A stretch of DNA of 64,000 nt, taken from Marinitoga piezophila KA3 (GTDB lineage: Bacteria > Thermotogota > Thermotogae > Petrotogales > Petrotogaceae). A program made the position numbers and the translations under genes. Below are positions 1 through 64,000 of this stretch, in pieces. Each line of letters opens with the position of its first letter. Position 1 is the stretch's first letter. The stretch covers positions 2,108,001-2,172,000 of the forward strand of contig NC_016751.1 of NCBI RefSeq assembly GCF_000255135.1, read 5' to 3'. The notes below the pieces were generated by a model. That model did not search any database and was not told the origin of the DNA. It saw nothing but the letters and a program-made list of their open reading frames with translations.

Positions 1-1532
1 TATATTATTTATATGGAATAGATTTTTCAAATTTAAATACACTTATTAAATCATTGAATGTTTTAAATAAAAATTATTATTTAAAAGAAAGAATAGAAAA
101 CGTTATTAATAATATAATAATCTTAAAGGCTTTTTATGAACATGATTTTGATACATTAAAAGATGAGAAATTAATGGAGTTTATTGAAAAAGATGATTTT
201 TATAGGCATTTTTATTATCTTCTAAAAGAAGATGAAGAAGAAAAAGTATATAAACACTGGCTATTCTTCAAAAATAATCCATTTTTGTATTTAAAAGAAG
301 AATTAATAAATATACTTGCTCCTAAGATTGCGCATTATTCATTTGCAGATGAATTTGAAAAATGGGCATTATCTCTTGAAGAAGAGTTAAAAGAGAAAAA
401 ATTATCCTTAACATTAATTTATGAAGGTCTGGGATATTTTTACGATATAAAAAGAAAAAAACTCAAGTCATTGAAATATTTAAGAACAGCTCAAATGAAC
501 TATGAAATGTTCTTTATGAAAAACAAGTTTGATAAAATAAATGATTATTTAACGAATAAATTTAATATGCCAAGTTTTGCCTTTGATTTTTCAGATATTG
601 AAATTGAAGATGAAACTAACAGAAAAATATTTGAAAAATTACAGAATAAAATTAACTTCTATGAAAAAATAAATGAACTCTCTTTAAATCTGTTAAAATC
701 AAATTCTCCGAAATACGTAATAAATAAAATAGGGAACTTTTTAAAGAATAATTTTCCTGTAGATACTGTATTTTTAAAATTAAAAACAGATTTATATGAC
801 GTTGAATATGCATTTAATGCAAGAGAACCTGTTATGTATAAAAACGATATATTTTTATTAAATCCATTGACTGTCTCATTTAAAGCTGAATATAAAGATT
901 TTACCTATTATATATATTTTGCCAATAAAAATATAGAATTAGAAAAAAGTGAAGCTAATTATATACTTGATTCATTAATTATAATTGAGCAATTGTTAAC
1001 TTCTATACTTGATAAAATAGTACATTATGAAAACAGTATAGTTGATCCATTAACATCTGCATTTTCAAGAAGATATCTTGAAAATAAATTAAATGAATTA
1101 ATAGGATTAAATGAAAGATACAAATTTACATTCTCCATCATAATGCTTGATATTGATAATTTCAAAAGAATAAACGATACATACGGGCATCAAAAAGGTG
1201 ATGAAGTATTAATAGAACTTGTAAGAAGTCTGAAAAATAATTTAAGGGACTTTGATATAGTATGTAGATATGGTGGAGAAGAGTTTATAGTTATTCTTCC
1301 AAATACCAGTTTAAATGCAGCCGGAAAAATAGCAGAAAGATTAAGAATAGAGGTAAATAGAGATTTATTAGATGTAACAGGTCTTGATATTACATGCAGT
1401 TTTGGAGTTTCATCTATAGAAAACATAATGAAAGAACCAAAAGCAAAACATCTTATAAAAAATGCAGATGATGCATTGTATAAGGCTAAGAATACTGGAA
1501 AAAATAAAGTTGTTATATCGAGAGGAGATTAG
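1..1532 (+). CDS. GGDEF diguanylate cyclase, 5' end outside the window
   Basis: The C-terminal third is a GGDEF domain that makes cyclic di-GMP from two GTP. The active-site loop GGEEF is at nt 1272-1286, and an RxxD inhibitory site (RDFD) lies exactly five residues before it, so product inhibition is probably kept. The upstream part (about 310 residues) is helical at first, with a TPR-like stretch around nt 380-500, then a possible GAF-like alpha/beta region; no membrane segment is visible, so it is probably cytosolic. The frame is open to the left edge: a TTG at 54 could be a start, but it has no ribosome binding site and the codons before it continue as ordinary protein, so I treat the gene as truncated. 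The next gene starts two bases after the stop and its Shine-Dalgarno site AGAGGAG lies inside this gene's end. Confidence 0.88.
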   Translation, partial: YYLYGIDFSNLNTLIKSLNVLNKNYYLKERIENVINNIIILKAFYEHDFDTLKDEKLMEFIEKDDFYRHFYYLLKEDEEEKVYKHWLFFKNNPFLYLKEELINILAPKIAHYSFADEFEKWALSLEEELKEKKLSLTLIYEGLGYFYDIKRKKLKSLKYLRTAQMNYEMFFMKNKFDKINDYLTNKFNMPSFAFDFSDIEIEDETNRKIFEKLQNKINFYEKINELSLNLLKSNSPKYVINKIGNFLKNNFPVDTVFLKLKTDLYDVEYAFNAREPVMYKNDIFLLNPLTVSFKAEYKDFTYYIYFANKNIELEKSEANYILDSLIIIEQLLTSILDKIVHYENSIVDPLTSAFSRRYLENKLNELIGLNERYKFTFSIIMLDIDNFKRINDTYGHQKGDEVLIELVRSLKNNLRDFDIVCRYGGEEFIVILPNTSLNAAGKIAERLRIEVNRDLLDVTGLDITCSFGVSSIENIMKEPKAKHLIKNADDALYKAKNTGKNKVVISRGD

Positions 1533-1534
1533 CG

Positions 1535-2362
1535 ATGTTACTGGATCTACACTGTCATAGCACATATTCTGATGGTACATGTTCTCCAAAATCTTTAATA
1601 AAAAAAGCCAAAAATCTTGGATTAAAATATTTTTCCATTACTGATCACGATACAATAAACGCTCAACCGGAAGCAATTGAGTATTCAAAGCAACTCAATC
1701 TCAATTATATACCAGGTGTTGAAATAAATGCAGAATTTCCTACATTAATGGATATTCTTGGATACAATATAGATATAAATAATGATTATTTGTTAAATAT
1801 ACTAAACACAATATTTGAAAAAAGAATAGAAAGAAACAGGTTAATGATAGAACTGCTGAAAGAAGAAGGTTTTAATATTGATATTGAAGATCTTGAAGGA
1901 GTTTCTCTTCATACAATAGGTCGTCCCCATATTGCACGCATGCTATTAAAAAAAGGCTATGGAACATCGGTAAGTCAGATAATTAATACATATCTCACAA
2001 GAGGAAAAAAATGCTATGTTGAACGATTTAAATTTTCTCCCAAAAAAACCATAAAGGCTATAAAAAAAGCAGGTGGAATTGCAGTTTTAGCTCATCCAAG
2101 AAAACTTAGATTATCAAAAATACAGGTTGAGACGCTTTTAAATGAATTAAAAGATTATGGATTGGATGGAGTAGAGGCATTTCATTATTCCAGTGATCCA
2201 GAATATACTAATTTTCTAATTGATTTAGCAAGAAAATTGGGGCTTTTAATAACTGCTGGAAGTGATTTTCACGGTACTAACAAACCATTTGTATCCCTTG
2301 GAGTTTTTGTTGAAGATTTTATTCTGCAAGATACAATTAACTATTTTATTACAAAATATTAA
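1535..2362 (+). CDS. PHP-domain metal-dependent phosphoesterase
   Basis: A 275-residue stand-alone PHP protein. The metal-binding motifs of the family are all visible: HCHSTYSDG near the N-terminus, TDHDT at about residue 37, a GRPHIA motif near residue 128, LAHPRKL near residue 185 and AGSDFHG near residue 243. Relatives include RNase AM/TrpH-type enzymes that remove phosphate from 3',5'-nucleoside bisphosphates or trim RNA 5' ends; the exact substrate cannot be read from sequence. The ATG follows the stop of the GGDEF gene by two bases, with AGAGGAG as ribosome binding site, so the two are cotranscribed and probably translationally coupled. Confidence 0.87.
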   Translation: MLLDLHCHSTYSDGTCSPKSLIKKAKNLGLKYFSITDHDTINAQPEAIEYSKQLNLNYIPGVEINAEFPTLMDILGYNIDINNDYLLNILNTIFEKRIERNRLMIELLKEEGFNIDIEDLEGVSLHTIGRPHIARMLLKKGYGTSVSQIINTYLTRGKKCYVERFKFSPKKTIKAIKKAGGIAVLAHPRKLRLSKIQVETLLNELKDYGLDGVEAFHYSSDPEYTNFLIDLARKLGLLITAGSDFHGTNKPFVSLGVFVEDFILQDTINYFITKY

Positions 2363-2444
2363 TAAAATAACTTATGTTATTATAAAAATAGCCGATAATA
2401 GAAATGGTAGGGAAGAAATATTCAATCTCTGTGGGGGTGTTTTT

Positions 2445-2837
2445 ATGGGAGACTTAAACAGAATAAGTGGGGACTTTGGAAGTTTTATAGATTCAATAAC
2501 AAGAGATGCCGAAAATAGCAGAAGATTATCGAAAAACAATAATAACATTGGTGAAGAGCATCAAAGAGTACAGAGTAATCAGAATCAACAGAAGAACAAT
2601 GAAATTAAGGATCCGGAAGTTTTATCAAAAATGATAGAAGAAAAGTTAAATAAATTAAGAGAAATCTTTAAAGGTGAAGTAAAATTTGAAGTAAACAATG
2701 ATGTTGATATGGTTATAGTTAAAATAATAGATAAAGATTCCAAAAAGGTTATAAGACAGATTCCTCCGGAAACTGCAGTAAAAATTGCAGAAATGCTTGA
2801 TAAGTTGGAGGGAATATTATTAGATGAACGTGCTTAA
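2445..2837 (+). CDS. flaG: FlaG family flagellar protein
   Basis: A 130-residue protein with a low-complexity, Asn/Gln-rich N-terminal half and a C-terminal FlaG domain (about residues 55-130) including the typical VIRQIPPE motif followed by an amphipathic helix. FlaG proteins influence flagellar filament length; their mechanism is poorly known. The frame is open much further upstream, but the ATG at 2445 is chosen because GGGGGTG lies just before it and the upstream residues do not resemble FlaG. fliD follows after 18 bases, the usual FlaG-FliD order. Confidence 0.9.
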   Translation: MGDLNRISGDFGSFIDSITRDAENSRRLSKNNNNIGEEHQRVQSNQNQQKNNEIKDPEVLSKMIEEKLNKLREIFKGEVKFEVNNDVDMVIVKIIDKDSKKVIRQIPPETAVKIAEMLDKLEGILLDERA

Positions 2838-2855
2838 AGCGCGGAGGTGATTTAA

Positions 2856-4724
2856 ATGAGTGAAAATAGTTATCTTGGATCATTTCAATTTGGCGGTGTT
2901 GCCAGTGGTCTTGATACAGCAAGTATGATAGATAAATTAATGGAAGTTGAAAGAAAGCCGTTAGAAAGGCTTCAAAATGATTATGAAAATTTAAAATTAA
3001 AGCAAAAGGCGTGGAAGGAATTAGATGAAAAATTAAGTGACTTCTGGGATTTCCTTGCAACTTTTAAATTAAAGAGCAAACTTATTCCAAAAAGTGTAAG
3101 TGTAAGTGATGAAAATGTATTAAGTGCCACAGCTGCAACTTCAGCCACAAATTCAAGTTTCAAAGTTAAGGTTAATTCATTATCCTCATCAACAATTTTA
3201 ACTCCGGATAATACTTTAGGTGATGTACCTGATTTAAATACGCAATATTATAAATTAACTGGAAGGACAACACCGGTAGCAGGGACATTTACATTAAAAG
3301 CTTTAGATTCAAATGGTAATACACTTGAAACAGTAAATATTGATTTTGCAGGTACAGATACAATACAGGATATAATAAATAAAATCGATTCAAATTCCAC
3401 ATATTTTACAGCTGAATTAGTTGATGGGAAATTAAAAATACATGAAAAGGCCGGACAGGAAGGTTCCGTTGCAAATATTTTATTGGGCGATGCTTCTGAT
3501 ACAAGTAATTTTACAGAAGTATTCAATCTTGAGGGTGCTGATTATGTTGCTGGCAGTGGTGGAAGTGCTGGTTATATTGAAAGTACTGTACATGCAGGTG
3601 CAGTAAATACCGGAACAACATTGTCAGATATAAGTTCTGATGTAACTTCTGGAATAATCAGAATAAACGGAACAGAAATTACAGTAAGTGCAGATGATAC
3701 AATAGGAAGTTTAATTTCAAGAATAAATGCTTCAAATGCAGGGGTTATTGCATGGTATGATGAGAATGAAGATAAATTAATGATAAGAAATAAAGAAGGC
3801 GGTCCACAGTCTATTACAATAGAGGATGGAGATGCAGATGGAAATAATAAAACTAATGTTTTAGATGATTTGTCCTGGGTAGATGCAACAGGAAATTATA
3901 TGGGAAAAGTAACTCCTGGTACTGCTGCAAATGTTGAAATAGATATAGATGGCGATGGTGTAGCTGATCTTACAAAAACAACATGGGGTAATACAGTTGA
4001 ATATAATAATGTTACCATTGATTTGAAATCAACATCTACAGATTGGGTAAATGTTCAGGTTACACAGGATGCAGATGCTACATATGATAAAATAAAAGAA
4101 TTTGTAGATAAATACAATGAAGTAATTGGTTATGTATATGAAAAATTAAATGAAGAGCCAGTAAAACCAGAAAGAGGGAAAGAATTAAGCGAAGAAGATA
4201 AAATGAAAGGTGTTTTAAAAGATGATCAAAATCTAAGAGATATCTTTTATAAATTAAGAGATATTGCATATGGAGTTGTTGATTGGACTTCTGATGTAAA
4301 AGGAAAATATAGTTCTTTATATGATATAGGAATATCTTCTGGTGATGCTGGTGGGACGTATGAAAATACAATGAAAGGTGTTCTTTCAATTGATGAGGAT
4401 AAATTAAAGGCTGCTATACAGGATAATGCAGAAGAAGTATGGAAATTGTTTGCATATGAAGATGATAATAATAAAGGGATAGCAATACAGTTTAAGGATT
4501 ATGTATGGGATACAACAAAGTTTGGTGGAACTATAGATCAAATTTCTGGAACCACAGGCACTATTGGACTTGAAATGAGAGATATAGCAAAAAGAATGGT
4601 TTCGCTTGTAGATCAACTTCAAAGAAAAGAAGCATATTACTGGCAGAAATTCTCAGCTATGGAGCAATCTGTATCTCAAATGCAATCACAGGGTTCATGG
4701 ATATTAGGAGCATTTGCAAAATAA
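2856..4724 (+). CDS. fliD: Flagellar hook-associated protein 2 (filament cap)
   Basis: FliD forms the cap at the filament tip that folds newly exported flagellin. The 622-residue protein shows the FliD N-terminal domain (GVASGLDTASMIDKLM near residue 14, followed by a coiled coil), a long variable central region rich in Thr, Asp and Gly that would be surface exposed, and the FliD C-terminal domain from about residue 410, ending in a helix with repeated MxQS. It has no signal peptide, as expected for type III export. It is on the long side for the family, because of the central insertion. The start has a strong site (GGAGGTGA). A terminator follows directly, so no fliS is coupled here. Confidence 0.95.
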   Translation: MSENSYLGSFQFGGVASGLDTASMIDKLMEVERKPLERLQNDYENLKLKQKAWKELDEKLSDFWDFLATFKLKSKLIPKSVSVSDENVLSATAATSATNSSFKVKVNSLSSSTILTPDNTLGDVPDLNTQYYKLTGRTTPVAGTFTLKALDSNGNTLETVNIDFAGTDTIQDIINKIDSNSTYFTAELVDGKLKIHEKAGQEGSVANILLGDASDTSNFTEVFNLEGADYVAGSGGSAGYIESTVHAGAVNTGTTLSDISSDVTSGIIRINGTEITVSADDTIGSLISRINASNAGVIAWYDENEDKLMIRNKEGGPQSITIEDGDADGNNKTNVLDDLSWVDATGNYMGKVTPGTAANVEIDIDGDGVADLTKTTWGNTVEYNNVTIDLKSTSTDWVNVQVTQDADATYDKIKEFVDKYNEVIGYVYEKLNEEPVKPERGKELSEEDKMKGVLKDDQNLRDIFYKLRDIAYGVVDWTSDVKGKYSSLYDIGISSGDAGGTYENTMKGVLSIDEDKLKAAIQDNAEEVWKLFAYEDDNNKGIAIQFKDYVWDTTKFGGTIDQISGTTGTIGLEMRDIAKRMVSLVDQLQRKEAYYWQKFSAMEQSVSQMQSQGSWILGAFAK

Positions 4725-4731
4725 TAAAATT

Positions 4732-4759
4732 AAGGGCTGTTAAATTTAACAGCCCTTTT
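4732..4759. terminator. Bidirectional terminator between fliD and the M32 peptidase
   Basis: A perfect 22-base palindrome at 4734-4755 (arms GGGCTGTTA, AATT loop) has A-rich sequence on its left and T-rich sequence on its right, so it can stop transcription from both converging genes. Confidence 0.88.
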
Positions 4760-4763
4760 TATT

Positions 4764-6251
4764 TTAGATTTTATAAACTTTATTAAATTTTTCTTCTATA
4801 TATTTCATGAAATATTCTGGATTTAATTCTTCCCCAGTTGCCATTTTTATTAATTCTCCTGGTTCATACATCTTTCCTTTTGAATGTATTTTATCTCTTA
4901 ACCATTTAAGAAGAGGTTTAAAATCTCCTTTTCTAATAGCTTCATTATAATCTGGAATATCTTTTTTCATTGTATATAATAATTGTGCTGAATAAAGGTT
5001 TCCTAACATATATGAAGGGAAGTATCCAAAAGAGCCATGTGCCCAATGAACATCCTGTAAAACCCCTTCGCTATCCTTTTCAGGAACAACGCCAAGATAT
5101 TTTTCCATTTTTTCATTCCATATTTTTGGTAAATCCGCTACTTTAATCTTATCATTTATTAAAGCTTCCTCAATTTCAAAACGCAACATAATGTGAAGAT
5201 TATATGTAACTTCATCGGCTTCTGTTCTTATTAATGATCTTTCAACGTAATTTGTTGCTCTGAAAATATCTTCAGGTGTATATTTCTTTAATTCTGGAAA
5301 TACATCAACAAGATCGTTATAAAAATATTCCCAGAATTCCGGGCTTCTTCCTACAATATTTTCCCAGAATCTTGATTGACTTTCATGAATTCCCATTGAA
5401 GCACCATCACCAATAGGTAATCCTGAAAATTCTGCAGGGATTCCCTGTTCGTATAATGCGTGTCCTCCTTCATGAATTGTACTATATAATGAATCATTTA
5501 AATCGTGTTCGTTGTATCTTGTTGTGATTCTTACATCATTTAATCCTATTGTTGTTGTAAATGGGTGCATTGCCACGTCCATTCTTCCTGCTTTAAAGTC
5601 ATAATTCATTAAGTTTAAAGCACGTATAGATAGTTCTTTCTGTTTTTCAACAGGAAAAAATTGCTTTAAAATTTCATTATCTGGTTTTTCGCCTTTTTCG
5701 AGTTTAGCGAGATAATTTACCAGAAAATCCCTTAAAGGTTCAATAATCTTTTTAAGTTCTGATGTTTTAAGTCCTGGTTCATACATATCCAATAAGGCAT
5801 CGTATCTATTTTCTTCATATCCTAATTTATCGGCAATTTGTTTTGTCAATTCAACAATTTTTTCCAGATGTGGTTGGAAAATAGAGAAATCATTATTTGT
5901 TTTTGCCTTTTCCCATGCAGCCTGAGCTTTTGAGGTTTCAATACTTAATTCTTTGTATAGTTCTGGAGGAATTTTTTTAGACTTTTCAAGTTCCTTTTTT
6001 GCAACTCTGACTATAGCTTTATCAACTTCGCTTTCTAAAAGTTCTTTCTCTGCATTTAAAACAAGATTCCATGTTTCATCAGAAACAGACATTTCAAAAG
6101 CATGACCTGAAATTTCACCAATTACCTCAGCTCTTTCTTCAGCAGCTTTTTCTGGCATCATAGTTTCAAAATCCCATTCAAGCAATGCAGCGGCTGTGTT
6201 ATACCTCGATATTAATCTTAATCGTTTTTTTAAATCTTCTAATGCGCTCAT
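4764..6251 (-). CDS. M32 family metallocarboxypeptidase (Taq carboxypeptidase type)
   Basis: A zinc- or cobalt-dependent carboxypeptidase that releases C-terminal residues from peptides; probably cytosolic, since no signal sequence is present. All signature motifs of family M32 are visible: DVRITT, the catalytic HEGGH (residues 260-264), HESQSRFWEN about 30 residues later supplying the third metal ligand, RTEADEVTYNLH, and LQDVHWAHG. At 495 residues it has the usual length. The start has GGGGG seven bases upstream. It is divergent from glmM and converges on fliD. Confidence 0.95.
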   Translation of the reverse strand: MSALEDLKKRLRLISRYNTAAALLEWDFETMMPEKAAEERAEVIGEISGHAFEMSVSDETWNLVLNAEKELLESEVDKAIVRVAKKELEKSKKIPPELYKELSIETSKAQAAWEKAKTNNDFSIFQPHLEKIVELTKQIADKLGYEENRYDALLDMYEPGLKTSELKKIIEPLRDFLVNYLAKLEKGEKPDNEILKQFFPVEKQKELSIRALNLMNYDFKAGRMDVAMHPFTTTIGLNDVRITTRYNEHDLNDSLYSTIHEGGHALYEQGIPAEFSGLPIGDGASMGIHESQSRFWENIVGRSPEFWEYFYNDLVDVFPELKKYTPEDIFRATNYVERSLIRTEADEVTYNLHIMLRFEIEEALINDKIKVADLPKIWNEKMEKYLGVVPEKDSEGVLQDVHWAHGSFGYFPSYMLGNLYSAQLLYTMKKDIPDYNEAIRKGDFKPLLKWLRDKIHSKGKMYEPGELIKMATGEELNPEYFMKYIEEKFNKVYKI

Positions 6252-6287
6252 TAAAATACCCCCTTGAAAAAAATTTCATATAATATT

Positions 6288-6316
6288 ATATTACTACATT
6301 AAATTTTCTTTGTCAA
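6288..6316 (-). promoter_or_regulatory. Promoter of the M32 carboxypeptidase gene
   Basis: On the minus strand TTGACA (6311-6316) is followed after 17 bases by TAATAT (6288-6293). The -35 is a perfect consensus; the -10 matches at four of six positions. It overlaps the divergent glmM promoter, so the two may compete. Confidence 0.55.
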
Positions 6317-6326
6317 TATAAATATA

Positions 6327-6335
6327 TGATATAAT
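6327..6335 (+). promoter_or_regulatory. Extended -10 promoter of glmM
   Basis: TGATATAAT, an extended -10 element, lies 30 bases before the glmM start. A TTGTCA at 6310-6315 is too close (14 bases) to be a normal -35. Confidence 0.55.
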
Positions 6336-6364
6336 TATATATATAAATTATGTGGAGGTGGATT

Positions 6365-7681
6365 ATGAAAAGATTATTTGGAACTGATGGTATTAGAGGT
6401 TTGGTAAATGAAGAGTTAACTGTAGATTTAACATATAAAGTGGGAAATGCATTGGGAAGAATGTATGCAGGTAAATATGAAAAATTATTAATTGGAAGAG
6501 ATACACGAAATTCAGGAGAAATGTTTGAAGCAGCTTTAGCCGCTGGAGCATTATCTGCCGGTTTAAATGTTGAATTTTGTGGTGTTATAACAACACCGGC
6601 TTTGGCATATTTAACCAAAAGCGAGAAAAGTCTGGGAGTTATGATTTCAGCGTCACATAATCCTGCAAATTATAATGGAATAAAGGTTCTTGCAGAAGGA
6701 TTTAAAATATCAGATGAAGATGAAGTGGATATAGAAAATATTATTCTTGAAAAACATCCTGACTATGTTCCATATGGCGAAATAGGGAAGATGACGTCAT
6801 CGCATTTAAAGGACAAATATACAGGATATATAGTATCTTTATTTGAAATAAATAATTTAAATTATAAAATTGCTGTTGATGTTGGAAATGGTGCAACAGG
6901 TGCGGTAATAGATAAGATTTTTGGTGCATTTAATATTGATTATGATTTGTATTTTAATGAACCTGACGGTTTAAATATCAATGAAAAATGTGGTTCTACG
7001 CATCCAGAAGTTCTTGCAGGAATAGTAAAAGAAAAAGAATATGATCTTGGAATATTATTTGATGGTGATGGTGACAGATGTTTATTCATTGATAAAAATG
7101 GTAAATTAATTGATGGAGATAAATTAATGGCAATAAATGCTTTAAAATTAAAAGAAAAAGGAAGATTATCAGGTAATCTCGTTGTTGCAACAATAATGAG
7201 TAATTTAGGTTTAGAAAAGTTTCTTGAAAAACATGATATTTCATTAATGAGAACAGCAGTTGGGGATAAATATGTATTGGAAGAAATGTTGGCTTCAAAG
7301 GCGAATCTTGGTGGGGAACAATCGGGACATATTATTTTCCTCGATAAAGCTACAACAGGAGATGGGATAATAACAGCGCTTGAAACTCTGGAAACAATGC
7401 TTCATTATAACAAAAATATCGATGAACTTATTAAAGATATTCCAGAATATCCTCAATTATTAAAAAATGTTTCTGTGAAAGATAAGAAAGCTGTTATGAG
7501 GAATAAAAACTTAATAGAAGCAATAGAGAAATTTTCAAAACTTGATAATTTCAGACTTGTAGTAAGACCATCTGGAACAGAACATAAAATTAGGATAATG
7601 GCTGAAGGTGAAGATAAAAAATTAGTGCATGATGTTGTTAATGAATTATATGCCATGATAGAAGAAATAGAAAAATATTAA
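6365..7681 (+). CDS. glmM: Phosphoglucosamine mutase
   Basis: Converts glucosamine-6-phosphate to glucosamine-1-phosphate on the way to UDP-GlcNAc for peptidoglycan. Seen: FGTDGIRG at the N-terminus, the active-site loop ISASHNP with phosphoserine at Ser97, the metal-binding loop DGDGDR near residue 238, and the C-terminal phosphate-binding RPSGTE motif. The 438-residue length fits GlmM. The frame extends five codons upstream, but the ATG at 6365 is preceded by GGAGGTG and gives the family N-terminus. Single-gene transcription unit between its own promoter and a terminator. Confidence 0.95.
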   Translation: MKRLFGTDGIRGLVNEELTVDLTYKVGNALGRMYAGKYEKLLIGRDTRNSGEMFEAALAAGALSAGLNVEFCGVITTPALAYLTKSEKSLGVMISASHNPANYNGIKVLAEGFKISDEDEVDIENIILEKHPDYVPYGEIGKMTSSHLKDKYTGYIVSLFEINNLNYKIAVDVGNGATGAVIDKIFGAFNIDYDLYFNEPDGLNINEKCGSTHPEVLAGIVKEKEYDLGILFDGDGDRCLFIDKNGKLIDGDKLMAINALKLKEKGRLSGNLVVATIMSNLGLEKFLEKHDISLMRTAVGDKYVLEEMLASKANLGGEQSGHIIFLDKATTGDGIITALETLETMLHYNKNIDELIKDIPEYPQLLKNVSVKDKKAVMRNKNLIEAIEKFSKLDNFRLVVRPSGTEHKIRIMAEGEDKKLVHDVVNELYAMIEEIEKY

Positions 7682-7687
7682 AATAAA

Positions 7688-7715
7688 CGTAAGCCCCGAT
7701 AATTCGGGGCTTACG
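7688..7715. terminator. Hairpin between glmM and the CheY-like gene
   Basis: A 12-bp stem (arms CGTAAGCCCCGA) with a TAAT loop. The flank on the minus-strand exit side is TTTATTT and the plus side is weaker, so it should mainly end the minus-strand operon. The stop codon of the CheY-like gene lies in the right arm. Confidence 0.8.
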
Positions 7716-8067
7716 AATTTAATACCTTTAAAATTGCATCTCTAACCTTATCTGGAGAAAAAGGTTTTACAATATAATATTTTGCACCTTTTTCAATAGC
7801 TTCTAAAACTCTTGTTCTATGCCCCAAAGAGGTCACCATAATTACTTTAGCTTTTGGATCAAAAGCTAAAATATTTTGTAGAGCCTTTAAACCGTTTTCT
7901 TTAGGCATTGTAATATCCATTGTAACTATATTTGGCCTGAATTGCTTATATTTTTCAACAGCTTCTTCACCATCAGAAGCTTCTATAATTTCAAAGTTTA
8001 AAGGTTCTAATATCATTTTTAATTGATTTCTTATAAATGGTGCATCATCTACAATAAGTATTCTCAT
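7711..8067 (-). CDS. Single-domain CheY-like response regulator
   Basis: A 118-residue receiver domain with no output domain. The acidic pocket Asp7-Asp8, phospho-acceptor Asp51 (in VTMDITMP), Thr79 and Lys101 (VKPF) are all present, so it should be phosphorylatable. It overlaps the end of the upstream CheA-like kinase gene by four bases (ATGA), so the two are coupled and this is the likely cognate regulator. As a CheY-type protein it might act on the flagellar motor or as a phosphate relay; nothing else in the window settles this. Confidence 0.9.
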   Translation of the reverse strand: MRILIVDDAPFIRNQLKMILEPLNFEIIEASDGEEAVEKYKQFRPNIVTMDITMPKENGLKALQNILAFDPKAKVIMVTSLGHRTRVLEAIEKGAKYYIVKPFSPDKVRDAILKVLNS

Positions 8068-10652
8068 ATATCTTCCTCCGGTATTTCAAAATGGAATATT
8101 GTTCCTTTGTCTATTTCACTTTCGACATATACCTTTCCGTTGAGTTTTTCAACCTCTTTTTTTACAACATTTAACCCAATACCTCTTCCAGAGATTTCAG
8201 TAACTTCAACCTTTGTAGAAAAACCTTCATGGAATATTATATCAAAAATTTTCTCTTTGTCATAGGGGATATTTTTTCGATTGGCAACAGCAATTAATTG
8301 GTTTTTGTCAATACCGCTTCCATCATCTTCAATATCAATTTTCAATAGTCCGTCTTCTTTAAAAATACGTATTGTAATATTTCCATATTCAGTTTTCCCT
8401 TTTTCAATACGTAATTCGGGTATTTCAATACCATGATCTATAATATTTCTAAAAACATGAACAAGTGATTTTATAAATTCAAAATACTTATCCGGATCGA
8501 TATATACATCTTCATCCTGTATAATTTGAGGATAGTTTATAACTTTACCTAAGCGAGTTGCTAATTCTTTAGAATATTGCAAATAAGGTTTTAATAAATC
8601 ATCGATTTTTTTGTATCTTAATTTTCGTATATCCTTTAATATTTTTTTAGCCTTTTCATTTTCAAAGTATTTTAATACTTTATTTTCTAATTCTATAATC
8701 TTGCTTTTTGGTATTTTAAGTTTTTCCTCGTCATTTAAAAATTCCTCACCCAGAGCCTCTTTCAAAATATCTAATTCAGAGGATAACTTTTCATAAATGT
8801 TGAATTTTTCAAATAATAGTTTTTCAAAGTATTTTTGAGAAAATGTTTTCTTTTCAATAGCCTTTATAATCTCATTTTCGATTAAATGAAGAGTATATGA
8901 GATTTGAGTTAGATAAAATTGAGCAAAAACTCCTTTATATGTATGAATGGCTCTGTGTATTTCAAAATTCTTTTCATTTTTTGAATCTTTAGATTCAAAA
9001 ATCTCAATATAACCATGTGATATAAAATATTTGAAATCCTTTAAGTTATACATAAAAGCATCGTAATTTTGAATAACAGTTATAATTTTATTTAAATTTT
9101 CTCGTTCTGTTTGAATTGCCTGTTCAAGTGCTTTTTCGTTTGTAATATCTTTTAATACAAGCATTATCTTTTTCTTATCATCAAAATCTATTTCTTTAAA
9201 TCTTAGATTATAATACTTTTCTTTAAATAATATTTCTTCAGGAAGAAATGAAAAATAAACTTCTTTTCTTAAAGAATCATTTTCAGCAAAAATATCTTCA
9301 AAAATACGTTTTACAAAATCCTTATCTTCAGAAAACAATAAATCCAGAATATTTTTCTTTCCTATATCTCCATCAAAAATCTTAAGGCACTCTTTACTAT
9401 ATGTATCATCAATTATAAAATTCTCGTCAAAAGCCAGAAATCCTTCACCAGAATTATCAAGTAACATCTTAATCTCTTTTGTGCGTTTTGATACTTCTTT
9501 GTCAAGTTCTTCGTTCCATATTTCAAGAATTTTGTTTTTTACAGAAAGTTCAAGGTTTAAATCCTTTATATTTTTCAAGGACATAATAATCATTGAATTT
9601 ATTAATATAAAAATGGACCACTGTATTAAAGGCCTTTCCCATTTTATTATTCTAAAATCCCCTAAAATTTCATAAATGGTAAAAATAGAAACAGTAACAA
9701 TTGAAAAAGAAAAAATATAAGCTTTTCTATCTTTAAATCTGGAAATTCCAATATACATATAGTACATCATCAGCATTATATCAATAATCATCAATAAATA
9801 TAGCAATAATACATATTTTACATAATAATTTGGTTCTATTCCTGTAAAAATCTGAATTAATGTAATTCCTGCAAAAATAATAAGATGAGCCTTTATGAGA
9901 ATTCGAATATATTTTTTTGATGAATAGTCAAATATATTATAAAAAAATCCCAGAATGCCAATTGGAGATAAATACTTTCCAATATCCATTAAATATGCCC
10001 AGAAAACAGGATTATCATAAAAGTATTTAAAGGTTTGATTTTGTCCCATAATAAATGTTGAAAGAGAAATAGAAAAGATTCCAAGATATAAAAATAATTT
10101 TCCTTCATTTAAGCTTTTATTCATTGTCCAGAAATAAATGGCAAAAATAAAAGCCAAAAATCCAATAAAGATATTAAATGCTATTAAAATCAATCTATCC
10201 GATTCATAAACTATTTGATGAGTTAATAATTCTTTTTCGTTGCCAAGTAAAAATTCTCCGAAAAAACCAACATCCCTTTTTTTAGAAGTTATCTTTAAAA
10301 GAAGATATTTGTTCTGGAAGTTATCAGGGATTTTAAAAATGCTTTTAGGGCTAAAATAACTTTCTTCAGAAATATTGCTATATATTACCTTATCACCAAT
10401 ATAAAGGGTAAAAAAATTCAGGATTCCGCGTATATAAATAGCAGGTTCCTCGAAGGTCACATCTGGAAGCTTATAACGAAGCAAAAGTTCTTCGCCCTTA
10501 TTTTCAATGGGGATACCGGGATTTTCATATTTGTGCCATTCTTTTTCGGATTCCCATTTATATTCCCAGCCATCATATAACTTAATATATGAGAAAGCTG
10601 AAGTGAAAAATAATAAAAACAAAAAGAAAAATAAGGAATATTTTTTTAACAT
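8064..10652 (-). CDS. Membrane CheA-like histidine kinase (7TM sensor, PAS, internal Hpt, ATPase)
   Basis: A sensor kinase with this order: signal peptide (1-21); an extracytoplasmic beta-rich domain to about residue 150, resembling 7TMR-DISM extracellular sensors; about seven membrane helices (roughly 155-375); coiled coil; PAS-like domain (about 400-510); an Hpt-like helical domain with phospho-acceptor His570 in the motif IHTYKG; and a CheA-type ATPase (about 715-862) with N-box around Asn735, DDGSGID and SGRGIGLNVV. There is no CheW-like domain and no classical HisKA domain, so phosphorylation probably runs through the internal Hpt as in CheA. The downstream CheY-like gene overlaps by four bases. 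The ligand is unknown; related 7TM sensors often bind carbohydrates. Start supported by GGGGG five bases before ATG. Confidence 0.85.
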   Translation of the reverse strand: MLKKYSLFFFLFLLFFTSAFSYIKLYDGWEYKWESEKEWHKYENPGIPIENKGEELLLRYKLPDVTFEEPAIYIRGILNFFTLYIGDKVIYSNISEESYFSPKSIFKIPDNFQNKYLLLKITSKKRDVGFFGEFLLGNEKELLTHQIVYESDRLILIAFNIFIGFLAFIFAIYFWTMNKSLNEGKLFLYLGIFSISLSTFIMGQNQTFKYFYDNPVFWAYLMDIGKYLSPIGILGFFYNIFDYSSKKYIRILIKAHLIIFAGITLIQIFTGIEPNYYVKYVLLLYLLMIIDIMLMMYYMYIGISRFKDRKAYIFSFSIVTVSIFTIYEILGDFRIIKWERPLIQWSIFILINSMIIMSLKNIKDLNLELSVKNKILEIWNEELDKEVSKRTKEIKMLLDNSGEGFLAFDENFIIDDTYSKECLKIFDGDIGKKNILDLLFSEDKDFVKRIFEDIFAENDSLRKEVYFSFLPEEILFKEKYYNLRFKEIDFDDKKKIMLVLKDITNEKALEQAIQTERENLNKIITVIQNYDAFMYNLKDFKYFISHGYIEIFESKDSKNEKNFEIHRAIHTYKGVFAQFYLTQISYTLHLIENEIIKAIEKKTFSQKYFEKLLFEKFNIYEKLSSELDILKEALGEEFLNDEEKLKIPKSKIIELENKVLKYFENEKAKKILKDIRKLRYKKIDDLLKPYLQYSKELATRLGKVINYPQIIQDEDVYIDPDKYFEFIKSLVHVFRNIIDHGIEIPELRIEKGKTEYGNITIRIFKEDGLLKIDIEDDGSGIDKNQLIAVANRKNIPYDKEKIFDIIFHEGFSTKVEVTEISGRGIGLNVVKKEVEKLNGKVYVESEIDKGTIFHFEIPEEDI

Positions 10653-10690
10653 ATTATCCCCCTAACTACTATATTATATCTGTATATAAT

Positions 10691-10699
10691 ATTATACCA
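10691..10699 (-). promoter_or_regulatory. Extended -10 promoter of the kinase/CheY operon
   Basis: TGGTATAAT on the minus strand, 38 bases before the kinase start; a second TATAAT (10673-10678) is closer to the gene. No good -35 is seen. Confidence 0.5.
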
Positions 10700-10774
10700 T
10701 AAAATATGGCTATATTAAGAACTTAGTAAAATATAATAAGTCTAAAGTTATAAAGCGAACACTTAATGAAAATG

Positions 10775-10783
10775 TGATATAAT
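10775..10783 (+). promoter_or_regulatory. Extended -10 promoter of the repeat lipoprotein operon
   Basis: TGATATAAT lies 33 bases before the start of the lipoprotein gene, without a clear -35 hexamer. Confidence 0.55.
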
Positions 10784-10816
10784 ATAAAAAAAGAAATTTT
10801 AAAGAGAGGTGATTTT

Positions 10817-13800
10817 ATGAAAAAGAGTATTATCATTGGAATTATGATTTTAATGCTGGTACTATTAGCGTCATGTGTGCAAAATGTAAAAGTAAAAGCC
10901 AAACCGGATTTAGGTGTTCCAGTTTCGGCTACAAGTATAGCAGTTAGTGATTTTACAGTTGGTATTGAAGATGGAATAAAATCCGTTCTTCCAGGTGCTG
11001 AAATAATTACTGTAGATGGAACAAAGGCAATACGTTATGCAACTGGATTGGTTGTAGATGGAGGAGAATCGTTTAAAGAAATAGATTCTTTCAGTACTTC
11101 AATAATACAGGAAATCTCCATTCCTTCTATTGATGATATAGATCCAATAAATATTGAAGTTCCTTCCATGGATTTTGATCCTCAATCAATTACTATGAAT
11201 CTTCCCGATCTTGGTTCAACTCCTGAATCTACCCAGGCAAATATTGGAGCTATTTCTATTCCAGAAGGTGTATCATTGCCATCAACTACGTTATATGTTC
11301 CGGTGGTTTCTAATGAAAGTAGAGAAGCAAATACTACATTAACTTCAGATACATTTTCGAAGCTTTATTTTTCTCAGGGTAATCTGGTATTTCATGCTAC
11401 AAATAATTCAATTACTACTGATGCAACAATAGAAATTATAGTTGAAAATAGCGATGGAACAAAACTCAGAACAGGATCGGTTCAGGTAGCTGCAAATACA
11501 ACTGATCAGGAGATAGATATAGACTTAACTGATAAAATGCTTACTTCAAGTATAACTCTTACTCTTAGTGTAACCTATGGTGATGGAAATGACGATGGTA
11601 CTAAAACTTTAGATGTAACTTTAAATGGTTTTTCTCCAGACACTAAAATCAAAGCAGCAGAAGGTATTGAGTTTGAAACTGGAAAATCAATAACCCAGGA
11701 AATTAATCCCGGTTTTGGAAGTACAAAATTTTCCACAGTTACAATAAGCGGTAGCTTTGACGTTGGAATTCAATTCCCTTCAACATGGCAAAATATTTCA
11801 ACAGAATATGAAGCAACAATAGTATATTCATATTCAAATGATACAAAGGAAATTTTAATTGCGCATAAAGATGTTTCAGAAAATGGACCTCTTAATTTTG
11901 ATAATGTTTCTATACCATATGATGCAAATGGAGTTTTTAAATTTACAGTAGATTCAACATATACAAATGAATCAGGTCAAAAAGCCAATGTAAATTTTGA
12001 AGATTCGCCAACATTTACAATTACTCCAGATATAACAATTAATTCAATAGAAGGCTTTGAGGTTGAAAATACACAAACTATGGATTTGCCAGATGAAATA
12101 GAATCTGTTACATTTATGAGTGGAAGTTTTGAATTGAAAATTACTGATACAAAGATTGCTTCTATAGTAGCCTCCTTTGAATACAACAAAGGAGATGGAA
12201 CAACAGATAAAGTATATTTTAATGTGGAAGACACTGGAGAAGCAACTTTAAATTTAGCAGGTATTACCATGTCTGGAAATTTATCAGTTGATGCAACAGT
12301 TTTAATCGATAAAATTTCACTTGATTTTGATTCAGGCAATTCAGACACATTAAATGCAGAGGTAAACTTTTCAGAGCCAAAAATTTCCAGAGTAACAGTA
12401 AATAAAGAAATAAAACAGGATATCCCAATTCCAGAGGATATTAAAAGCGTTATTTTTGGTTCTGGTACAATAGAAATAACATTATTAAATGCTAAATTTA
12501 CAGGTATTAGTGGTAATTTAATATATCAGACTAATAGCACACCTCTTCAACTTACATCAGAAGGATCTGCAACGATAGATATGACAGATCTGGAATTAGG
12601 AGCACCAAGTGCCGAAATAAACATTACTTCAATTGCTATTGAGTCAGATGCAGGTATATCTCTTGGAGATAACATTACTGCAAACGTAGAATTAAAAGAA
12701 CCAAAAATAAAACATGTGGAAATAAAATCATCTGATAGTATGGATATTTCAGAGTCTCAATTTGTAGATTTTGCAGGATTAAAAGAGGTTTTAAATTCCA
12801 TAACCTTTACGGATCCATCAACAATTTTAATTGAATGGGATAATAAATTACCAGTTGATATTAATTCAAAAATAGCTATTCCTGAATTAAATGTTAACGA
12901 TCAATTTGTAATTAGTGGTGAATCAAGTAAAGTTATTAATTTTAGTGGAGAAGTAAATCTTGATAACGGATTAAACTTTACCTTTGAAGCATCGCCGCAA
13001 AATTACGATGGCGAAGTTCTTACAATAGATATTTCAAATGAAGATGATTATTTGGAAATGGGATCTAAATATACACTTGAAGCAACAGTTTCCCTTGATT
13101 ATAATCTTAATGCAAGTGTAAAACCAATTAATACAAATATAATTACAGAGGATAATCCTTTGAATTTTGAAATTCCAATTTCTGAAGAGACTACACTCAC
13201 ATTAAATGATATAGAATTAGATGGTTTTTCAGCAAAGATACTTGGAAATATTCCTCAGGATCTGGTTAGTGCAAATAATAAAATAACCTTAACAGCAACA
13301 TACACAGTTGATAATGTTAAAAAGGTTAAATCAGTTGATGTTGTATTGGATAAAACTAATATAGAAAAAGATATTACTGATTTCTTGCTGGAAGTTTTAA
13401 AAGGAAAAGATGTTGTAATGTCAATGAAATCAAATGATATTACTGCAAATATTACATCTCTGAATAATTTTAAATTCTCATTTAAAATTGATATGACAGT
13501 ACCTTTGAGTTTTACTATTTTAGGAAATGAGCCATTAACACTTTTGGAAATAAAAGGCGAAAATGATGTTTTGGGCAGAGATGAAAATTCTGAAAGCGAT
13601 GATACTTTAATTAATTCTATATTAGGAGATGATGGATCAATTAAGATACATATAAAATATAATAATACATCAGGTCTTTCACCGGAAGTTATTTTAATAG
13701 GAAGAAATAAATTTGATAAACAGCTAATGAAAAAAACATTTACATTAAAGGACGGTTCTCATGAAGATGTTATTGAAATTAAATCGGAAGATATAAAAAC

Positions 13801-13954
13801 TATTATGAATACAATTCCGTATTATCTCGATACGAAAGTTCAAATTAATCCAGGTGATTTACAGAGTTTTCTTGATAATGGAAAAGTAGATATAAAAATA
13901 TGGTTAGAAGTAAAAACAGATGTAGATATGGACCTTATGGAAGGTGGTGAATAA
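10817..13954 (+). CDS. Large repeat-containing lipoprotein of unknown function
   Basis: I do not recognise this 1045-residue protein. It begins with a lipoprotein signal (hydrophobic stretch then LASC, lipidated Cys at residue 20). The rest is almost all predicted beta strand, rich in Ser, Thr, Asn, Asp and Ile, with very few Cys or aromatic residues. At least two units of about 115-120 residues repeat between residues 410 and 640: each opens with an IPEDI- or LPDEI-like turn, a strand with SG(S/T)(F/I)E, a block ending in a short EPKI motif, then VTV or VEI. This suggests stacked beta-sandwich domains on the cell surface or in the periplasm. The next gene begins one base after its stop and has a signal peptide, so the pair probably work together. 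Start supported by AGAGGTGA. Confidence 0.85.
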   Translation: MKKSIIIGIMILMLVLLASCVQNVKVKAKPDLGVPVSATSIAVSDFTVGIEDGIKSVLPGAEIITVDGTKAIRYATGLVVDGGESFKEIDSFSTSIIQEISIPSIDDIDPINIEVPSMDFDPQSITMNLPDLGSTPESTQANIGAISIPEGVSLPSTTLYVPVVSNESREANTTLTSDTFSKLYFSQGNLVFHATNNSITTDATIEIIVENSDGTKLRTGSVQVAANTTDQEIDIDLTDKMLTSSITLTLSVTYGDGNDDGTKTLDVTLNGFSPDTKIKAAEGIEFETGKSITQEINPGFGSTKFSTVTISGSFDVGIQFPSTWQNISTEYEATIVYSYSNDTKEILIAHKDVSENGPLNFDNVSIPYDANGVFKFTVDSTYTNESGQKANVNFEDSPTFTITPDITINSIEGFEVENTQTMDLPDEIESVTFMSGSFELKITDTKIASIVASFEYNKGDGTTDKVYFNVEDTGEATLNLAGITMSGNLSVDATVLIDKISLDFDSGNSDTLNAEVNFSEPKISRVTVNKEIKQDIPIPEDIKSVIFGSGTIEITLLNAKFTGISGNLIYQTNSTPLQLTSEGSATIDMTDLELGAPSAEINITSIAIESDAGISLGDNITANVELKEPKIKHVEIKSSDSMDISESQFVDFAGLKEVLNSITFTDPSTILIEWDNKLPVDINSKIAIPELNVNDQFVISGESSKVINFSGEVNLDNGLNFTFEASPQNYDGEVLTIDISNEDDYLEMGSKYTLEATVSLDYNLNASVKPINTNIITEDNPLNFEIPISEETTLTLNDIELDGFSAKILGNIPQDLVSANNKITLTATYTVDNVKKVKSVDVVLDKTNIEKDITDFLLEVLKGKDVVMSMKSNDITANITSLNNFKFSFKIDMTVPLSFTILGNEPLTLLEIKGENDVLGRDENSESDDTLINSILGDDGSIKIHIKYNNTSGLSPEVILIGRNKFDKQLMKKTFTLKDGSHEDVIEIKSEDIKTIMNTIPYYLDTKVQINPGDLQSFLDNGKVDIKIWLEVKTDVDMDLMEGGE

Positions 13955-13955
13955 T

Positions 13956-15221
13956 ATGAAGAAATTATATATATTACTTTTGATTTTTATATTTTCCATT
14001 TCATTGTTTGCAAATCCCAATATAAATAAACCATGGAATTATAAATTTAATCCAGCTTTATTGGATTTTGGCACGAGAAACTTTATAGATATAGGAGTAA
14101 ACGCAAATCTTGATTTGGCAAATCCTGTTATTTCCATGGGTGATTTGTTTAAAGAAGAGATAGTTATAGATTTAAATGAAATATATGATAATTTAGATGG
14201 AAATCCATTGCCTATAACCCTTGATCTTGATACAGGATTGTATTTAAAGTTGCATTTATGGTCTTTTTCATATGCCAAAGAATATTCAATTGATGGAAAT
14301 ATAGATGTGTCTATTCCAAATGCAATAGTGGAATTTCTTGCAGAGGGAAATGTTGAGGATGGAGAATTTAAGGATTTAGAAGGTAAAGATGGAATATTTA
14401 ATGTTGATATTATAGCTCAGTCAAGTAATTATTATTCATTTGGTAATAAGAATTATTCATACGGAATAATGTTATCTAAATTTTATCCAGTTATGATTAT
14501 GAGAAGCAGTATAGATTTTTCGCAGACTGCAGATGCAGATAAGGGAATTATGAAGATAGATTATGCTGTTGTTGGAAATGTAAATAGTTCTTTGCAATCT
14601 TTATCTTCACTATTAGGAGATTCTGAAGATTATTATGGCCCAGATTTAAATGAGGATTTAATGGAAACATTTAAGAGTGAAAGCGCAGGATTTAAAATGA
14701 GTATAGGATATGTTAATGGTTATAATAGAAAGGCAAAATGGGGAATAGCAATAAATGATATTGTTTTAAAACCAGCTCAGGCAGATTATGCATATACCCT
14801 TTCTTCAACATCTTCTATAACAATAGAAAATATGAATATAGAAACAGAAGAAGGAAGTACAATGCTTAAAGAGGATGAAGATGCATTGGTTATGGAATAT
14901 CCAAATTCACCAGAAGATATGCCTATGAGCATTAGTTATTTCTTTACAACGCATATGTTATTTGATTTTACACCACATTTTCAGTATTATATGGGAAAAG
15001 GACTTGATTATGGAGTTTCAATTGATGGAAATCTCTGGATAATTCCATTCTGGATGGATATAAGCAAGAATCAGAATGTATGGTCGTTAAATACAGGATT
15101 TGGGCTAAATATTCATCTTGCAGATGTTAATTTTACAATAGGATCAGCTTCAGATACTTTTGGTGGAATGTGGAAGTTTGAAGGGTTTACAGTTAAAGTT
15201 AATGTAGCAGCTGGAATTTAA
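13956..15221 (+). CDS. Exported beta-rich protein, probable outer-membrane barrel
   Basis: A 421-residue protein with an N-terminal signal peptide (cleavage probably after LFA near residue 17) and alternating hydrophobic/polar stretches typical of outer-membrane beta strands, many with Tyr, Trp and Phe at the ends. It resembles in style the DUF5723/PorV-like barrels, but I cannot prove membership. Upstream in-frame GTG codons exist; the ATG at 13956 is preferred because GGAAGGTGG sits before it and it starts the signal peptide. It begins one base after the stop of the large lipoprotein gene, so the two form an operon closed by a strong terminator. A role as surface anchor or assembly partner for the lipoprotein is inference. 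Confidence 0.8.
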   Translation: MKKLYILLLIFIFSISLFANPNINKPWNYKFNPALLDFGTRNFIDIGVNANLDLANPVISMGDLFKEEIVIDLNEIYDNLDGNPLPITLDLDTGLYLKLHLWSFSYAKEYSIDGNIDVSIPNAIVEFLAEGNVEDGEFKDLEGKDGIFNVDIIAQSSNYYSFGNKNYSYGIMLSKFYPVMIMRSSIDFSQTADADKGIMKIDYAVVGNVNSSLQSLSSLLGDSEDYYGPDLNEDLMETFKSESAGFKMSIGYVNGYNRKAKWGIAINDIVLKPAQADYAYTLSSTSSITIENMNIETEEGSTMLKEDEDALVMEYPNSPEDMPMSISYFFTTHMLFDFTPHFQYYMGKGLDYGVSIDGNLWIIPFWMDISKNQNVWSLNTGFGLNIHLADVNFTIGSASDTFGGMWKFEGFTVKVNVAAGI

Positions 15222-15232
15222 TGGGTTTAATT

Positions 15233-15270
15233 AAAAAGAAGAGATAGCTTTTTAGCTATCTCTTCTTTTT
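15233..15270. terminator. Bidirectional terminator between the outer-membrane gene and folD
   Basis: A 17-bp perfect stem (arms at 15233-15249 and 15254-15270) with a TTTT loop. The outer part of the stem is A5/T5, supplying the U-tract for either strand. The folD stop codon is in the loop and stem. Confidence 0.93.
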
Positions 15271-16064
15271 AATTTATAAGCTTTTATTGTATTTTCTAAG
15301 AGTATTAAGGAGGTTATTTCGCCAACACCACCAGGCACTTCGGTAACGTAAATATAATCATATAAGTTTTTATCAACATCTCCAACGATCTCATCATTAA
15401 CAACATTTATTCCAACATCTATTACAACGCTTTTTTCGTTTACCAGGTCTTTTGTTATAAATGCCGGTTTTCCCACTGCGGAAACTATGATATCAGATTT
15501 TTTTGTGTATTCTTCAATATTTTTTGTATGACTATGGCATATAGAAACAGTGGCGTTGTTTTCATGACCAGACAACATAATGGAAACTGGTGTTCCAACT
15601 ATTACACTACGTCCTATTACTGTGATTTTTTTACCATCAGGATTGGTAAAATGATTTATTATCCTTACAACAGAGTCAGCGGTACATGGTTTGAAATAAG
15701 CATTGCCATATATTAAATTACCAAGATTATATGGGTGTATTCCTTCCACATCTTTTTGAGGATTGAGATATTCTATAATTTCCTTAATATCAAATGGTAA
15801 AGGTTGCGCAATAAATATACCATCAATATTATTATCCTGAGAAAGATTTTTTAAAGATTTAATCATTTCCTCTTTATTTTTTGTTTCAATTGATATGTAA
15901 TTAATACGGAATTTTTTTGATAGACGTTTTTGTGATTTTAAATAAGCTTTTGTTGCAGGATCTGGATTACATGAAATACTTGCCAGAGTTACTTCATGAT
16001 TTTTTGTAAATTCAGATATTTTATTTCTTATGGATTCAGCAAGAGGTTCAATATCTATTATCAT
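15252..16064 (-). CDS. folD: FolD-type methylene-THF dehydrogenase/cyclohydrolase with altered active site
   Basis: FolD normally oxidises 5,10-methylene-THF and hydrolyses methenyl-THF to 10-formyl-THF. At 270 residues with the Rossmann motif GRSVIVG and the C-terminal PGGVG it is a clear member. Gapless alignment to the E. coli and human enzymes as I recall them puts Gln45 where the catalytic Lys of the YxxxK motif should be (Tyr41 is kept), Ala86 at the conserved Gln of VQLPLP, and Glu107 for Asp in KDVDG. The Lys is required for the cyclohydrolase step in the human enzyme, so this protein may be mainly a dehydrogenase or use a different arrangement. It lies 18 bases after fhs in one operon; start supported by AGAGGTGA. 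Confidence 0.92.
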   Translation of the reverse strand: MIIDIEPLAESIRNKISEFTKNHEVTLASISCNPDPATKAYLKSQKRLSKKFRINYISIETKNKEEMIKSLKNLSQDNNIDGIFIAQPLPFDIKEIIEYLNPQKDVEGIHPYNLGNLIYGNAYFKPCTADSVVRIINHFTNPDGKKITVIGRSVIVGTPVSIMLSGHENNATVSICHSHTKNIEEYTKKSDIIVSAVGKPAFITKDLVNEKSVVIDVGINVVNDEIVGDVDKNLYDYIYVTEVPGGVGEITSLILLENTIKAYKLKRRDS

Positions 16065-16082
16065 AATTAATCACCTCTTTTA

Positions 16083-17744
16083 TTAGAATAATCCTGTTAT
16101 GTTTCCATCTGCGTCAACATCAAGATTTACTGCATTTGAGACTTTTGGTAATCCGGGCATTCTCATAATTTCTCCAGCAAGTGCAACGATAAATCCTGCT
16201 CCAGCTGAGAGTTCAAAATCACGGATTGTAAAGTTGTAATTTGAAGGAGCTCCGAGTTTTTTAGGGTCATCTGAAATTGAATATTGTGTTTTTGCGACTA
16301 TAACAGGTAAATGATCATATCCATATTTTTTGAAGAATTTAATTTTATTTCTTGCTGCCATTTCATAATCTACATGTGAAGCTCTGTATATTTCTTTTGC
16401 AAGTTTCATGATTTTTACTTCAAGTGGGTCATGCCAGTTATATATAGGTTTTAATTCGCTTTCTTTTTCTGACTCTTCTAAAACTTTTTTTGCTAAATCA
16501 AGGGCACCTTCAGAACCTTTTGCAAATGCTTCATTTAATGCGATTTTCACTCCAAGATTTTCTACGAATTTTATAACAAATTCCAGTTCTTTATCAGTAT
16601 CTGTGCTGAATCTGTTTAATGCAACAACAACAGGAATACCAAATTTTCTTAAGTTTTCTATATGAACTCTTAGATTTTCTATTCCGTTTCTTAATGCTTC
16701 CATATTTTCCTGTTCGAAATCCTTTGTTCCTCCGTTGTATTTTAATGCTCTTACTGTAGCAACTAAAACAATAACGTCTGGTTTAAATCCTGCGGTTGGA
16801 GATACAAAGTCAAGGAATTTTTCTGCACCTAAATCTGCTCCAAAACCACTTTCTGTAACAACGTAATCAGTTAATTTTAAAGCCATTTTTGTTGCTATTA
16901 ATGAATTGGTTCCGTGTGCAATATTTGCAAATGGACCTCCATGAATAAATGCAGGCGTATTTTCAATTGTTTGAACAAGGTTTGGATCTATAGCATTTTT
17001 TAATACCGCAGCCAAAGCACCTTCAATTTTTAAATCGCCAATTGTTACAGGTTTTCCTTTTCTTGTTCTTGCAACTACAATATTTTGAAGTCTTCTTTTT
17101 AAATCTGGTATATCTTCAGCAAGACATAATACAGCCATTATTTCTGATGCTGCAGTGATTATAAATCCGTCTTCTCTTGGATTTCCGTTTGCATGGCCGC
17201 CAAGGGCTATAACTATTTGCCTTAAAGCTCTATCGTTCATGTCCATTGCTCTTTTCCAGAATACTCTTGTTTCATCTATATCGAGATCGTTTCCATATTT
17301 TATATGAGCGTCAATTACAGCAGAAACAAGATTATGAGCAGTTGTTACTGCATGGATGTCTCCTGTAAAATGTAAATTTATATCTTCCATAGGTAATACC
17401 TGAGAATATCCTCCACCTGCTGCACCGCCTTTTACTCCCATTACAGGCCCTAATGAAGGTTCTCTTAAGGTTACTATTGACTTTTTTCCTAATTTGTTTA
17501 TAGCCATTGATAATCCAATACTTGTTGTGGTTTTCCCTTCACCGGCAGGTGTTGGGTTAATTGCTGTAACAAGTATTAATTTTCCATCTTTTTTGTCTTT
17601 TAATTCCCTTAAGTAGTGATGAGAAATTTTTGCAATATAATTTCCACATTGATGAACATAATCCTCTTTAATATTGATGTCTTTAGCAATTTCAGTTATT
17701 TTTTTTAATTTTGCTTTTCTTGCGATTTCAATATCACTTAACAT
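16083..17744 (-). CDS. fhs: Formate-tetrahydrofolate ligase
   Basis: Joins formate to tetrahydrofolate with ATP to give 10-formyl-THF. The ATP-binding loop [14 protein letters not shown] is at about residue 68, followed by the glycine-rich [13 protein letters not shown] stretch typical of Fhs, and the protein has the family length (553). It is the first gene of a two-gene operon with folD. Start supported by AAGGAGGCGG. In an anaerobic fermenter it would connect formate with the folate pool. Confidence 0.96.
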
Positions 17745-17792
17745 ATTCCCGCCTCCTTCTGTTAGTTTGTGAATTTTTCACATTCTAATATT

Positions 17793-17801
17793 ATTATACC
17801 A
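17793..17801 (-). promoter_or_regulatory. Extended -10 promoter of fhs-folD
   Basis: TGGTATAAT on the minus strand, 49 bases before the fhs start. An inverted repeat TGTGAA-TTT-TTCACA lies between it and the gene (17768-17782), a possible operator or RNA hairpin. Confidence 0.5.
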
Positions 17802-17841
17802 TAATTTTTTAAAAAAGATAATTTTTATCGGTTTTTTATTT

Positions 17842-17875
17842 AAAAAAAAGAATGAAGTGGAAATCCACTTCATTC
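17842..17875 (-). terminator. Terminator of the chemosensory operon
   Basis: An 11-bp stem (GAATGAAGTGG, AAAT loop, 17850-17875) followed on the minus strand by eight T. The stop codon of the chemoreceptor gene is inside the stem. Confidence 0.92.
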
Positions 17876-19159
17876 GATTTTTTTAGCCATATTAACAAGT
17901 TCATCAATGTTATTTTTTATTTCTTCGAGTGCTTCAAATGTTTGTTTTATTCCATCAAGAACACCTTTTATTAATGTTTTTGTTGAATTTGAGAAAGAAG
18001 ATAATGTATCGATGTTGTTTACAAAGCTTTCGACAACCTGATCAATAGAATCTAAGGAATTTTCAACGTTTGATAATTCTTTTAATGTTTTTTCTGAAAG
18101 CAATACGCTTGAGGTTATGCTGCTCTCAATGTTTTTTAAAACTTTTTCTGATTCTCTTGATGTTTTTTTAGCGTCATATGCAAGTTCGTTTATCATATCA
18201 GCGATTCTCGAAATACCCTCTCTGTCTATTTCTTCTTTACTTGTTTCGATTGATGAGTTTATTGAAAGTATTGAAACTGTTTCTGATATATCTTTGATTT
18301 TATAGTTTAAATCTGAAAGATTATTTATGAAATCTGCTATTTTCATTGTCATTTGAGTCATGTCCTGAATATTCAGGAAGAATGATTTTACATTGTTCAA
18401 AATAGAATTTAATTCGCTTCTTCCTTCTTCTATTGCAGATGCAAAGTTTTGAATTAATTCGTCAAGTTCATTTATATTTTTTTGCGTGTTTTTAGTAACA
18501 GATTCCATTTCAGCTGCAGCTGCACTGTTTTCAGCTATAAATGAAGCAACATTTGCAGAGAATTCTTCTATACTCTTTACCTGTTTTTTTATTGCCAGTG
18601 TTAGCCATTTTCCAAGATAATATGAAATAATAAAGAATATTACCATGAAGATTATAAATATGTTTAGTATATAATATCTGGTTTTTATTAAGTCAGCAAA
18701 TAATTCGCCATATGTTATTGCATGGGCAAGATAATATGTTTTTCCTTCTGAGGTGATTTTTACAAAGGATACATATCTTTTTTCACCTTCAAAGATATAT
18801 TCATATGTTCCTGCATCATTTTCTCTCATATATTTCCATAAATCATCAAGTTTTGCGTCTTTGACAATATGAATTCCTACTTTTGTCGGGTCGGTATGTA
18901 GTATTGCATATCCTTTTTCATCTATTACATAATAATATCCGGAGTTTTCTTTTGTGAATTCTTCTATAAAATAATCTTCTGTAATTTTTGAAATGTCTTT
19001 TATTGAATATCTTTCAATTTTCAATGAATACAAAAACGAATCCAGAATTTCTGTTCTTAAGTTGTTTGAGAATAAATCCCAGCTAATTATGAAAAAAGCA
19101 ACAAAGAATATGGCGAAAATCCCTAAAATGGCTAAAGAATACTTTAGTTCAAGTTTCAT
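17870..19159 (-). CDS. Chemoreceptor-like protein with single Cache domain and divergent signalling tip
   Basis: A 429-residue membrane receptor: TM1 (about 8-28), an extracytoplasmic single Cache-like domain (about 30-165, with YYYVIDEKGYAILHTDP), TM2 (about 170-192), then a long coiled coil. The cytoplasmic part can be aligned with the methyl-accepting signalling domain (ETVSILSINSSIETS in place of the usual TNLLALNAAIEAA), but the nearly invariant RGFAVVA segment after the tip is replaced by a poorly matching one (GISRIADM). So the CheA/CheW contact surface has diverged, perhaps in step with this operon's own coupling proteins. Last gene of the operon, two bases after the REC-GGDEF gene, with GAGGAGG as ribosome binding site. 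It probably provides the signal input. Confidence 0.82.
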   Translation of the reverse strand: MKLELKYSLAILGIFAIFFVAFFIISWDLFSNNLRTEILDSFLYSLKIERYSIKDISKITEDYFIEEFTKENSGYYYVIDEKGYAILHTDPTKVGIHIVKDAKLDDLWKYMRENDAGTYEYIFEGEKRYVSFVKITSEGKTYYLAHAITYGELFADLIKTRYYILNIFIIFMVIFFIISYYLGKWLTLAIKKQVKSIEEFSANVASFIAENSAAAAEMESVTKNTQKNINELDELIQNFASAIEEGRSELNSILNNVKSFFLNIQDMTQMTMKIADFINNLSDLNYKIKDISETVSILSINSSIETSKEEIDREGISRIADMINELAYDAKKTSRESEKVLKNIESSITSSVLLSEKTLKELSNVENSLDSIDQVVESFVNNIDTLSSFSNSTKTLIKGVLDGIKQTFEALEEIKNNIDELVNMAKKIE

Positions 19160-19161
19160 AT

Positions 19162-20562
19162 TTATTCCTCCTCAATAATTATTCTGTTTTTACCCTTTTT
19201 CTTGGCTCTGTATAATAATTTATCGGCAGTATTGATAAATATTGTTGCACTTTTATTTTGATAGTTACAGGCAACACCTGCACTAAATGTAACAGGAAGA
19301 TTTATACCTAAATCTTTCCAATTATAATTTCTTACAGATTCTAATATACGTTCCAGAGCTTTTTTGGCTTCGATGCAGGAGGTTCCCGGCATTAGTATTA
19401 AAAATTCTTCTCCGCCAAATCTACCGGCAAAATCATTTTCCCTCATTTCTGAATTTATTATTGTTGCAATATTTTTGAGAACTTTATCTCCTGTTACATG
19501 CCCATAAGTGTCATTTATTTTTTTGAAATCATCAATGTCGATCATTGCTATTGATAGTGGATAATTCTTTCTTCTAAATGTAATGAGAAATTCTTTTAAT
19601 TTGTCAAGTATGTTCTTTTTGTTGAGTAATCCTGTTAAACCATCATTTTCAGCTGCTGTTTTGTAATCATAGAAATTGTTTAATGTTTTGAATAATATAC
19701 CAAGCGTTTCTGATATCATATTCATAACATATACCATATTATGTTCATTTTTTACATTTTCAAAGAGAATTAATCCCTGTTCTATTTTGTTGTATTCAAT
19801 GTTAAAAACTGAATAATTGTCAGGCACTTTTGAAACGGCATCATCATACATTCCTTTTATTATCCATTCAGATGGTGTGGTAGGTTTTTTAAAATTCGAA
19901 AATAGAAAATCTTTTAAAACACTGCATGAGTAGTTTTTATCTTTTGAAAAGGAATACATTCTTCCAAAACTTGTAGAAATTAGCATAAAAAAGGCATTTT
20001 CAAAATTAAAAAATTCTTCAAGAATTAAATAAATCTCTCTCATTATATGTTCTTCATCGTCCATTTTTTCTACTAAATTTAATATCGATGATTTTATTAC
20101 TTCCATTTTTAAGGATTCTTCAAGAATATCAACTAACTCTCTAAACGGTTCCATTCTAAATTTATGAAATTCTCTTGTCCACTCAATTGAATAATTCCCA
20201 TCTTCAATGAACTCTTTGATTTTATTCATAAGTTCTTCTGGGTCAGCGTCTTTTCTTAAGAACATGTTTGCGCCGCTTTTTTTTGCCCAAAATTCATTAA
20301 TTGATTCATTTGCTCCTGTTAGAATTATAATTCCAACATTGGAAAATGCAGCATAGCTTCTTATAAATCTACAAAGATGAACTCCGTTCATTTGCGGCAT
20401 TACATAATCCGAAATTATAATATCAGGAAGAAAATCAAAAAATTTATTAATTCCTTCAAGTCCATTTTCAGCTACTTCAACATCATACCCATATTGTTCC
20501 AGACTTTTTTTTAAGAAAATACGCCATGAAATACTATCGTCAAGAACCAGTACTTTTTTCAT
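19162..20562 (-). CDS. Response regulator diguanylate cyclase (REC-GGDEF, WspR-like)
   Basis: Output protein of the chemosensory operon. Receiver domain at about 1-120 with Asp8-Asp9, phospho-acceptor Asp52 (IISDYVMP), Thr in ILTG and Lys in LRKD. A middle region (about 125-300) of unclear fold, perhaps GAF-like, then the GGDEF domain (about 305-466) with GGEEF at 383-387 and an RxxD inhibitory site (REND) five residues before it. It should make cyclic di-GMP when phosphorylated by the CheA of the operon. The order CheR, CheW, CheA-REC, CheB, REC-GGDEF, receptor resembles Wsp systems. It starts four bases after cheB with a GGGG ribosome site. Confidence 0.92.
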   Translation of the reverse strand: MKKVLVLDDSISWRIFLKKSLEQYGYDVEVAENGLEGINKFFDFLPDIIISDYVMPQMNGVHLCRFIRSYAAFSNVGIIILTGANESINEFWAKKSGANMFLRKDADPEELMNKIKEFIEDGNYSIEWTREFHKFRMEPFRELVDILEESLKMEVIKSSILNLVEKMDDEEHIMREIYLILEEFFNFENAFFMLISTSFGRMYSFSKDKNYSCSVLKDFLFSNFKKPTTPSEWIIKGMYDDAVSKVPDNYSVFNIEYNKIEQGLILFENVKNEHNMVYVMNMISETLGILFKTLNNFYDYKTAAENDGLTGLLNKKNILDKLKEFLITFRRKNYPLSIAMIDIDDFKKINDTYGHVTGDKVLKNIATIINSEMRENDFAGRFGGEEFLILMPGTSCIEAKKALERILESVRNYNWKDLGINLPVTFSAGVACNYQNKSATIFINTADKLLYRAKKKGKNRIIIEEE

Positions 20563-20566
20563 ACAA

Positions 20567-21109
20567 TCAACCCCTGTTTATTTTTAAAATAAGATTTTTA
20601 ATACCCTCTATATCTAATTTGTTGTATCTTTTGAGACTTCTCATTGCGGCATTTGTCATATATGGAAATTTCGCACGCTTTTGAATATATATATTTGCAT
20701 TTTTCTTTTCCAATACTTTTAAGCCATTTGTTCCATCCTGCCCCAATCCACCAAGGAGTATAAAATAAAAGTCATCATTTACAAAGCTTTCGCAACTCTT
20801 GAATAGATGGTTTATTGAAGGTGCAATGATATCCTGTGAATCAACTGCGGAAATTGTATTTTCATTTACAAAAATAATGTCTTTCCCGCCTTCTGGAATG
20901 TATATTCCAGCATTTAAGGAGGTTATGTTATTTATAATATATACTTTTTGTTTGGTGAAATCTTCAATAAAGTCCTTAAAGTTTTCCACCTGACTTGAAA
21001 GATTATGCATTGCAAGTACAACAGGTATTTTTAATTCTTCTTTTATATCAAATATCTTTTTTAATGTATTTGGTCCGCCTGCAGATGCACCTATTACAAT
21101 TTTTTTTAT
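20567..21109 (-). CDS. cheB: CheB methylesterase domain with a non-standard start codon
   Basis: A stand-alone receptor methylesterase/deamidase (about 180 residues). The catalytic triad is visible: Ser in GASAGG near the N-terminus, His in the LAMHN segment, and Asp in GGLGQDGTNG. There is no receiver domain. No ATG, GTG or TTG gives a full domain: the first ATG (21010) would remove the catalytic Ser. A strong GGAGGTG (21116-21122) precedes ATT (21112) and ATA (21109); starting at ATA gives the family-like N-terminus (M)KKIVIGASAGG, so I place the start there with reserve. The frame is continuous with the upstream CheA-REC gene except for one TAA, so readthrough to a fused protein is the alternative. 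WspF-like role: adaptation of the receptor. Confidence 0.82.
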   Translation of the reverse strand: MKKIVIGASAGGPNTLKKIFDIKEELKIPVVLAMHNLSSQVENFKDFIEDFTKQKVYIINNITSLNAGIYIPEGGKDIIFVNENTISAVDSQDIIAPSINHLFKSCESFVNDDFYFILLGGLGQDGTNGLKVLEKKNANIYIQKRAKFPYMTNAAMRSLKRYNKLDIEGIKNLILKINRG

Positions 21110-21112
21110 AAT

Positions 21113-22870
21113 TTACACCTCCAGAAATTTTTTTAATAATATTACGATTTTTTCTGGATCATCGCTTTTTGATAGATATGCATTTATTCCTAAATCAAGA
21201 CCTTTTTTGATATCTTCTGGTGAGTCTTTTGTACTTAACATAATAATTGGTAAATCTTTATTTCTATTTCTCAATATTCTGGCAACTTCATAACCTGAAA
21301 TTCCAGGAAGTTCAACATCTAATATTGCGGCATCATATCCTTTTTTCTCTATTGCTTCTTCCCCTGATTTTGCTTCAATTACTCTGAATCCAGCGTTTCT
21401 TATTAGTTTTGAAATAACAAATCTGGTTAATGTGGAGTCGTCTAAAACAAGAATAGTTTTTTCTTTGTTTGAAATGCGTTTTTTATTGATGTTTACTTCT
21501 TCAATTGAAATTATTGGAACGGGATAAGAAAATATATTTTTGGCAAACCCAACAATGTAATCTTTTTCATATGGTAGTACAAATGTTTCAAAATAACCTA
21601 TTATTTCATCTACAGCAATAGCTTTATTTCTTCCGGCGATTATAAATTTAAAATCACCTTCTTTAAAGTCTATTAAATCCATAATTTTTCCTTTGTAATT
21701 TATTTTTTCGTCATTAATAATTTCGGCATCTTTAAGGACTTCCTGGATTTCATTTGAAAAAATTGCAAAGATTTCATGTTGCCTTTTTACAATTAAAACT
21801 TTTTTTGAAGTTAATTCTGTTTTAAATGAAACTATAAATGTTGTTCCTTTTTGAGGAGTGCTTTTTACCTTTATAAATCCTTCTCTTGATTCTACAAAAG
21901 CTTTTACAGAATCAAGACCAACACCTCTTCCAGAAGACAAATCAGCAGTTTCTTTTGTTGAAAATCCAGATTCAAAAATTATTTCGTATGGATCTTCATA
22001 AGTAATTCCTTTTTCTTTTGCTTTTTCTTTGACTTTTTCTATATCTATACCTTTACCATCATCTGTGACCTCTATATATAAAAATTCGCCTTTTGAATAG
22101 CTTTTTATGGTTATTTTTCCGTATTCTTTTTTATTATTTTTAATTCTTTCCTCGGGTAATTCAATGCCATGTGCAATTGCGTTTTTTACAAGATGTACAA
22201 GAATATTTCTTAAAAATTTTGCGTCTTTTTTTCCTATTTTTTCATCTTCCACAAAAAGTTCTAAACGGACTTTCTTTTTATTAAAAACTGCTTCCTGATA
22301 AACAAGATTTTCAAAATCTTCAAGTACTTTGTTTAAAGAAATGAACTTCGAATCTTCTATAATTTTTTGTATGGATTTTCTAAGTTGTTTTAAATTTTTT
22401 AAAGCGCTATTTTTATTTCCCTGAATTAATAGATTTTCTGCTTTAAGTATTTCTTCGAAGATTTTTTCAAAGTAATCTATGTGAACTGAGTCAATGGAAA
22501 CTCTTCCAGATGAACTATCAATATCTTCTTTACCCTCAAGAATTGAAGAAAAATATTTAACTTCATCTGGAGTTAAATCCTTTTTTTTATTTACAATCTC
22601 AGCTGAAATCTTCATTATCCTGGCAACAAAATCTTCTTCCAATTCATTGTCTAAACGTTTTTTAAATTCACTTTCGAGAACATGCATAAAGCTCTGTATA
22701 TTATTTAATCCCACCAGCCCAGCAGAACCTTTTAGTGTATGAAAGATTCTATGTAAATCCTTTATTATAATGGGATCATGAGTTTCAAGATATTTTTTCA
22801 ATAATTCAATAGCTTCGTTTAATCGTTCTTCCATTTCATCAAAATATATCTGAGAAAAATCCATTTCCAT
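21113..22870 (-). CDS. cheA: Hybrid CheA kinase with C-terminal receiver (WspE-like)
   Basis: The kinase of the chemosensory operon, cytosolic, 585 residues. Domains: Hpt (about 1-110) with phospho-acceptor His44 in FHTLKG; dimerisation helices (about 125-195); CheA-type ATPase (about 200-355) with LVKNAIAHGIELPEER, DDGKGID and SGRGVGLDSV; CheW-like coupling domain (about 360-460); receiver (about 468-585) with phospho-acceptor Asp in AILDVELPG. There is no separate P2 docking domain. The attached receiver may act as a phosphate sink, as proposed for hybrid CheA proteins, while the REC-GGDEF protein is the output. Starts five bases after the CheW-like gene with GGAGTGA. Its stop is followed directly, in frame, by the CheB domain. 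Confidence 0.93.
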   Translation of the reverse strand: MEMDFSQIYFDEMEERLNEAIELLKKYLETHDPIIIKDLHRIFHTLKGSAGLVGLNNIQSFMHVLESEFKKRLDNELEEDFVARIMKISAEIVNKKKDLTPDEVKYFSSILEGKEDIDSSSGRVSIDSVHIDYFEKIFEEILKAENLLIQGNKNSALKNLKQLRKSIQKIIEDSKFISLNKVLEDFENLVYQEAVFNKKKVRLELFVEDEKIGKKDAKFLRNILVHLVKNAIAHGIELPEERIKNNKKEYGKITIKSYSKGEFLYIEVTDDGKGIDIEKVKEKAKEKGITYEDPYEIIFESGFSTKETADLSSGRGVGLDSVKAFVESREGFIKVKSTPQKGTTFIVSFKTELTSKKVLIVKRQHEIFAIFSNEIQEVLKDAEIINDEKINYKGKIMDLIDFKEGDFKFIIAGRNKAIAVDEIIGYFETFVLPYEKDYIVGFAKNIFSYPVPIISIEEVNINKKRISNKEKTILVLDDSTLTRFVISKLIRNAGFRVIEAKSGEEAIEKKGYDAAILDVELPGISGYEVARILRNRNKDLPIIMLSTKDSPEDIKKGLDLGINAYLSKSDDPEKIVILLKKFLEV

Positions 22871-22875
22871 TTATA

Positions 22876-23619
22876 TCACTCCAGAATTTCATATATATTT
22901 TTGCCAACTTTTAAGTACTTTTTATTCTTTTCATCTGATATAACTTCACCATTTGTTGTCTGGATATTTTTACATAAAAGGCTAAAACCTTTTTTTATAA
23001 CGAGCCATTTAAATTCTTCGTCAGTTTTCAATACAGGGAAAATTTCATTTTTATATTCAACAAATCCGTCAAATTCTTTAAATGAAAAAGGGGCAAATTT
23101 TTCAATACCGGAAATATTAAGTATTTTGTATCTTTCAACAGCATATTTGCCATCTATAATAAAGAAATCCTGTAATAATTTTTGATGTGTCCCTCTTTTA
23201 ATTTTTCTGTTTTTTACTATTACGTCTGGCATATCCTGTTTTAATGCATTTTCAATATTAAATACAAGTATATCTTCCCCTTCGTCTTCAAAATATCCGG
23301 AATATATTTTCATTTCAGGGAATAATTCAAGCATTTTTTCAGAAATAATGTGCACTTTGTCGATTTTTGTTTTTTTTATTATTGAGGTTACGCCAAAAGC
23401 CATTTTTTCATATATTAGAAAGATTTTTAAAACGAGCTTTTCTTCCAGCGGAAGGGTTACAACAGGGTATAAATTCCCGTTAAATTCTGAAAAACCTATA
23501 AACTGTTTTCCTGTATCCTCAGGGATAAAAGATGTTGAAATCCCTATGATATTATTTTCGATAGCTATTTTTCGTGTTCTGTTTTCAATATCCTTTATTT
23601 CACATATATAATATTCCAT
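22876..23619 (-). CDS. Tandem CheW-like coupling protein
   Basis: A 247-residue protein that seems to hold two degenerate CheW-like beta folds: the first (about 1-130) with FIGFSEFNGNLYPVV in place of the usual GLINLRGxxxPV segment, the second (about 145-247) with EFDGFVEYKNEIFPVL. CheW proteins connect receptors to CheA. In Wsp systems two separate CheW proteins exist (WspB and WspD); here they may be fused. The assignment rests on pattern and on its place between cheR and cheA, not on strong residue identity. Ribosome site GAGGTG. Confidence 0.72.
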   Translation of the reverse strand: MEYYICEIKDIENRTRKIAIENNIIGISTSFIPEDTGKQFIGFSEFNGNLYPVVTLPLEEKLVLKIFLIYEKMAFGVTSIIKKTKIDKVHIISEKMLELFPEMKIYSGYFEDEGEDILVFNIENALKQDMPDVIVKNRKIKRGTHQKLLQDFFIIDGKYAVERYKILNISGIEKFAPFSFKEFDGFVEYKNEIFPVLKTDEEFKWLVIKKGFSLLCKNIQTTNGEVISDEKNKKYLKVGKNIYEILE

Positions 23620-23629
23620 CTATAACACC

Positions 23630-24724
23630 TCAACTATTTTTTAAATGCCATAATTCTGGATCGTCAGGATTTAAATATATAGCTTTTGATATTGAATCTT
23701 TAAAATTTTTTCCAAGCCTTAATTCTACAAAACCTTTGTATTTCCATAAAAGATAATTTAAAGGATATTTTTCAATAGCATGTGAGATTCTTTCATAGGC
23801 CATAATGAAATTTTCTTTATTAAGCATTTCTTCAATTATTTCAAGCTCTTCTTCTAAAGTAACATGAGTATATGTTTTTAATATTTTGTCTTTTAAAATG
23901 TTTTTTTCAATATTATTTTTTGAAGGTTGTAAATTCTTTTTTTCCGGATATTTTAAGTTGATTTTATTTTTAAATAGCGAAGTTTTAGTATTCTTTTTTA
24001 ATATTTTATTTTTTGAATTTTTCCACAGAACAATATCATCATAAAATTCCGGTTCAAATAATTCCAACAATTCTGGATAAAATTCCCCTTTACCCAGAAT
24101 TAAATAACCATCTTTTTTTAATAGTAACTTTAAATCATTTAAAATTTTGCTAATTTGATATTCTTCAAAATATATTAAAACTCGACGAATAAATATAATG
24201 TCATATGTTTTCGAATTATCCTTTGCTTCCAATATTATATTTCTTTGCATAAAGGATATATCCCTTTTATAATTATTTTTTACATAAAAAAAGTTATCTT
24301 TTTTTTCAAAATATTTTTCAATTAAATCCTTTTTAAGAAATCTAACACTCCAGAATTTGTATTCCCCTTTTATTGCCTGTTGGATGCGTTCATAAGATAA
24401 ATCAACACCTTTTATGGAATAATTTATTCCAGAATCATTTAATATAAAAGACATTGTATAAACCTCTTCTCCCCTTGAACAACCAAGGCTTAAAATATCC
24501 CAATTATTTTTTGTCTGGATTTTTCTTTTTAATATATTCCATAGATTTTCATCTCTGAAAAAATAGGATTCTCCAATGGTATAATTTTCAAGAATTATAT
24601 TTTCCAGTATTTCTTCGTCCAATTCTCCTAAATATTGAATAATTTTTTTTACATTTTGAAATTTTTTTTCATCAAAACTTAAGCTATATTTATTTATTAT
24701 ATGTTTTAATTTAGTATCAATCAT
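23630..24724 (-). CDS. cheR: CheR methyltransferase with C-terminal TPR-like region (WspC-like)
   Basis: Transfers methyl groups from S-adenosylmethionine to glutamates of the receptor. Seen: N-terminal helical domain, ESYFFRDENLW (the T/S-xFFRD motif of CheR), SAM-binding SLGCSRGEEVYTM near residue 80, and FIRRVLIYFEE, matching the family FCRNVLIYF. After residue about 230 a Lys/Asn-rich linker leads to a TPR-like pair of helices (about 290-364), as in WspC. It is the first gene of the operon; start supported by AGAGGGGG. No methylatable heptads could be confirmed in the receptor. Confidence 0.9.
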   Translation of the reverse strand: MIDTKLKHIINKYSLSFDEKKFQNVKKIIQYLGELDEEILENIILENYTIGESYFFRDENLWNILKRKIQTKNNWDILSLGCSRGEEVYTMSFILNDSGINYSIKGVDLSYERIQQAIKGEYKFWSVRFLKKDLIEKYFEKKDNFFYVKNNYKRDISFMQRNIILEAKDNSKTYDIIFIRRVLIYFEEYQISKILNDLKLLLKKDGYLILGKGEFYPELLELFEPEFYDDIVLWKNSKNKILKKNTKTSLFKNKINLKYPEKKNLQPSKNNIEKNILKDKILKTYTHVTLEEELEIIEEMLNKENFIMAYERISHAIEKYPLNYLLWKYKGFVELRLGKNFKDSISKAIYLNPDDPELWHLKNS

Positions 24725-24757
24725 ATTATCCCCCTCTAAAAATTCATCTCCACTTCT

Positions 24758-24766
24758 ATTATACCA
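24758..24766 (-). promoter_or_regulatory. Extended -10 promoter of the chemosensory operon
   Basis: TGGTATAAT on the minus strand, 33 bases upstream of cheR; the six downstream genes are tightly packed up to the terminator at 17842-17875. Confidence 0.55.
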
Positions 24767-24883
24767 AGAATATTAAAAATAATAAATTATTTTTGCAAAT
24801 AGATAAAAAAGAAAATATTTTCTATTTTTGGAACAGATTTAAATTTTTTGTTTCCATGCCGTAATTTTTTTTGCGGGGGATTT

Positions 24884-24926
24884 TGTTATAATTTACACTG
24901 AATTAATATATCAATGATATATTAAT
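24884..24926 (+). promoter_or_regulatory. Promoter and palindromic operator-like site of the HD-GYP gene
   Basis: An extended -10 element TGTTATAAT (24884-24892) is followed ten bases later by a perfect 11-bp inverted repeat, ATTAATATATC-AAT-GATATATTAAT (24902-24926), which would begin at or just after the transcription start. The position fits a repressor site; an RNA hairpin is the alternative, though it would be weak as it is nearly all A-T. Confidence 0.55.
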
Positions 24927-24949
24927 ATAAAAATCAAAGGGGCTCAAGA

Positions 24950-26659
24950 ATGAAGTTTGGAGATATCTTGCATAGTTATATTAAAAAATCTATTATCCAG
25001 AATGTTGTATTTTTCGCAATTATTATATTAATCTGGACTTTTTCGTTTTATATGTCATATAGCAATCTTTCTAATTACTCGCAGAATAATTATGACGCTT
25101 TTTCAGATGTTATGAATCATTATTTTTATCATTTAAAGTATATTAGTATTATTGATGATGAAAAGTTGCTTAAAGACATTAACATTAAAAGATTTTATGC
25201 TGTTGAACAAACAGGAAAGGTTAGAAAAACGCTACCAGATGAATTGTTTGAAGATAAATATATTAATCAGATACTTCTTTTTAAACTGCAAAATATGAAG
25301 AATATGGATACATTAATTTTAAAAACTGAGCTATTTTCAAATGAACCTGAGAAAATATATATTGTAAGTAAATATAATTCCTTATATTTAATAGGTGAAT
25401 TAAATGCTTTAAATTTACTGCATAATTCAACATACTATTTTTCGATAATTGATGAATCAGGAGAATTGATTTTATCTGATTTGAATATTAATAAATTTAA
25501 TTTTATTACAACTGATAACTTCAGGATATATCTTAACTTAAAGAAGAAATGGAAAAATATAACTCTTGTGACCTCTATTGATATTACAAAATATGTTATA
25601 TACAATATTTTTATTTCGATAATTATATTATTATTGATTTATGTGAATCTGTGGTTCAAAAAAAGAAATTTAAGTCTTATGGAAACCTTTGAACAGGAAT
25701 TTAATAAAATAATAAAGAGCATGGAAAGTTTCTTAAAAGAATTAAGAATTATGGATAGACAGAGTTTTATGATTTTGTCTGAAAATGATTTTGTGAATAT
25801 TCTGGAACCAATAAAAAAAGAAAAATTCCATTTTACTGAATTAGAAGAATTAAAAGAAGTTGAATTTTTAGCTATAAAAGAAATGATAGAATTATTTGAT
25901 GAAATTAGTGCATCAACAGAAGAATTAGAAGCTACAAATAAAGAACTTGAAGATTTATATAATCAGGTGGAAGATGCATATAATGATCTTGGGGTTTCTT
26001 ATAGAAAATTTTCTTCGCATCTTTCTGCAATAGCTGAAAAATATGATGAAATAACAGGTTTTCATATTGATAGGGTTGCAAAATATTCGCGGTTAATAGC
26101 AGAAAAAATGGGTTTTGATGCGAAATTTGTAAATGATATTGAAACATACGCACCTTTACACGATATTGGTAAATTGATGATAAATCATGATATATTGAAT
26201 AAACCTGGAGGGCTGACGGCTGAAGAATACGAGGAAATGAAAAAACATACATTATATGCTGAAGAAATATTTGGAAATGATGAATATTTCCAGATGGCTA
26301 AAAATATAGCATTATATCATCACGAAAAATATGATGGTTCTGGATATCCTTTTGGGTTAAAAGGAGAGGAGATTCCTATTGAAGCTCGTATTGTTGCGCT
26401 TGCTGATATTTATGATGCATTGAGAAGCGATAGACCGTATAAAGCTGGATACTCTCATGAAGAAGCTTATAATATTATAGTTAACGGTGATTTTAAAACC
26501 AAACCTTCTATATTTGATCCAGAGGTATTAGAAGTGTTTAAAAAGTATCATGAAGAATTTAATAAAATTTTTGAAGAATATCAGGAAAAATATGAAGTTA
26601 AAAAGGAAAAAAATAATGATATAAAAGATCATGGCGAAACAGAAAATGGTAAGGTATGA
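24950..26659 (+). CDS. Membrane HD-GYP domain protein (putative cyclic di-GMP phosphodiesterase)
   Basis: HD-GYP domains hydrolyse cyclic di-GMP. The protein has TM1 (about 15-36), an extracytoplasmic sensor region (about 40-210), TM2 (about 213-235), a cytoplasmic linker and coiled coil (about 240-360), and an HD-GYP domain (about 370-540) with His404-Asp405 (HDIGK), the HHEKYDGSGYP motif with GYP at 465-467, and the ADIYDALRSDRPY helix. The metal-binding residues look complete. The charged C-terminal tail is disordered. It is divergent from the chemosensory operon that makes cyclic di-GMP, so the two may act in opposition. Ribosome site AAAGGGG. Confidence 0.92.
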   Translation: MKFGDILHSYIKKSIIQNVVFFAIIILIWTFSFYMSYSNLSNYSQNNYDAFSDVMNHYFYHLKYISIIDDEKLLKDINIKRFYAVEQTGKVRKTLPDELFEDKYINQILLFKLQNMKNMDTLILKTELFSNEPEKIYIVSKYNSLYLIGELNALNLLHNSTYYFSIIDESGELILSDLNINKFNFITTDNFRIYLNLKKKWKNITLVTSIDITKYVIYNIFISIIILLLIYVNLWFKKRNLSLMETFEQEFNKIIKSMESFLKELRIMDRQSFMILSENDFVNILEPIKKEKFHFTELEELKEVEFLAIKEMIELFDEISASTEELEATNKELEDLYNQVEDAYNDLGVSYRKFSSHLSAIAEKYDEITGFHIDRVAKYSRLIAEKMGFDAKFVNDIETYAPLHDIGKLMINHDILNKPGGLTAEEYEEMKKHTLYAEEIFGNDEYFQMAKNIALYHHEKYDGSGYPFGLKGEEIPIEARIVALADIYDALRSDRPYKAGYSHEEAYNIIVNGDFKTKPSIFDPEVLEVFKKYHEEFNKIFEEYQEKYEVKKEKNNDIKDHGETENGKV

Positions 26660-26682
26660 AAAGTAAATAGGTGAACAAGGAT

Positions 26683-26812
26683 TCTTCCTGTATAATCCCG
26701 GGAATATGGCTCGGGAGTCTCTACCAGACAGCCGTAAACTGTCTGACTACAGGAAGAGAGATAATATAATTGTAATAAAGCATCTCTCTTCCTGGGGGAT
26801 GCTTTTGTTTTT
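26683..26812 (+). promoter_or_regulatory. Guanine-type purine riboswitch with expression platform
   Basis: The aptamer has P1 (TCTTCCTGTA 26683-26692 with TACAGGAAGA 26748-26757), P2 (CCCGGG with CTCGGG), P3 (CAGACAG with CTGTCTG) and the loops ATATGG and CCGTAAA of the purine class. The specificity base in GACTA (26747) is C, which selects guanine/hypoxanthine rather than adenine. The 3' strand of P1 continues as CAGGAAGAGAGAT (26750-26762), perfectly complementary to ATCTCTCTTCCTG (26782-26794); this 13-bp antiterminator would break the terminator at 26777-26812. Ligand binding locks P1 and allows termination, so guanine should switch the downstream permease off. Confidence 0.97.
26777..26812 (+). 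terminator. Riboswitch-controlled terminator
   Basis: Stem AAAGCATC/GATGCTTT extended by TCTC/GGGG pairs (26777-26805, TTCCT loop) and followed by TGTTTTTT. Its left arm overlaps the antiterminator. Confidence 0.93.
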
Positions 26813-26933
26813 TATGATTAAAATATTAAATTTTATTTAATTTAAATAAATTAGAAATAATTTTGTAAACTATTACTTATACAATAATGTTAAAGGTATA
26901 TTATATTTTTTAAAACTCAGGAGGTGTTATGGG

Positions 26934-28274
26934 GTGGAAAAGTTCTTTAAGTTAAGAGAAAACGGTACAACTGTAACAACTGAGATCCTTGCTGGTATTA
27001 CTATTTTTTTAAGTATGGCCTATATTTTATTTGTTAATCCAAGTATTCTGGTAACAGCTATGGCTCCAGGTGCAGAAGTTGGAAGCGATGTTTATACTCA
27101 GTATTTTGGTGCTGTAATGGTTGCTACAATTTTTGGTGCAGCAGCTGCAACATTGGTAATGGGATTATATGCTAATTATCCATTTGCTCTTGCTCCAGGT
27201 ATGGGTTTAAATGCATATTTTACCTATACTGTAGTTTTGAAAATGGGGATTCCATGGCAGGTTGCATTGGGTGCAATTTTTGTTGAAGGTCTTGTATTTA
27301 TTTTATTAACAGCTTCAGGGGCAAGAAGTTTTGTTGTAAAAGCTATTCCTCAAAATATAAAATTTGCCACAAGTGCAGGTATAGGTTTATTTATCGCATT
27401 TATCGGTATGAAAAATGCAAGTATTATAGTAGCTAATCCTGCAACATTTGTTGGATTGGGAGATTTAACTGATCCAAATGCATTAGTTGCAATAATTGGT
27501 TTAATTATAACAGCTGTTTTATTTGCGTTAAGAGTTCCAGGATCGATTCTTCTTGGTATTATTATATCAACAATAATAGGTGCTTTCCCAATTTTTGGAG
27601 TTACACATTATCAGGGAATAATCGGAAAGATTCCTGATATTTCACCAACATTTATGAAACTTCAACTTTCATGGGGTGATTTAGTAAGTGGTTCATTCTG
27701 GGTTGTGGTATTAACCTTCTTCTTTGTTGACTTCTTTGATACACTTGGTACATTAACAGGTTTAGCTCAAAGTGCTGGATTTATAAAAGATGGAGAAGAC
27801 TTCCCAAGATCAAATAGAGCATATATGGCTGATGCTATAGGTACTTCTGTAGGTGCATTATTTGGAACTTCAACAGTTACAACATATATTGAAAGTGAAA
27901 CAGGTATTGCACAGGGTGGAAGAACAGGTTTAACATCAGTAACTGTAGCTGTATTAATGCTTCTTATGTTATTCTTCTCACCTTTAGGATTAACAATTCC
28001 AGCTGCAGCAACAGCTCCAGCATTGATTTTTGTTGGTTCTTTAATGTTGAAAAACTTAACAAAAATCAGATGGGAAGATACAACAGAAGCTGTTCCAGCA
28101 TTTATAACAATTATAATGATGCCATTGACATATTCTATTGCTAATGGTATTGCTCTTGGTTTAATAGCATATCCATTAGTTAAGGTATTATCAGGAAAAG
28201 GTAAGGAAATTCACTGGTTAAACTGGGTACTTGCAATTGCATTTGTATATTACCTTATATATTTACAACATTAA
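26934..28274 (+). CDS. Purine permease of the AzgA/PbuG type
   Basis: A cytoplasmic-membrane transporter of about 13-14 helices (446 residues) for guanine/hypoxanthine-type bases. Family marks seen: GITIFLSMAYILFVNP near the N-terminus, ALAPGMGLNAYFTY, FFFVDFFDTLGTLTG and TSTVTTYIESETGIAQGG. Substrate choice is supported independently by the guanine-type riboswitch in its leader. The start is the GTG at 26934, nine bases after AGGAGG; an ATG at 26929 is out of frame and opens only an eight-codon reading frame. Monocistronic, closed by a terminator. Confidence 0.94.
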   Translation: MEKFFKLRENGTTVTTEILAGITIFLSMAYILFVNPSILVTAMAPGAEVGSDVYTQYFGAVMVATIFGAAAATLVMGLYANYPFALAPGMGLNAYFTYTVVLKMGIPWQVALGAIFVEGLVFILLTASGARSFVVKAIPQNIKFATSAGIGLFIAFIGMKNASIIVANPATFVGLGDLTDPNALVAIIGLIITAVLFALRVPGSILLGIIISTIIGAFPIFGVTHYQGIIGKIPDISPTFMKLQLSWGDLVSGSFWVVVLTFFFVDFFDTLGTLTGLAQSAGFIKDGEDFPRSNRAYMADAIGTSVGALFGTSTVTTYIESETGIAQGGRTGLTSVTVAVLMLLMLFFSPLGLTIPAAATAPALIFVGSLMLKNLTKIRWEDTTEAVPAFITIIMMPLTYSIANGIALGLIAYPLVKVLSGKGKEIHWLNWVLAIAFVYYLIYLQH

Positions 28275-28280
28275 TAAATC

Positions 28281-28308
28281 AAGGGCTGTTTCTTTTGAAA
28301 CAGCCCTT
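28281..28308. terminator. Bidirectional terminator after the purine permease
   Basis: A 12-bp stem (AAGGGCTGTTTC, TTTT loop) followed by TATTTTTGTTTT on the plus strand. The stop codon of the converging gene starts in the right arm. Confidence 0.9.
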
Positions 28309-29056
28309 ATTTTTGTTTTAATAATTCTAAAAAAATATAGAATAAGCGTTCATTACCATGAGTGCTTACAACATGAGATTGTGCCAGTGCAAACAACAGT
28401 GAATTACCATTGGATAGTTTTCCTTTTACCACGCTATCTGAGAAATGTTTTATAAACTCATGGAATTCTTTACGAGCTTCCTGTAAATTAATTTTTTTGG
28501 AATTTTTTTCGAGTATTTTAATGGGTTTTTCAGAAAAGATTATGAAAACATCGTAATTATTTATATCTTTAAAAATATACAACCTTCCAAGCTTTTCGTT
28601 TTCAATATTTTTTAAGTTTTCAATATTACATTCCTCGAAATATTTCATATCTATATTATTATCTTTATATTTTATACCAACAGCAAAAAAATCTCCTACA
28701 TCTTCGACACCAAATATCCTTTTTATAAATCGTTTTAAAATAAGCTTTCGTATTTTTAAAACGGTATTATAGGAAACATTTAAATCTTCAGAGATTTTTT
28801 TTATCATCTTTCCTTCGGCTAATTCATGAACAATTCTTACAAACTTCAAAGGTTTAATTCTTATATCCTTGAAAATAGTACCATTGTATCTTGACCATTC
28901 TCTCCTGCATGATTTGCATTTAAAATGATTTCTTCTTATTGTATAAACTTCTTTGCTTCCGCAATATGGACATTCGCTTTTTATATTCAATATTCCAGCT
29001 TCTATTAAAAATCTTTCTGCGCTGCTATCATCTTTTAATTTTTTTATCAAATCCAT
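28307..29056 (-). CDS. IS1595-like zinc-ribbon/HTH protein, probably a domesticated transposase end
   Basis: A 249-residue protein. Residues about 25-65 form a zinc ribbon (CPYC ... CKSC, then NGTIF) like the N-terminal domain of IS1595-family transposases, followed by a helix-turn-helix (about 80-115, ISEDLNVSYNTVLKIRK). The remaining part does not show the catalytic DDE motifs of the family; only the C-terminal end (FHEFIKHFSDSVVKGK) vaguely recalls it. No inverted repeats or target duplications were seen around it. So it may now be a DNA-binding regulator, or a decayed transposase. The ATG at 29056 is chosen because AAAGGAGAG precedes it; an upstream in-frame ATG has no such site. Confidence 0.75.
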   Translation of the reverse strand: MDLIKKLKDDSSAERFLIEAGILNIKSECPYCGSKEVYTIRRNHFKCKSCRREWSRYNGTIFKDIRIKPLKFVRIVHELAEGKMIKKISEDLNVSYNTVLKIRKLILKRFIKRIFGVEDVGDFFAVGIKYKDNNIDMKYFEECNIENLKNIENEKLGRLYIFKDINNYDVFIIFSEKPIKILEKNSKKINLQEARKEFHEFIKHFSDSVVKGKLSNGNSLLFALAQSHVVSTHGNERLFYIFLELLKQK

Positions 29057-29110
29057 TTTTATCTCTCCTTTCATTTTATATTTTATCACATTAATTAAGT
29101 CTTAATTATC

Positions 29111-29207
29111 TGCCACCAAAAAATTCTTAATCCTTAAATAATTTTGAAACATTTGAGGAGTATATATTATAAACGTGAAGATAAGTATTCAATAATTGCC
29201 ACCAAAA
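29111..29207 (+). repeat. Pair of 11-bp direct repeats upstream of the RND gene
   Basis: TGCCACCAAAA occurs at 29111-29121 and 29197-29207. The second copy runs into the ribosome binding site of the RND exporter gene. Function unknown; could be protein-binding sites or a small duplication. Confidence 0.5.
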
Positions 29208-29222
29208 GGAGGAGGAGATAAG

Positions 29223-31955
29223 ATGGAGTTAAACCGTAAAAATTCTATATTTATAGTTATTCTTGTAGCGGTTTTAACAATTGTGTTTGGTATCTATGCA
29301 GCAAAGGTCAGTGTTCATGATAATATATCAAGTTATGTTCCAAAAGATGATCCTGACAAGGTGATTTATGACGAAGTGGCAGATACATTTGGTTTAAACG
29401 GCATGATTTTAACAGCTGTAAAGTATGACGATGTGTATAAACACTTTCCAGAGATATATAAACTCACGGAAGAATTAAAGAAACTTGATGTAGTTGATAA
29501 TGTTATTTCACCTGTTAATGCTCCAAGGATTAGCACAACAGAAGATGGAGATATTTCAGTTGGAAACCTTGAATCAACATTTGATTTTTCAAGTATTAAA
29601 TCGTATAGTCCAGAAGAATTGAAAAATGAATTAAAAAACGATGATATGATTAAAGGAAAATTTATATCAGACAACGAAAAAAGCGTATTATTTGCAATTG
29701 GATTAAAAAAGGATGTTGAAGAGAAATCAGCAGGTTTAAAGGTTGAAAATGTATTTAAAGATGCAGGTGTTGATTATTATATCTTTGGTACAGCAATTGC
29801 GAATAGAGAAATAGAGGAAATAGTAAAAGATAATTTATTAAAGTTAATTCCTATTGTTTTAATTCTCGTTATGGCTGTTCTTTATTTTAGTTATAAGAAC
29901 ATAGCAGGTGTGTTATTGCCTATCATTTCAGTTTTGCTTGCTGATATATGGACAGTTGGAATAATGGAATTGTTGGGAATAGACTTTAACATAACAACAT
30001 CAGCAGTGCCAATTGCAGTTGTTGGTATAGGAACAGCATATTCAATTCATATTATCAGTAAATATTATGAAGAATTGCATAAGGGTATTTCAGCAGAAAA
30101 AGCTGTAAATGAAACATTGAAGCATGTAGGAACAGCAGTTGTTTTAAGTGCATTAACAACTATCGCAGGATTCTTATCATTGTTAACAGCTGATCTTACT
30201 CCTGTGTGGCAATTGGGAATATTTACCTCACTTGGTATAGCTTTAGCATTACTAATGGCAACTATATTTGTTCCAGCAATGCTTTTAATTTTCAAGCCAA
30301 AGTCGAAGGTAACATTATCTGAAGACGGAGAAAGTCCGTTTTTAAGAAACTTTACAGATAAGATTGTACATCATAGAGCCATTACATTGTCCATAATAGC
30401 AATTCTTGTATTATTTACAACATTCTATATTCCAAAAATCAAATCTGATATGCAAATAGAAAATTTCATGAGCGACAAAACACAAATGGTTAAAAGTTCT
30501 AAGTTCTTAAGAAATAATTATGGTGGAAATGATTATATATTCGTTGATTTAGTGGCTAAAGGAGACAATACATTCAGGGATTTCTACTTTAATAGATCTA
30601 TTAGAGATATTTCATTATTTGCAAAGAATTATGATGTTATTTCACAGATTTCAAATATAGGTGATGTTGTTGCAAATCTAACAGAAGGATTTACAGGCGT
30701 AAAGTACATTCCTGGTTCAAACGCAGCAATGGAACAGGATTATATGATGATTGAAGGTAGTGAAGGAATAGATAAGATATTATCCGCTGAAAAGAACGAG
30801 GGAATTTCTCAAATGATGGTAAACACCAAGAGTTTTAACAAGGTTAAAATCCTTGAAAATGACTTAAGAAAATATATTAATGATTATATCTATACAGATT
30901 ACAATACAGAAGAATTTGACGTTGAAAATCCAGAACACATAAAAGCATTTGAACACGAACTTAAACAATTCATAGTAGCAAGAAATGGAAAATATACAGA
31001 AGAAGTTTTAAATACAATGTTAAAAGCAAGAAAGGCTGATATAAACGAGATAATTTCAGGAATGGATAAAACAATGATATTAAATCTATTTAATAATTAT
31101 CTTGCTGAATATGGTGAAGAAACAATTGACATGAATACATTCAATGCATATTTAAAAGATCCAAAATCAGTGGATGAATATATTTCAGAATATTATGAAT
31201 ATTTTGTATATGATTACGAACCAACATTAAAGGCATTATATGTGGAAAATACTTTGAAATCATTAAATACAGGATTAAAAGAAAATTATATAAAAGAACT
31301 TTCACAATATGTAAATGATGAGGAAGTTGTAATTCCAGGGGGAAATAAGAAGTTATTGGTAAGGGTTACCGGTATTCCGGTATTAACAAACAAGGTTAAT
31401 GATATGGTATTTGACAATCAAAAAGAAAGTATGATGCTTGCCTATGCACTTGTATTTATATTATTTGCAATTCAAATGCATTCTGTGGTTCTTGGAATAC
31501 TCGCATTAATTCCTATTACTCTTACTATAATTGTCAACTTTGGAATAATGGGGCTAACAGGTATTTCATTAAATGCAGCAACAGTAACAATTGCATCAAT
31601 TACTATTGGTACAGGTATAGATTACACAATACACTATTTAACAAGATTTAAGAAAGAATATAGGCTTACAAAGGATAAGTTTAAGGCTGCAATAAGAACA
31701 TCAGCAACCTCTGGAAGGGCTATATTAATTAACTCTCTTGCAGTTATTCTTGGATTTGCAACATTTATATTCTCAGAAATAGGTATGTTAAGTCAGTTTG
31801 GTATTTTAACTGCAACAGCTATGTTAGTGGCTCCTATATTGACTTTAACAATATTCCCTATATTAATGACAATGCTTAATGAAAATCTTTTAAATAAATT
31901 CTCAAAAGAATCATTACTAAAAAGAAAATTAAAAATGGAGGAGGAGAAAGCATGA
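29223..31955 (+). CDS. RND superfamily exporter (MMPL-like)
   Basis: A 910-residue inner-membrane exporter with the two-fold RND plan: TM1 (about 7-26), a large periplasmic loop (to about 205), five helices (about 210-365) including GIGTAYSIHIISKYYEE, TM7 (about 390-410), a second large loop (to about 730) and a last set of helices including TIGTGIDYTIHYLTRF. Proteins of this branch move lipids or other hydrophobic cargo using the proton gradient. The next gene overlaps by four bases and encodes a LolA-like protein, then a barrel follows, which suggests lipid or lipoprotein transport across the envelope. The start is ATG 29223 with AAGGAGGAGG; the open frame upstream from a TTG is not needed. 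Confidence 0.93.
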   Translation: MELNRKNSIFIVILVAVLTIVFGIYAAKVSVHDNISSYVPKDDPDKVIYDEVADTFGLNGMILTAVKYDDVYKHFPEIYKLTEELKKLDVVDNVISPVNAPRISTTEDGDISVGNLESTFDFSSIKSYSPEELKNELKNDDMIKGKFISDNEKSVLFAIGLKKDVEEKSAGLKVENVFKDAGVDYYIFGTAIANREIEEIVKDNLLKLIPIVLILVMAVLYFSYKNIAGVLLPIISVLLADIWTVGIMELLGIDFNITTSAVPIAVVGIGTAYSIHIISKYYEELHKGISAEKAVNETLKHVGTAVVLSALTTIAGFLSLLTADLTPVWQLGIFTSLGIALALLMATIFVPAMLLIFKPKSKVTLSEDGESPFLRNFTDKIVHHRAITLSIIAILVLFTTFYIPKIKSDMQIENFMSDKTQMVKSSKFLRNNYGGNDYIFVDLVAKGDNTFRDFYFNRSIRDISLFAKNYDVISQISNIGDVVANLTEGFTGVKYIPGSNAAMEQDYMMIEGSEGIDKILSAEKNEGISQMMVNTKSFNKVKILENDLRKYINDYIYTDYNTEEFDVENPEHIKAFEHELKQFIVARNGKYTEEVLNTMLKARKADINEIISGMDKTMILNLFNNYLAEYGEETIDMNTFNAYLKDPKSVDEYISEYYEYFVYDYEPTLKALYVENTLKSLNTGLKENYIKELSQYVNDEEVVIPGGNKKLLVRVTGIPVLTNKVNDMVFDNQKESMMLAYALVFILFAIQMHSVVLGILALIPITLTIIVNFGIMGLTGISLNAATVTIASITIGTGIDYTIHYLTRFKKEYRLTKDKFKAAIRTSATSGRAILINSLAVILGFATFIFSEIGMLSQFGILTATAMLVAPILTLTIFPILMTMLNENLLNKFSKESLLKRKLKMEEEKA

Positions 31956-32719
31956 ACTACAAAAAGGGATTGGTATTACTCACAGTAATTATTTTAACAG
32001 TTGTTTCCGCATTTGCAATTACAGGGCAGGAAGTATTGGATCAATTGAAAGATGCACACGATAATTTCAAAACAGAAAAATCACTTGTGATCATGCAGTT
32101 AAAAGACGCTAATGGAAATATCAGGGAAAGGGAATTTGATATGTATATTATGCATGATGGCGACGACACACTTGCGCTTGTAAGATTTAATAAGCCATCA
32201 GAAGTAAAAAGAATTACATTGCTCACATTATCAGACGATGAAATTTACCTTTATATGCCAGCATATAGAAAAACAAAGAGGATTTCCGGCGGTGCAAAAA
32301 ATGGAAAATTTGTAGGTTCAGACTTTAAATACAACGATATTTCATTATTATACAACGAACAAAACGGCGATTACGATGCAAATCTTATAAATGAAGATGA
32401 TAAATCATATACAGTAGAAATAATTCCACATGAAAAGGACAGTGATTATGGAAAGATAGTAGCGTTAATAGAAAAAGAAAACATGCTCTTTAAAAAAATA
32501 GATTTTTATAACAAAAATGGAGAATTAATAAAGGTAATGACATTTAGCGATGTAAAAGATTATTCGGGTCATATTCTCGCAACAAGAATAGAATTAAACA
32601 ACATTGAAGAAAATCACTCAACAATACTTATTATTAAAAATGTTGAATTTGATATTCCAATTACAAAGAAATTCTTTAACAAGAGAAATATCTCAAAACC
32701 TGTTTTGAAGTATCAATAA
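31952..32719 (+). CDS. Periplasmic outer-membrane lipoprotein-sorting (LolA-like) protein
   Basis: A 255-residue exported protein with a signal peptide (cleavage likely after AFA near residue 22) and the fold pattern of the LolA-like family found beside RND exporters: LDQLKDAHDNF helix, KDANGNIREREFDMYIM, DTLALVRFNKP, DEIYLYMPAYRKTKRIS, and MLFKKIDFYNKNGELIKVM. It probably carries a lipid or lipoprotein moved by the RND pump. It overlaps the RND gene by four bases (ATGA), ensuring joint translation, and is followed by the outer-membrane gene after 34 bases. Confidence 0.9.
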   Translation: MNYKKGLVLLTVIILTVVSAFAITGQEVLDQLKDAHDNFKTEKSLVIMQLKDANGNIREREFDMYIMHDGDDTLALVRFNKPSEVKRITLLTLSDDEIYLYMPAYRKTKRISGGAKNGKFVGSDFKYNDISLLYNEQNGDYDANLINEDDKSYTVEIIPHEKDSDYGKIVALIEKENMLFKKIDFYNKNGELIKVMTFSDVKDYSGHILATRIELNNIEENHSTILIIKNVEFDIPITKKFFNKRNISKPVLKYQ

Positions 32720-32753
32720 TAAAAATAAAAAATAAGATTTTGGAGGCGAGAAT

Positions 32754-34352
32754 ATGAAAAAAAGCATAGTAACAATAATATTGCTTACATTGCTATCATT
32801 GACATTATTTGGCTTTTCTGGTGATTTAAATTATATATACGGTTATAATTTCTCAAATAATGCATCAACAACATTTAGTGGATTAAAAACAAATATTACA
32901 CTTGAAAATGAACTCGACAATCTTTATTATAGATTTTCAATAGATTTATTCAAATTAGACGGTTTTGATTTAAATGTTAACTCAGATATTGATACAACAC
33001 AGTATGCAGCATTGATGCCATCATCAGTATATTTAATATCTCCATCATTACCATGGGCATTATATGTACTCAATGAAGCATTTGCAGATATTTATCTTGA
33101 TGAAGCAACATTAAGAGTCGGAAGGTTTATTCCTGATAGCGGCAGTTCAACATTTTACAGCCCTTCAGTAACAATTCCAGCACATGATGGAATTAATCCA
33201 TTTGAACCATTAAAAACATTACCTGTAGATGGAATATATTTAAATGGTTACATTGCAGACTATACATATGAATTAACCTTTACACCAAAAACATATGACG
33301 ATATACCTTCATTTATACTATATCCAAAAACAATAAACGAAACAATAATTTCTGAAAACGCAGCAACACTTACATATGCATTTACAACAAAAAAAGAAGA
33401 AGTGGAAAAAGCAACAGAAGAATTAGTAGCGTTATTATTATCTAAAGGACTTACAGAGGCTCAGGTTAAATATTATTTATCAAATCCAGCTTCATTAACT
33501 GATTTAGGTTTTACACAGGAACAAATTGGCGAAATATATGCAGGTCAAACATTAATGACATTGCCAGATACATATGAAGTTAAGAATACCTATACAGAAA
33601 CAAAGGATATAGATGAATTATTGCCTGTAAATAGCGATTATAGCGCAAAGGTTTCAATGGATATTTCAAATTACAATATTAAATTAGGCTATACTCATGA
33701 CCATTATCACTTTACAGTTCCAGAAACAATAGAAATAAATTATTCAAAAGATGGAACAGGAACATCAAAAACAACATTATACAGACCATATAGAAATGTA
33801 GTAACATTGGATTTCCAGGGTGTGTCATATTTCTTTGATTCTATAGGTTATCATGGCGAAGCAGCATTAATTATGCCAGAAAAAACATATGTAAAAGTAG
33901 ATACAACATATTATGTTCCAAATCCTGAAAATCCAACAACAACAGTTCAGACAAAAGATTCAACAGAAGTGGACATTTTTGAAAAGTATTATGTAAAGGC
34001 TGTAGGAGGTATCGAATATACACACGGAGAAGACTTTACATTGGGAATTGAAGGATTTAATGGCTTGCCAACAGAGGAATTAAAAGGACATCTTTCATTT
34101 GGAAGCGATATGTATATAAAAGCAAAGATAAACAATGTATCCTTTGAAGGTCTTGGATTAGCAGCGTTTTCAAAAATCAATGATAAATATGAACCTGGAT
34201 ATATGGGAACATTGAAAATTGCATATAATGGGATTGATAACTTCGAACCGTCAATACAGTTAAAATATGCATATGCCGAATCAGATCAACACTCATTAAA
34301 ATCAATGGAAGATTTAAATTCAATCTCATTAAATATAAAAATTTATTTCTAA
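32754..34352 (+). CDS. Outer-membrane beta-barrel protein of the RND operon
   Basis: A 532-residue exported protein with signal peptide (about 1-19, LTLFGFS), many Tyr-rich alternating strands, and a C-terminal phenylalanine (LNIKIYF), the typical signal for insertion of outer-membrane barrels. The family could not be named. A helical insert is seen around residues 220-265. As last gene of the RND/LolA-like operon it may be the outer-membrane receiver of the exported cargo. Ribosome site GGAGGCG. Confidence 0.82.
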   Translation: MKKSIVTIILLTLLSLTLFGFSGDLNYIYGYNFSNNASTTFSGLKTNITLENELDNLYYRFSIDLFKLDGFDLNVNSDIDTTQYAALMPSSVYLISPSLPWALYVLNEAFADIYLDEATLRVGRFIPDSGSSTFYSPSVTIPAHDGINPFEPLKTLPVDGIYLNGYIADYTYELTFTPKTYDDIPSFILYPKTINETIISENAATLTYAFTTKKEEVEKATEELVALLLSKGLTEAQVKYYLSNPASLTDLGFTQEQIGEIYAGQTLMTLPDTYEVKNTYTETKDIDELLPVNSDYSAKVSMDISNYNIKLGYTHDHYHFTVPETIEINYSKDGTGTSKTTLYRPYRNVVTLDFQGVSYFFDSIGYHGEAALIMPEKTYVKVDTTYYVPNPENPTTTVQTKDSTEVDIFEKYYVKAVGGIEYTHGEDFTLGIEGFNGLPTEELKGHLSFGSDMYIKAKINNVSFEGLGLAAFSKINDKYEPGYMGTLKIAYNGIDNFEPSIQLKYAYAESDQHSLKSMEDLNSISLNIKIYF

Positions 34353-34368
34353 TAAATAATATAAAATT

Positions 34369-34396
34369 AAAGTGCCGGGATTAATTCCGGCACTTT
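34369..34396. terminator. Bidirectional terminator after the RND operon
   Basis: Stem AAAGTGCCGGGA/TTCCGGCACTTT with one G-T pair and TTAA loop; followed by TGTTATTAAATTT on the plus strand. Confidence 0.85.
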
Positions 34397-34406
34397 GTTA
34401 TTAAAT

Positions 34407-36317
34407 TTAATCAGTAGTAAATATAATCTTTTCCAGTTCTCCTTTTATATTATCAAGATACCAATTAATCTTTAATAATTCTTCATCTGTAATACTTTCA
34501 TCATTTGTTGCTACTATATTACCATTTGCATCTATAATTGGACCGCTAAACACATCGTATTCCCTGTTTTTTATTGCGTTTTTCATTAATTCAATAAGAT
34601 TCTCGCTTTGTCCGGGAAGCAAATTCTTCGATTTAAATAATCTTACAATTTTTCTATCCATTCCATACCAGTACTTTCTTAAGTCCTTTAGATGTTTTGA
34701 AGTGGTAATTTCCCACTCATCATTCAAAAGTTTTTTTACAATTTTTTCATAAAAAGGTCCCCAATTCCATGTTGCAGCTGCTATATTGGTTTTTGGAAAT
34801 AATTCATCTTTTTTTATATTATATCCTATGCTATATACATTATGCTCATCGGCAATTTCCAGAGGAGTAAGAGTGTCGAGATTAGAAGCTATTATATCAT
34901 TTCCAGATTCTATAAGTTTCACCGTTAATTCCTTTTCTAATTCATAGTTTATCCATTCTTTTGTCCATTTTACGTCAATAACAGCTGATGGATTTACCAT
35001 TTTAACTCCTATAGCAAAAGCATTTAAATTCCTTACAAATAAAGGTAATGGATAAGGCGCAATAAACCCTATCTTATTTGATTTCGTCATAATTCCCGCT
35101 ATCATTCCTGTTAAAAATTGTGGTTGATATATTCTTCCGAAATATACAGAAAGATTTCTATAACTCTTATATCCCGCACAATTTAAGAACTTTACAGACA
35201 AATTATTTACAGCTGCTTTATAAGTTGAATCCATAAAATCAAAACTTGTAGTAATAATTAAATTATAATTCTTATCCACCAATTCTTGAATAACTTCATA
35301 TGAATCTTCTTTTTTTACATTCTCAATATATGTAGTATGAATTTTATCTTTAAACTTTTCTTCAATATAATTTCTTCCAATTTCATGAGCCTGAACCCAG
35401 GTGCTTTCATTAATAGTATTTCTATACACAAAAGCTATATTTAAAGTCTTTTCCTGTGCAGCTGACAATTTAATAAAAGAAGCTAACATTTCATGTAGTA
35501 AATCTTTTTTTTCTTCTAAATAAACAGTTTCAAGCTCCTTAATTAATTCTTTTACTCTTGCTTTTAATTCTTTGTCTAAAATATTATCTTCAATTCCATA
35601 TTTTTTTATATACTCAAGAAAGGCATCGCCGGTAGTCAAAGGAAGACTTTCGCCACCAAGAGAATGATACACCTTTCTAAAGTTCCAGTATATAAATTTT
35701 TCAAAATATTTGAAAAATTCATTTGGATTTTGATTGGTTTCCTTTATATGTTTTAAAAGGATTTCTTCAAGCTCTTTAAAGCTTCCTTCCCTTTTAAACC
35801 ATATCATATTTATTTTTGTTTTTTCATAAAAATCAAGAAACTCATAATAAATTCTGATTTTAGGGTCCAGTTCATCATATTTTGGTATTATCCTTCTTAC
35901 ATTTCCTACAATTGAAGGTGCTTCGAGATATTTTAAAACACTTGCTCGTTTATTTCCTTCTACAACATAAAAATAATTTAAAAATTCATAAGCTACTATA
36001 GGTTCCCTTATGCCTTCTTCCTGCTGTGCTTCAAAAAGATTCATCCATTTAATTGCAAATTCACTTGTTTCTTCTAACAATGGAAGAAAGTTTTTTGAAA
36101 ATGCACTTCTTCGGGATTCGTAATAAGTGCCTTTAACCTTTTTTAGCGGTATTTCTATTGTTCCAAGATATTGTTCTCCACTAATTTCATATTTTTGAAG
36201 CAAATGTTCTAAAGAAGGTAAATATCCATCTTTCCCTCTACCTTCCCAGTATAATAACTCCCTTTCCCCTTTTTTCTTTGCATTTTTGTATTCCTTTGCG
36301 CTGTCAAATCGATTCAT
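34407..36317 (-). CDS. ParB-like domain fused to a BMP (PnrA-like) binding domain, cytosolic
   Basis: A 636-residue protein without signal peptide or lipobox. The N-terminal part (about 40-140) resembles a ParB/sulfiredoxin-like domain: EGIREPIVAYEFL then VVEGNKRASVLKYL, where GNKR takes the place of the GxHR motif. A helical region follows (about 150-290). From about residue 290 the sequence looks like a basic-membrane-protein/PnrA family periplasmic-binding domain (LNIAFVYRNTINESTWVQAHEIGR, IITTSFDF, GFIAPYPLPLFVRNLNAFAIGV, NDIIASNLDT, AAATWNWGPFY). BMP domains bind purine nucleosides, normally outside the cell. Here it would be in the cytosol, suggesting a nucleoside- or nucleotide-sensing regulator or enzyme. 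It starts 19 bases after a phosphoesterase gene, in one operon. Confidence 0.78.
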   Translation of the reverse strand: MNRFDSAKEYKNAKKKGERELLYWEGRGKDGYLPSLEHLLQKYEISGEQYLGTIEIPLKKVKGTYYESRRSAFSKNFLPLLEETSEFAIKWMNLFEAQQEEGIREPIVAYEFLNYFYVVEGNKRASVLKYLEAPSIVGNVRRIIPKYDELDPKIRIYYEFLDFYEKTKINMIWFKREGSFKELEEILLKHIKETNQNPNEFFKYFEKFIYWNFRKVYHSLGGESLPLTTGDAFLEYIKKYGIEDNILDKELKARVKELIKELETVYLEEKKDLLHEMLASFIKLSAAQEKTLNIAFVYRNTINESTWVQAHEIGRNYIEEKFKDKIHTTYIENVKKEDSYEVIQELVDKNYNLIITTSFDFMDSTYKAAVNNLSVKFLNCAGYKSYRNLSVYFGRIYQPQFLTGMIAGIMTKSNKIGFIAPYPLPLFVRNLNAFAIGVKMVNPSAVIDVKWTKEWINYELEKELTVKLIESGNDIIASNLDTLTPLEIADEHNVYSIGYNIKKDELFPKTNIAAATWNWGPFYEKIVKKLLNDEWEITTSKHLKDLRKYWYGMDRKIVRLFKSKNLLPGQSENLIELMKNAIKNREYDVFSGPIIDANGNIVATNDESITDEELLKINWYLDNIKGELEKIIFTTD

Positions 36318-36336
36318 TATATCCTCTCCCCGAAAA

Positions 36337-37065
36337 TCATAAATAAATTTCCTTTAATTTAATCCTTCCATTTTCACCTTTTATTTTTACAATATCATGC
36401 AAATTTTCATCATATAATACATACTTAAAAGGAACTGTATTAAGTAAATATGAAATTCTCCCTTTATAATAAATCTTGAAATTTAAAGGTTTGCTGGTAT
36501 ATCTTGGATGAATATGGCCATAAAACCAGATTTTTGGAAAATATTTTAAATAAATTTTTGCTAATTGTTTTGAACCTTTGTGATAATCATCCATATCATC
36601 AAAAATATTTGAAATTCCCGGTGGCGAATGGGAGATAATCACATCCAGTTTTTTAAATCTATTTAAAAATTTGCTGCGATTTAACTTGTGGCAAAAAGCC
36701 CTTGCATCTTTTTCTTTAAAATGAAATGGTTTTTTACCATAAGATAATGCACCGGAAAATCCGGTGATATACACATCTTCAGAAATATTAAGAGCTGATT
36801 TGATATTTATAATTTCATTGTGGATTACTTTAATTCCTGTATAAATATTAGAAAAATCATTTAAATTTATATCTTCAAACTTTTTGAAATATTTTTTATC
36901 GTGATTTCCATAAATCATTAGGCTAATTTTAGGGGTTAATGTATTCAATAAAAAATCAAAATATCCCGGTGATAAATCACCGCAACCAAGCAAAATGTCG
37001 CATTTTTTAATTATTTTATGAATACTTCCCTTTTCTTCATCAGAAACTGCTACAATTTCTATCAT
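36337..37065 (-). CDS. Calcineurin-like metallophosphoesterase
   Basis: A 242-residue cytosolic phosphoesterase. Metal-binding motifs seen: GCGDLSPG, YGNHDKK, ISHSPPG and YGHIHPR. The first motif of the fold, normally DxH, reads SDEE here, so one metal-ligand His is missing; some branches of the family are built this way. The ATG at 37065 is chosen (GGGAG ten bases upstream) over a TTG eight codons earlier. It is the first gene of an operon with the ParB-BMP fusion, so its substrate may be a nucleotide linked to that protein; this is inference. Confidence 0.85.
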   Translation of the reverse strand: MIEIVAVSDEEKGSIHKIIKKCDILLGCGDLSPGYFDFLLNTLTPKISLMIYGNHDKKYFKKFEDINLNDFSNIYTGIKVIHNEIINIKSALNISEDVYITGFSGALSYGKKPFHFKEKDARAFCHKLNRSKFLNRFKKLDVIISHSPPGISNIFDDMDDYHKGSKQLAKIYLKYFPKIWFYGHIHPRYTSKPLNFKIYYKGRISYLLNTVPFKYVLYDENLHDIVKIKGENGRIKLKEIYL

Positions 37066-37112
37066 CAATATCTGTCTCCCTGCTGTCAACTATAACTTTT
37101 CCACTTAATTAA

Positions 37113-37289
37113 TTATAACATGCTAATAAAAAAACGAAGCCAATAGGCTTCGCTTATAAAATTACTAAATTTTAAATATTTTAATATTTTCATTCTATTT
37201 TCCTGTTTTCCTATAAAAACATTTAACCGTTTTAACTCAATATCTATATCCTTAAGAACTATAAAATTTTTAACCTTTATTCTTTCCAT
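37113..37289 (-). pseudogene. Remnant of an AAA ATPase gene (5' end only)
   Basis: A 58-codon frame with a good ribosome site (GGAGATG) and promoter encodes an N-terminus very like ABC/SMC-like AAA ATPases: MERIKVKNFIVLKDIDIEL then NVFIG. The Walker A motif that should follow (GxQASGKS type) is destroyed (GKQENRMK), and the frame runs into a terminator hairpin before its own stop. So this looks like the surviving first tenth of a gene whose rest has been lost, although it may still be transcribed. Confidence 0.65.
37128..37152 (-). terminator. Terminator on the minus strand inside the ATPase remnant
   Basis: Stem CGAAGCC/GGCTTCG (37135-37152, four-base loop), followed on the minus strand by seven T. 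Confidence 0.85.
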
Positions 37290-37376
37290 ACAATCATCTC
37301 CTGGTATAATTGGTGGTTTTATAGAAATAGTATTATTTTCAATATAATATAAAGTTATTTCACTTACTCTGCAAAT

Positions 37377-37385
37377 ATTATACCA
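37377..37385 (-). promoter_or_regulatory. Extended -10 promoter before the ATPase remnant
   Basis: TGGTATAAT on the minus strand, 88 bases before the remnant's ATG. The identical 9-mer precedes three intact minus-strand operons in this window. Confidence 0.45.
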
Positions 37386-37583
37386 TATTTATTATGATAC
37401 TTCTAAATTTTGAATGAAATCTTTCAATTATTATTGAAACCATTTAGTATTTGTGAAATCATCATAAAAACAAAAAATTTTCTAAATTAAAATATTTAGT
37501 TAATAAAAATTACAAAAAAAAAAAAAATGATACATTATAGTTGGTAATTTAATATTTTATTCAATTGAAAATAAGGGGGCAGG
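37386..37583. other. Intergenic region before the LVIVD lipoprotein gene
   Basis: About 200 bases of very AT-rich sequence with an unbroken run of 14 A at 37513-37526. It must hold the promoter of the lipoprotein gene, but no clear -35/-10 pair is seen. No further gene was found in it. Confidence 0.4.
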
Positions 37584-39815
37584 ATGATGAAAAGAGTCAT
37601 TGTATTTTTGATGGTGACAATAACTATGCTGTTTTTTATGGTATCCTGTTTTCACCAATCGGAAAAAGCAAAAGAAAATATTCAAACAATAGCACCAACT
37701 ACTCCAGAGCCTGTAGATGGAGCAAAAAATGTAAGTATAAATCACCTATGTTTGAAATGGAAAGGATCAATAGGTTCAGAAGGAGATATTATAAGTTATG
37801 ATGTGTATTTTGGAGAATCACAGAATTCGATGAAACTAGTTTATAAAGATTTAGATGAAACTTCTGTAAATATACCTGAACTTGAAAAAAGTAAAACATA
37901 CTATTGGAAAGTGGTTGCGAAAAATCGTAAAGGAGAGGAAATATCAAGTAAAGTATGGTCATTTACAACAGAAAAGAAAATGATTCAAAATGGTTATATG
38001 TTTGTGTATGGTGATGGTATGCTTGCAATATATGATGTAAATTCAGATCCGGAACATCCGGTATTTGTATCATCAATAGATTTGCCGCATGAATCTACAA
38101 GTTTCTGTTTTGACGGTGTATATTTGTATACCGAAGATCTTGATATAATTGATCTTAGCGATGTAAAAAATCCAGAATTAATAGAAAAGCATGATGGTGC
38201 GTATATGCCATCGGATGCTCGAGATATTGTAGTAACAAATGGTTATGCGTATATAGCAACTTTTGATAAGCTGGAAATAGTGGATATAAGCGATAAAACG
38301 AATCCTAAAAAGATAGGGATGTATAATACAGGATATGTTTATGGAGTATATGTAGATGGAAATTATGCATATCTTGCAGCTGGTATTTCAGGTCTGGAAA
38401 TAGTGGATATAAGCGATAAAGCAAATCCTAAAAAAGTGGGAAATTATGATACAGGGACAGCTTATGGAGTATATATAGATGGAAATTATGCATATGTGGC
38501 AGATTATGATAATGGGTTGGTAATAGTTGATATAACAAATAAAACAAATCCAATAAAGGTAACGTCAGTTTCAACAAATGGTTCTGCATATGAAATTATT
38601 GGTATAAAAATATATGGTGTTCAAAAAAATATATTTCTTGGAACTGAAGGAGGATTAAAAGCTGTTGATATAACTGATTTAAACAAAGCGTATCTTATTG
38701 ATTCATATTTTGATGATTTTTCAGTACATCATGGCGTGATCTCAGGTGATTATGCTTATGTAACAGGGGATGGGTATGCGGTAGTTGATATTAGTAATCA
38801 ATATAGTTTTGATAAACCAATTTATGAATATGTAGATAAATATTCAAATCCTTCTGCATATAGCGGTGTTCATGTGGATGATTATGATATTATTGCAGCG
38901 GGAGATAGTGGACTTGCTATATATAATGAAACAACAAGGAAAACATATACTCTTTATCTTGAAGGTACAGCAAGAGATGTTTTTGTAGATGATAATTATG
39001 CATATGTAGCAAATTATTATCATGGTTTGGAAATAGTGGATATAAGTGATAAAACGAATCCTAAAAAAGTAGGAGATTATGATCCCGGTTATTTTTATAG
39101 TGTAGAGGGAGTGTACGTGGAAGGAAATTATGCATATCTTGCAGCTGGAGATTCTGGACTTGTAATAGTAGATATAAGTGATAAAACAAAACCCAAAAAG
39201 GTAGGAAGTTATAATAATTTTACTAAGGTTTACGGAGTATATGTGGACGGTGATTATGCATATATAGCAGGTTTTGATAAAGGTCTGGTAATAGTGGATA
39301 TAAGTGATAAAACAAATCCAAGAAAAATAGGGGAGTATAATACTACTGGTTTAGGTTTTGCTATAGGAATATATGTGGATGGTGATTATGCATATGTTGC
39401 AAATAGTTATAAAGGCTTAGAAATAGTGGATATAAGTGATAAGACAAATCCAGTAAAGGTGGGGGCGTATAGTCCAGGTTATTTTTATAATGTAGAGAAA
39501 GTATATGTAGATGGGAATTACGCATATCTTGCAGCTGGAAATTCAGAGTTTGTAATAGTAGATATAAGCGACAAAACAAATCCAACAAAAATAGCAGCTT
39601 ATGATACAAAAAATATTTCTGAGATAACATCGCCTGTTAAAATTAAAAATTATGATTATGGTTATATTTATGATGTGAAATTTGATTCAAATAATAATGT
39701 TGTTTATGTTGCAGGGTCAATGGGATATATGCAGATAAATGTTTTAAAGCCAGATTCTGTAAGAATTAATTGGAAGATACCAATGTCAGATTTTGGGGCA
39801 ATTTTAATCTGGTAA
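37584..39815 (+). CDS. LVIVD-repeat lipoprotein with fibronectin type III-like domain
   Basis: A 743-residue exported protein with a lipoprotein-type signal (Cys22 in MVSC). Residues about 40-130 look like a fibronectin type III domain (EPVDGAKNVS, YDVYFGES, TYYWKVVAKN). The rest is a chain of LVIVD repeats of about 44 residues, each with GLxIVDISDKTNPKKV and then YGVYVDGNYAYLA, expected to form a beta-propeller on the cell surface. About nine copies are good and three degenerate. Proteins of this type are found in envelopes of many bacteria and archaea, with adhesion or binding roles suggested but unproven. Two ATGs overlap; GGGGG upstream fits either (37584 or 37587). Confidence 0.87.
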   Translation: MMKRVIVFLMVTITMLFFMVSCFHQSEKAKENIQTIAPTTPEPVDGAKNVSINHLCLKWKGSIGSEGDIISYDVYFGESQNSMKLVYKDLDETSVNIPELEKSKTYYWKVVAKNRKGEEISSKVWSFTTEKKMIQNGYMFVYGDGMLAIYDVNSDPEHPVFVSSIDLPHESTSFCFDGVYLYTEDLDIIDLSDVKNPELIEKHDGAYMPSDARDIVVTNGYAYIATFDKLEIVDISDKTNPKKIGMYNTGYVYGVYVDGNYAYLAAGISGLEIVDISDKANPKKVGNYDTGTAYGVYIDGNYAYVADYDNGLVIVDITNKTNPIKVTSVSTNGSAYEIIGIKIYGVQKNIFLGTEGGLKAVDITDLNKAYLIDSYFDDFSVHHGVISGDYAYVTGDGYAVVDISNQYSFDKPIYEYVDKYSNPSAYSGVHVDDYDIIAAGDSGLAIYNETTRKTYTLYLEGTARDVFVDDNYAYVANYYHGLEIVDISDKTNPKKVGDYDPGYFYSVEGVYVEGNYAYLAAGDSGLVIVDISDKTKPKKVGSYNNFTKVYGVYVDGDYAYIAGFDKGLVIVDISDKTNPRKIGEYNTTGLGFAIGIYVDGDYAYVANSYKGLEIVDISDKTNPVKVGAYSPGYFYNVEKVYVDGNYAYLAAGNSEFVIVDISDKTNPTKIAAYDTKNISEITSPVKIKNYDYGYIYDVKFDSNNNVVYVAGSMGYMQINVLKPDSVRINWKIPMSDFGAILIW
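38230..39610 (+). repeat. LVIVD coding repeats
   Basis: The DNA around TGGATATAAG(C/T)GATAAAAC recurs almost unchanged at about 38280, 38404, 39039, 39168, 39297, 39427 and 39561, with a spacing near 130 bases. The close DNA identity points to recent duplication or gene conversion among copies. Confidence 0.8.
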
Positions 39816-39837
39816 AAATAATTTTTAATTTCTTTAA

Positions 39838-39881
39838 TTCCCTGATAGAATTATATTACAATTCTATCAGGGAATGTTTTT
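39838..39881 (+). terminator. Terminator after the LVIVD gene
   Basis: A 15-bp perfect stem (TTCCCTGATAGAATT, seven-base loop) followed by TGTTTTTG. Confidence 0.9.
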
Positions 39882-39932
39882 GTATTTTTCCGTATTTAAG
39901 CCTAAACATGAGAAAAAGATAATAAATGTTTT

Positions 39933-40889
39933 TTATTGTATTTCTATATCATAAATAATTGTGGATAGTCTGTCTAATTCTCTATCAACATATGCTGGAT
40001 ATGGGATTATTCCTCTATCTCTGCAATTTTTGATATAATCATCTATTATATCGATGTTTATATTATCTTCATCGACCACATAATCTACGCTCAATACCAC
40101 TTTTCCAGAAGATAGGATTTTGTTTATGTATTTTAGCTTATATTCTGTTTCAGTGCTTTTTTGTATTAAGTAATTTCCGTTGTCGAGTTGTTCTGAATCA
40201 TAAAATAAATCTTCAATTCCAATTCCAGAAATGGTTTTTAAATATATTCCATTATTATCGTAATCCAGTATATCTTCACCATTTTGAGGTATAATCAAGA
40301 AGTTTTCTTTTTTACTTCTGGCATAATTTGCTATTTCCACAACAAAATCTATCATGTCCTTTGCTGTTTCTTCAATAGGTCTTTGATCAACTTGTGGTGC
40401 TTCACCTTCATTTGACCAATAATAATATGCATCGATTATATCGAGATATACACCTGAAAAGCCCATGTCAATTATTTTATCAAGATAATCGTAAATTATC
40501 TTTTTCCAGTCTTCGTTCCAGTATTTTACTTTATAATTCCCTTCCCAATCAGGGTTTTCAGGTCCAAGCCATGAAGGAGGATTAGTTTTCCATTCATCAT
40601 GCCAATAGTATCTATAATCTTCAGCTTCACCAATACTAAGATAGCAGATTGGTGCCATTCCAACACCTTTTAATTTTTTTATTTCATCATATGTATATTT
40701 TCCATCTTCTAATCCAGTTCTGGAATAGTCCATTACAAGAAAATTTACAGGATATGTGATTATTTCCTGAATGTTTATATTCTGTAATTGATATACGAAG
40801 TATCTATTTTCATAATTGGGTTTTAAAAAAGAGCAACTTAGTAAAATAATTAAAGTGGATATAATAACAATTATAACCTTTATTTTCAT
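39933..40889 (-). CDS. GH114-like lipoprotein (TM1410 family, putative polygalactosaminidase)
   Basis: A 318-residue lipoprotein (Cys19 in LLSC) with the TIM-barrel pattern of the TM1410/MJ1477 family, related to glycoside hydrolase family 114: FLVMDYSRTG, GMAPICYLSIGEAEDYRYYW, WLGPENPDWEGNYKVKYW, GFSGVYLDIIDAYYYW, IPQNGEDIL. GH114 members cut alpha-1,4-linked polygalactosamine, and the fold is also in PelA, which processes the Pel biofilm polysaccharide. The substrate here is unknown. The gene overlaps the end of an EamA permease gene by four bases (ATGA), so the two are translated together. Ribosome site AAGGGGG. Confidence 0.88.
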   Translation of the reverse strand: MKIKVIIVIISTLIILLSCSFLKPNYENRYFVYQLQNINIQEIITYPVNFLVMDYSRTGLEDGKYTYDEIKKLKGVGMAPICYLSIGEAEDYRYYWHDEWKTNPPSWLGPENPDWEGNYKVKYWNEDWKKIIYDYLDKIIDMGFSGVYLDIIDAYYYWSNEGEAPQVDQRPIEETAKDMIDFVVEIANYARSKKENFLIIPQNGEDILDYDNNGIYLKTISGIGIEDLFYDSEQLDNGNYLIQKSTETEYKLKYINKILSSGKVVLSVDYVVDEDNINIDIIDDYIKNCRDRGIIPYPAYVDRELDRLSTIIYDIEIQ

Positions 40890-41731
40890 TGAAATTCCCC
40901 CTTGTTATTTTTTTGAAAAATATATTTTGAATTAGCGGTAAGTATACTTAATATCAATATAATAGCTCCTAAAAATTGTGTAGCATTTAAAGTTTCTTTT
41001 AAAATAATAAAAGATAGTAATGCTGAAAATATAGGTTGGGTAAGGAATAGAATAGCTGTTAGGTTACTTCCTATATTTTTTTGATGTTTTAGCTGTAGAA
41101 AGATAACGATTATACTTCCAATTATTGCAGAATAAAATATTGTTAATAATGAAATAGCATTTATATTGTATGATGCTTTGAAAATTAAAGAGAAAATTCC
41201 ACTGATAATAGTTACAGTTAAAAACTGAAATGTTAAAAGCGATTTTTCTTCCACTTTTTGACTGAAGTTTGTTATTAGTACTATATGCAAAGCGAAGCTG
41301 ATAGCACATATTATCATTAGCATATCTCCTATATTAAATCCATTAATTCCACCAGATAACAGGTAAGAACCCACTATGGAAAAGGTTAATCCGATTATTT
41401 GAAATTTGTTGATTTTTTCTCTGTTGATTAAATATGCAAATATAGGAATAAAAATTATATATTGTGAGGTAATAAAACCTGCTTTGGTTGCTGTGGTGTA
41501 TTTTATACCTACAATTTGTGAAATATAACCAATTGATAAAACTATTCCCAATATCGAAGAATAAAAGAAATTACCAAATTTAAATATTATCGAAGAAAAA
41601 ATAAAAGCAATGAAAAATCTTAATGTTGTATATGCCAGAGGATTTATATTGTTTAATCCAAGCTTTTGAATAGGAAATGTGCTTCCCATTAATAATGCGG
41701 CAAGTATTATATAAAAGATGGATTTTTTCAT
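40886..41731 (-). CDS. EamA family (DMT superfamily) permease
   Basis: A 281-residue membrane protein with ten predicted helices in two repeated halves, including the EamA motif around MGSTFPIQKLGLNNINPLAYTTLRF at the N-terminus. Such proteins export amino acids, nucleotide-like compounds or other small metabolites; the substrate is not predictable. It is cotranscribed with the GH114-like lipoprotein gene that it overlaps by four bases. Ribosome site GGAGGTT. Confidence 0.9.
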   Translation of the reverse strand: MKKSIFYIILAALLMGSTFPIQKLGLNNINPLAYTTLRFFIAFIFSSIIFKFGNFFYSSILGIVLSIGYISQIVGIKYTTATKAGFITSQYIIFIPIFAYLINREKINKFQIIGLTFSIVGSYLLSGGINGFNIGDMLMIICAISFALHIVLITNFSQKVEEKSLLTFQFLTVTIISGIFSLIFKASYNINAISLLTIFYSAIIGSIIVIFLQLKHQKNIGSNLTAILFLTQPIFSALLSFIILKETLNATQFLGAIILILSILTANSKYIFQKNNKGEFQ

Positions 41732-41840
41732 TTTTAACCTCCGTTACCTGTTTTTGATATTATAGCATGATAATATGCATAAAAGTTATAAGATATAGTA
41801 TAATTTAATTGTAGTATTAATAAAATTTGGGAGGGATATA

Positions 41841-42659
41841 ATGAAAATCTATATTTCATTTGATTTTGAAGGATTGGCTGGTGTTAATCACTGGAACGAT
41901 GTTTCAAAAGGAAGAGATTATAAGCAGAATTATGCAATGATACAGTTACGAGCTATGCTTGAAGAATTAAAAGAACATGAAGTAGTAATTTCAGATTCTC
42001 ATGCAATGGGGGATAATATTTTATGGAGTGTTACTGATGAATTTCCAAATGTGGAATTAATTAGCGGAGGAATAAGGAAATATTATATGATGGCTGGATT
42101 GGATTCAACGTTTGATAGAATGATATTCTTTGGTTATCATGCAGGTGTTGGAACAAGATATGCCACAATGGATCATACTTATTCCAGTTCTTCAATACAC
42201 AATGTCTGGATTAATGGTGTAAGAGTGAATGAAACTTTGATTAATGCTGCATATGGAAGTTTGTATAATGTTCCGCTTGCAATGGTTGTTGGTGATGATA
42301 AACTTGGTGAGGAATTAAAAGAGCATTATAATAAACTTGTATATGTTTCAACTAAAGAGTCTCTCGGAAGATTTTCTGCAAAATTTAAGCCAATGAAAAA
42401 ATTGATTGAAGAAATAAAGGATGCAACGAGGAAGATGCTAAGCATGAAAAAGGAAGATTTTGAATTATTTAAGTTTGAGTCACCAGTTGAAATGATTGTC
42501 GAATTTTCTGATACGTTAAGGGCAGATATGGTGGAATCTATGCCTTTAGTTGAGAGAATAGACGGAAGAAAGGTGAAGCTTGTTAGTGAAGATTATAGTA
42601 CGATCTTTGAAGGATTACTTGCAATGACATATATAACAATGGCAGCTAAGTATATATAA
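41841..42659 (+). CDS. dppA: M55 family D-aminopeptidase (DppA-like)
   Basis: A zinc-dependent aminopeptidase that acts on peptides with D-amino acids, such as D-Ala-D-Ala from cell wall turnover. Metal ligands and motifs of family M55 are visible: Asp8 and Glu10 in ISFDFEG, His in ISDSHA, His in FFGYHAGVG, and the VNE motif. Length 272 matches DppA. It is cytosolic, monocistronic, with ribosome site GGGAGGGA and a TATAAT (41799-41804) 36 bases upstream. There is no dpp transporter beside it. Confidence 0.92.
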   Translation: MKIYISFDFEGLAGVNHWNDVSKGRDYKQNYAMIQLRAMLEELKEHEVVISDSHAMGDNILWSVTDEFPNVELISGGIRKYYMMAGLDSTFDRMIFFGYHAGVGTRYATMDHTYSSSSIHNVWINGVRVNETLINAAYGSLYNVPLAMVVGDDKLGEELKEHYNKLVYVSTKESLGRFSAKFKPMKKLIEEIKDATRKMLSMKKEDFELFKFESPVEMIVEFSDTLRADMVESMPLVERIDGRKVKLVSEDYSTIFEGLLAMTYITMAAKYI

Positions 42660-42660
42660 T

Positions 42661-42690
42661 AATAAAGGCGCTAAATTAAGCGCCTTTATT
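42661..42690. terminator. Bidirectional terminator between the D-aminopeptidase and DNA glycosylase genes
   Basis: Stem AATAAAGGCGCT/AGCGCCTTTATT with a six-base loop that contains the stop codon of the converging gene. Confidence 0.88.
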
Positions 42691-43329
42691 ATATTTACAT
42701 AGATCTTTGAATATACAATTTTCACATAAAGGTTTCTTTTTGCAGATATTTTTCGAATGTTCTACAATTAATCCATGATAATTTTTATATATCATTATAT
42801 TTTCGGGAAGGTTTTCTTCAAAAAATTTTTGGTATGCATCATAATCGCTTTTTATATTTAACCCTAATCTCGAAAACATTCTTTTTGTATATGCGTCAAT
42901 AACAAAACTTAGCTTGTTGAGTGAATATAATAGTATAGAATCGGCAGTTTCTTTCCCTATACCTTTTACAGAAAGTAATTCGTTTCTTAAGGTGATTTTA
43001 TCTATTTTTTCCAGTTTTTCAAATGAAAAATCATATTTTTTGAACCATTCTAATAGATTTTTCACGTATTTAGCTTTAACCTTGAAAAAGCCGCTTGGTT
43101 TTATTAATTTCTGTAGTTCTTCTATATCTAAAACATATAATTTTTCTGGATATAAAAGGTTTTTGTTTTTAATGTTTTCCAGGGATTTTACTACATTATT
43201 CCAATTTGTATTTTGTGTCAATAATGCACCGAGCATTATTTCAAATTGATTTTCGCCAGGCCACCAACCTTCAGGAATTGTATATTCTTTTTTTAAAGTT
43301 TCGTATATTTCAATTAGATTAATAAACAT
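42676..43329 (-). CDS. Endonuclease III-like DNA glycosylase (MpgII/MagIII 3-methyladenine type)
   Basis: A 217-residue HhH-GPD base-excision enzyme. Helix-hairpin-helix: LLSVKGIGKETADSILLYS; catalytic Asp in VIDAYTKRM. The position of the catalytic Lys of endonuclease III (RKTAN) is Glu here (KETAD), so the enzyme should be a simple glycosylase without lyase activity, as in the MpgII protein described from Thermotoga maritima, which removes alkylated purines. A C-terminal iron-sulfur motif is kept as C-x5-C-x2-C-x5-C, one residue shorter in its first gap than in endonuclease III. It overlaps the end of the dehydrogenase gene upstream by 11 bases. Confidence 0.88.
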   Translation of the reverse strand: MFINLIEIYETLKKEYTIPEGWWPGENQFEIMLGALLTQNTNWNNVVKSLENIKNKNLLYPEKLYVLDIEELQKLIKPSGFFKVKAKYVKNLLEWFKKYDFSFEKLEKIDKITLRNELLSVKGIGKETADSILLYSLNKLSFVIDAYTKRMFSRLGLNIKSDYDAYQKFFEENLPENIMIYKNYHGLIVEHSKNICKKKPLCENCIFKDLCKYNKGA

Positions 43330-44281
43330 TGTTTGGCGGAACCTCTCCTTTTAAGGCTGCAATAACATTATCGGCAACCATTTCTGCCATTTTGTCTCTT
43401 GTTTCAAATGTAGCGCTTCCAGTATGCGGGGTTAAAACTACATTATCCAATTTTAATAATTCTTCTGGAATTTTTGGTTCTTCTTCATATACATCTAATC
43501 CAGCACCAGCTATTTTTCCTTCTTTTAAATATTTTATAAGAACTTTTTCATTGATTACAGGACCTCTTGCAGTATTTATGATTATAACATTTGGTTTCAT
43601 CATTGAGAATTCTTTTTCATCTAATAAGTGATGTGTTTCTGGAGTTAAAGGTGTATGTAATGATATATAATCTGATTTTTTAATTAATTCTTCTAAAGGT
43701 GCATATTCGACATTTAATTCTTTTTCTTCAGCTTCACTTAATCTATTTCTTTTATAATATAAAACCTTCATATCAAATCCTAAAGCACGTTTTGCCATTT
43801 CTTTTCCGATTCTTCCCATTCCAATTATTCCAAGTGTTTTTCCTTTTATGTCATAGCCAAGAAATAATTGAGGTCTCCAGCCTATGAATTTTCCTTCTCT
43901 TACAAATTTATCGCTTTCGACGATTTTTCTTGCAACTGCAAATAAAAGAGCCCATGCTAAATCAGCAGTAGCATCACTTAATACACCTGGTGTGTTGGTA
44001 ACGTAGATGCTAAATTCTTTAGCTGATTCCACGTCTATGTTATTATATCCAACAGCGTAATTGGAAACAACTTTTAATTTTCCTTTTCCAGCTTCCAATA
44101 CTTCTTTGTTAATATTATCGCTTAATAATGTTATTAATGCATCTGATTCTTTTGCAAGGTTTATTATTTCTTCATGGGTTAATGTTCTCTCTTCTCTGTT
44201 AACCCATACATCGAAACCAGCGTCCTTTAATTTTTTTTCTGCGATTTCCGGAATTTCATATGTAAATGAAACCTTTGGCAT
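43319..44281 (-). CDS. D-isomer 2-hydroxyacid dehydrogenase (glyoxylate reductase-like)
   Basis: An NAD(P)-dependent reductase of 2-oxoacids, 320 residues. Seen: Rossmann motif GIIGMGRIGKEMAKRA at about residue 150, catalytic Arg in NTARGPV, Glu in YEEEP and His in TPHTGSA. The overall sequence is closest in style to glyoxylate/hydroxypyruvate reductases. Ribosome site GGAGGTGG; the DNA glycosylase gene follows with an 11-base overlap. No clear metabolic partner is next to it. Confidence 0.93.
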   Translation of the reverse strand: MPKVSFTYEIPEIAEKKLKDAGFDVWVNREERTLTHEEIINLAKESDALITLLSDNINKEVLEAGKGKLKVVSNYAVGYNNIDVESAKEFSIYVTNTPGVLSDATADLAWALLFAVARKIVESDKFVREGKFIGWRPQLFLGYDIKGKTLGIIGMGRIGKEMAKRALGFDMKVLYYKRNRLSEAEEKELNVEYAPLEELIKKSDYISLHTPLTPETHHLLDEKEFSMMKPNVIIINTARGPVINEKVLIKYLKEGKIAGAGLDVYEEEPKIPEELLKLDNVVLTPHTGSATFETRDKMAEMVADNVIAALKGEVPPNNVY

Positions 44282-44444
44282 TTTCCCACCTCCAGAGTTA
44301 TTATAATTGTATTCGTAATTATTATACTATATAATAATAAAAAGACTTATACACTGAAATAATTTTTTCTTTACTCTTTATGTTTGTTTTTAATTTTGAT
44401 TATGGATATTTATCCTTTACCAAACATTACCTCTTAATATAATA

Positions 44445-44453
44445 TGATATAAT
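44445..44453 (+). promoter_or_regulatory. Extended -10 promoter of the AAA/PD-(D/E)XK gene
   Basis: TGATATAAT, 92 bases before the gene start, leaving a leader of about 85 bases without obvious structure. Confidence 0.5.
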
Positions 44454-44545
44454 TAAAATAGAAAGAATAATATAAAATAGCTTACTTTGTGAAAGCGTGA
44501 AGAAATTTTTTAGAAAAAGATGTGGAAAGCCATGGAGGTGAAACG

Positions 44546-46087
44546 ATGAAGAAATTACCAGTAGGAATACAAGATTATAAGGAAATAATAGAAGAAAATT
44601 ATATATATGTGGATAAAACAAAATATTTATATGATTTAATAAATAGTGGAAAGTTTTATTTTATGTCAAGACCTCGAAGATTTGGAAAAAGCTTAACAGT
44701 ATCAACATTTTATTATTTGTTCAAAGGGGAAAAGGAATTATTTAAGGATACATATATATATGACAAATGGGAATTTAAAGAGTATCCAATAATAAAATTG
44801 GATATGTCGGATAATACATTGAGGAATATAGAATCATTTGAAAAATCTCTTGATAATATGCTTGATAAAATTTATAAAGCATATAGGATAATTCCTGATA
44901 TAGATGACATACCAACAAAGTTTGGAAATTTAATAGAAAAGTTAAATGAGAAATATCAAGAAAAAGTTGTCATTTTAATAGATGAATATGAATCACCAAT
45001 ATTGGAACATATAAATGATAAGAAAAAAGCTGAAAAATTCAGAGGATTTTTAAGGGAATTCTATAAAAAGATAAAAACAAAGGATGCATATGTAAAATTT
45101 GTATTCATAACCGGAATAACAAAATTTACCAAAACAGGAGTATTTTCAGCATTAAACAATTTAAGCGATATATCATTAAACAGGAAATATGGACAGATGT
45201 TTGGATATACGCAGGAAGAATTGGAATATTATTTCAAAGATTACATAAAAGAATTATCAGAAGAAATGGGTATAACAGAAAAAGAATTGCTTGAAGAAAT
45301 GAAGAGATATTATAATGGCTTTTCATTTGACGGAGAACATTATGTATATAATCCATATTCAATATTGAGATTTTTTAGCGAAGGAAAATTCCAGAACTTT
45401 TGGTTTGAAAGTGGATCACCGAGTTTTCTGTATGAATACATAAAAGGCAAAAAAATAGAATATGAGGATTTAGTAAAAACACCAGTAAGTGCAGAAGACT
45501 TCTCAACACGAGAAATAGAAGATGCAAAAGCAAATATCTTCTTTACGCAGGCAGGATATTTAACCTTTAAAGGAATAAAAAAATATGGATTTAAAGAAAA
45601 ATATATACTGGACTATCCAAATTTTGAAGTAAAAAACAGTTTTTCAACACTAATATTAGAAGCCAATTATGGATTTAATGATGAAGAAATAAACAGGGTA
45701 AGTGAGATATATTTAAAAATAGAAGAAAATGACATAAAAGGATTAATAGAAGAAATAAAAAAAATAATAAGTGCAGTGCCGTATAATCTACACAAAAAAG
45801 AAGAAAAGTATTATCATTCATTGATGTTCACAATAATAGCCTCAGCAGGAATAGATGTAAAAGCAGAAGAATTGACAAACTTAGGAAGAAGCGATTTAGT
45901 AATAGATTTTGAAGATAGGATATATTTATTTGAGATAAAACTGGATCAAAGTAGCGACGAAGCATTAAAACAGATAAAAGAAATGAAGTATTATGAAAAG
46001 TATGCAGGAAAAGAAGTCTATTTGATAGGAATAAATATAAATTCAGAAAAAAGGAATATTGAGGATTATATAATTGAAAAAATTTAA
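44546..46087 (+). CDS. AAA-ATPase-like protein with C-terminal PD-(D/E)XK nuclease domain
   Basis: A 513-residue protein of the widespread AAA-ATPase-like/DUF1703 type. Walker A is RPRRFGKS (about residue 46), Walker B VVILIDEYESP (about residue 140), and the C-terminal nuclease core is seen as GRSDLVIDF followed by YLFEIK (about residues 445-465). The family is multi-copy in many anaerobes and its function is unknown; links to mobile or defence functions have been proposed. The frame is open eight codons upstream, but ATG 44546 has the site GGAGGTGAAA. Codon use is even richer in A than in neighbours, which may indicate transfer. It stands alone between its promoter and terminator, next to a tRNA gene. 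Confidence 0.92.
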   Translation: MKKLPVGIQDYKEIIEENYIYVDKTKYLYDLINSGKFYFMSRPRRFGKSLTVSTFYYLFKGEKELFKDTYIYDKWEFKEYPIIKLDMSDNTLRNIESFEKSLDNMLDKIYKAYRIIPDIDDIPTKFGNLIEKLNEKYQEKVVILIDEYESPILEHINDKKKAEKFRGFLREFYKKIKTKDAYVKFVFITGITKFTKTGVFSALNNLSDISLNRKYGQMFGYTQEELEYYFKDYIKELSEEMGITEKELLEEMKRYYNGFSFDGEHYVYNPYSILRFFSEGKFQNFWFESGSPSFLYEYIKGKKIEYEDLVKTPVSAEDFSTREIEDAKANIFFTQAGYLTFKGIKKYGFKEKYILDYPNFEVKNSFSTLILEANYGFNDEEINRVSEIYLKIEENDIKGLIEEIKKIISAVPYNLHKKEEKYYHSLMFTIIASAGIDVKAEELTNLGRSDLVIDFEDRIYLFEIKLDQSSDEALKQIKEMKYYEKYAGKEVYLIGININSEKRNIEDYIIEKI

Positions 46088-46092
46088 TAGAT

Positions 46093-46128
46093 ATAATAAA
46101 ATCCCCGTTTTAATGGGGATTTTATTAT
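46093..46128 (+). terminator. Terminator after the AAA/PD-(D/E)XK gene
   Basis: Stem ATAATAAAATCCCC/GGGGATTTTATTAT with an eight-base loop; the A/T outer stem gives the U-rich exit. Confidence 0.85.
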
Positions 46129-46132
46129 GGTA

Positions 46133-46157
46133 TAAAAAAAACCGGCATAAGCCGGTT
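46133..46157 (-). terminator. Terminator of tRNA-Leu
   Basis: Stem AACCGGC/GCCGGTT (46140-46157, ATAA loop), four bases past the tRNA 3' end on the minus strand and followed by eight T. Confidence 0.9.
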
Positions 46158-46160
46158 ACA

Positions 46161-46249
46161 TGGTGCCGAGAGTGGGACTTGAACCCACACGAGGTTTCAC
46201 CCTCAGTAGATTTTGAGTCTACCGCGTCTGCCAATTCCGCCATCTCGGC
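46161..46249 (-). tRNA. tRNA-Leu (anticodon CAA)
   Basis: An 89-base gene including the encoded CCA end. Acceptor stem GCCGAGA/TCTCGGC with discriminator A; D-arm with GGCAGACGC; anticodon stem GTAGA/TCTAC around loop CTCAAAA, giving anticodon CAA (reads UUG); a long variable arm (TGAGGGTGAAACCTC) typical of leucine tRNA; T-arm GTGGG-TTCAAGT-CCCAC. It is followed by its own terminator. Confidence 0.97.
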
Positions 46250-46334
46250 ACAGCAAAAATATTATACCATTAAAATTACATTTAGTCAAGACTAGATGGA
46301 AAAATTAAAGTATTCTAAAAACCATAGTAATTTA

Positions 46335-46712
46335 TTATTCTATATATATTTTTACTACATCACCATCAGCAGAATCTACATTTATTAATTCTTCTCCTTC
46401 AAATTGGTCAAAATCTATATTGTTGATAAATTGCATTATCTGGTTTATTTCCTCATCCTTCATTTTTCCTTCTTTCGCTAATGCTAAAGGTATCATAACC
46501 TTCGCAATTTTTATTAATCCCATAGGTATTTTTACATTTACTTTGTCTCCATCTGATGAATTAACCTTAATAACAAGTTTTTTTCTTGGATTTTGATTTG
46601 TGCTTTTTGGTTGTGGATTATCATAAAATGCCTCTATTAATTCAGCAGCTTCCTCTACTACAATGCTACCGTCTTTAACCATATTAAGGATTTTCAATAA
46701 TTCTTCTTTCAT
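46335..46712 (-). CDS. SHOCT-like/YvlB-type small regulatory protein
   Basis: A 125-residue soluble protein. The N-terminal 30 residues (ILNMVKDGSIVVEEAAELIEAF) are the short helical motif often seen in SHOCT-like and DUF2089-associated proteins. The C-terminal part (about 45-125) resembles the C-terminal domain of the membrane protein encoded two genes upstream: both have a V-x-S/T-x-D-G/A strand, a proline-glycine turn, a helix pair and end in DGxVVKIYI or GKTKVKIFI. It is the last gene of a three-gene operon with a DUF2089 DNA-binding protein. Ribosome site GGGGG. Confidence 0.75.
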   Translation of the reverse strand: MKEELLKILNMVKDGSIVVEEAAELIEAFYDNPQPKSTNQNPRKKLVIKVNSSDGDKVNVKIPMGLIKIAKVMIPLALAKEGKMKDEEINQIMQFINNIDFDQFEGEELINVDSADGDVVKIYIE

Positions 46713-46716
46713 TTTT

Positions 46717-47118
46717 TCATTCCCCCTTTAATTTTTTAAGTTTTTCAATTGCTTCTTTTGAAGAAATTGCACCGTTAGCAAGCATTTCAATAATTTTCTT
46801 TTTTTCTAATTCTGTATTTTGAGGTTGTTCATTTGGTTCTTCGAAAGTTTCTTTTTGAATATAACCTAAATCTTTAAGTAATTTGTTGAATTTGTTTAAT
46901 GCAGTTGGATATGAAATCCCGAGTATTTCTGAGACTTTTGATAAATTCCCTCTGTTTAAAAGATAAAGCCTTAAAAAATCTATATTTTCATTACTTAAAG
47001 TTGCAAATTCATTTAATTCAAATTCACCTTCTATTTTGGAATTACAGTTTGAACATTTTAATTTTTCAATGTGTAATTTGTTACCACATACTGGACATAT
47101 AACAGGTGCTTTATACAT
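46717..47118 (-). CDS. DUF2089 family zinc-ribbon/HTH protein
   Basis: A 133-residue probable DNA-binding regulator. Zinc ribbon CPVC ... CSNC (about 8-30), then a helix-turn-helix (about 55-85: NLSKVSEILGISYPTALNKFNKL), then a short C-terminal helical motif KKKIIEMLANGAISSKEAIEKL like the one opening the downstream protein. The ATG at 47118 is preferred (GGAGTGA before it) over a GTG three codons earlier. It lies between a membrane protein and a soluble protein that share a domain, so the three probably form a regulatory set. Confidence 0.85.
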   Translation of the reverse strand: MYKAPVICPVCGNKLHIEKLKCSNCNSKIEGEFELNEFATLSNENIDFLRLYLLNRGNLSKVSEILGISYPTALNKFNKLLKDLGYIQKETFEEPNEQPQNTELEKKKIIEMLANGAISSKEAIEKLKKLKGE

Positions 47119-47129
47119 ATTAATCACTC

Positions 47130-47657
47130 CTACGCAATAAATATTTTTACTTTAGTTTTTCCATTATCTGCTTCAACATCGATAAAATCACCATAATATT
47201 GATATAACAAATCCATGGATTCCATGATTAAATCTACTATTTCATCGACATCAATAGGTATTTTCTTGTCTTTTTTTGAAAATTCCTCTTCTATTTTCTT
47301 TTTTATGATCTTTTTCGTAAATATAAGTAAGGGTTTAAATGACATAAGGATTCCAAAAGGGAAGAATAATCTAACTTTAGCATCTTCTGTATCCACTAAA
47401 ATAACAAATTTTGAACCAACAGGATCTTTAACTTTTTCAGAGATAATTTTAGCTGCTTCTTGAGGTGTATGTGTTTCAATGATCTTTTCAATATTTCTTG
47501 TTAATATTTTTTTGTTTTCTTTTTTTCTTTTTGAAATTTCATAGTATGAGTAGATTATATAAATACCCAATCCAATAAAGAGTGAAGCCCAGAAAAATTT
47601 TGCGCCACCAAAGATTAGAGACAATCCAATAATTATTAAAATAATTGCACCAAACAT
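47130..47657 (-). CDS. Small membrane protein sharing a domain with the SHOCT-like protein
   Basis: A 175-residue protein with two N-terminal membrane helices (about 1-17 and 20-38), a charged linker (about 40-75) and a cytosolic C-terminal domain (about 80-175) like that of the protein two genes downstream. The start is the second of two close ATGs (47657), six bases after GGGGG. First gene of the DUF2089 operon with a consensus promoter. A membrane anchor for a sensor or regulator is a reasonable guess; I do not recognise a named family. Confidence 0.78.
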   Translation of the reverse strand: MFGAIILIIIGLSLIFGGAKFFWASLFIGLGIYIIYSYYEISKRKKENKKILTRNIEKIIETHTPQEAAKIISEKVKDPVGSKFVILVDTEDAKVRLFFPFGILMSFKPLLIFTKKIIKKKIEEEFSKKDKKIPIDVDEIVDLIMESMDLLYQYYGDFIDVEADNGKTKVKIFIA

Positions 47658-47679
47658 TTTCATCCCCCTTTCTACTATA

Positions 47680-47708
47680 ATTATAAAACAAAATTTATAA
47701 ATTGTCAA
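47680..47708 (-). promoter_or_regulatory. Consensus sigma-70-type promoter of the DUF2089 operon
   Basis: Minus strand: TTGACA (47703-47708), 17-base spacer, TATAAT (47680-47685), both perfect. Repeated TTATAAATT-like stretches overlap the spacer and lie upstream (47690-47750), possible sites for autoregulation. Confidence 0.82.
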
Positions 47709-47750
47709 GTGATATTTTATAATTTTATAAATTTATATTATAAATTATAA

Positions 47751-47779
47751 AAAAAAATAAAGGGCAAAAGCCCTTTATT
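47751..47779 (-). terminator. Terminator after the MBL-fold hydrolase gene
   Basis: Stem AATAAAGGGC/GCCCTTTATT with a four-base loop, followed on the minus strand by a run of T. Confidence 0.9.
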
Positions 47780-47785
47780 GAAAAA

Positions 47786-48487
47786 TTATATTTCTAAAAT
47801 TGTTCCAGCACCAAATTTCATAATCCTGCCTTTGAATTCTACATTTAATACATTTAATGCATCTGTTCCAGTACAGTGTGAAGGTAAAATATATTCTACT
47901 TCTGTTTTTTTAATTCTATCAATTCTAACAAATAATTTTTCTTCGTATAGTTTATAAAAATGAAATCCGCCAATTACTGCGTGAAGTTTATCTTTAAATT
48001 CTTTTTTAGCAAATTCAAGAATGTTTTCAACCTTTGGGTGAGAACATCCAACTATGACTACAAGACCTTTTGGAGTTTTTAAAACCATTGAATGTTCTGG
48101 AATATCACCTTCAAAAGTTCCTGTAGAATATATATTAGGTTCAATTTCTTTTGGTGAATCACAAATTATTACTTCACTTTTTTCTCTGAGTAATTTAAGC
48201 ATTCTTTCAGGAAATCGCGAAGGTATAAAGCTTCTCTTAACAGTATAGTTTTCCATTATATATTCCAGTCCACCAGTATGGTCGTCATGGTAATGGCTCA
48301 AAAAAAGATTATCAATTGTTTTGAATCTTAAACCAAGATGTGTGATGTTGTGTTCTAAGATTCTATAATCGTTTCCTGTGTCGAACAATGTGAGACTTCC
48401 GTTATTTTCAACGAGTATGGAAAGCCCCCAGTCGCGTTTTAGTAAAGGATGTACTTTGTAATTATCTACAATTCCTGTTATCTTCAT
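47786..48487 (-). CDS. MBL-fold metallohydrolase
   Basis: A 233-residue metallo-beta-lactamase-fold protein. Metal motif LSHYHDDHTGG (HxHxDH type with Tyr), a further His in VGCSHPKVENI, and IGGFHFYK and LPSHCTG near the C-terminus. This pattern matches the TM0207-like branch, some of whose members are annotated as dihydropterin-related synthases; the real substrate is unknown. Single gene, ribosome site AAAGGGGG, ended by a strong terminator. Confidence 0.9.
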   Translation of the reverse strand: MKITGIVDNYKVHPLLKRDWGLSILVENNGSLTLFDTGNDYRILEHNITHLGLRFKTIDNLFLSHYHDDHTGGLEYIMENYTVKRSFIPSRFPERMLKLLREKSEVIICDSPKEIEPNIYSTGTFEGDIPEHSMVLKTPKGLVVIVGCSHPKVENILEFAKKEFKDKLHAVIGGFHFYKLYEEKLFVRIDRIKKTEVEYILPSHCTGTDALNVLNVEFKGRIMKFGAGTILEI

Positions 48488-48582
48488 GGTATTCCCCCTT
48501 TAACTGTCTTTTTCTAATATATTTATTATATAGTGGTCTTTGAATAATATTTCTTTTTAAATAATTTGAATACCTAAATTAA

Positions 48583-49731
48583 TTATTGTTTTTCTATTCT
48601 AAAAATAAGCAGAAATTCAATAAAGTTCAATCCGATTAAAAAGAGCAATCCAAAGAAAATACCAAATAATTTTCCTATATATCCAACACTTGACGAACCT
48701 ATAGCCGAAATTACTGATGTTGAAGCAGAAGCAAAACTTAGAGCAAAACCTTTATTGTTTTTAAATTTTTCAATTAATAATGCCTGAATTGTTGGATATG
48801 TTGTTGCATACCCAATACCTGTTAAAAGTGTTCCAATTAAAGATAATAAAAGTGTTTTTCCAAGAAATACCGTAAATGTTGAAAAGATTAATGACATGAG
48901 TACAGCTATAACGAGCCAGTTTTTATAACCATATTTTTCTGGCATGTGTGAAAGCAATGTTCTTCCAAGGAAAAGGCCTATCCATAAAAATGAAGGATAC
49001 ATGGCCGCATCTGATACTTTAAAGCCTCTATATTCATATAAGAATGTTGCAAGCCATGATGTGAAGTTCATCTCATAAGCTACATAAATTCCAAGAGATA
49101 GCGTTAATATTATAAGCGTTTTGGTGATAATAAATTTTGATTCTTTTTTGTGTGGATTTGCCAGATATTCAGTATGTTTTTTAGAAATATCATGTTTTGA
49201 TAATGAGAAAAGTATAAATGGAACTATGTTTAGAATAATTGCAATTAAAAATGGTAATTTCCATTGATTAGTGTATCTCAGTATTAATGAGGATACTATA
49301 GGACTTGATACGGCTCCAAGGGCAAAAGCAGAGTGTAATAAATTAAGGGTTTTGCTCTTTTTTTCTTCTTGAGATAGTCCTATTAAAAATGGAATTGATA
49401 ATTCTAAGCCTCCACCTGCAAAGTTTGTTAGAAATATTCCAAGTAAAAGATGTATATAACCTGTCATGGAAAACAAAAAGAAATTTCCAATTATAAATAG
49501 CAATAAGGTAAATATTATGGTGTAATACATATTATACTTTTCAAGTATATATCCAAAAATTATAGAAGAGAAGAAAAATGCAATTGAACCAACTGAAAAT
49601 GCAAGTCCTATTAATGAATGATCGATATGATAGCTCTTTTCTATTATTGGAATTAAAGTACTGACAAGAATTAATGAAAAACCGAATAGGTAAAATGTGC
49701 TGAATCCAAAATAGGTTTCCGCTTTTTTCAT
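48583..49731 (-). CDS. Major facilitator superfamily transporter
   Basis: A 382-residue membrane protein with twelve predicted helices. The loop between helices 2 and 3 (FGYILEKYNMYY) occupies the place of the MFS signature. Helix 4 has FAGGGLELSIPFLIGL. No substrate can be given; drug or sugar transport are both possible. Ribosome site GGAGTTGA. No terminator of its own is seen, and the gene upstream ends 58 bases before it. Confidence 0.88.
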   Translation of the reverse strand: MKKAETYFGFSTFYLFGFSLILVSTLIPIIEKSYHIDHSLIGLAFSVGSIAFFFSSIIFGYILEKYNMYYTIIFTLLLFIIGNFFLFSMTGYIHLLLGIFLTNFAGGGLELSIPFLIGLSQEEKKSKTLNLLHSAFALGAVSSPIVSSLILRYTNQWKLPFLIAIILNIVPFILFSLSKHDISKKHTEYLANPHKKESKFIITKTLIILTLSLGIYVAYEMNFTSWLATFLYEYRGFKVSDAAMYPSFLWIGLFLGRTLLSHMPEKYGYKNWLVIAVLMSLIFSTFTVFLGKTLLLSLIGTLLTGIGYATTYPTIQALLIEKFKNNKGFALSFASASTSVISAIGSSSVGYIGKLFGIFFGLLFLIGLNFIEFLLIFRIEKQ

Positions 49732-49761
49732 GAAATCAACTCCTGTGATTGTAATTATTAT

Positions 49762-49787
49762 TTGAGGGCCTTTAAAAAGGCCCTCAA
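49762..49787. terminator. Hairpin between oligoendopeptidase and MFS genes
   Basis: An 11-bp GC-containing stem (TTGAGGGCCTT/AAGGCCCTCAA, TAAA loop). On the minus strand it lacks a good T-run (AATAATAATT follows), so termination may be partial and the MFS gene may be reached by readthrough. Confidence 0.6.
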
Positions 49788-49789
49788 TA

Positions 49790-51505
49790 TTATTTTACTT
49801 TTTCAATTTCTGAGATTATAAAGTCTGTTAATTCCTTAATATATTCTTTTGAGAAATCAAATTTAATTCCAGCAATTTCATATAATTTTTTAACAGGATA
49901 CTTATAACCGGAACTTAAGAATTCTTTGTATTGTTCAATAGCCTTTTGTCCATTTTCTTTATAATTTTTATATACCGCTATTGCTCCAAGTTGTGACATT
50001 GCATATTCAATATAGTAGAATGGCACTTCAAAGATATGTAATTGTCTTAACCATCTTATTCTTTTTTCTTTATCCAATCCGCTCCAGTCTATTCCTGTAT
50101 TGAATCTATCCATTAAACTGCCAAAATATTCATCTCTTTCTTCAATGGTGTGATCTGGGTTTGTGTATATCCAGTGCTGGAATGCATCAACAATCATAAC
50201 CCATGGCAAAATCTTTAACGTGCTTTCCAATTGTTCTCTTTTAGCTTTTTTTAAATCTTCTTCATTTTTATAATATTCATCAAGATATTCAAGGGTTAAT
50301 AATTCCATAGACATTGAAGCAAGCTCGGCAATTTCGCTTGGAAAATCTTTTAAGAAGGAGATGCTTATATCTTTTGACCTGAATGTGTGTTGAGCATGTC
50401 CTGATTCATGTAATAATGTTCGAACATCACCGCTTAGTCCAACAGCATTCATGAATATAAATGCTGCACCTGTTTCTGATAAAGGATAGTTATAACCACC
50501 TGGTGCTTTTCCTTTTCTGTTTTCTAGATCCAAAAATCCTGTATTTTTCATTTTTTCAAGATTTTTAGCAAATTCAATATCCACTTTTGATAATATTTTA
50601 ATTGCATTATCGATGAATTCTTCAACGTTGTCAAAAGGTTTTAAGACTTTACCATCAACATCTACTTCTGTATCCCAGGGTCTTAAGCTTTCAACACCGA
50701 GTTTTTCTTTTCTTTCTTCATTTAATTTTTTTAAGGCTGGTACTACAACTTCTTCAACAGATTTATGGAATTCATATAAATCTTCCGGTGTGAAATCAAA
50801 TCGTTTTTTAGCATCATGCATATAATCTCTATAATTATCATATCCTGCATTTTTGGCAATTTTAATTCTAATTTCTTTTAATTCATCAAAAAGCTTTTCG
50901 AGCTCTTCATGATGTTCAGCAACTGCATTCATTGTTAAACGCCATGCTTCTTCTCTTACTTTTCTGTCTGGATTTTTTAAGTAAACTCCCATCTGTGATA
51001 ATGTTTTTTCTTCTCCGTCAAATGTAACTGTAATCTTTGAGATTATTTCACCGTATTTAGAACCTAATTCCTGTTCTTTTACCATTAATGGCAGATTTTC
51101 TTTTCTAAATAATTCAATATCCCTGGATATTAATCTATTCATATGTTCAAATGATTCACCAGTTAGTTCATTTCTATATGGGCTGTCATAGAATTTCTTT
51201 TTTAATTTGAAATCATATTCCTGTGCTGGTGATACTATATTTGCATAAAATTCATTAAAAGCTTTTGAATTTTCTTCCTTTGTATCACATGTCATTTTTA
51301 TATATCGCCATGCCATTTCTTCTGATATAATACTTTCAAGTTCTGACCATTTTTCTAAAAATTCAATTAATTCATCTTTAGATTTGATTTCTGTGCTTAA
51401 TAAATCTTCAAGTACCTTTTTTACTTCATTCCAATCATTTAAATTTATTTCTTCTTTGAAGTATTTTCTGGGTTTTTTTGTAATTTTTTCATCAGTTACT
51501 ATCAT
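49790..51505 (-). CDS. pepF: Oligoendopeptidase F (family M3)
   Basis: A cytosolic zinc endopeptidase for short peptides. The catalytic motif HESGH is at residues 366-370, followed by the family GHAQHTF and the helix SEIAELASMSMELL with the third zinc ligand Glu; the C-terminal region has HIFEVPFYYIEYAMSQLGA, also typical of PepF. At 571 residues it has the normal length. Ribosome site AAGGAGG, extended -10 promoter 41 bases upstream. Together with the M32 and M55 peptidases in this window it fits peptide-fermenting growth. Confidence 0.95.
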   Translation of the reverse strand: MIVTDEKITKKPRKYFKEEINLNDWNEVKKVLEDLLSTEIKSKDELIEFLEKWSELESIISEEMAWRYIKMTCDTKEENSKAFNEFYANIVSPAQEYDFKLKKKFYDSPYRNELTGESFEHMNRLISRDIELFRKENLPLMVKEQELGSKYGEIISKITVTFDGEEKTLSQMGVYLKNPDRKVREEAWRLTMNAVAEHHEELEKLFDELKEIRIKIAKNAGYDNYRDYMHDAKKRFDFTPEDLYEFHKSVEEVVVPALKKLNEERKEKLGVESLRPWDTEVDVDGKVLKPFDNVEEFIDNAIKILSKVDIEFAKNLEKMKNTGFLDLENRKGKAPGGYNYPLSETGAAFIFMNAVGLSGDVRTLLHESGHAQHTFRSKDISISFLKDFPSEIAELASMSMELLTLEYLDEYYKNEEDLKKAKREQLESTLKILPWVMIVDAFQHWIYTNPDHTIEERDEYFGSLMDRFNTGIDWSGLDKEKRIRWLRQLHIFEVPFYYIEYAMSQLGAIAVYKNYKENGQKAIEQYKEFLSSGYKYPVKKLYEIAGIKFDFSKEYIKELTDFIISEIEKVK

Positions 51506-51545
51506 CTATATGCCTCCTTGTTTTTTGTAAATGTTAGCTATACTA

Positions 51546-51554
51546 ATTATAGCA
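51546..51554 (-). promoter_or_regulatory. Extended -10 promoter of pepF
   Basis: TGCTATAAT on the minus strand, 41 bases before the pepF start. Confidence 0.55.
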
Positions 51555-51563
51555 TATAAAATC

Positions 51564-51600
51564 TAAAAAATAAAAGCAGATTTTTGAAGATCTGTTTTTA
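51564..51600 (-). terminator. Weak terminator at the end of the galactoside operon
   Basis: On the minus strand a short imperfect stem (ACAGAT/ATCTGC region with one mismatch) is followed by TTTTATTTTTT. It overlaps the last codons of the mutarotase gene. Confidence 0.6.
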
Positions 51601-52482
51601 TTCTGAAAGATTAATAACTATATCCCATTTTAATACTTGATTCGGCAGGATTTTTAGAATTTTCTTGTTTTTATATGCAATCTCAAATGAATCGTAAAAG
51701 CCGTTTGAAGGTTCAAGGGCGCAGTTGTATTCGTTTTTGAAGCCGCCTTCGTTTTTCCAGATTCCAAAATAGGGAATGTCAGGAAATTCTATTGTATATT
51801 TTAATTTATTATTGTTTAAAGTAATCTCTGCTTTATTGATTTTGTTTATTATATAAAACTTTTCTGTATTTTGGCTTGATGGCGGTAAAAATTTATTTAA
51901 TTTGTAGTTATTATATTCTGGATATGTACATATATTTCCAATTTTTCCAAGGAATTTGCTGTTATGGACATTTAGAACTTGATTCACATTTTCCAGAAAT
52001 ATTTCACTTTTTTCATCTATTGCAAGTAATCCGTGAAAAGTCCAAAAACCATAAAATATATCATTTCCGGTATTTTTAACTGAATAATATAATTTAATTG
52101 AATTATTAAAAAGTATTATTTCTCTGCAAAAAATATAATTGAATTCAGGACTTTTTACGCAACAGGAAATTTTATTATTCTCTTTTTTACATTTCCACGG
52201 AATTGACCATAATTCGCCATGATCCGGTAATTCTTTTCCATTTAAATATATTCCGGGATCAATATTTGGAAACATTTCATCAATGCCTGAGGTGTCGTAT
52301 TTGTCATAATTATCTCCATATTTTGTTTTTTCATAAAACCCCTTTATTGGTTGAAATAAAACCTCGAAGTTTTGGGGCTTGTAGAATATAGAAGCTATTT
52401 TAGCACCCAATTCTGGCAATATATGAATTTTTAAAAAATCATTTTCCAATTCAATTGCTTCCATATTTAAATATTTCAACAT
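51598..52482 (-). CDS. Aldose 1-epimerase (galactose mutarotase)-like protein
   Basis: A 294-residue beta-rich protein of the mutarotase superfamily, which interconverts alpha and beta anomers of sugars. Typical sites: LPELGAKIASI near the N-terminus, LPDHGELW (about residue 87), a catalytic-type His in WTFHGLLAI, and the Glu in CALEPSNGFYDS near the C-terminus. Its ATG overlaps the galK stop by one base (ATGA-like TGATG), so its substrate is presumably the galactose released by the alpha-galactosidase. It is the last gene of the operon. Confidence 0.85.
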   Translation of the reverse strand: MLKYLNMEAIELENDFLKIHILPELGAKIASIFYKPQNFEVLFQPIKGFYEKTKYGDNYDKYDTSGIDEMFPNIDPGIYLNGKELPDHGELWSIPWKCKKENNKISCCVKSPEFNYIFCREIILFNNSIKLYYSVKNTGNDIFYGFWTFHGLLAIDEKSEIFLENVNQVLNVHNSKFLGKIGNICTYPEYNNYKLNKFLPPSSQNTEKFYIINKINKAEITLNNNKLKYTIEFPDIPYFGIWKNEGGFKNEYNCALEPSNGFYDSFEIAYKNKKILKILPNQVLKWDIVINLSE

Positions 52483-53540
52483 CAGTCACCTATCTTTTCT
52501 ACTCCATTAGCTGAATTAACTTCAAAATAATCTATATTCAAACCAAATTTTTCATGGTATCTTTTATTTAGTTCATCTATTAAATTATAAAATTCATTTT
52601 TTTTACTTAAAACAAGAATGCTTCCGCCAAATCCTCCTCCAACCATTCTTGCACCTAAAACATTATTTTTTAGAAAATCAACTATAAAATCCGTTTCTTC
52701 ACAGGAAACTTCATATAGATTTTTTAAGCTTTCATGTGATTCAAAAAGGTATTTCCCCACCTCTTGTATATTGCTGTTTTTTAAAGCTTCTACAGTTTTT
52801 AACACTCTTTCATTTTCTTCAACGACGTGTTTTGCACGTTTAAATAATGTTCCGTTGAGTTTTTCTAGATCATTTTTATTTACATCTCTAAATGTTTTTT
52901 TATTTAATTTATTTAAAACTTCTTCGCATTCCTGCCTTCTTTTGTTGTATTCGGAATTCCCTAATTCATGTTTTACACCTGAATTGATGATAAAAAAGTT
53001 ATATTCTCCAAGTTTTAGAGGAATATGCTGGAATTGTTTTGTATAAGTATCAAGCAAAATGGCATTGTCTTTTTTTGAAAGGGAACAGGCATATTGATCC
53101 ATAATTCCACACCTTAAACCAATAAATTCATTTTCAACTTTCCAACCAATTTCTGCAATTTCAACCCGGGATAAATTTAAATTGAGAATGTCGTTTATTC
53201 CATAAGCAATTCCCACTTCCAAAGCAGCAGAGCTTGAAAGCCCTGCGCCAATTGGAAGCGTTGAAGATATGTTAATCTTAAAAGGAGGTATACCTATATG
53301 AAGAATCTTTTCGATTTCTTTTATTACACCTATAATATAATCTGCCCATGTATTTGTTTTTTCGAGTTTTTCCTGAATTATTATTTTATTTTCGCTTTCA
53401 GAATAAAATTCAAATTTTTCGCTTTTTTCTAAATTTATATATATGTATTTATCTATTGCAAATGGAAATACGTATCCATCATTATAATCAGTATGTTCTC
53501 CAATTATATTAATTCTTCCCGGCGATCTGTATTTAATCAT
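52482..53540 (-). CDS. galK: Galactokinase
   Basis: Phosphorylates galactose at C1 with ATP. GHMP kinase family signs: substrate motif PGRINIIGEHTDYNDG at residue about 7, ATP-binding loop PIGAGLSSSAAL at about 95, and MVGGGFGG near residue 300. Length 352 is normal. The start overlaps the end of galT by eight bases, showing translational coupling within the galactoside operon. Confidence 0.96.
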   Translation of the reverse strand: MIKYRSPGRINIIGEHTDYNDGYVFPFAIDKYIYINLEKSEKFEFYSESENKIIIQEKLEKTNTWADYIIGVIKEIEKILHIGIPPFKINISSTLPIGAGLSSSAALEVGIAYGINDILNLNLSRVEIAEIGWKVENEFIGLRCGIMDQYACSLSKKDNAILLDTYTKQFQHIPLKLGEYNFFIINSGVKHELGNSEYNKRRQECEEVLNKLNKKTFRDVNKNDLEKLNGTLFKRAKHVVEENERVLKTVEALKNSNIQEVGKYLFESHESLKNLYEVSCEETDFIVDFLKNNVLGARMVGGGFGGSILVLSKKNEFYNLIDELNKRYHEKFGLNIDYFEVNSANGVEKIGD

Positions 53541-54495
53541 TTATATTCACCTCGATATTTCTCAGTTGTTCTGCAGCCTTTTCTGGTTCAATGGGGTTTA
53601 TAAAAGCCCAGGTGCCGCTTTCTACACTCGCTATCCATTTTATAAGATTTGGTCCTCTCATTGGTGAGATAAATTCTACATGAAAATGGAAATAATGCAT
53701 ATTTTCAGGTAGATTAAAGGGTTTTTGAAAGAACATCATCATATATGGAAATGGCATATTAAATAGGCCATTATATTTTGAAGTAATGATTTTTAGAGCT
53801 TTAGAAAAATCCTTCTTTTCTTTTCCGGTCATTTCATATATGGAACTAATATGCCTTTTGGGATATAAATGGACTTCATATGGATATCTTGCATAGAATG
53901 GGACTATAGCTATCATTGTTTCATTTTCGTATATGATTCTTTCGTTAAGTTTTTTTTCTTCATTTATGATTTCACATATTGAACATGTTTTCCTTTCGGA
54001 ATACCACTTTTTTAATGCATTTATTTTTACCTTTATTCTTGGAGGCAAAAAAGGAAAGGCATATAATTGACCATGAGGATGAGGTAATGTTGCTCCCACT
54101 TCTTTTCCTTTATTTTCAAATATATAAATGTATTTTATGAATTCATATTTAGATAATTCTAAAGTTCTATCAGCCCACATTGAGGTTAATTTTTCTATTT
54201 GAGTTAATGGCATTTTTGATAATTCGGAATTATGTTCTTTGGTGTATACAACCACTTCGCAAATTCCCTGTGAAGACGCTTTTTTTAATATTTCACTATT
54301 GTTTTCCACACTTTCAGCATCTCTTTTTAAAGCAGGAAATCTATTTTCAAAACTAACTAAATCATATTCTTCAGGTAATTCCAGTACTCCCGGGCAAATA
54401 GGACAGCTGTCTTTTGGAAGGTTAGGTCTTTTCTGCCTGGAAGAGGATATCATTACCCACTCATCTGTTATAGGATTATAACGTCTTTCAAGCAT
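53533..54495 (-). CDS. galT: Galactose-1-phosphate uridylyltransferase
   Basis: Exchanges galactose-1-phosphate with UDP-glucose in the Leloir pathway. The active-site motif HPHGQ with nucleophilic His is present in ATLPHPHGQLYAF; a CPIC pair near the N-terminus and CSIC in the middle could bind zinc. About 320 residues, as in related bacteria. The frame allows a GTG three codons earlier, but the ATG at 54495 fits the AAGGTGA site better and gives the usual MLERRYNP start. It overlaps galA by eight bases. No galE is present in the operon, so UDP-galactose must be epimerised by an enzyme coded elsewhere. Confidence 0.95.
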   Translation of the reverse strand: MLERRYNPITDEWVMISSSRQKRPNLPKDSCPICPGVLELPEEYDLVSFENRFPALKRDAESVENNSEILKKASSQGICEVVVYTKEHNSELSKMPLTQIEKLTSMWADRTLELSKYEFIKYIYIFENKGKEVGATLPHPHGQLYAFPFLPPRIKVKINALKKWYSERKTCSICEIINEEKKLNERIIYENETMIAIVPFYARYPYEVHLYPKRHISSIYEMTGKEKKDFSKALKIITSKYNGLFNMPFPYMMMFFQKPFNLPENMHYFHFHVEFISPMRGPNLIKWIASVESGTWAFINPIEPEKAAEQLRNIEVNIND

Positions 54496-56074
54496 TATTT
54501 TCACCTTCTAATGTATAAAAATGGAACAGTCTTTTATCCTCATTGACTATTGTTTTCTTGTTTAATGAAATAATATTGTCTTCAAATGTTATATTATATC
54601 TTTTTTCTTCAAGGTTCATTTTTAGTGTTATCTTTCCATATTTTGGATGAATTGACTCTATAATATAATTTCCGTCCATAATACCTTTTACTTTTACTAT
54701 TCCACCTTGAAGCTCTAATACTTTAAAGTATATATCTTCTTCAATATCCAGAGAGAGATTATCGCTTTGTATAATCATATAATTCAATAATCCTGTGGCA
54801 TAACCATACATCTGGCGAACAATTGAATCCAATTGAGTATCCTTTTTTCTTAAGATTAAACAATCTGGATCATTCCACCACCATTTTTCATTCATGAAAA
54901 ACCTGTTAATGCTGTTTTTTAAAGCGATATATGCATTTAATTTTACAGATTCATCTGTGGTATATATAGGCGCTGTATCTTCACTAACCCTCATTCCATC
55001 TACATAACCAAGAGAAGGTAATAATGGAGCACCACAACCTAATATGAAAGAATCTTTTACTGCATATCTTATTATCTCTAGTCCTTTTCTGTAGCTTTCA
55101 ATTGGAGTTATATTATTATCAAATCTTTTTCCTTCTATTGCACCTGAATAGAGAAAGTCTATTTTGAAGTATTCGAAACCGGCATTATACATATTTTTAA
55201 ATAATGTATATAGATGTTTTTGTACATCAGGATTTGTTATATCAAGTGTATAGATGTTTTTATTCCAGTTTTTATAAGCTATCTTTGGATTTCCATTTTC
55301 ATCTTTTATGAGCCAATCCTGGTGATTTATAAATATTTGAGATGTTTCAGAAACATTGAATGGCGCGGTCCAGATTCCAGGCGTCATATTATGTGATTTT
55401 ATTTTTTCTGCCATTTCTTTTAAAGATGGGAAATTATTTTTTGATTCCCAGTCGCCAATATCTTTTTGCCATGAATCATCTATTTGAAATACTTCATAAC
55501 CATATTTTTGGGATAATTCAAGATTTTTTTTCACATCCTCCCAGTTTAATTTGTCAAAATATTGATACCATGAAGACCATCCTACAGGTCTTTTTTTATT
55601 CAATTTTATATTATTTTCAAACTTTACATAATCAGCATATATTTCAAGTAAATCTTCCGGATTTTTTCCTTCAATAATTATTAAAGGGTCAAAATCAATA
55701 TAATCATCTAATTTTTTTTCAAAGAAATTCATGTATCCATAGACAGTTGTATTTTTTACCTCAAAGTAATTATGAGAAATATTTGAGGATAAAAATCCTA
55801 TTAATTTTTTTTCAGAAAGAATAAAATAATCTGAATTTATTTCCGGATAATCCTTTATGTTTATACTTTTTGTTTCACCCCAGCTATGCCAATCATTGAC
55901 GATAATATTTTCATCTATAATATCCTCAAAGATGTTTATTTTGTCAATTTTTCCTTTTATTTTTCCTCTGAGAATATATCCTTCAGGAATTTCTTCCATT
56001 TTTAATAAAACCATATAATTATCTTTTTGAATTTCAAAATAATTATTTTCGTAACTCATATTAAAAATTTTCAT
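54488..56074 (-). CDS. galA: GH36 alpha-galactosidase
   Basis: Cleaves terminal alpha-galactose from melibiose- or raffinose-like sugars. The sequence follows the Thermotoga maritima GalA pattern: GWSSWYQYF, FQIDDSWQ, catalytic nucleophile Asp306 in YFKIDFLYSG and acid/base Asp366 in GMRVSEDTAP. The 60-residue distance between them equals that of the T. maritima enzyme as I recall it. No signal peptide, so the substrate is imported intact by the ABC transporter coded just upstream. ATG 56074 has AGGAGGT before it; an ATG at 56092 overlaps the stop of the permease gene but lacks a ribosome site. Confidence 0.95.
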   Translation of the reverse strand: MKIFNMSYENNYFEIQKDNYMVLLKMEEIPEGYILRGKIKGKIDKINIFEDIIDENIIVNDWHSWGETKSINIKDYPEINSDYFILSEKKLIGFLSSNISHNYFEVKNTTVYGYMNFFEKKLDDYIDFDPLIIIEGKNPEDLLEIYADYVKFENNIKLNKKRPVGWSSWYQYFDKLNWEDVKKNLELSQKYGYEVFQIDDSWQKDIGDWESKNNFPSLKEMAEKIKSHNMTPGIWTAPFNVSETSQIFINHQDWLIKDENGNPKIAYKNWNKNIYTLDITNPDVQKHLYTLFKNMYNAGFEYFKIDFLYSGAIEGKRFDNNITPIESYRKGLEIIRYAVKDSFILGCGAPLLPSLGYVDGMRVSEDTAPIYTTDESVKLNAYIALKNSINRFFMNEKWWWNDPDCLILRKKDTQLDSIVRQMYGYATGLLNYMIIQSDNLSLDIEEDIYFKVLELQGGIVKVKGIMDGNYIIESIHPKYGKITLKMNLEEKRYNITFEDNIISLNKKTIVNEDKRLFHFYTLEGENNA

Positions 56075-56088
56075 ATAGGGACCTCCTA

Positions 56089-56904
56089 TCATCCTTTTAC
56101 GGAACCGGCCAATAAACCTCTAATAAAATATTTTCCGAGGAGTATATATACTATTAATGTTGGCAATGCAGCAATTAATGCACCAGCCATTTGAATATTC
56201 CATTCTACGACCTGACTACCAGCCAGATTTACAAGAGCAACGGTAATTGGTTGTTTTGAAGGATTATTTGTTACTGTAACTGCAAATAGAAATTCATTCC
56301 ATATATTTGTAAATTGCCATATTGCCACAACTACAAATCCAGGGATAGATATTGGAAGAAGAATTTGTGTATAGATCTTTCTAAATCCAGCACCATCTAT
56401 CGACGCAGCCTCAATTAATTCATCAGGAATTTCCTCATAATAATTTTTGAACATTAAAGTTGTAATAGGAATACCGTAAATAACGTGAATTATAATTAAA
56501 GCCGGAATTGTTCCATATAATCCTATTTTTTGAAAAAATTGAATTAAAGGAAATAAAACACTTTGATATGGAATAAACATACCGAATAATATTAAAGCAA
56601 ATATTAAATTTGAAAATCTAAATCTTAATTTTGATAAAGCAAACCCATTTATAGAACCCAATAATGCTGAGATTATAGTTGCAGGAATTGTTAAATAAAA
56701 GCTATTTTTCATATTTGGAGCAAGTTTTTCAAATGCTCCTTTAAAACCTTCAAGTGAAAAATGTTTTGGAAAATCCCACATTGTGGCAATTGAAATTTCA
56801 CTAAGAGGTTTAAAACTGGTAATTATCGTTACATAAAAAGGTAAAATAAAAAATGCTGAAATCAGAATAAGCAATGAATATATCCACATCTTTTTTAATG
56901 TCAT
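56089..56904 (-). CDS. Sugar ABC transporter permease (MalG type)
   Basis: Inner-membrane subunit with six helices, 271 residues. The EAA loop that contacts the ATPase is ELIEAASIDGAGFRKIYTQILLP. It begins one base after the stop of the partner permease gene. No ATPase gene is in the operon; as in many Thermotogota and Gram-positive systems, a shared MsmK-like ATPase elsewhere would serve it. Confidence 0.93.
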   Translation of the reverse strand: MTLKKMWIYSLLILISAFFILPFYVTIITSFKPLSEISIATMWDFPKHFSLEGFKGAFEKLAPNMKNSFYLTIPATIISALLGSINGFALSKLRFRFSNLIFALILFGMFIPYQSVLFPLIQFFQKIGLYGTIPALIIIHVIYGIPITTLMFKNYYEEIPDELIEAASIDGAGFRKIYTQILLPISIPGFVVVAIWQFTNIWNEFLFAVTVTNNPSKQPITVALVNLAGSQVVEWNIQMAGALIAALPTLIVYILLGKYFIRGLLAGSVKG

Positions 56905-56905
56905 A

Positions 56906-57832
56906 TTATTCAGCCCCCTTTCTCAGGGAAGAGTAGAGATAAGGTATAATTATTACTGCAACCATAAGTAACATTATTACAGAAATTGCCGAACCCATTG
57001 CATATCTGTTTGATCTGAAGGTAAGTTCAAACATATATATAGCAGGAACGTCCGTAACATTATTAGGTCCGCTTCCAGTCATTGCATATATCAAATCAAA
57101 TATTTTTAATGAAACATGGCCAAGAACTATCATGGCACTTAAAGTAATAGGTTTTAGTAAAGGCATTTTTATCTTCCAGAATATATATCTTTCATCAGCA
57201 CCGTCAACTCTTGCAGCTTCGAGAATATCTTCAGGGATAGCTTTTAATCCTGCAAGATACATTGCCATAATATATCCTGACATTTGCCATATGGCAGCTA
57301 TTATAACTGCTATTAAAGCAAGATTAAAGTGACCTATACTTTCTGTGCTTGTGTACCACATCCATTGAAGATTTTCTAAACCAAATTTTTTTAATAACAA
57401 ATTAATTCCCTGAGGGTCATTAGGAATATTTCCAGGTGCAAAAATCCAGCTCCATACAGTACCTGTAACTACAAATGAAATTGCCATTGGAAATAAAAAG
57501 AGATTTTGGAAAAAACGTGATCCTTTTAATCCTTTGTCAATCATATTTGCTAAGAATAAGCCTAATCCAACAGAACCTGCTATAAAGAATACTGTAAAAA
57601 ACAATGTATTCCACAAATCGGTCTGGAATCTTGCATCCATAAATATTCTTTGATAATTTCTAAATCCAACGAATTTATATACACCTCTTAATAAACTGCT
57701 GAAGCTATTCCAGTTGGAAAAAGAGGTCCTTATTGTCCAGAAAATAAAATAGTATACAAATATACCTATTAAAATCAATGATGGAAGAATTATTAAAAAA
57801 CCTATCCTCGATTTTCTTTTTTGAATGCTCAT
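56906..57832 (-). CDS. Sugar ABC transporter permease (MalF/UgpA type)
   Basis: Inner-membrane subunit with six helices, 308 residues, EAA loop DILEAARVDGADERYIFWKIKMPLL. Pairs with the next gene. It lies behind an attenuator-type hairpin that separates it from the binding-protein gene, so it is probably expressed at a lower level than the binding protein. Confidence 0.93.
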   Translation of the reverse strand: MSIQKRKSRIGFLIILPSLILIGIFVYYFIFWTIRTSFSNWNSFSSLLRGVYKFVGFRNYQRIFMDARFQTDLWNTLFFTVFFIAGSVGLGLFLANMIDKGLKGSRFFQNLFLFPMAISFVVTGTVWSWIFAPGNIPNDPQGINLLLKKFGLENLQWMWYTSTESIGHFNLALIAVIIAAIWQMSGYIMAMYLAGLKAIPEDILEAARVDGADERYIFWKIKMPLLKPITLSAMIVLGHVSLKIFDLIYAMTGSGPNNVTDVPAIYMFELTFRSNRYAMGSAISVIMLLMVAVIIIPYLYSSLRKGAE

Positions 57833-57844
57833 CTTTTCACCTCT

Positions 57845-57876
57845 TTTTTATAAAACCCGGCTGTGAAGCCGGGTTT
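57845..57876 (-). terminator. Intercistronic attenuator hairpin after the binding-protein gene
   Basis: Stem AAACCCGGCT/AGCCGGGTTT (57853-57876, four-base loop), followed on the minus strand by TTTTATAAAAAAG. The short U-tract suggests partial termination, or protection of the upstream mRNA. Confidence 0.8.
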
Positions 57877-57881
57877 GTCTA

Positions 57882-59132
57882 TTATTCAGTGAGATATCCC
57901 TGGTCTTCTGCAGCCCACATAATATCTCTTAAAGCAGAAGATACGTTCTTTTTAACAAGGAATCTGTTTAATGTATCGTTTAATGTAGTTACAAATCCTT
58001 CTGGTGCTGCTGAACCGTGAATAATTGATGGAACAACTGCAACTTTTGAGAAATCATTCATTGACCATGTTAAGTAAACATCATATTTTGATTTATCTGC
58101 ATCAATTCTTGCAGGGATAGAACCTTTAATTGGATTGAAGATATCCTGAGCTTCTTTTGTTGAGATGAATTTTAACCATTTTAAAGCATTTTCTCTATGT
58201 GGTGCATTCTTTGGTAGTCCAAATGTATCTGAAATAAACATAAATGCATCTGCTGTACCTGGTACTGCAAACCAACCAAAGTCTACGCCAGGTTTCCAAC
58301 CTAATGTTTTATAATAACCTTCTGCCCAGTCACCCATTACGTTAAATAAAGCTTTTCCTTCAAATACAAGTCTTGAAGCATCCTGCCATGTTAATGCTGA
58401 ATGGTCTCTATTGAAGTATGGAATTAATCTTTCAAGGATAACAAATGACATTTCTAATTCTGGAGAATCGAAAGATGTTTTTCCTGTGAATAATCCTTTA
58501 TATCCTTCAGGTCCAAATGTTGAAAGCATTATGTTTTCAAATAAATGTGTTGTTGTCCATTTATTTTTATCTCCTAAGGCAAGAGGAATGTATCCTGCTT
58601 CTTGAGCCTTTTTTAATGCTGCAAAAAATTCTGACCATGTTGTTGGTTCTTTTGTCAAACCTAATTTTCTGAATATTTTTTTGTTATAGAATACAACATT
58701 TCCTCTATGAACATTTACAGGTATAGAATATACTTCTCCCTGATAGCTACAAATATTCATAACATCTTTTGGGAATTTATTATATACGCCCCAGTCTTTT
58801 AAATATTGTGTTAATGGTTCCATTAATCCAGGAATTACATATGTATCTGTTAATTCCATACCAGCATGTACCTGGAATGAATCTGGAGGGTTACCACCGA
58901 GCATTCTTGTTTTTAAAACTGCTTTTGCATTAGTACCTGCGCCACCTGCTACAGCTGCATTGATGATATTTATGTTTGGATATATTTCATTAAATCTGTG
59001 GAACAAGGCTAATAAACCTTCTTCTTCTCCTCCACCGGTCCACCAACTAAAAATCTCTAAATCATTAGATGCTGCAAATACACTACTTACCAATAATAAT
59101 ACAGCAATGAAACCTACTAAAAACTTCTTCAT
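57882..59132 (-). CDS. Sugar ABC transporter substrate-binding protein
   Basis: A 416-residue exported solute-binding protein of family 1. Signal peptide about 1-20 (VSSVFA cleavage), without a lipobox Cys, so it is periplasmic rather than lipidated. The N-terminal segment EIFSWWTGGGEEEGLLALF is typical of Thermotogales glucose/galactoside-binding proteins. From operon context the ligand is probably an alpha-galactoside or galactose. Ribosome site GGGGGTG. The LacI-type regulator gene ends 37 bases upstream. Confidence 0.93.
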   Translation of the reverse strand: MKKFLVGFIAVLLLVSSVFAASNDLEIFSWWTGGGEEEGLLALFHRFNEIYPNINIINAAVAGGAGTNAKAVLKTRMLGGNPPDSFQVHAGMELTDTYVIPGLMEPLTQYLKDWGVYNKFPKDVMNICSYQGEVYSIPVNVHRGNVVFYNKKIFRKLGLTKEPTTWSEFFAALKKAQEAGYIPLALGDKNKWTTTHLFENIMLSTFGPEGYKGLFTGKTSFDSPELEMSFVILERLIPYFNRDHSALTWQDASRLVFEGKALFNVMGDWAEGYYKTLGWKPGVDFGWFAVPGTADAFMFISDTFGLPKNAPHRENALKWLKFISTKEAQDIFNPIKGSIPARIDADKSKYDVYLTWSMNDFSKVAVVPSIIHGSAAPEGFVTTLNDTLNRFLVKKNVSSALRDIMWAAEDQGYLTE

Positions 59133-59169
59133 ACCTTCACACCCCCTGTTTAGGATTGATATTTAACCA

Positions 59170-60174
59170 CTATGTGGTTTTTCTTTTTATTAAGTCAATA
59201 TCTAATATAATTTTTTCCGGTTTATGCCTTTTGTTATTAATCTTTTCCAATAATAAATTGAAAGCTTTGAAACCTAACTCAAATTTTGGTATTTTTATTG
59301 TCGTTAAATCTATAATTGAGGAGTAAATAATATCGTCATATCCCACTACAGCTACTTTTTCTGGAACATTAATATTATGTTCTCTTAAGGCTTTTAATGC
59401 ACCATAAGCTAAAATATCGTTAAAACAGAATATTCCATCAAAATCCACCTTTTCTTTTATTAATTCATTTATCTTTTCGTATGCGGCAATCATATCTTCT
59501 TCTATTGTATAGACCATTTTTTTGCTGAATCTTATGTTATATTCTTTTAAAGCTTTTTTATAACCAGAAAACCTTGAATATGAAACAAAATTATGATTAT
59601 ACACGTCCAGAAAAAGAATTTTTTTCTTTCCGTTTTCTATTAAATGTTTTGTAGCCAAATATCCGCCTTTAAAATCATCAGCATATATTTCATCGGCATC
59701 CATTCCTTCAAAATGATCACCAACTATAACGTATGGAATATTGAGGTTTACCAATGCCTGAAATTTATCAGATTTTTGTTTTTGATTTCTAACAGGACTA
59801 ATTAATATTCCATCTACACGTTTTTCGAACATTAATTTTAGAGCTTTTTTTTCAACTTCATAATTTTTTTCAACATCTATTAAAATAAGACTGTAATCAT
59901 TTTCTTTAGTAGCTTTTTCAATTCCTTTTAAAACCTCAACAAAGAAAGGGTTTGTAATATCTTTGAAAATAACTCCTATTGTTTTTGTTTTCCTATTTCT
60001 CAAAGATGATGCTGTTGCATTTTTTACATATCCTAATTCATCAGCTATCTTTAAGATCTTCTTTTTTGTTTCTTCATTAATATCTGGTTTATTATTTAAA
60101 GCTCTTGAAACTGTATTTATAGAAACATTAGCAACTTTTGCAATATCTTTTATTGTTACATACCTTTTTCCCAT
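59170..60174 (-). CDS. LacI/GalR family transcriptional regulator
   Basis: A 334-residue repressor-type protein: N-terminal helix-turn-helix (VTIKDIAKVANVSINTVSRAL), hinge helix NATASSLRN, and a periplasmic-binding-like sensor domain (about 60-334). It is the first gene of the galactoside operon and its promoter carries two overlapping palindromic operators, so it very likely represses its own operon until a galactoside or galactose binds. The ATG at 60174 is chosen over a GTG three codons upstream because GAGGTGG precedes it. Confidence 0.95.
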   Translation of the reverse strand: MGKRYVTIKDIAKVANVSINTVSRALNNKPDINEETKKKILKIADELGYVKNATASSLRNRKTKTIGVIFKDITNPFFVEVLKGIEKATKENDYSLILIDVEKNYEVEKKALKLMFEKRVDGILISPVRNQKQKSDKFQALVNLNIPYVIVGDHFEGMDADEIYADDFKGGYLATKHLIENGKKKILFLDVYNHNFVSYSRFSGYKKALKEYNIRFSKKMVYTIEEDMIAAYEKINELIKEKVDFDGIFCFNDILAYGALKALREHNINVPEKVAVVGYDDIIYSSIIDLTTIKIPKFELGFKAFNLLLEKINNKRHKPEKIILDIDLIKRKTT

Positions 60175-60197
60175 AAAAACCACCTCGGATTTTTATT

Positions 60198-60225
60198 CGG
60201 TAACGTTATCGGTAACGTTACCGAT
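60198..60225 (-). promoter_or_regulatory. Tandem LacI-type operators of the galactoside operon
   Basis: A perfect 18-base palindrome ATCGGTAACGTTACCGAT (60208-60225) is preceded by an almost identical half-overlapping copy CGGTAACGTTATCG (60198-60211; one base off). The centres are 12 bases apart, so two repressor dimers would sit close on the DNA. The central CG and GTAACGTTAC resemble known LacI/GalR-family operators. The site covers the expected transcription start. Confidence 0.9.
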
Positions 60226-60228
60226 TTA

Positions 60229-60256
60229 ATTAAAGCACATTTTACATTCTTGACAA
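60229..60256 (-). promoter_or_regulatory. Promoter of the galactoside operon
   Basis: Minus strand: TTGTCA (60251-60256), 16-base spacer ending in TGC, then TTTAAT (60229-60234). The operators begin right downstream, so bound repressor would block initiation. Confidence 0.7.
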
Positions 60257-60380
60257 AATGGTATTTGAGTTAATTTACCCGGATAAAATAAAAATAGATG
60301 TGGTTATATCTAATTATCAAAGAATTTTTCATAATTTTTATTAATTTGAAATTAACATAATATTTACTAATGAAAATTCG

Positions 60381-60409
60381 TTAAAATCAGAATAATTTTA
60401 TGTTATAAT
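60381..60409 (+). promoter_or_regulatory. Promoter of azlCD
   Basis: TTAAAA (60381-60386), 17-base spacer ending in TGT, then TATAAT (60404-60409): an extended -10 promoter 22 bases before the azlC start. Confidence 0.6.
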
Positions 60410-60431
60410 TATAAAAAATTGGAGAGATACT

Positions 60432-61100
60432 ATGAAAGAATTTTATAGAGGAATAAAAGACGGAATACCAATTTGTCTTGGTTATTTTACTATAGCTGTT
60501 ACTTTTGGATTGTTGGTAAAATCAAATGAAATACCATCCTATGTTGGATGGTTAATGTCTATTTTTGTTTTTGCGGGAGCAAGCCAATTTGTGGCTATTG
60601 ATATGATAAAAAATGCCTCTATTTTGGAAATAGGACTAACTACTTTTTTTCTTAATTTAAGACATATATTAATGTCATCGACTATTGCAACAAAAATGCC
60701 AAAGGATAAAAAGAATATCTTATTATCCCTTGGCATCACCGATGAAACCTTTTCTGTTTCATATTTTAACAATCCTAAAAGAATTTCTTTTGAATACTTA
60801 TCTGGTGTTATTCTTATATCTTATTTTGGATGGATTATTGGAACTATCATTGGGACAGAGTTTTATTCTTTATTTTCAACTGATCTTCAAAACAGTCTTG
60901 GTATAGCTTTATATGCAATGTTTGTAAGTATATTAATTCCAAATTTGAAAAAGTCTTTACTTCCATCTTTAAGTGTATTATCTTCAATAATAATTTATAT
61001 ATTTTTAAAAAGTTTTATACCAAAATACTATTCTATTATAATTACATCAATTTTAGTTTCTTTTGTTTTTTCAATTTTAGAAGGTGATGAAGATGAGTAG
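60432..61100 (+). CDS. azlC: AzlC family branched-chain amino acid exporter, large subunit
   Basis: A 222-residue membrane protein with the AzlC pattern: GIPICLGYFTIAVTFGLL, FVFAGASQFVAIDM, FFLNLRHILMSS and GITDETF. With AzlD it forms a two-component exporter of branched-chain or related amino acids in the cytoplasmic membrane. azlD starts inside its last codons. Ribosome site GGAGAGA. Confidence 0.92.
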   Translation: MKEFYRGIKDGIPICLGYFTIAVTFGLLVKSNEIPSYVGWLMSIFVFAGASQFVAIDMIKNASILEIGLTTFFLNLRHILMSSTIATKMPKDKKNILLSLGITDETFSVSYFNNPKRISFEYLSGVILISYFGWIIGTIIGTEFYSLFSTDLQNSLGIALYAMFVSILIPNLKKSLLPSLSVLSSIIIYIFLKSFIPKYYSIIITSILVSFVFSILEGDEDE

Positions 61101-61398
61101 ATATGTAATTATTATATTGGTAATGAGTCTGGTTACAATGATTCCAAGAATATTGCCATTTATATTTTCGGATACATTAGGAAAGAATAAAAAGTTAAAA
61201 AAGTTTTTCAAGTATATTCCTTATACTATTCTCGGAATGTTGATTATACCGGATATTTTTTATTCAACAGGTAATGTTATTACAGGAATTATAGGTTTTT
61301 TTGCTGCAGTAATATTGTCATTTTTTAGGTTTAATTCTATTGTGGTTGTTATAACCACTGTTCTTATAGTTTATGTATTAAATTTATTTGTAATATAA
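61093..61398 (+). CDS. azlD: AzlD family small subunit of the amino acid exporter
   Basis: A 101-residue membrane protein with three to four helices and the AzlD motif MIPRILPFIF near its start and FKYIPYTILGMLIIPDI in the middle. It overlaps azlC by eight bases; of three closely spaced in-frame starts the ATG at 61093 is best placed after AAGGTGA. Its stop codon directly abuts the stop of the converging gene, with no room for a terminator. Confidence 0.9.
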   Translation: MSRYVIIILVMSLVTMIPRILPFIFSDTLGKNKKLKKFFKYIPYTILGMLIIPDIFYSTGNVITGIIGFFAAVILSFFRFNSIVVVITTVLIVYVLNLFVI

Positions 61399-63591
61399 TT
61401 ATTTTATTGTGATAGCAAAAATATGCATTGTAGGAATCTTAGGTAAATAAATACTTTTTATTTCTTTATTTTTCAAAGTAAATATATTTAAAAATATTTT
61501 AGGATTTATATTTTCCTTGATGCCAAGGCTATTATATCTGTATATTGTATCAACTACTATTTTTTCATTAAATACAGGTTGTTGACACCAATCAGAAAAT
61601 TTTAATTCTTCTATTTGAGTAGTACCATCATTGTATTCAATAACAATTTTTCCAATATAGCTTCCATGTTCTGATGAACCTAATATATAGATTTTGTTTC
61701 CTTTTAAGTTTTCAAATTTTAGTTCTTGTCCTGAACAAATGATATTATCTTTTCCATCAATATTAATTTTAAATAAAATATCTTCATATTCCAAATACCC
61801 ATTTTTTAAAACTTTTCCTATTTCTTCAGCAGGATATTTTGCACCAAATATACCATCTGGATTATCGAAGTTTCCTTCTTTTCTTTCTGAAAATTTAACT
61901 ATTCCGTTATTATTAAATATTTTATTAAGCTCTAATATTTTTATGTTTCCTTTTTCAAGTATTGCAATTTCAGCGCTTTGCATATATTTTTTTTCATTAT
62001 TAATAGGTTTATTATTCTTGATTTTATAAATTTCATCATTTGATATTTTATAGAAATTATTATTGATTGAAAAAAGAAATGAATAGTTTTCAGGAATAAT
62101 AAGTATTTGATCAAGATATAGGTAATCATCTTCAGGAATAAGAGATATAGTTAATTTTCCTTTTGATAAATTTGCTAATATAAATTGTTGAGAAGTTGAA
62201 ACTTTAGAATTTCCAGAATAAATTTTTATTTTGGTTTCTGGAGGTATATTTCCTATTAAATAAATATAATATTTTCCTTCGATATCGATTTGTGTTTTTA
62301 ATGATATTTTTTCGTTTGTTTTTATTTGAATATTTCCTCTATTATCTAATTCATAATAGTAAATTCCTGTATCCATTTTTTCTGCTTCTAATAGTAATGC
62401 TCTATTTCCTTTATCCAATAACTTTGAATTATAATAGATTTGAAATCTAAGTGGTAATTTATTTAAATTGGTTAATGCTAATAATGCTGAAACAGTTGAT
62501 TCAGCACCAGCATTTTGATTTACATATACCGAATGCATACCATCATAACCTTCGCCGTTTTTTCCATACATAGGAAAGTTAAGATGATTATTTCCATTAT
62601 AAAATGAACCAAATAAAAATGCTTTTATTGCATATATATCCTTTTGTGTAAGTAAATACAACTTGGAAAGCGTTGATACAATTACTTCTACACCATATGA
62701 AAGATAAGGATATTTTTTTATATAATCATTTATTTCGTATACTGGACCAATAGAAAGTAACATATCATAAAAATCAACAAGTTTTTTTACAGACTCCAAA
62801 TATTTTTTGTCTTTAGTGATATTATAAACTTCTAATAATGCTTCACCTTGTCTTGAACCCCATGAATGCCATATAAATTTATTTTTGTTTTGGGATTCAT
62901 TAAAAGCACCTTTAAAAGGACCATCTTTTATCTGATAATTTAAAATTGAATTAGCGATTTTAGTAATATAATCAATATCTTCAGAACTTTTGGAAAAATT
63001 ATAATATTTAGTTAATCCTAATAAGAATATTGAGGTTAGATCTGTACTTTTATTGAGTAAATACTCATTATCCAAATTTTTTATTAATACTTTTCGTGCT
63101 TTTTTTGAGCTTTCAATTATTTTTTTATTAAATGACTCATCGGGAAAAGTATTAATAGCATTGCTTAACGCCCAAAAAGCTCTTGAAGCCCACCAACCAG
63201 CCGATTTTCTGCTTGTAATTCCTATTTTGTTAATCTTTCCATTTTCAAATATAAAATTATAAAAGTCTCCATCTGTATCCTGCATCGATATAACAAAATC
63301 TAAAGCTTCTTTAGCTCTTTCATAATAGAGCTCTTTTTTCTCTAATTTATATAATTCTGTATACAGTACAGCTACTCTTGCAACATCATCAACACAGGTT
63401 ACGCCTTCTTCTTTTGCTGACTTTCTTATATATTTATTTCCAATTTTATCTGCATAAATCCAATATCCAACAACTTCTTTTTTATTTATATTAAAGGTAT
63501 CTCTAAGAAATTCTAAATGTGATAAGTTTATATCAATAGGAAATACAGTTATTGAAGATATTAGTAATAGTAAAATAAAGGATTTTTTCAT
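61399..63591 (-). CDS. Secreted helical-barrel protein, putative glycan-degrading enzyme
   Basis: A 730-residue exported protein with signal peptide (about 1-18). Residues about 50-400 are a series of paired helices with the look of a six-hairpin (alpha/alpha)6 sugar-active domain: CVDDVARVAVLYTELY, SAGWWASRAFWALS, FIWHSWGSRQGEALLEVY and YDGMHSVYVNQNAGAESTVSAL; Asp and Glu in these may be catalytic. The second half is beta-rich, ending with SDWCQQPVF and LPKIPTMHIFAITIK, which recall C-terminal domains of large glycosidases. I cannot name the family. The start is ATG 63591 with GGAGGTGA, directly behind the terminator of the preceding gene. Confidence 0.75.
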   Translation of the reverse strand: MKKSFILLLLISSITVFPIDINLSHLEFLRDTFNINKKEVVGYWIYADKIGNKYIRKSAKEEGVTCVDDVARVAVLYTELYKLEKKELYYERAKEALDFVISMQDTDGDFYNFIFENGKINKIGITSRKSAGWWASRAFWALSNAINTFPDESFNKKIIESSKKARKVLIKNLDNEYLLNKSTDLTSIFLLGLTKYYNFSKSSEDIDYITKIANSILNYQIKDGPFKGAFNESQNKNKFIWHSWGSRQGEALLEVYNITKDKKYLESVKKLVDFYDMLLSIGPVYEINDYIKKYPYLSYGVEVIVSTLSKLYLLTQKDIYAIKAFLFGSFYNGNNHLNFPMYGKNGEGYDGMHSVYVNQNAGAESTVSALLALTNLNKLPLRFQIYYNSKLLDKGNRALLLEAEKMDTGIYYYELDNRGNIQIKTNEKISLKTQIDIEGKYYIYLIGNIPPETKIKIYSGNSKVSTSQQFILANLSKGKLTISLIPEDDYLYLDQILIIPENYSFLFSINNNFYKISNDEIYKIKNNKPINNEKKYMQSAEIAILEKGNIKILELNKIFNNNGIVKFSERKEGNFDNPDGIFGAKYPAEEIGKVLKNGYLEYEDILFKINIDGKDNIICSGQELKFENLKGNKIYILGSSEHGSYIGKIVIEYNDGTTQIEELKFSDWCQQPVFNEKIVVDTIYRYNSLGIKENINPKIFLNIFTLKNKEIKSIYLPKIPTMHIFAITIK

Positions 63592-63601
63592 ATTCACCTC
63601 C

Positions 63602-63628
63602 AAAAAAATGGGCACACTTACGTGCCCA
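63602..63628 (-). terminator. Attenuator-type terminator directly before a ribosome binding site
   Basis: Stem TGGGCAC/GTGCCCA (63609-63628, six-base loop) followed on the minus strand by seven T. The T-run touches the GGAGGTG of the next gene, which can only be transcribed by readthrough if no other promoter exists. Confidence 0.85.
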
Positions 63629-63642
63629 AATATTTTAAATTA

Positions 63643-64000
63643 TTATTCAGAAATTGAGATGCTTTGAATTTCTTTAGCTCTTTTTTCAAGATAATTAATA
63701 GCTTCTTCAGTATCCCTTGATTGGAAAATAGAATAATATCGTGTATATTTTACAACATCACCAGCTTTGAATCTTGCCATCCAATATTTTCCAACATTTT
63801 CCTCTGAATATGGCGGGAATATTCCTTTTGTTGCTTCATAATTATCCATTTCTCCTGGTAACCATCTAAAAATACCATCTCTAAATTCTCTACTCTCATA
63901 GAACCAGAAATCATGGAATACAAAATCTTTTAAATCAGAATATAAAACAGGTTTTTCAGGCAATATTTCTGCTGCACCAATACCGTATTTTGGTGAGAAA
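63643..64000 (-). CDS. C-terminal fragment of an unidentified protein (cut by the right edge)
   Basis: The frame is open to the window edge; a TTG at 63963 is not a convincing start because ordinary protein sequence continues before it. The visible 119 residues are rich in Tyr, Phe and Trp (FHDFWFYESREFRDGIFRW, GKYWMARFKAGDVVKYTRYY), end in a charged helix and show no membrane segment. I do not recognise the family. It is followed by a terminator and then the secreted glycan-enzyme-like gene on the same strand, so the two may share a pathway. Confidence 0.7.
   Translation of the reverse strand, partial: FSPKYGIGAAEILPEKPVLYSDLKDFVFHDFWFYESREFRDGIFRWLPGEMDNYEATKGIFPPYSEENVGKYWMARFKAGDVVKYTRYYSIFQSRDTEEAINYLEKRAKEIQSISISE

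Follow-up and report, generated by a model that had tools for sequence, protein, structure and literature searches.

The cheB gene of a chemosensory operon of Marinitoga piezophila KA3 very probably encodes a complete methylesterase that has no receiver domain and that would be translated from a weak, conserved start of the AUU/AUA type (most likely AUA) behind an extended Shine-Dalgarno sequence (SD). The gene lies in the 64,000-nucleotide stretch of DNA that was analysed (the window; contig NC_016751.1, positions 2,108,001 to 2,172,000). The positions given below are those of the window, except where contig 2 or a locus is named.

Junction, reading frame and domain of cheB

The features that define the cheB start are the following.

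20567-21112, minus strand: cheB frame, methylesterase domain alone, 181 codons from ATT (open frame, Pfam and 3sft alignment)
21113-22870, minus strand: cheA-REC hybrid kinase gene, whose stop TAA (21113-21115) touches the cheB ATT (Pfam Hpt, HATPase_c and Response_reg)
21107-21109, minus strand: ATA, the most likely cheB start, 8 nt past GGAGG (spacing and alignment position)
21110-21112, minus strand: ATT, the alternative cheB start, 5 nt past GGAGG, the commoner codon in relatives but poorly spaced
21114-21122, minus strand: extended SD GGAGGTGTA, core GGAGG at 21118-21122, complementary to the 16S 3' end
21008-21010, minus strand: first in-frame ATG of cheB, past the catalytic Ser and without an SD (the best SD score of the canonical starts is 5)

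The minus-strand sequence across the junction is CTG GAG GTG TAA / ATT ATA AAA AAA ATT GTA ATA GGT GCA TCT GCA GGC GGA. The sequence-only reading had placed cheB in the frame of the CheA-REC gene with a single TAA between them, and this was confirmed on the junction. Its further claims, that a complete CheB domain lacks an ATG, GTG or TTG and needs ATT 21112 or ATA 21109, that a GGAGG-type SD stands 5 and 8 nt before these codons, and that the first ATG comes after the catalytic Ser, were likewise borne out: the frame contains no ATG, GTG or TTG from the cheA-REC TAA down to ATG 21010, the Pfam domain runs from residue 5, the GGAGG is found at 21118-21122, and Ser10 of the alignment with 3sft lies upstream of that ATG. 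The ATG is placed one residue ahead of the catalytic His, and a start there would drop the Ser together with the first strand of the domain.

The SD of cheB has a score of 19, with a spacing of 8 to the ATA. The 16S 3' end in the M. piezophila genome was found to be GGATCACCTCCTTTCT, a standard anti-SD that pairs with the cheB SD, and SDs resembling GGAGGTGAT can thus pair along their full length. A hairpin was predicted over the SD and start (21070-21140, minus strand; -15.7 kcal/mol, z -2.8). It was not seen at the cheB start of five relatives (z -0.7 to 0), and a conserved RNA hairpin was dropped as a candidate, being present in the M. piezophila genome only.

The Pfam family CheB_methylest matched residues 5-173 of the product at profile positions 1-172 of 174 (E 1.3e-24). 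Since the match begins at profile position 1, translation must begin at residue 2 or immediately before it to give a complete domain. The product aligns with the catalytic domain of Thermotoga maritima CheB (3sft), in which Ser10, His36 and Asp126 match the catalytic triad; the roles of these residues we take from general knowledge of CheB. The catalytic domain and the triad are shared with the classical REC-methylesterase form of CheB, such as that of T. maritima, but the Marinitoga protein is devoid of the N-terminal receiver. In the 181-codon frame the esterase domain begins at residue 5 and the receiver sits on CheA instead; the CheB of the relatives likewise has no receiver domain.

The cheB start in other Marinitoga species

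Seven genomes of the genus were sampled, and five besides M. piezophila carry a matching cheB, with 49-54% protein identity. In all five, ATT follows an extended SD (score 18-21) at a distance of 7-8 nt, and an ATG, GTG or TTG at usable spacing was found in none of them. In genomes G001, G003 and G006 the start region reads GGG GAT GAT ATT ATT (C/T)TA AA(A/G) GT, and no canonical start precedes the GASAGG motif, apart from a GTG immediately before the motif in G003. G002 and G005 do contain an ATG in frame, but it falls within the SD (GGAGATGAT and GGGGATGAT; spacing -1), and their ATT has a spacing of 8. The overlap with the SD was located at 1485-1495 of locus L003 and 1489-1496 of locus L006, and its spacing argues against this ATG as the true cheB start. 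In distant relatives of the same class, cheB has an ATG at a spacing of 6-9. By the sequence-only reading, a rare start would be refuted if all close relatives had an ATG here; the junction was compared in the five Marinitoga genomes and no usable ATG appeared. The comparison of these sequences confirmed that the lack of a usable canonical start, recurring at about 50% protein identity, goes beyond chance. In the assembly of Marinitoga lauensis (L003, 1-1480), cheA is split over three frames, probably as a result of long-read indel errors.

The differences among all pairs of cheB sequences over codons 3-34 were 143, 45 and 220 at codon positions 1, 2 and 3, respectively. This pattern, found upstream of the first ATG, indicates that the stretch is translated.

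Three explanations other than a rare start were weighed against these data, and each of them appears very improbable. The second alternative of the sequence-only reading, readthrough of the cheA-REC TAA, here taken as an occasional event that is the sole source of CheB and joins it to CheA-REC so that the receiver controls the esterase, has in its favour that in M. piezophila the two frames are in phase and separated by one TAA. However, the cheB frame differs from that of cheA in all five relatives (G001, G002, G003, G005 and G006): G001, G003 and G006 have a TGA at the end of cheA and a cheB outside its frame, in G002 the cheA stop precedes cheB and is out of phase with it, and in G005 cheB overlaps cheA in a different phase. 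Because the phase varies among species, stop readthrough is not a conserved mechanism. Moreover, a strong SD at the proper spacing for a separate start is kept in 6/6 species, and readthrough would need none. On the compared sequences, a conserved readthrough fusion is excluded for the genus, and such a fusion is unlikely in M. piezophila itself. Thus, where the sequence-only reading had left the choice between a rare start and readthrough, the rare start was supported by the ATT of 5/5 relatives and the readthrough was not, as the phase is not conserved; the scarcity of CheB that it had attached to a rare start would follow from published reporters. Initiation at ATG 21010, the first canonical start and the choice of gene finders, would give a shorter CheB with an untranslated upstream frame, and its chance is equally slight: this ATG has no SD, its use would remove the catalytic Ser and first strand from a domain whose Pfam match begins at profile position 1, and codons 3-34 are under protein-coding constraint. 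It is even harder to accept that a sequencing error hides a true ATG or that cheB is a pseudogene. A single A-to-G difference would indeed turn the ATA into ATG, but five relatives, sequenced separately, are also without a usable canonical start, the frame is intact and the catalytic residues are conserved.

Once a rare start is preferred, ATA 21109 is likelier than ATT 21112 by spacing and homology. In the M. piezophila genome 576 genes start at a spacing of 7 from GGAGG, 353 at 8 and only 66 at 5. In addition, ATA 21109 aligns with the ATG of L008, L010 and L011 and with the ATT of L002-L005. A start at ATT 21112-21110, one codon before the ATA (21109-21107), would leave the mechanism unchanged, and it is a possible though less favoured choice, as ATT is the commonest AUH start (AUU, AUC or AUA) within the genus; against it, a spacing of 5 is far less used than 8, and the codon aligned with the ATG of the distant relatives is ATA and not ATT.

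Other genes with AUH starts

Genes with a strong SD and no SD-supported canonical start were screened for in 2.06 Mb of the M. piezophila genome. AUH-like behaviour was displayed by only a handful of 1,893 gene-like frames. Under the strict screen, AUH was the codon with the best SD in 7 of the 20 genes without an SD-supported canonical start, against 2.9 expected (p 0.019), which is a modest genome-wide enrichment. A looser count gave 17 ATT against 3.8, at positions that are not independent.

Five families were compared in the other Marinitoga species: cheB, infC, mutS, a FabK-like nitronate monooxygenase and a protein of no known family. M. piezophila was omitted as a safeguard against ascertainment. 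The codon 7-9 nt past the SD was AUH in 29/29 sequences and ATG in 0/29, the species being related and not independent. In the same set, the codon before was AUH in 10/29 and the codon after in 3/29. The four families besides cheB, and five further candidates (strong SD with AUH), are located as follows.

contig 2, 1840124-1840669, plus strand: infC (loci L049-L069), ATT at spacing 7 in 7/7 Marinitoga
contig 2, 251039-253483, minus strand: mutS (L263-L269), ATT, ATC or ATA at spacing 7 behind GAAGGTGAT in 7/7 Marinitoga
contig 2, 764474-765562, plus strand: FabK-like nitronate monooxygenase, Pfam NMO (L190-L209), ATT or ATA in 7/7 Marinitoga
contig 2, 1841315-1841770, minus strand: small protein of no known family near infC, probably membrane-anchored (L284-L290), ATT or ATC in 7/7 Marinitoga
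contig 2, 953227-954627, minus strand: candidate, GGDEF-type protein (ATA)
contig 2, 8482-9471, plus strand: candidate, phoH (ATT)
contig 2, 1145041-1145838, minus strand: candidate, patatin-like protein
contig 2, 233740-234453, minus strand: candidate, second GGDEF-type protein
contig 2, 166340-166843, plus strand: candidate, unknown protein

The mutS codon keeps its AT while its third base, which is never G, and the codons on either side vary; in other genera mutS has ATG, GTG or TTG at the matching spacing. Around the ATT of the small protein the neighbouring codons also vary. In both genes this variation around the AT-H codon looks like that of a start codon held away from AUG. Elsewhere in the order, infC mostly has ATA or ATC. 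The nitronate monooxygenase has ATA at spacing 7 in four g11 genomes and ATC at spacing 8 in one g9 genome outside Marinitoga, and in other genera ATG or a canonical codon that abuts the SD. Taken from these alignments, at least five Marinitoga genes appear to keep AUH starts, and probably others do too.

Two further candidates of the screen were not sustained in the relatives. One, tsaE (contig 2, 472315-472824, minus strand; L220-L226), was rejected, as its relatives start upstream at CTG or TTG; a CTG start seems to be used in three Marinitoga including M. piezophila, and TTG in four. A TtcA-like gene was ambiguous, with ATG, GTG or TTG three codons later in five species.

That AUH starts are common to at least five genes could also be explained if an extra initiator tRNA reading AUU made AUH an ordinary start in Marinitoga, with no down-regulation. 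This explanation is improbable, since AUH starts stay rare and are paired with strong extended SDs. In 2.06 Mb of the M. piezophila genome, a search for tRNAs yielded two initiator-type tRNAs (CAU) and one tRNA-Ile (GAU), all of them ordinary, and none that combines initiator-like features with an Ile anticodon.

Known systems of this kind were used for comparison. In Staphylococcus aureus, AUH starts are described for infC (AUA), cvfC1 (AUU), ccpN (AUA) and, in some strains, citZ (AUA); for infC, cvfC1 and ccpN the SD is reported to be extended, and the non-canonical start of ccpN is conserved in Bacillus subtilis (PMC13009471). With its strong extended SD, interspecies conservation and lack of a usable canonical start, cheB fits the class of conserved AUH starts. 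It shares the conserved AUH behind an SD with infC, which has AUU in E. coli, with autoregulation, AUA in S. aureus and ATT in M. piezophila. Unlike infC, cheB encodes no translation factor, lies within an operon and touches the upstream stop; CheB is not expected to regulate its own start. The non-canonical start, extended SD and interspecies conservation are also common to Marinitoga cheB and to staphylococcal cvfC1, ccpN and citZ, but the Marinitoga set belongs to a different phylum and comprises different and more numerous genes, mutS among them. E. coli pcnB shares an AUU start on an ordinary enzyme gene, which limits the amount of the enzyme as reported in PMC13009471 (citing Binns and Masters 2002); the gene and its context are unrelated to cheB. 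A literature search whose coverage lay mostly outside subscription journals returned no paper on AUH starts in Thermotogota. AUH starts as such are already known, and what is unexpected is how many genes, and which ones, make up the set within a single genus.

Genome annotation generally takes ATG, GTG and TTG alone. Limited in this way, it truncates AUH genes or assigns them a false start within the SD. In-frame ATG or GTG codons inside the SD (GGAGATGAT, GGGGTGA) act as such a trap for gene finders, being canonical at a spacing of -1 (L003, L006, L285, L286 and L288).

Putative control of the CheB level and the chemosensory operon

The extended SD at the end of cheA-REC would set the AUA or AUU codon in the ribosomal P site, and ribosomes finishing cheA-REC could feed this start. 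In 6/6 Marinitoga species the cheB start was found to overlap the cheA stop or to lie no more than about 20 nt from it, and coupling of cheB translation to that of cheA is therefore likely. It has been argued that the coupling of cheA with cheB compensates noise in expression (PMC2716512).

Inefficient initiation at AUH would keep CheB scarce relative to CheA and CheR. In poor medium, S. aureus reporters of cvfC1, ccpN and citZ reached about 10% of the output of their AUG variants (PMC13009471). By analogy with the published AUU and AUA reporters, a low CheB yield per CheA is a reasonable inference, and weak AUH starts probably limit the amount of protein from these Marinitoga genes in general. 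As the receiver missing from CheB sits on CheA, it may be speculated that the amount of the esterase is controlled rather than its phosphorylation.

In E. coli, IF3 rejects start codons of the AUH type (literature summarised in PMC2268962). By extension, IF3 could set the CheB level through its rejection of the weak codon. A true start-codon regulon in Marinitoga, in which cheB, mutS, the FabK-like oxidase, infC and others depend on AUH with an output that tracks IF3 activity, is a tentative proposal, and one that may well turn out otherwise. If it existed, translation fidelity would set mismatch repair, lipid metabolism and chemosensory adaptation together. The Marinitoga AUH genes provide aligned natural sites for asking whether IF3 controls a gene set, and the conservation of AUH starts in at least five genes of one genus, mutS included, suggests that weak starts are a commoner regulatory device than the textbook cases imply.

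The operon spans 17870-24724 and contains a receptor, REC-GGDEF, CheB, CheA-REC, an unmatched protein and CheR-TPR. Besides cheB and cheA-REC, its genes are the following.

17870-19159, minus strand: membrane receptor whose MCP signalling domain is weakly matched (Pfam MCPsignal, 32.4 bits, slightly below the cut-off)
19162-20562, minus strand: REC-GGDEF response regulator, a WspR-like output (Pfam Response_reg and GGDEF)
22876-23619, minus strand: protein in the CheW position, matched by neither Pfam nor NCBIfam
23630-24724, minus strand: CheR methyltransferase, WspC-like, ending in a TPR-like region at the C terminus (Pfam CheR E 1.9e-34, TPR_17 weak)

The receptor, CheR-TPR (its TPR match being weak), CheA-REC, CheB and REC-GGDEF are shared with Wsp-type operons, which serve an alternative cellular function. 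In contrast to the Wsp system, which has two CheW proteins, no match to the CheW family was found in this operon, and CheB carries no receiver. CheR-TPR proteins are described in PMC3447774 as typical of pathways with alternative functions. A second CheB of the M. piezophila genome is encoded by a 354-residue frame (contig 2, at 1644634), which has the length of the two-domain form.

Follow-up and report, generated by a model that had tools for sequence, protein, structure and literature searches.

The window analyzed here, a 64,000-nucleotide stretch of the Marinitoga piezophila KA3 genome (NC_016751.1), contains two neighboring genes on the reverse strand: one for a calcineurin-like metallophosphoesterase (MPE) and, downstream of it, one for a protein in which a BMP/PnrA-type domain follows an unusual N-terminal region, hereafter called the fusion (Table 1). 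A calcineurin-like phosphoesterase gene 19 bases upstream of the fusion had been claimed in the original prediction, and this was borne out: the two genes lie on the same strand, separated by 19 nt, and the MPE matches Metallophos (PF00149) with an E-value of 1.9e-10. The fusion gene starts at an ATG with GGGGAGAGGAT upstream of it. Its product is organized, in order, as an N-terminal helix, a ParB/sulfiredoxin-fold domain, a helical segment, a flexible linker, and a BMP/PnrA domain (residues about 292–632). In agreement with the claim that a signal peptide is missing, the most hydrophobic 17-residue stretch within the first 50 residues of the window protein averages only −0.26, and neither a signal peptide nor a lipobox was found in the 74 homologue rows checked. 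The convergent genes that end at 34352 and 34407 are separated by an inverted repeat, likely a two-way terminator. On the forward strand next to the pair lies a gene for a secreted, beta-propeller-like protein that begins with an Ig-like part and contains 'GVYVDGNYAYLA...LEIVDISDKTNPKKVG' repeats in many near-identical copies.

Table 1. Features of the fusion/MPE locus and of other elements in the window (window coordinates)
Feature	Position	Strand	Description and basis
Fusion gene	34407..36317	(-)	636 aa; ORF and ribosome-binding site, Pfam Bmp, models, homologues
MPE gene	36337..37065	(-)	242 aa from ATG; calcineurin-like metallophosphoesterase, partner of the fusion
Fusion residues 1–48	36174..36317	(-)	Long N-terminal helix (model secondary structure)
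Fusion residues 49–145	35883..36173	(-)	Predicted ParB-CTPase/sulfiredoxin fold domain (Foldseek, VIA-align 2)
Fusion residues 120–124	35946..35960	(-)	EGNKR; invariant P-motif, Box II, GxxR
Fusion residues 146–270	35508..35882	(-)	Helical segment with invariant Y157, Y158, F163, F213, A232
Fusion residues 292–636	34407..35444	(-)	BMP/PnrA-type periplasmic-binding-protein domain, nucleobase-binder subgroup
Inverted repeat	about 34368-34396		aaagtgccggga...tccggcacttt; likely two-way terminator
Secreted-protein gene	37584-39815	(+)	Ig-like start, beta-propeller-like, repeats
Purine riboswitch	26668-26769	(+)	Rfam RF00167, 91.5 bits
AzgA-like purine permease gene	26934-28274	(+)	Downstream of the riboswitch

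The N-terminal domain and its predicted fold

Up to residue 285, the fusion is without a Pfam match. Searches of Pfam and the PDB with the N-terminal domain sequence returned nothing significant, the top match being sulfiredoxin at an E-value of 1.8, and NCBIfam gave only weak, sub-cutoff matches. A structural model of the N terminus, built from 56 natural homologues, reached a mean pLDDT of 95.2 and confirmed a ParB-like domain, as the original prediction had supposed: residues 49–145 are modeled with the fold of the ParB-CTPase/sulfiredoxin superfamily. By VIA-align 2, this domain superposes on Noc with a Z score of 8.4 (rmsd 2.4 over 78 residues), on sulfiredoxin with 8.2, and on ParB-CDP with 8.1, followed by SbnI, SerK, PadC, and KorB; the best matches thus stand at a Z of about 8 across 78–81 residues. 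Foldseek gave a best E-value of 2.7e-4. Although these Z scores are middling, we accepted the ParB-like fold because nearly all the matches from both programs are ParB, Noc, sulfiredoxin, SbnI, or SerK, that is, members of one superfamily, and because the motif position agrees.

That motif is contained in the ParB-like set noted from the sequence at the outset, VVEGNKRASVLKYL, which occupies residues 118–131 and is followed by a full BMP domain, as had been stated. Its core, E120-G-N-K-R124, is invariant in all 56 homologues and presents the GxxR of the Box II P-motif; it aligns with SGCHR of sulfiredoxin, at an E-value that is not significant. Gly63, Thr64, Arg69, Phe73, Pro79, Lys90, Trp91, and Arg142 are also invariant, and residues 49–145 form the most conserved part of the fusion, with a mean pairwise identity of 0.59 as against 0.41 for the BMP domain.

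With ParB, Noc, and KorB, the fusion shares the fold of residues 49–145, a Box I-like helix (residues 86–100) with its loop (EGIR[ED]P), and the Box II GxxR (GNKR), but several hallmarks of these proteins were not found. The canonical ParB model PF02195 matched none of the 56 homologues at E-values up to 1. The position of the catalytic glutamate in the ParB motif GERR (Glu93 in M. xanthus, mutant entry 7o0n), mapped by motif, holds the invariant Asn122. In place of the Box III phosphate motif ENxxR, the next helix carries the invariant Tyr157, Tyr158, and Phe163. A ParA-binding motif is missing, the ParB-HTH Pfam family has no match in the fusion (segment 146–270 having been searched as part of the protein), and the N-terminal region is fused to a BMP domain. 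Likewise, the fusion shares with sulfiredoxin, SbnI, and SerK the fold (Z 5–8) and a motif position corresponding to GxHR, but it is a far larger protein than any of these, and the catalytic cysteine of sulfiredoxin (G-C-H-R) is replaced by asparagine. Box III is often missing from orphan ParB-type proteins, and in some of them ATP or GTP takes the place of CTP as the bound nucleotide, a specificity that is not predictable from sequence (PMC12704722). The ParB-type domain of the fusion probably binds an NTP. As a separate observation, of 21 genomes from the window's order, only one contains ParB_N (PF02195), which suggests that most of these bacteria lack canonical ParB.

The fold matches also bear on another reading, namely, that the pair is a small-molecule kinase and phosphatase, the ParB-type domain phosphorylating, in the manner of SerK or SbnI, a ligand bound to the BMP domain, be it a purine nucleoside or another compound, and the MPE reversing or finishing the reaction. 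SerK, SbnI, and the SerK-like protein 1vk1 are indeed among the matches (Z 5–7; Foldseek probability 0.9–1.0), and the phosphoesterase partner is conserved. Nonetheless, we judge this reading improbable. No acidic residue is invariant in residues 63–73, the segment after the first strand, to which the catalytic glutamate of SerK can be mapped only inexactly, and the linker suggests separate domains and not one shared active site. A domain serving as an NTP-binding switch is the interpretation that we prefer, and it is developed below.

The phosphoesterase partner

In the MPE, the motifs GD, GNHD, H, and GHxH are intact, and motif I has changed from DxH to DxE. Among 74 sequences with a residue at this position, 62 carry DxE and the others Ala, Pro, or Val; DxE is a sequence mark of this MPE subfamily. 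Among solved structures, MPPED2 and RNA lariat debranching enzymes come closest to the MPE profile, though the matches are weak (E 6e-7 to 1e-6). The suggestion in the original prediction that the MPE acts on the ligand of the sensor protein is still a guess.

The weak resemblance to MPPED2 and RNA lariat debranching enzymes is consistent with a second alternative, in which the fusion regulates RNA or nucleic-acid processing: its ParB-type and helical parts would bind nucleic acid under nucleotide control, the purine level would be the signal, and the MPE would be a nuclease-like phosphodiesterase. Foldseek alignments to Noc do run beyond the CTPase fold. DUF402 is a family that includes nucleoside-diphosphate phosphatases. 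In 12 related Clostridial loci (e.g., positions 8544-9023 of locus L055), a DUF402 gene lies on the same strand as the fusion gene and either overlaps it or comes directly before it, and the DUF402 family also includes the ribonuclease RNase W (PMC11602121). Against this, the DUF402 link is confined to that group of related loci, and the helical segment 146–270 has no ParB-HTH family match and gives only nonspecific helical matches with VIA-align 2. We give this alternative the same low standing as the kinase/phosphatase pair, below that of a purine-responsive switch.

Conservation and distribution of the gene pair

The gene-neighborhood comparison showed conservation of the pair in several phyla; neither of the two outcomes that would have refuted the original prediction, a missing ParB-like domain or an unconserved pair, came about. 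In each of the 20 other Petrotogaceae genomes, the MPE gene lies directly upstream of the fusion gene, with differing flanking genes. At the Clostridia and Spirochaetota loci, the MPE gene is adjacent in 67 of 76, here downstream of the fusion and either convergent with it (46 loci) or on the same strand (21 loci); of the 9 loci without an adjacent MPE, 7 belong to genomes that have exactly one unlinked copy. Since the linkage is kept across three gene orders, it argues for a functional bond rather than a merely inherited order. In an even sample of 196 genomes of the class Clostridia, the fusion was present in 18, the MPE in 20, and both in 17 (hypergeometric P 1.6e-20, ignoring phylogeny), and the three MPE matches without a fusion were weaker (E 1e-50, 1e-20, and 1e-18 versus 1e-80 or better). 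Among 103 Thermotogota genomes, the same 21, all Petrotogaceae, hold both genes. Homologues were sampled via related sequences, so these counts are not independent events, and fragmented metagenome assemblies account for some absences; the conservation of the pair is far beyond chance. A survey of the neighboring genes, which looked for transporters, toxin-antitoxin pairs, and purine clusters, showed the MPE to be the only generally shared neighbor, apart from DUF402 in the 12 loci mentioned above.

In the Clostridia, the fusion occurs in 30 of 80 genomes of the L093 family (Lachnospiraceae), 14 of 61 of the L124 family (Faecalibacterium), and 20 of 79 of the L116 family (Clostridium), with Faecalibacterium prausnitzii among the carriers. 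It is nearly always present as a single copy per genome. In nearly all genomes, the N-terminal domain sits in a frame that spans at least about 600 residues, indicating that it is essentially always fused to a BMP domain. In Marinitoga lauensis (locus L050, 8989-10898), the fusion gene is split into a ParB-type frame (274 aa) and a BMP frame (317 aa) beside an intact phosphoesterase gene, and an interrupted fusion gene was also seen at locus L046; the split in M. lauensis is either a pseudogene or a long-read assembly error.

The original prediction had also considered a defence-like effector, for which we found little support. An anti-phage defence or conflict role could be read from the patchy occurrence in the three Clostridia families and from the resemblance of the MPE to PDC-S10, a candidate phosphoesterase model of PADLOC (E 3e-12 to 4e-17). 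However, all 21 Petrotogaceae genomes carry the fusion, almost always as a single copy in ordinary chromosomal surroundings, and no defence genes are found among the conserved neighbors. PADLOC matches of the fusion itself are confined to the short GxxR motif (E 0.001–0.008 over 25–38 residues), none being full-length. We therefore hold a defence role to be very unlikely; a gene found in all Petrotogaceae and patchily elsewhere looks physiological.

The BMP domain and its candidate ligand

Bmp (PF02608) matches residues 293–584 of the fusion with an E-value of 6.9e-44, and the fold comparison assigns the domain to the periplasmic-binding-protein type-I fold. As Bmp is the sole significant Pfam match, the protein could be taken for an ordinary substrate-binding protein of an ABC transporter, but with 74 homologue rows free of export signals, about 285 conserved, cytosol-type residues ahead of the domain, and no conserved transporter permease alongside (no BMP-type ABC permease occurs among the conserved neighbors of the fusion), this reading has next to no chance of being right.

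The nearest solved relatives of the BMP domain by sequence are AtzT (6pi5; E 1e-51) and a Brucella protein (3s99; E 2e-48), both well ahead of nucleoside binders, and the fold comparison agrees (E 3e-26 and 2e-24, respectively). Purified AtzT contained bound guanine (KD 0.11 μM, i.e., 110 nM); the protein binds adenine with a KD of 2.5 μM and does not bind GTP, and its guanine contacts are Tyr45, Ser97, the backbone of Phe98, Glu165, Trp194, Asn218, and Asn220, while 3s99 was modeled with adenine (PMC6834077). The fusion BMP domain is about 29–30% identical to both proteins across its length, and its mapped pocket positions agree fully in most Petrotogaceae outside Marinitoga: in AtzT numbering, Trp45, Tyr47, Ser97, Glu165, Trp194, His218, and Asp220 are the same as in 3s99 in 12 of the 14 Petrotogaceae rows from outside this genus. 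In Marinitoga, including the window protein, the mapped pocket carries E165L and H218N, and pocket positions vary in the Clostridia homologues. The secreted f2 proteins were left out of this comparison because of their gappy alignment. The pocket residues make a purine-type ligand likely for the fusion family, with less certainty for the window protein itself; given the Marinitoga substitutions and the varying Clostridial pockets, the ligand may differ by lineage, or binding may have been lost in places. The earlier proposal of an intracellular nucleoside or nucleotide sensor thus stands in part: an intracellular purine sensor or regulator fits, whereas the BMP domain is nearer to the nucleobase binders AtzT and 3s99 than to nucleoside binders.

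Purine genes adjoin the pair at two loci. In the Petrotogaceae genome of locus L038, the MPE, the fusion, an adenine deaminase (TIGR01178), and an AzgA-like purine permease form one run in which successive genes are 1, 28, and 14 nt apart. In Clostridium acidisoli (locus L088), a purine riboswitch, a xanthine permease, and a xanthine phosphoribosyltransferase (xpt) precede the fusion on the same strand; this was the single adjacent purine riboswitch in a survey of 16 loci plus the window. Two loci of about 96 is close to chance level, and we regard the purine-salvage linkage as suggestive, though not statistical, support for a purine role. The window has its own purine riboswitch about 6 kb away from the pair, which belongs to the AzgA-like permease gene downstream of it. 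This permease is 56% identical to the homologue that shares a gene run with the pair at L038; as it is not kept near the pair in other Marinitoga, it was rejected as a member of the module.

Discussion

We tentatively propose, at somewhat less than even odds, that the two proteins act together in the cytosol, the fusion as an NTP-binding switch that responds to purines and the MPE as its dedicated phosphoesterase. The lack of an export signal and the near-obligate MPE support this proposal, together with the modeled ParB-type fold with its GxxR motif and a BMP domain of the nucleobase type as judged by sequence and fold comparison. Purine binding, NTP binding, their coupling, and control of the MPE are what we infer. 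In such a switch, the BMP domain would close on a purine base or nucleoside in the cytosol, as in PurR/LacI-type regulators with the same fold class, and its closure would alter nucleotide binding by the ParB-type domain, which would hold an NTP despite missing the canonical ParB catalytic glutamate. The altered state of the ParB-type domain could then recruit or regulate the MPE, which would cleave either a phosphodiester or a phosphomonoester, with a nucleotide as the likeliest substrate; the end effect would be to adjust purine salvage or a nucleotide signal. The poorly predicted linker and a pTM of 0.56 leave the arrangement of the domains uncertain. A more specific version, in which Clostridia and Petrotogaceae share an undescribed two-protein module whose cytosolic BMP domain, once loaded with a purine, flips a non-canonical NTP switch of the ParB type that controls the dedicated MPE, possibly an enzyme turning over a signaling nucleotide, is rather doubtful.

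Parts of this design have precedents. PurR/LacI-type regulators likewise use a type-I periplasmic-binding-protein fold as a cytosolic ligand sensor, a likeness of concept; their binding-protein family is a different one, and in the fusion a long helix and a ParB-type nucleotide fold stand where an HTH would be. AtzT and 3s99 are exported transport proteins, unlike the fusion, whose BMP domain is cytosolic, lies behind a ParB-type domain, and in Marinitoga has altered Glu165 and His218. The combination of a ParB fold with a small-ligand sensing domain recalls the ParB-CTPase fold fusions of Kaljevic et al. 2025, such as the archaeal CBS fusions (PMC12704722). That survey searched with PF02195 at its gathering score, which puts the fusion family outside it, and its main text does not mention BMP, PnrA, or a phosphoesterase (PMC12704722). 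Our literature search, in which subscription papers were thinly covered so that an existing description is possible, found none of the fusion family or of the gene pair.

With just a Bmp match in Pfam, fusion genes are likely annotated as transporter substrate-binding proteins. They form a distinct cytosolic family with a predicted ParB-type fold that is invisible to the standard PF02195 model and with a near-obligate phosphoesterase partner, carried by all Petrotogaceae searched and by roughly a quarter to two fifths of the sampled genomes in three Clostridia families. These results suggest that Petrotogaceae and many gut Clostridia have an undescribed switch that responds to purines inside the cell, and they make a question testable: are there ParB-fold switches that are fed by small-ligand sensors and act on enzymes rather than on DNA?
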